NCBI GenBank assembly: GCA_036939755.1
Contig: JALLAZ010000440.1
Location: 1 to 15,424, forward strand
Length of the DNA stretch: 15,424 nucleotides
Reading direction: 5' to 3'
DNA from: Stephanodiscus triporus
Lineage: Eukaryota; Bacillariophyta; Thalassiosirophyceae; Thalassiosirales; Thalassiosiraceae
The position numbers were made by a program, and so were the translations under genes. Of the stretch, positions 1 to 15,424 are shown piece after piece (the stretch's first letter is position 1; the number at the start of each line of letters is the position of its first letter). The notes beneath the pieces are model-generated. The model searched no databases. It worked only from the letters and a program-made list of their open reading frames with translations, and had not been told where the DNA came from.

Positions 1-779
1 ATTGATCAATTTGTAGCGTTTTAATTTTGTAGATCCATTTTTGGCTTTTGTGAGGAAGAAGTCGTATGGTACCATAGGGAACGAAGAAGAGATCGAAAAG
101 AGGAGATCAAAAAATATCTCTCTGAAGCAGAAATCTATCTGAAACAGGATAATGATAATGTGAGCTAAAGTGTATTGAACGCAGCAGCTGAATGCTGAGG
201 CCTGCTGCTGGCTGCTGGTGCTGGAGATCCCGGACTGCTACCACCACCACCCATCACCACCGATGCGGACGTGCTCGCCAGGCATTCAAAGAATCCGGAG
301 GCCTCCCACAGCTCCTATGACATGAGATGGGGCCACCAGCACCATGAGCCACACCATCACCTTCATCAGGCTAGCATCCGATGCGAGGCAGTCCATCGTC
401 GTGCTCTGCCCTGCGATCATAACGCCATCTTGTCCTCCACCTCTCATTGATTGCAGGACAAGCGCCGCTTCTGTATCTCTGGAAAATGTTTCTACTCTGA
501 AGCTCTTTTTTCTACATGCAACCTGAAAAGTAATAATTCCTACGATAAATTTATGGATTGCAGAACTAACCGCGAAATGCAAGATCTGCAGCCCAAAAAA
601 AACAGAATTTCAGCTCGGATTGCATGTGGGAACGCAAGTTCGCACGCTACGACAGTTTCCAACTTGAACCTACTGACAAAAAGCCTGTCTGAGCAAACCT
701 GCAGATCTGCCATCTGCGGACCAAAAAAATTCTACAGCCACTCTATTGTGAGGCCCATTTTGCTGTGTAAAATTCATGT

Positions 780-818
780 GATATTTGAAGGCGATATTTG
801 AAGGCGATATTTGAAGGC
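780..818. repeat. Three perfect 13-nt tandem repeats
   Basis: The unit GATATTTGAAGGC occurs three times head to tail (780-792, 793-805, 806-818). A degenerate fourth start, GATACTTGG, follows at 819. The unit contains the GGCGATATTT motif that recurs in inverted orientation at 989-999. Confidence 0.9.
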
Positions 819-825
819 GATACTT

Positions 826-860
826 GGTCGATATTTCTGTCCGTCGTCCAAATATCGACC
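826..860. repeat. Perfect 11-bp inverted repeat (hairpin)
   Basis: GGTCGATATTT at 826-836 is perfectly complementary to AAATATCGACC at 850-860, leaving a 13-nt loop. It sits directly after the tandem repeats and belongs to the same cluster of AAATATCG motifs. No run of T follows that would suggest a terminator. Confidence 0.85.
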
Positions 861-1577
861 AAATATCACCTCACTAGCAAGAAGGTAAAATATCACATGA
901 AGCTGCTTGAAGCAGATCCCAACTTCACAGCGTGGAGTTGGAGTTGAGCGCGGAGTGAGGCTACTGTATTTTTCAAGTAGATATGTATGAAATATCGCCT
1001 CTGAAATATCGACCAAATACCGCCCGAAACCCCCTGAAAAATCAATTGTGTTTGAGATTTTGGGCGGGGTCATGCATTGACACCAATAAATCTGCTGGCC
1101 GAGTTGTGGTGCCCAAGATGAACAACCAAAACATCAAGACCATGCACGACACACCAAGTTCAATGACGTGGTGACCGCTGAAGCTGGAGGGTCGTCCGCG
1201 TCGTGGTCGTGTCATATGTGCACGTATCTGACACCCGTGATGCCCTGTGGCTGTGGCAGAGTAGAGAGTAGTCATGTGACTTAGCATATCATGTAACTCT
1301 GAAGACAGCACGATATTAGAAGATAGAGAGACATGGCACAGAGGAAAGTTATTGCCATTCATCTCCCAAAGAAAATTTGGGTTCTCAGATCAGCTTCCAC
1401 GTGGCAGACCTAGACGATATCCAGAGCTGGTTCTTCTTGCTCCAGCCCCATGCGCTAGCCCCATGCGCTCAAACAGGCCATGGCGATCCCTGCCTCTCCT
1501 CTACTCTAGACCATTATGATCTCCGGCCCGGTCGCTCCCTATCGCCCCCACGACATTCCTTCCACCAAGAAACCATC

Positions 1578-2783
1578 ATGATCATCGGCCCCGTCGCCGA
1601 TCCGACCCAATCGTGGTGGCTCAGGGACCAACCCGCGCTCGTCGCCCATCCGCCTACGCCCCTGCCCGAGCGATGCGACATAGTCGTCGTCGGGGCGGGG
1701 ATGACCGGCGCCTCCATCGCGTACTGGCTTTCCGAGCGACACGGCCGAACTTGCCTCCTCCTCGACGCGCGCGGGGTCGCCGGGGGCGCCACCGGTCGCA
1801 ATGGTGGTCATCTCTGGCCGAACCTCACGTCGGACCTCGAGCGCGAAACCGTGAGGGACCTGCTTGACTTCATCGCGGAGCGCGACGTCGACTGCGACCT
1901 GACCGTGCTGGGCGCGGTCGACCTCGCCGCCGAGACACCGCCCGACGACGACGACGATGACTGGGGAGAGCTCGAGTTATGGGATGAGGAGACCTGCGCG
2001 GAAAAGTTCGGCACTGACGCCTTCGTCTGGGGGAAGCACCATCCCGCCGCCGCCCAGTTCTCGGCGGCTCGCGCGACGCGGGCCATGCTTGAGGCGGCTG
2101 GTCCACACGCGATGGTATGCGCGCCGGTGCGGGTGTTGAAGATCTCGGACGACGTCGAGGGAGGTGGGACGATCGTCGACACGGATCTCGGTTCGGTGGC
2201 GGCGGATCAGGTGGTGGTGGCCACCAACGGATGGGCATCGGAGCTCCTGCCGGAGCTCGTGGACATTCTGTACCCGTGCAGGAATCAGGTGATAATGACA
2301 TCGCCCTACGCGGTATCGGACAGCTGGGGCGCCGGAGCCTTTAGCGTCGGCGCTCTGACCGGCCATGGGGACATCGAGGAGGAGATCTACTGCATCAGGC
2401 GACCGGACGGGCGGCTTTGCGTTGGGGGCGCGAGGAACCTGGAGCACGACGCGGCCGTCGGGAACAGCGACGACGGTACGCTCAACGAGTCGGTGGGGAA
2501 GCGACTCAGGGACTTCTTGGAAACGTCCTTCCCGGCCCTCGCGCCATTGAGCGTCGAGGCTGAATGGACGGGCGTCATCGGGCTCACCGTGGATAGGAGG
2601 CCGGTGGTCGGGCGGATGCCCTCTCGCAATGGCGTATTTGTCGCGGCCGGCTACAATGGGCATGGCATGCCGCAGTGCTTTGGGGTTGGGAAGTTCATTG
2701 CAGATATGCTGGCGGGTAGGGCGGAGGAAGAATTAAGCCCTCACATTCGCAGCCTCTCTCCCGATCGCTTCTTCGACAAGTAA
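1578..2783 (+). CDS. FAD-dependent oxidoreductase (DAO family)
   Basis: This is a 401-residue flavin oxidoreductase of the D-amino-acid-oxidase fold (GlpO/sarcosine-oxidase-like), probably oxidising an amine or amino-acid-like substrate; the substrate cannot be told. The Rossmann dinucleotide-binding motif is at residues 39-44 (GAGMTG, preceded by IVVV), an ATGRNGGH stretch follows at 71-78, and the C-terminal flavin-contacting glycine-rich GYNGHGM is at 358-364. I chose the ATG at 1578 because SWWL and the beta strand before the Rossmann motif follow at the spacing usual for this group. An in-frame ATG at 1377 would add 67 residues without recognisable homology or a targeting signal. The gene is intronless and its third codon positions are almost all G or C, unlike the intron-bearing genes downstream, which hints at foreign origin. 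An acidic run of six aspartates interrupts the middle. No transmembrane segment is seen. The closest style I recognise is that of fungal and bacterial homologues. Confidence 0.85.
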   Translation: MIIGPVADPTQSWWLRDQPALVAHPPTPLPERCDIVVVGAGMTGASIAYWLSERHGRTCLLLDARGVAGGATGRNGGHLWPNLTSDLERETVRDLLDFIAERDVDCDLTVLGAVDLAAETPPDDDDDDWGELELWDEETCAEKFGTDAFVWGKHHPAAAQFSAARATRAMLEAAGPHAMVCAPVRVLKISDDVEGGGTIVDTDLGSVAADQVVVATNGWASELLPELVDILYPCRNQVIMTSPYAVSDSWGAGAFSVGALTGHGDIEEEIYCIRRPDGRLCVGGARNLEHDAAVGNSDDGTLNESVGKRLRDFLETSFPALAPLSVEAEWTGVIGLTVDRRPVVGRMPSRNGVFVAAGYNGHGMPQCFGVGKFIADMLAGRAEEELSPHIRSLSPDRFFDK

Positions 2784-3202
2784 ACGAAGACTCCTCAGCC
2801 TTGGATGTGACTTTCTTTGGCATTGCATATGCACTGGTAGAGAATTGTTCTGTATTGTTGAATCAGTCATGGCTCAATATTGTGTTTTGTTGTATTATTG
2901 CTTGTATAATTAGTGAACATACTTATTTAGACTGTCCGGGAATAGGATGTTTCATGGTGCAGGTGATACCGGTATTCTTGCATGAATCTTCATCTCTACC
3001 TATGATACCCAGTGGATGGTCTGGATATAGATGCAGTAAAAGTGGAATGCCTCTTGCTGTATTTGACCAATTGAGGTCAAATACGCCCCAAACAGACTGG
3101 CCAGTATCAGTAAGTCTATCTAGCTGGAATCAATCAAAATGAAAATGACTCTATAGTCACGGTGACTGCAACAACAATGAAGAGGATTGACAATGGAATG
3201 TT

Positions 3203-3236
3203 ATGGTAATGGTGATGGTGATGGTGATGGTGATGG
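3203..3236. repeat. ATGGTG hexanucleotide microsatellite
   Basis: One ATGGTA unit, four perfect ATGGTG units and a partial ATGG run in tandem, only 33 bp upstream of the foldback element. This is probably a length-variable locus. Confidence 0.9.
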
Positions 3237-3269
3237 GCAAATGGGCAGCATGAGCGGCTGACAGGAGAC

Positions 3270-3421
3270 CTGTTGCACCTAATATCCAAAATATCCTAGT
3301 ATCCATAATCCCTGGATTAGTTCCGAGAAAAGGGTATAGGCCCAACAGATTTGTGGGGTTTTTCTCGGAACTGAAGCGGGGATTATGGATACTGGGATAT
3401 TTTGGATATTAGGTGCAACAG
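3270..3421. mobile_element. 152-bp foldback/MITE-like element
   Basis: The arms 3270-3331 and 3359-3421 are near-perfect inverted copies. The outer roughly 43 bp (starting CTGTTGCACC and ending GGTGCAACAG) carry one mismatch, followed by a short divergent stretch and then a perfect inner part (AGTTCCGAGAAAA). The loop is about 27 nt and there is no coding capacity. Long terminal inverted repeats around a tiny core are the hallmark of foldback MITEs or other non-autonomous DNA transposons. A target-site duplication is not evident in the flanks. If transcribed it would form a long hairpin RNA. Confidence 0.7.
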
Positions 3422-3724
3422 ATCCGGATAGGAATGGGGGAAACAGGGTTGGTGGGTTGTTGAGTATGGGGGGTTGTATTTTTTCGACGAGCGCCACACT
3501 TGCATGTGTGATGTGTACCATTCCTCGGAGTAATTCACACTTGAGATAGTTAGGCTTTAGGGTAATTTTCTTCTTTGACTTCTTTCCTCGGGGAGAGATT
3601 TCTCTGATAAAATTTGACTCCGACGAGCAAACCTTTCGGAGAGCGTCGCTAACAAAAATAGGTACATCTTTCTAGAGTCGTATGATAGAGGATAAGAGCT
3701 CAATAACACACGACCGCCCCGGAA

Positions 3725-4842
3725 ATGAACGCTGCTATCAAAATAGGATTTACTCTCATAGGCCTCTGCGCATCTCTCGACTGGGCGGTAGAGGGTGGTG
3801 AATTCTCATCAAATGTCGTCATGCTCAACTCGCGGAACTGGCGGAAGGAAGTTGAGGAATCAGCACACGCTGTATTTGTGAATGTCTGGTGAGTACGAGA
3901 TGAGACGAATCTTATCTTGCCGAGATGTGAACCTGTTTCGGCCTGTAGGCCTTGCGCGACATCGGGTGATCCCCCAGTAGTTGCCTCATGAGATTTTTTG
4001 CTTTCAATTTACATCACAGTCGAAGCGGATGAGGCTACTGCCAACTCTTGAACCCCGAGTGGGAAGAGTTGGCGTCAAGAGTAAAAGGATTCGTTAAAAT
4101 AGCATATTGGGATACCGAGAAGTCCGGCGCTGTGCCGAGCATTTTGGGCGAGATCCGTGGCACGCCCACAATCAAGCTGCTGAAGCCAAAGCGAAAGGCG
4201 AAAACGAACAAACAAAAAGACGTAATCGACTACAACATGGAAAGGAAGGCGAGCGACAGTAAGTGACGACTCTTTGTGTGTTTTCGGGCACAAATTCTAT
4301 CAACCTGACAACGGTAATTTGGAGGCTTACTCGTTGTTTTACCTATTCTTGAACAAACGTTGCAAGTGTCAAATTTTGCTCTTGATCTCATGCCATCTTT
4401 TGTAGAGCGTGTCAATGGACCCGACGACTTTGAGAAGTTCAAGTCCAAAGCGAAGAAGTACGGCCTGCCAATGATGCTATTTTTCAGTGACGATCGACAA
4501 ATTTTGAACGAGATGAAATTTCTATCAACAGAATTCCGTCGAAAGTTACTGGTCGGCCAAATCCCGTATACAAAGAAAGAAAATAAGAGTATTTTCCTCG
4601 AATATGGAGTACGTGGACAGGCTCTTCTTGTTGTGCCTCCCAGTAGTGAGGATGAGGTCGAGAATGAGGATGTATCGGGAGAGAGCAGAAAGCAGCTGGT
4701 TTCTTTTGATGGGAAATGGACTTTGCATCGGCTTCAAAGCTTCTTTCACAACCACGCCCTCAAGTCTGAGGTGAAACCAAAACCAGCAGAGGAAACAAAG
4801 GCGGAAGAGAAGGTGCAAGAAACGATCAAAACTGAGCTGTAG
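3725..4842 (+). CDS. PDI-like ER selenoprotein (in-frame TGA = Sec)
   Basis: Three exons, 3725-3888, 4020-4258 and 4367-4842, joined across GT-AG introns of 131 and 108 nt, encode 292 residues. An N-terminal signal peptide (hydrophobic core around residues 7-18) leads to a thioredoxin domain at about 30-125. At the active site the frame reads C55-R-S-G-TGA-G-Y-C62, so the TGA at codon 59 occupies the first cysteine of CxxC and is best read as selenocysteine, giving a UxxC redox centre. The cis-proline is P104 (GTPT). After the second intron the frame continues M135-S-N-F and a second, non-catalytic thioredoxin-like region (about 150-240), then a Lys/Glu-rich tail ending in KTEL, a KDEL-type ER-retention signal. 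The expected role is thiol-disulfide exchange in the ER lumen. No frame-compatible acceptor I could find removes TGA while keeping G-Y-C. Homology and splice sites continue intact past it, so a pseudogene is unlikely. A candidate SECIS lies in the 3' UTR. Confidence 0.85.
4030..4032 (+). other. Selenocysteine (UGA) recoding codon
   Basis: TGA is codon 59 of the PDI-like protein, in frame with both flanking parts of the thioredoxin domain and three codons before the resolving cysteine TGC. The position corresponds to the nucleophilic cysteine of CxxC, the place where Sec replaces Cys in redox selenoproteins. Confidence 0.8.
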
Positions 4843-4913
4843 GTGGAAGATTTCGTCATCATGCGTGAGAAGGACACTGTTATTAGTTAAGATGCAAAGA
4901 GAGGATGATTTTA

Positions 4914-4982
4914 CCAAAAAAGATCGAATGACGGCCGGAGTTGATTCATGACGAAAATCACCTGGCCTGAAACATCGGTTGG
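4914..4982 (+). promoter_or_regulatory. Candidate SECIS element in 3' UTR
   Basis: The element lies 71 nt after the stop codon of the PDI-like gene. The lower helix pairs CCAA (4914-4917) with TTGG (4979-4982) and GAT (4922-4924) with ATC (4974-4976). The non-Watson-Crick core would be ATGA (4928-4931) plus C4932 facing TGA (4968-4970). The helix above starts immediately with GGCC (4933-4936) on GGCC (4964-4967) and continues with bulges to about 4946/4956. The 36 nt between ATGA and TGA match the size of known eukaryotic SECIS apical parts. A weakness is that the apical adenines (4954-4957) lie on the 3' side of the loop, farther from ATGA than the usual 10-13 nt, so this may be a variant form or a partly wrong fold. 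Confidence 0.55.
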
Positions 4983-4983
4983 G

Positions 4984-5003
4984 GGAGTTCTGCAAATAAC
5001 TCC
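4984..5003. repeat. Small hairpin beside the SECIS candidate
   Basis: GGAGTT (4984-4989) pairs perfectly with AACTCC (4998-5003) around an 8-nt loop containing AAA. It abuts the 3' end of the SECIS candidate. It lacks an ATGA/GA core, so it is not itself a SECIS. Its role is unknown; it could help define the 3' UTR structure. Confidence 0.5.
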
Positions 5004-5182
5004 TTGTTCGGATATTCACGCAGCCAGCCTTGATCTTGGGTAGAAAAATCAGCTCGTTTGCTTACTCATATGCAATATATTTCAGAGATTTTGTTCTAAA
5101 TTGTTGTGTGCCCTGTAACTTATCTTTTGGCAATTATGTGTTGAATAACATAAAATTGGAAGTCGGCACCACTCGAATAGTA

Positions 5183-6169
5183 TTAACCTCGCTTCATGTA
5201 AAAAATCCAATCATCTTGACCTCTCCCAGTCTTACCCGCACGTACGATGCGTGTATCATCGTCCAAGTATGTCATCTTCCACGTCCGAGACGTCCCCTTC
5301 TTAAATTGTTGAGTGAATATTGGCACGTGGAAAATGGATAGAGTCAAAGATACAAAATCAACCTTCCATGTAGTGGCTCCGTGATCCTCGCCGACGTATT
5401 TCCGCTCATTATTGTCGAGAGATGATGATTGAATTTCTACATCGGCAGAATCCAAGTATACACCATCCCACTCGTTCCATGAAGCATCCAACACGGCCGT
5501 CAGCCACGCACCTTGCACATCCCCACCATCATTATTTGGCCCCGTACTACTACCACCTCCGCCAACATACAACTCATTCCGATATCGCTTATCCTTCAAA
5601 TCGATCACCTGCTTGGCGATGCCCCTGAATATTCCGAATTGACCGTTCGACGGAGGAGGAGCGTCTGTGTAATGCACCACCCACGAACCTTCCATCCGTG
5701 CGTCGCGTGCCGGTTCGGATAACGAGTTCAGCGCCTCGAGGTTGGATAGGAGGGCGTGCAGTTGCGCACGACGCTGCGTGGATTCGACCGACCTTCCTCT
5801 GTCCGTGCTGGCTCTTTTTTTTCGTTTTCATTTGGGTGTGATGCATCGTTGGCGATTGGCGTGGGATTACCGCATTATTTGAAGGCGACGAGACAGATAC
5901 TAGAGACGATAGATGGTATTCACTCACATCGATTCTTCGATTTGCATTTTGGCGGCAGTCACGGCATCACTATCATCATCGGCCATCGACGATGGAAATG
6001 TTACGGATTCGGAAAAAAAAACGCTGTCTGCAATCACCGTCGTCGTCGACGTCGACGGCGGTGTGACAGCGTGCACAGCGCTCGTCACAAACGCCGCTGA
6101 AGGGGTTGTCGACGTAATACCCACGACAAAGGCTACTGCGAACACCCCTTCTTTTAGATTCCTCATCAC
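5183..6169 (-). CDS. Plastid lipid-associated protein (PAP/fibrillin)
   Basis: Two exons on the minus strand, 6169-5928 and 5798-5183, are joined across a 129-nt GTGAGT...CAG intron and encode about 285 residues. The N-terminus is a signal peptide (hydrophobic core around 8-19) with the cleavage motif P-S-A-A/F27-V, followed by a Ser/Thr-rich stretch. This is the bipartite presequence of diatom-type complex plastids. The PAP/fibrillin domain follows: M116-EGSW-VVHYT, then PSNGQFGIFRG, KQVIDL and YRNEL, WLTAVL with WNEWDGV, TWKVDF, and the strongly conserved end YLDDDTRIVRAG followed by FYM. Fibrillins bind lipids in plastoglobules and thylakoids. The acceptor CAG at 5801-5799 is preferred; an AAG seven bases further would also keep frame and drop two residues. 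The gene is divergent from the BT1 transporter and convergent with the PDI-like gene. Confidence 0.85.
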
Positions 6170-6481
6170 GTTGTGCGCAGCCGATAAAATCTGTCCCGAG
6201 CAACCCGGTTTTGTGGTGGATACTATGATGTATCGTACACATAAGAGAAGAGACCTTCAATCGAGGGTACCATACGAAAAAAACGATGCCTGTGGACAGC
6301 GAAGCTAGAGGGGCGGTCGTAGGTAAGTGAACGTACGGGTTGCTGAACACGTATCGTATCAATATCCGGCCGGCCTCGAGCGAGGCAGGGCGCTCGATTG
6401 ATCCCATCATCGCGGCGCGTAGTAGTGGCGGGTCTCCTCTCTACGATCGGCTGATTGTTGTTGTACTGACTACAGTGGAGG
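6170..6481. promoter_or_regulatory. Shared divergent promoter region
   Basis: These 312 bp lie between the start codons of the PAP/fibrillin gene (-) and the BT1-type transporter (+) and must carry both 5' UTRs and promoters. No consensus TATA box or other defined element can be assigned with confidence. Confidence 0.6.
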
Positions 6482-8965
6482 ATGAATCTGAATCCCGACA
6501 TTACCGGTGGAGTCGGCGAGCAAGTCGCAGATATCCTCGACAATATTCCAAGCGATCGCGAGCGCGGAGGGTATCGTTTCCGACGACCGGCACCCTTCGA
6601 CATATTCCGTCAGGGACGTCCGTCATCTGCGACAACGCGCGACAACGAAGGAAAAGGAGCCTTCATCTCGGGTGGAGAGCAAACGGCAGGCGAGGAGCCG
6701 GCGGAGGACAGGTGGGTAGGCGCCCTTGATGTGCAGAAGGCCGAGAGCGACATATATAACATTTCGGCGTCGCACGATGACGAGCCGATAGATCCATTGT
6801 CGCGGGATTATGTCGGCATCATCGCGAACTACTTTAGCGTCGGATTGATGGTCGGGGGGTCCACATCGTTATTGTATCCCGTTCTGATAGTCCGAGCGGG
6901 AGTCACGTCATCGTTAATGGCGGCATCCTACGCCACTGTAATGGTTTTTTGGTCGTATAAAATCTTCTTCGGATTTCTCAGTGATTGTTTCCCCGTCTTT
7001 GGATACAAACGAAAGCCATACATTACACTTGGGGTGAGTTCTTTCGTGGAAGATTCTATTGTGCAATCAGCGCTCTCTCATGACTATATATGACCTTGAT
7101 TCATAATAAGTGGCTCTTCTGCGCGGGAGTGCTGATTGCCCTTGCCAATGAAGGTGATGATGTTGACCCTAGAAATATCGTACTGATGTTGGCTTTGGCT
7201 AACTTGGGATACGTTTGGGCCGACGTTGCAGCAGATGGATTCATGGTTTGGATAGCCCACCGAGAACCTATCGAGAAGAGAGGGAAGATGCAAACGCTCG
7301 TGTACTCAATGAACAAACTTGGCCAGATCTTCATCAATATCTTAATTCTCTTCGGCTTTTCTGGACCTGTAATGAACTGCGCTGGTTTTGAACCCGATCC
7401 TGATATACCCTGCACGACAAACATATATGTGACGCAACGAGTCGATCCAGAGTTGTATCAAAGCAATCCGAATGGCTGGTGCTACGAAAAATGCCACCAG
7501 GCTACATTTGATTGGGATTTAGGCATCCCGTATGTACATTGAGACTACTCACTGCGTGATTGACATGCTGTTTTTTTCTAACTCATATCTTTTTTTTCGC
7601 AACTTATACAGTGCATTTGCAATGAGCATCTGCTGTGTGATAGCTGCATCCTTGCCATTATATCTCCGATTAAAGGAGGAAAAAGTCTCAGCTGAGCCAA
7701 GGGTTGAATTTCTGATGAAATTTTGGTCGCAAATAAAACGTCGTGCTTGCTGGCAAATCATTCTCTGTAAGGGAACCTTTGACATCATTTGTTATTCAAA
7801 TCATTCTCAGGCGACTTTAACCTTTTATTCTTGACAGATGGGATGATATCACACATTACATTTGGGGTTATAAATGGTGAGTGCATTCGAGCTTTTTATC
7901 AAAATGCAGAGTTGATATCTCTTGAGCTTAACTTTGGTACGTGTTTTTTTTTTCAAGTCGCAAAAATCTCGGCAAACTATGTGTGGCTTGACTTGCACAC
8001 ATTTCAACACCAAATCATGCTCATTTTTGAGAAGTTATTTTTCTTCATTGGGCTCACCCTTGTTCGGCGCTATGCACTCAATATTTCGTGGAGGAAGTTG
8101 GTCTTAGTTGGCTCGTGCCTAGTGTTTTTCTTCAACGTGAGTGTAGCATAATATGGTGTTATTGTTTTCAACCTCTCTCTCACCTCTTCCCTGCACTATC
8201 GTTTTCGCAGAGCCTATATTTCTTGATCATCTTTGATGTTTATCGAAACGCTTGGTTTTACATCTTCACCGATGTTAGGTAAGTAAGCCCTTGGCTGCAT
8301 TCCCCAGCGCCTGGACTGGAGCGATCACTCACATTGCAATTACTGCATCTCCGTCCTTCAGTGCACTATTCATGTACACACTGAACTTCTTGGCTTCACA
8401 CGCGTCGATGGTTGAAGTGGCCCAACCCGGATATGAGGCTATCACATACAGTTTGATTACGACAGCAACCAATGCAGTATCACCATTGAGTGCAGTTGTT
8501 AGCTACCAACTGCTCGCCTTCTTCCCGTCATTGAACGACCAAGAGAGCATAGCAACAGACACTCCTCAAATACGCAAGGATTTTGCATGCTTGCACACAC
8601 TTATCATCCTCCTGAACATGTCCAGTCTCTTATCGCTCCCATTGCTTCCGAGACAGAAGAAAGAAACCAGGGAGCTGGTGGCCAAAGGAGAGACATCCAG
8701 CTTTTGGGGGCGTTATGTCATCGTCTCGGCATTCACATTTCTGTGCTACTCAACATTGGTGACTATTGTCACAGTCAAATATCATGATGTCTATGGATGT
8801 ATGAAGATATTGGGCGGAGGGGGGTGCAGTGGAGAAGAAAGCAGCACCATGGCCTTCGGGTTGGTATCAGTTATCTTACTGTACTGTTATGGGACCAACT
8901 TTTACCTCTCATATTGGCCTATTGTGAAGGGAGAACACAAATTCAGCTGGAAAATGTTTGTGTGA
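6482..8965 (+). CDS. BT1/folate-biopterin-type membrane transporter
   Basis: A seven-exon gene: 6482-7033, 7111-7529, 7612-7766, 7838-7876, 7958-8136, 8211-8278 and 8362-8965. The introns of 71-83 nt all have GT-AG ends and frame-compatible phases, giving 671 residues. The first ~100 residues are hydrophilic. From about residue 108 a series of hydrophobic helices begins. The family signature is at 164-180, GFLSDCFPVFGYKRKPY, the loop after the second or third helix. Further BT1-like features are the A-D-V-A-A-D-G-F segment in exon 2, N-I-S-W-R in exon 5 and the PGYEA-TYSL segment in exon 7. BT1 proteins are MFS-related carriers of folates, pterins or S-adenosylmethionine; the substrate here is unknown. 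A 39-nt micro-exon (exon 4) is notable. For the last intron I prefer the acceptor at 8361, with a good pyrimidine tract and an 83-nt length, over one at 8307 that would give only 29 nt. Confidence 0.85.
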
Positions 8966-9177
8966 TCATCCAATACACAATAGGACGACACTGAATGCAT
9001 TTTTCGGATCTTGTATAGAATAGGACCAATTTTCAATAGGATTAAATTGATTGTGCGCATTTTTCAACTCATGTCTATGTGAGTTGCCTCATATTATTTC
9101 TTTCAACTCGATCACGGCTTCACCGGTGAGTAGACACCATTTCAAATATTCTGGTGGAACATTTTATACTAAGGAGC
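8966..9177. other. Convergent 3' spacer
   Basis: A short AT-rich stretch between the stop codons of the BT1-type transporter (+) and the small membrane protein (-). It has no gene and no clear structure. Confidence 0.6.
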
Positions 9178-9738
9178 TTATGAGAATGGCTTCCAATTGC
9201 GGAGAATCAATGCAACAACAACCGTCAAAGGAATAGCAAAAATGAATCGCTCGTAATGTATCTTTGCCACCTCCTTCCCATCCCACTTGTCCCTTATCGC
9301 CGTTGTTACATGATTTATGCCACTCAATGCAATGAAGGTAATTACAACCAACATCAATGTTGCTATAGCTGCATCGCTCGCCTCGATGGAAAGAAGAATT
9401 ATCATAACCACAGCAGATGAAATATTGTTAATTCCGCACTGAACTTGATATGGAGTACCAGTTGGCCATTTCTTCGCCTTGGCGCTGATGTCAGGAAGAA
9501 AGAGCGATTCCAGCCCGGTGACGCCAGCGAGGAAGAATACAAGGAGAGCTGCCGATAGGCGATAGTTGGGCCGTGGTACTCCTGTGAAACCTATTACTAT
9601 GGATGCGATAGTCCCACCGATTCTGATCAATTCTATGACGACGACGAGCGCGGACTGGAACGGTGTGTTTGCCTCCAACGATTCGCCCTGTCTAGCGATC
9701 AGAGGGAGGGAGAAGGTTTCATCTGTTGACGAAGTCAT
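9178..9738 (-). CDS. Small five-helix membrane protein, unknown function
   Basis: A single exon on the minus strand encodes 186 residues. After a polar N-terminus of about 27 residues, hydrophobic segments lie near 28-50, 61-77, 107-122, 125-143 and 163-180, predicting an integral membrane protein. The loop after the second helix has a K-W-P-T-G-T-P-Y-Q-V-Q-C-G pattern, resembling the G-W-P-x-G-S-P-F-Q motif of small bacterial membrane proteins of the DUF6790 type. I make this link tentatively and from memory. The composition is clearly protein-like (ordered helices, charged loops), so I regard the gene as real. No catalytic residues or targeting signal are evident. It converges on the BT1-type transporter, with about 210 bp between stop codons. 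Confidence 0.7.
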   Translation of the reverse strand: MTSSTDETFSLPLIARQGESLEANTPFQSALVVVIELIRIGGTIASIVIGFTGVPRPNYRLSAALLVFFLAGVTGLESLFLPDISAKAKKWPTGTPYQVQCGINNISSAVVMIILLSIEASDAAIATLMLVVITFIALSGINHVTTAIRDKWDGKEVAKIHYERFIFAIPLTVVVALILRNWKPFS

Positions 9739-10249
9739 TGAGATCGAGTATTATGCTTGGCGTCAGTGTTGGGGTGTTGAGGTTTAAGTGCTGTCCAATT
9801 TTTATGCAATTTTCATTGATCAGTAGTCCATTCTGGTCACAGTTCATTCTCCTCATCACACAGCTCTCCAAGATGCAAGAAGAGGAGGTGTTGGGCGGCG
9901 GCGGTGCTGACGAAGGGTTGCAAATCAATGAGCAGAGTTCCCAAGCGTCCGATCCTGACCACAGGAAAAATTTGGTATTGCAATTATTGCCAATATTGCA
10001 ACATTTTGTTACCTATTTTTATTGCAAATTTAAAATTCATCATTTTATTTTATTGTTACAGTACAATATTTAATATTTACCGTATTTACTTGGTTTTTCG
10101 GGACCGATTTAGCTAAGATTAGGAATAGATTCTCGGCATTCCGCACAAGCACTCAACGAGTGCCTGCCCCGGCGCCGTACCCATCCCCCGGGGCGTTCCC
10201 CGGAGCGAAGCTGAAGTCGACTTCACGTCTCAGTCTCCCTTCCAAGGCT
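9739..10249. other. Intergenic, AT-rich core and GC hairpin
   Basis: This contains the upstream region of the small membrane-protein gene and the 3' UTR of the exostosin gene. The part around 9960-10090 is markedly AT-rich; 10150-10210 is GC-rich with hairpins. No coding frame is convincing. Confidence 0.6.
10150..10203 (-). repeat. Hairpins downstream of the exostosin stop
   Basis: CACTC/GAGTG (10150-10154 and 10158-10162) and the strong CCGGGG-CGTT-CCCCGG hairpin (10188-10203, 6 perfect GC pairs, 4-nt loop) lie 47-100 nt after the exostosin stop codon, within the probable 3' UTR. They may affect 3' processing or stability; the function is not known. Confidence 0.5.
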
Positions 10250-11524
10250 TTAAGAATCCCTCCCACGTAGTCTCGCATCGGAGTCCCTCACGTAATCATC
10301 GTAGAATTGCACAACCTTCTGTTGCATTTCGCATAACCGATCACTGTCGAAAGACTTCAGCACATCCATCGTTCGATTAACCTCGACCTGTGGCAGCAGT
10401 ACTGACACATCATTCCAATTCACGACGTCCTCGGTGTAGGGAAGGATCCAACCATCCGCGTAAACGACGGGAATCGCACCGGCGCTTAGGACCTCGCTGA
10501 AGCGATAGCTGTACAGGCAGTCGCCACGAGGTGCACCGGCAAAACGCGAAGAGCGGAGTAGGTTCATGTACGTATCATTCCCAAATTGGCTCCTTCTGTG
10601 CGAAAACGAAACATTCGTCACATCCTTCGTGTAGTGATCAGATCCAAAGTTGGCATACACGCCTGGTGTTCCGTGAAGGGGCCCCCAATATTCACTAAAA
10701 TGTTGAAAACGTGGACGTCCCTTGAAGAAGAAAAGGAAAGGTCGTGTGTCGTTGCCGAGCCGGCAGTTGGCAATGTCCTGTCGCTCCGAGGCGTTAAGGA
10801 TCACCGGCTTGATGGGGAGAGGGGGTATCCCCATGTCGTTCTTCGCCACCCCGTTTATCCTGTGAGCGGTCTGATGGGCCACCACGAGCTTGTCCATGAT
10901 CGTGCGATTGCGATAGCCGTTGTGCGTCCAATTCATCAAGCATTCGGGATGGCCCGGGAAGCAGCTCATCACCACGAGTATCGACTCTGGCGCCATCATT
11001 GCGGGCGACTCCAACGCCCGCTCGATGAGATCGCACATATCGTTGGCGAGGTACCCCGGCATCGCGGATCGGCCGTTCTCCAAGTCGACGCTCGTTTCGT
11101 AGGAGCACATGACCGGCCAGCAGGTTTCGCCGCAAGTTTCGACGTCGATGAACGCCACTATCGAACGGGCGGGATCCGGATTCCGAGATAGCATCGTCCA
11201 CGCGCTGGAGTTGTACCGCGGGTGCCTCACGACGGCGTCGGCGTAAACGGCGCTGCTCTTGAACCGCCCGGTCTTGATCGCGACCTCGGGGTCAGGGTGG
11301 AACCAGCCGAAGTTGGTGAAGGTCAGGTCGCGCCGATCGATATCCCCAACAACCCCCCCCACCGTGTGAAAGATTCCAATCCTCGATAGGCTGCTCAACG
11401 ATTGAGTTTTCGACGTTATGATCTCACTCATGCGCACGACAAAGGTCATCGCGAAGACGATTACGATGCTGACCATCACGAGTTTTCCTTTGCCCGAACC
11501 GCGCAGTTGTTTGGATAGAGCCAT
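10250..11524 (-). CDS. Exostosin-family (GT47) glycosyltransferase
   Basis: An intronless minus-strand gene of 424 residues. The topology is type II membrane: a short basic cytoplasmic tail, one anchor at about 15-31, then a large lumenal domain, as usual for Golgi glycosyltransferases. The exostosin signature runs from about 320 to 378: LLRSSRFAGAPRGDC, then YRFSEVLSAGAIPVV and the W-N-D-V-S-V strand near 370-376, which form the nucleotide-sugar-binding half of GT47 enzymes. Upstream, FFFKGR at about 265-270 is the strand preceding it. Eight N-glycosylation sequons (N105, N198, N206, N244, N258, N304, N316, N382) support a lumenal location. The enzyme presumably builds a cell-wall or secreted polysaccharide; donor and acceptor are unknown. 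The gene is fairly GC-rich. It is transcribed divergently from the Suz12-like gene across about 300 bp. Confidence 0.85.
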   Translation of the reverse strand: MALSKQLRGSGKGKLVMVSIVIVFAMTFVVRMSEIITSKTQSLSSLSRIGIFHTVGGVVGDIDRRDLTFTNFGWFHPDPEVAIKTGRFKSSAVYADAVVRHPRYNSSAWTMLSRNPDPARSIVAFIDVETCGETCWPVMCSYETSVDLENGRSAMPGYLANDMCDLIERALESPAMMAPESILVVMSCFPGHPECLMNWTHNGYRNRTIMDKLVVAHQTAHRINGVAKNDMGIPPLPIKPVILNASERQDIANCRLGNDTRPFLFFFKGRPRFQHFSEYWGPLHGTPGVYANFGSDHYTKDVTNVSFSHRRSQFGNDTYMNLLRSSRFAGAPRGDCLYSYRFSEVLSAGAIPVVYADGWILPYTEDVVNWNDVSVLLPQVEVNRTMDVLKSFDSDRLCEMQQKVVQFYDDYVRDSDARLRGRDS

Positions 11525-11825
11525 CTTTGTCTAAGTAGTTAGTTGAAAATAACATGAGAAAATAGCTTATTTGCGACTGAGTGAAGCAAATGTGATGTGT
11601 GGGTGCATGCCGCTACCAGCCAACTCTCGACCGAAGGCCGATCGCCAGTAGCCGCAAATAAGAGACTGGCTGCGTAATGAGAGGAGCGTCGGCCGGGCGG
11701 GGGTGGCCGGAGCTCGCAATCACAAAACGGGTTGGGTATCGTATGGTTCGTTAGGTAGAGTAGTTCGCGTTATGTAGATACGAGTACTATCATCATATCT
11801 AATACCATACACACCGTGCAACCCC
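11525..11825. promoter_or_regulatory. Bidirectional promoter region with inverted repeat
   Basis: This 301-bp interval separates the start codons of the exostosin gene (-) and the Suz12-like gene (+). CTTATTTGCG at 11566-11575 and CGCAAATAAG at 11653-11662 form a perfect 10-bp inverted repeat 77 bp apart, possibly paired binding sites. No defined core-promoter element could be assigned. Confidence 0.55.
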
Positions 11826-13733
11826 ATGGACTTTGACTCTCTCATAGGATCGGCCGCCTACCTCGCCAAGCAGCTGGAGCTTCGGTGGTTTTATCAGTGG
11901 GAACTCACGGGCGGCCCCGATCACTCCGCCGCCGGCATAAATTATTATGCGTCATCTGGGGCGGGAGGTAACTATCAGGCGTTGCAGCAACAGGCTCCAT
12001 CGAACGGGCGACTCATTCGAAAGCGCCATCATTCCATGCCATTTCTGCGTAGAAATATTAATGCACGCGGCAATGGGTTCCGCCGGTCAAAGAATTCACG
12101 AGGAGACTCCGCAAGGAAAACTGCTCCAAGTAACAGTGGGATATTCGCCGCACGAGCGGAGGCTCGTCCCAAACAGACCACGATGAAACGGGTGAAAGAT
12201 TTGAATGATTCCAAAAACAACAAGCGCGCCCGTGTCAAAATGAATGCGTCTTCTCCGTCCCGGCTCCCTATTGATCAATCGATGCCATTGTCTTCATTAA
12301 CGATGGCGTTTCAATCATACATTGAGTCCCCAACGGTGCGCCAGAGGGTTCTGAATAAAATTCCGAAGGAGATGCATCACGACGAGACGTTCGTATTGGA
12401 GCGTATAAAAGAGACTTGGCTAGATAGCATCGATAGCGCCACTCCCGATATCGAGGGGCTACACGCTGAATCATGTGTCATCGCTCATACGAATGAAGGG
12501 AAAGGCCAACCTGGTAGTCGAAGTGACTCTATCATGCAGAGTAGATCGAGGTCATCCCTTGACTTTTCTTCGAAAGTGCTGCCTACGGACTATGATAACT
12601 TAAATGCATGTATAATCCTGCCTCCGGAAGCGGTCTTTCCTGGAGATACAGAAGATCAGTTGAGACTTGAGTCTAATACGGAACGTGGCCGGACTCAGCT
12701 CCCTCCTGCATTCTTCCATTATCTTTATATGCAACCGAATAATGTACCTGCTACTATTGTGGAAGAGATTGAAGGACGCGTTTGTCCGATGTGCAGCTTT
12801 GATGGCAAAAGCAACGAGGGCCTGCTCGGCCACTGTGGAATGTATCATGGCACGTTGCTCAAGGCAAATGATAACAATCCTTCTATTGCCATGGAGGGAA
12901 ACGAGGGATGCGCATTTTTCGAAGCAGCCTTGGGGGAAGAAGGGCAGTTACATGTCGTTGTCCGAGTGATTCCATTATCTTCATCGCACACTCTGTCAAA
13001 ATATCGCATGCGCGACAATTTTGTGTTCATCCAACCAAAGTGGAGGCATTCGTTATCTAAACATCGAGTCATGGCGTATGAGATGTCAGGAGACCATCGA
13101 TATGAGAGGGGGGAAGATGAATTGGTGACTGGCAGCAGTACACGTAAATTGAGCATGCGACGAATGACAATTCCTTTCCTCCAGCGTCGTCACGACGTAG
13201 CTGCCACTCTCGATGCGGGCACGCGCAACAAAAGGCTTCTTGCTCTGCAGGCAAGCGATGCCCCGGCATCAATTATATCGGCATATCTCCCAAGTGACAC
13301 TGTGCCGATGCGGCAATACTTCCACTCTCGGACGAACCTTCCCATGTCTCATGGTGAATGGATGGTGGATTCTGACGACGAGATCGACGAAACTTGGCTG
13401 CACGAGATGACCTCGGAGCTGCTGGACGAATTGGAAGATGTTTCGGCGAAGGAGAAGCACTTCATGAAATTATGGAACAGATTCATAAAGAGCACTCATG
13501 TCATTGCCGATAGAGACGTGCCAGGAAAGTGCCACGACTTCATTTTGAGCCACCGAAAGCAATTGCTCAACGCGGGCCTGCGTTTGAATTTGCTTCTGCA
13601 TCTATTCAATCTTTGGGATTCGGGGGTTATCTCGTCGGATAGAATCCTTCATTGCATGTCATTGTTTGATGCTGCCGAAAATAATGACACAAGACCAAGT
13701 AGTAAAAAAACCGGTGCAGGGTCCAAACCATGA
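11826..13733 (+). CDS. Suz12-like PRC2 subunit (VEFS-box protein)
   Basis: A single-exon gene of 635 residues. It encodes the diatom-type equivalent of Suz12/EMF2/VRN2, the scaffold subunit of Polycomb repressive complex 2, which with E(z) and ESC deposits H3K27 methylation in the nucleus. Evidence: one C2H2 zinc finger at residues 320-341 (C320-x2-C323-x12-H336-x4-H341), followed by a structured segment, and a C-terminal VEFS box at about 495-610. The VEFS box shows YFHSRT-LPM, D-S-D-D-E-I-D-E-T-W-L, EKHFMKLWN-F, a short segment ending VPGKCHDFI and H-R-K-Q-L; this order is diagnostic. The first ~290 residues are low-complexity, basic and Ser/Arg-rich with little recognisable homology apart from a MPFLRRN motif near 64-70. 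The stop codon lies only 70 bp from that of the convergent 2OG oxygenase gene, so the 3' UTRs must overlap or be very short. Confidence 0.88.
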   Translation: MDFDSLIGSAAYLAKQLELRWFYQWELTGGPDHSAAGINYYASSGAGGNYQALQQQAPSNGRLIRKRHHSMPFLRRNINARGNGFRRSKNSRGDSARKTAPSNSGIFAARAEARPKQTTMKRVKDLNDSKNNKRARVKMNASSPSRLPIDQSMPLSSLTMAFQSYIESPTVRQRVLNKIPKEMHHDETFVLERIKETWLDSIDSATPDIEGLHAESCVIAHTNEGKGQPGSRSDSIMQSRSRSSLDFSSKVLPTDYDNLNACIILPPEAVFPGDTEDQLRLESNTERGRTQLPPAFFHYLYMQPNNVPATIVEEIEGRVCPMCSFDGKSNEGLLGHCGMYHGTLLKANDNNPSIAMEGNEGCAFFEAALGEEGQLHVVVRVIPLSSSHTLSKYRMRDNFVFIQPKWRHSLSKHRVMAYEMSGDHRYERGEDELVTGSSTRKLSMRRMTIPFLQRRHDVAATLDAGTRNKRLLALQASDAPASIISAYLPSDTVPMRQYFHSRTNLPMSHGEWMVDSDDEIDETWLHEMTSELLDELEDVSAKEKHFMKLWNRFIKSTHVIADRDVPGKCHDFILSHRKQLLNAGLRLNLLLHLFNLWDSGVISSDRILHCMSLFDAAENNDTRPSSKKTGAGSKP

Positions 13734-13803
13734 GCGTTCTTTACTATGGTTATGTATTGTTCTTGCAATGCCAGGAGCGATATTGATGAACTTTAGGTGA
13801 TCA

Positions 13804-15255
13804 TTACTGCTCTACTACCCCTCCATCATCGTCGATAAGAAAATAATCTTCTCCGGCAATCCCGTTCTCTTCTGGTCGGATGATCCAGAGTGTTAGAGCC
13901 CTACGGGTCTTGTCTTCGTTCAAAACCTTTTCCACCGAATGAACCATACGGCTGTCGAATAATAGGAGCTTTCCATTTGAGGGATTAATATCGATATACT
14001 TATGCCTGTCCACTACCATGTAAGGATGTAACACTCCAACGCTGTCGAGGTACATGCGCAGCTCGCCGCCATCACATTTTTCCCAGCCCTCGTTCATGTA
14101 AAGTATTGCAGTTATATAGCGCCAATTTGATCGCCTCCGAGGAAGCAATGTTCCATCTGAGTTAAGTGTGGACGGTGAAAGTTTGTCCTTCGCTCCAGTC
14201 ACTGTCCCGCCATCAAATACACCATATGGATTAATCCTAAAATCAAATGAATTGTCGCTATGGGGCTTGTAATAATCATTTACTCCGTACTCAGCTATCT
14301 GAACATTGAATCCTGTTGGATTAGTCAGTGGGCGCTCGGCTGTGCCGGGGGACATTGGCTTGTAAGGAGGAGGGTCTTGTAAGGAGAAGTCAAGGTTATC
14401 GTTGAGATGGGAAGCCAACGTTAACAGAAAGTCATGTTGATCCTCCAAGCCATACTCCAAGGCATCAACTCGATCGAGAAATGAGACTCTGTCTGTACGG
14501 TAGTCTCTCGCATCAGCTTTTCCTTTGCCCTGGCTTGTCTTAGCCTGGCTTGCAACATCGAGTTTCTCATTGGATGATTGTGTTGTCTTAATGACATTGT
14601 CAATGACTACAAATCCATCTTGTTGCAATTTTGCTAATGCATCCGAATCTACTAATTGCTTGAGGATAAGTCCAAATTTCTCGTCTCCGATAGCCTCGCT
14701 CGAAGTTAATTCAGCATCTTTACCTGTATCTGGGGGTTGACTGTTGAGAAAATCCAGCACGTTACTCTCAAGATCCTTTATACAAACGGCATGACGAATG
14801 TCAGCACGATGTCGGTACAATTCTAAACAGAGCATCCCGAAGTCTTCCATGGGACTATTGAAGTCGAATGTGAAGAGGATGTACTCCGTCGGGTTGCCAT
14901 TCTCGCAGGTGGAAGGGCGAGGAGAAAAAGTTACCGTGGCGGAATCGCCAAAGTCTGGCATTCGACAAGATGACAATTGATGACCCCATGTTGACACCGA
15001 TGATTTAATCATGAACTCGGAGGATGCAACTAATGCCTCAAACGCTGAGGATAGTGAGTTGCCGATATCTATTTCGGTTCGTACCATGCCACTCGAATTA
15101 GGCTTGATAGGAAATATGAGTTGGTGTTGAGGATGCGAAGAATAGACAGCACCCAGGCAATCGATCGAAGGGCTGAAGGATTTGACGACGCTGATGCCGA
15201 TGGTCACCAGTACTAGGAGAAGCGGAACACCGCGCAATGAAGTCGTCGTCGCCAT
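13804..15255 (-). CDS. 2-oxoglutarate/Fe(II)-dependent oxygenase (prolyl-hydroxylase-like)
   Basis: An intronless minus-strand gene of 483 residues. The C-terminal 2OG-Fe(II) oxygenase domain spans about 310-462. The iron ligands are H332 and D334 (in Y-K-P-H-S-D) and H439 (in R-M-V-H-S), and the 2-oxoglutarate-binding arginine is R451 or R452 (R-R-A-L-T-L-W). Between them lie the usual R-Y-I-T-A-I-L-Y-M-N and G-G-E-L-R strands. This pattern matches prolyl-4-hydroxylase and EGLN/PHD-type enzymes; the substrate is unknown. The N-terminus has a hydrophobic signal sequence (about 9-24) followed by K-S-F27-S-P, so the product enters the ER. F27 after the probable cleavage site leaves open import into a complex plastid. 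The ~280 residues before the oxygenase domain show no domain I recognise. The ATG at 15255 is chosen because the signal peptide follows at once. Confidence 0.85.
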   Translation of the reverse strand: MATTTSLRGVPLLLVLVTIGISVVKSFSPSIDCLGAVYSSHPQHQLIFPIKPNSSGMVRTEIDIGNSLSSAFEALVASSEFMIKSSVSTWGHQLSSCRMPDFGDSATVTFSPRPSTCENGNPTEYILFTFDFNSPMEDFGMLCLELYRHRADIRHAVCIKDLESNVLDFLNSQPPDTGKDAELTSSEAIGDEKFGLILKQLVDSDALAKLQQDGFVVIDNVIKTTQSSNEKLDVASQAKTSQGKGKADARDYRTDRVSFLDRVDALEYGLEDQHDFLLTLASHLNDNLDFSLQDPPPYKPMSPGTAERPLTNPTGFNVQIAEYGVNDYYKPHSDNSFDFRINPYGVFDGGTVTGAKDKLSPSTLNSDGTLLPRRRSNWRYITAILYMNEGWEKCDGGELRMYLDSVGVLHPYMVVDRHKYIDINPSNGKLLLFDSRMVHSVEKVLNEDKTRRALTLWIIRPEENGIAGEDYFLIDDDGGVVEQ

Positions 15256-15347
15256 GGTCCTATCGTAGATTTTTCTAATCTAAAGGACCATTCTACTGAG
15301 TGTTCCTCCATCCCATCTACACCCCTTCCAAAATCGTGCTGGCCAAT

Positions 15348-15382
15348 TTTGCTGGCGTAAGTAGGTATTTTGCGCCAGCAAA
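15348..15382. repeat. Perfect 10-bp inverted repeat upstream of the oxygenase gene
   Basis: TTTGCTGGCG (15348-15357) and CGCCAGCAAA (15373-15382) are exact inverse complements with a 15-nt spacer, about 93-127 bp upstream of the oxygenase start codon. A third GCTGGC half-site lies at about 15338-15343. This fits a dyad binding site for a regulator; no factor can be named. Confidence 0.6.
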
Positions 15383-15424
15383 CATTAACCCTAATGAAAA
15401 AGACACCCTCTGCCACTGACGCGC

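What the first reader, a model, noticed from the sequence alone, without database searches (positions are those of the whole stretch)
3725..4842. PDI-like gene with an in-frame TGA replacing the catalytic cysteine: a selenoprotein
Joining the exons at good GT-AG sites gives one reading frame with a signal peptide, thioredoxin domain, cis-Pro loop, second thioredoxin-like domain and a KTEL end. It is interrupted only by a TGA that falls exactly on the first cysteine of the CxxC site (U-G-Y-C). Sec at this place is chemically sensible. To my knowledge PDI-like selenoproteins are known from some microalgae, including a haptophyte. Automated annotation would truncate or split this gene.
Basis: partly seen in the sequence, partly recalled or inferred. 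Interest (0 to 1): 0.85.

Follow-up and report, generated by a model that had tools for sequence, protein, structure and literature searches.

The report
Diatom disulfide isomerase using selenocysteine
A diatom gene for a protein-folding enzyme carries a stop codon exactly where its reactive cysteine should be, and relatives and the rest of the genome indicate that this codon is read as selenocysteine, a kind of algal enzyme already known but easily mis-annotated.

Summary
Three exons (3725-3888, 4020-4258, 4367-4842) give one 292-residue frame broken only by a TGA at codon 59 (4029-4031), the first redox position of a thioredoxin domain (U-G-Y-C), ending in KTEL. Three lines support selenocysteine. 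(1) Of 206 listed homologues, 170 do not reach this column; 21 show W (inferred: TGA as read by table-4 callers) and 7 full-length family members show Cys. (2) The genome has tRNA-Sec, eEFSec and Sec codons in SPS2, GPx, SelT and a SelU-like gene. (3) A SECIS-like hairpin, AATGACG-stem-TGA, starts 84 nt after the stop. In the DNA held this descriptor occurs at five places, all downstream of Sec genes on the same strand. Weak points: no transcript, SepSecS not found, no Rfam SECIS match, no apical AA, ordinary folding energy. PDI selenoproteins, two in a diatom, are published, so this is a new member of a known kind. A third cysteine four residues before Sec is conserved and may be the more interesting detail.

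The parts
3725..3888 (+). Exon 1: start codon, hydrophobic N-terminus, first part of the thioredoxin domain up to ...FVNVC (split codon)
   Evidence: donor TG|GTGAGT; homologues continuous across the junction
3889..4019 (+). Intron 1, 131 nt, GT-AG
   Evidence: an intron at the same place is seen unspliced in homologue P0061
4020..4258 (+). Exon 2: active site C-R-S-G-U-G-Y-C (its first Cys codon split with exon 1), thioredoxin domain, cis-Pro loop GTPTI
4029..4031 (+). In-frame TGA, codon 59, proposed selenocysteine codon
   Evidence: Sec/Cys column in homologues
4259..4366 (+). Intron 2, 108 nt, GT-AG
   Evidence: acceptor set by homologous residues MSxFALDLMPSFVERVNG
4367..4842 (+). Exon 3: second thioredoxin-like domain without CxxC, charged tail, KTEL, TAG stop
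   Evidence: AlphaFold model of homologue P0056 and fold match
4922..4980 (+). Candidate SECIS element in the 3' flank: helix GATCGA/TCGGTT, core TGAC (4929-4932) with TGA (4968-4970), inner stem GGCCGG/CTGGCC
   Evidence: same AATGACG-stem-YGA plan downstream of GPx, SPS2, SelT and a SelU-like gene in the same genome

Best explanation
A nuclear diatom gene for an endoplasmic-reticulum protein disulfide isomerase of the a-b type (one catalytic thioredoxin domain, one thioredoxin-like domain without CxxC, KTEL retention signal). Its nucleophilic cysteine is replaced by selenocysteine encoded by TGA. The likely route, inferred: tRNA-Sec(UCA) is delivered by eEFSec to the UGA under direction of a SECIS hairpin in the 3' untranslated region; the selenolate then attacks substrate disulfides and Cys62 resolves the mixed selenenyl sulfide. 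Shown here: gene model, Sec/Cys column, presence of tRNA-Sec, eEFSec and other Sec genes, and a hairpin plan shared among them. Inferred: actual read-through, SECIS function, ER location and catalytic activity.
For: One frame through three exons interrupted only at codon 59. Of 206 listed homologues, 170 do not reach the column, 21 show W (18 of them full-length) and 7 full-length family members show Cys, as does frog PDIA6. That the W stands for TGA is inferred: in P0061 the window's donor codons TGG-TGA-GTA appear as W-W-V, and in P0061 and P0042 the second donor AGT-AAG-TGA appears as S-K-W, so these records were translated with TGA=W (held against the window DNA). On a tree with this residue masked, the Cys rows make two groups among the Sec/W rows. 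Machinery: tRNA-Sec 83.7 bits with anticodon TCA, eEFSec domain 113.1 bits, E 1.5e-31. Other genes with TGA at Sec positions: SPS2, GPx, SelT, read; SelU-like RSFG-TGA-PFCQ. SECIS-like descriptor: 1 in the 400-nt 3' flank, against 5 of 20000 shuffles; 5 distinct places in 355164 nt (both strands, overlaps included), all 3' of Sec genes on the same strand.
Against: No RNA or protein evidence. SepSecS was not found with TIGR03531 or PF05889, in a fragmentary assembly searched exon by exon; SBP2 and PSTK were not searched. Rfam SECIS_1 gave no hit anywhere in the genome, nor in the window or beside the GPx, SPS2 and SelT genes. The hairpin is no more stable than shuffles (z -0.23, 78 of 200 as good) and lacks an AA or CC 10-13 nt after the quartet. 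The descriptor was fixed after I had seen four of its five places, the window included; with only ATGA as lead, 255 of 20000 shuffles match. Six homologue rows show other residues at the column (E twice; A, Y, P, H once each, these four at alignment edges). DNA of the W homologues was not seen.
Confidence: 0.95

Rival explanations
1. The TGA is an ordinary premature stop and the gene is a pseudogene or allele with a nonsense mutation.
For: No expression data. 99 of 111 first-search homologues do not reach the column, among them a GenBank Thalassiosira model that begins just after it.
Against: The rest of the frame is intact and conserved, with 70% identity to that Thalassiosira protein over 78% of the query; the same codon appears as W in 21 homologues and as Cys in 7 full-length ones, which a private mutation would not give.
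Confidence: 0.02
2. The TGA lies in an intron in the real transcript, so the protein has no Sec.
For: 42 alternative donor-acceptor pairs keep the frame.
Against: Each deletes part of the domain and none has a GTRAGT donor, while the donors used here are GTGAGT and GTAAGT; 17 W and 7 Cys full-length homologues are contiguous through the active site in their records.
Confidence: 0.01
3. The organism reads TGA as tryptophan generally, so residue 59 is Trp.
For: Homologues in the protein collection carry W here.
Against: At least two of those records were translated with TGA=W even inside introns. TGAs in this genome sit on Sec positions of SPS2, GPx and SelT, and a tRNA-Sec with anticodon TCA is present. 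Seven full-length family members have Cys.
Confidence: 0.02

Closest known systems
Diatom PDI selenoproteins: two PDI homologues in Thalassiosira pseudonana (Lobanov 2007, PMC2375036; passages read)
   Same: Sec-containing PDI homologue in a centric diatom; GPx, SelT, SPS2 and SelU are also in that species' list.
   Different: Sequences of the two T. pseudonana proteins were not available to me, so orthology is likely but not shown.
EhSEP2 of Emiliania huxleyi (described in PMC6254913, passages read; original paper not held)
   Same: PDI-like selenoprotein with one catalytic thioredoxin domain, found by 75Se labelling in that alga.
   Different: EhSEP2 motif is UGHC; here UGYC. Different lineage. 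Its sequence was not compared.
Algal PDI_a to PDI_e subfamilies (PMC7539508, passages read)
   Same: PDI_a to PDI_d are PDI-like algal selenoproteins with one Sec.
   Different: Not PDI_e, which has GUGUU. Assignment among a to d needs its Figure S3, not held.
Yeast Mpd1p (PDB 3ed3)
   Different: A yeast cysteine enzyme (recalled); 18% identity.

Membership tests
Eukaryotic selenoproteins | In-frame UGA at a redox position that is Cys in homologues | tested here: met
   7 full-length family members with CGYC and frog PDIA6 with CGHC; 21 rows with W (inferred TGA)
Eukaryotic selenoproteins | Sec machinery in the organism | tested here: met
   tRNA-Sec, eEFSec, SPS2 with TGA; SepSecS not found; SBP2 and PSTK not searched
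Eukaryotic selenoproteins | SECIS hairpin with UGA/GA core in the 3' untranslated region | tested here: inconclusive
   AATGACG-stem-TGA at 4927-4970, plan shared with four other Sec genes, but function untested, z -0.23, no transcript
Rfam SECIS_1 (RF00031) and the classical SECIS rule | Model match; AA or CC 10-13 nt after the quartet (rule as given in PMC2375036) | tested here: not met
   no match, also none beside GPx, SPS2, SelT; 4927-4970 has no AA/CC at that spacing
PDI family | Catalytic thioredoxin domain | tested here: met
   PF00085 51.5 bits, cut-off 23.5; PDI chains of the PDB by sequence profile
PDI family | ER retention signal | tested here: met
   KTEL here; 77 of 111 homologues end KTEL and 105 of 111 end EL or EF; sequence only
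PDI family | ER signal peptide | not tested
   hydrophobic N-terminus seen in sequence; no predictor run
PDI family | Disulfide isomerase activity | not testable with these tools
   needs enzyme assay
Algal PDI_e (GUGUU) | Three neighbouring Sec in GUGUU | tested here: not met
   one TGA only
Algal PDI_a to PDI_d | Subfamily-specific residues around Sec | not testable with these tools
   Figure S3 of PMC7539508 not held

The most novel reading that the evidence does not exclude
The family uses a three-member redox centre, C-x3-U-x2-C: Cys55, Sec59 and Cys62 are the only redox residues outside the leader, with Cys55 at the place of the Tyr in the animal FYAPWCGHC. Cys55 could form an alternative selenenyl sulfide with Sec59, protecting or recycling the selenium in the oxidising ER, a mode not described in the passages on algal PDI selenoproteins that I read. 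The diatom would also use a compact SECIS form without the apical AA.
Probability: 0.25. Interest if true: 0.55.

Novelty: new member of a known kind. Interest (0 to 1): 0.38.

Why it matters
It confirms from raw sequence a gene whose relatives are mostly truncated in public records: 99 of 111 homologues in the first search do not reach the Sec column, so many diatom models lack the active site of a conserved enzyme that is probably in the ER. It would tie selenium supply to protein folding in diatoms, and it gives a compact SECIS-like motif that also picked out a SelU-like Sec gene that had not been used to define it.

Tried and rejected
Rfam scans for a SECIS gave none; the snoZ7 match at 4899-4976 (23.1 bits, gathering 43) is below threshold. 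Scans for a classical SECIS with apical AA or CC gave nothing convincing in the window or in the controls; the best window candidate begins near 5313, has a branched 100-nt interior and lies in the convergent neighbour gene. I suspected the thioredoxin at C149 with one TGA to be a second Sec-PDI; it reads CGHC and the TGA follows the active site, where the exon seems to end. Thioredoxin and MsrA exons starting near an active site showed no clear Sec site; the two MsrA ones (L037, L038) stay undecided because the exon before them was not found. Covariance models were not built because MAFFT misaligned the hairpins. Scans of viral and prokaryote contigs found no relatives. Rows used in the tree: 17 of 18 full-length W rows (P0061 dropped, unspliced), the 7 Cys rows, the window, P0129 and frog PDIA6; P0125 and all partial rows were dropped.

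Full report
What is there. Three exons with GT-AG introns (3725-3888, 4020-4258, 4367-4842) encode 292 residues ending in KTEL, interrupted only by a TGA at codon 59. My first join used a later acceptor and lost 13 residues; homologues show the residues MSxFALDLMPSFVERVNG, which fixes the acceptor at 4367. The N-terminal domain is a thioredoxin (PF00085, 51.5 bits). The TGA replaces the first residue of the CxxC, giving U-G-Y-C; the second Cys and the cis-Pro loop are intact.

Could the TGA be avoided? There is no GT between the start of exon 2 and the TGA. Among GT/GC donors at 3740-4028 and AG acceptors at 4032-4109, 42 joins would remove it and keep the frame; each deletes part of the domain and none has a GTRAGT donor. 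Homologue records run straight through the site.

Relatives. The first protein search gave 111 homologues (query lacking 13 residues), 99 of which do not reach the column. Named sources include Thalassiosira sp., Skeletonema menzelii and Cyclotella cryptica, so the genome is very probably a diatom; no rRNA check was made. A profile search gave 450 proteins, the best 120 listed. Over the 206 different proteins listed, the column was not reached in 170; it was W in 21 (18 full-length), Cys in 9 (7 full-length family members, frog PDIA6, and P0023 at an unreliable edge), E in 2, and A, Y, P, H once each. The W letters are best read as TGA translated with table 4: in P0061 the splice donor that reads TGG-TGA-GTA in the window is given as W-W-V, and in P0061 and P0042 the donor AGT-AAG-TGA is given as S-K-W. 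In a tree of 27 rows with the residue masked, the Cys rows form two groups among the Sec/W rows (2 changes; shuffled mean 6.3, 0 of 500 shuffles as low); many branches there are weakly supported, one origin is not excluded, and the window's branch is long.

Machinery. The genome holds two places scoring over the tRNA-Sec cut-off (83.7 and 71.1 bits). ARAGORN calls the first tRNA-Sec with anticodon TCA and leaves the second unassigned; its loop reads CTTCAAACC. An eEFSec domain is present (113.1 bits, E 1.5e-31). SPS2, GPx (a TAG also falls in its match, at the exon's end) and SelT carry one TGA each, read as KG-TGA-ACK, ASK-TGA-GL and CTS-TGA-GM; SelT is named from its PF10262 match and recalled motifs. 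A SelU-like frame reads RSFG-TGA-PFCQ; its PF13911 match is 21.2 bits, below the cut-off of 27. SepSecS was not found with either model; PSTK and SBP2 were not searched.

SECIS. Rfam's model found nothing, in the window or beside the three control genes, so it is uninformative here. By eye, the 3' flanks of GPx, SPS2, SelT and the window share AATGACG, a stem, and YGA. A descriptor made from these four (AATGACG, at least 6 pairs, inner length 27-60, then TGA or CGA) matched 5 distinct places in 355164 nt counted on both strands with overlaps: those four and one further place about 660 nt downstream, on the same strand, of the matched exon of the SelU-like gene, which had not been used. The DNA held was chosen around thioredoxin-like and Sec-like genes, so it is not a random background. 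In dinucleotide shuffles of the window's 400-nt flank the descriptor occurs in 5 of 20000; with only ATGA as lead, in 255 of 20000. Against it: the hairpin's energy is ordinary (z -0.23), it lacks the AA or CC 10-13 nt after the quartet named in PMC2375036, and the descriptor was set after seeing the window. I take it as the probable SECIS, about 0.85.

A third cysteine. Four residues before Sec/Cys there is a Cys in 24 of 25 homologues where the motif search succeeded, of 27 tried; the exception, P0061, reads an intron there. The two rows that the motif search missed, P0129 and P0130, also show it. In 26 of the 27, the Cys residues outside the first 30 residues are only this one, the one after Sec, and in the Cys forms the one in place of Sec (P0130, which starts late, counted by its two Cys at 25 and 32). 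Its role is unknown.

Literature. Search listings and passages only. PMC2375036 reports two PDI selenoproteins in T. pseudonana; PMC6254913 describes EhSEP2 with UGHC; PMC7539508 sorts algal PDI selenoproteins into PDI_a to PDI_e. A search for UGYC with selenoprotein found 0 papers, which says little because such motifs sit in figures. Hence: new member of a known kind.

Noticed in passing
window 3267-3430: Imperfect palindrome of about 155 bp upstream of the gene (80% identical to its own reverse complement; Rfam MIR6450, 44.7 bits, below gathering 70); whole or partial copies in 8 other contigs of the genome, like a MITE.
   Followed up: partly
window 1320-2783 and 5183-15279: Neighbouring frames with Pfam matches: FAD oxidoreductase (1320-2783, plus), PAP/fibrillin (minus), BT1-family transporter (plus, several exons), exostosin GT47 (minus), VEFS-box polycomb protein (plus), 2OG-Fe(II) oxygenase (minus).
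   Followed up: no
L009 and L010 (G000 C766 and C114): Two different tRNA-Sec-like genes in one assembly, both over the Rfam cut-off, the second unassigned by ARAGORN: two gene copies, or two co-binned strains.
   Followed up: partly
L045 (G000 C361): SelU-like frame with in-frame TGA (RSFG-U-PFCQ) and a matching SECIS-like hairpin downstream, found by the descriptor.
   Followed up: partly
window protein residue 55 (codon split 3887-3888 and 4020): Conserved Cys four residues before Sec, giving C-x3-U-x2-C; role unexplained.
   Followed up: partly
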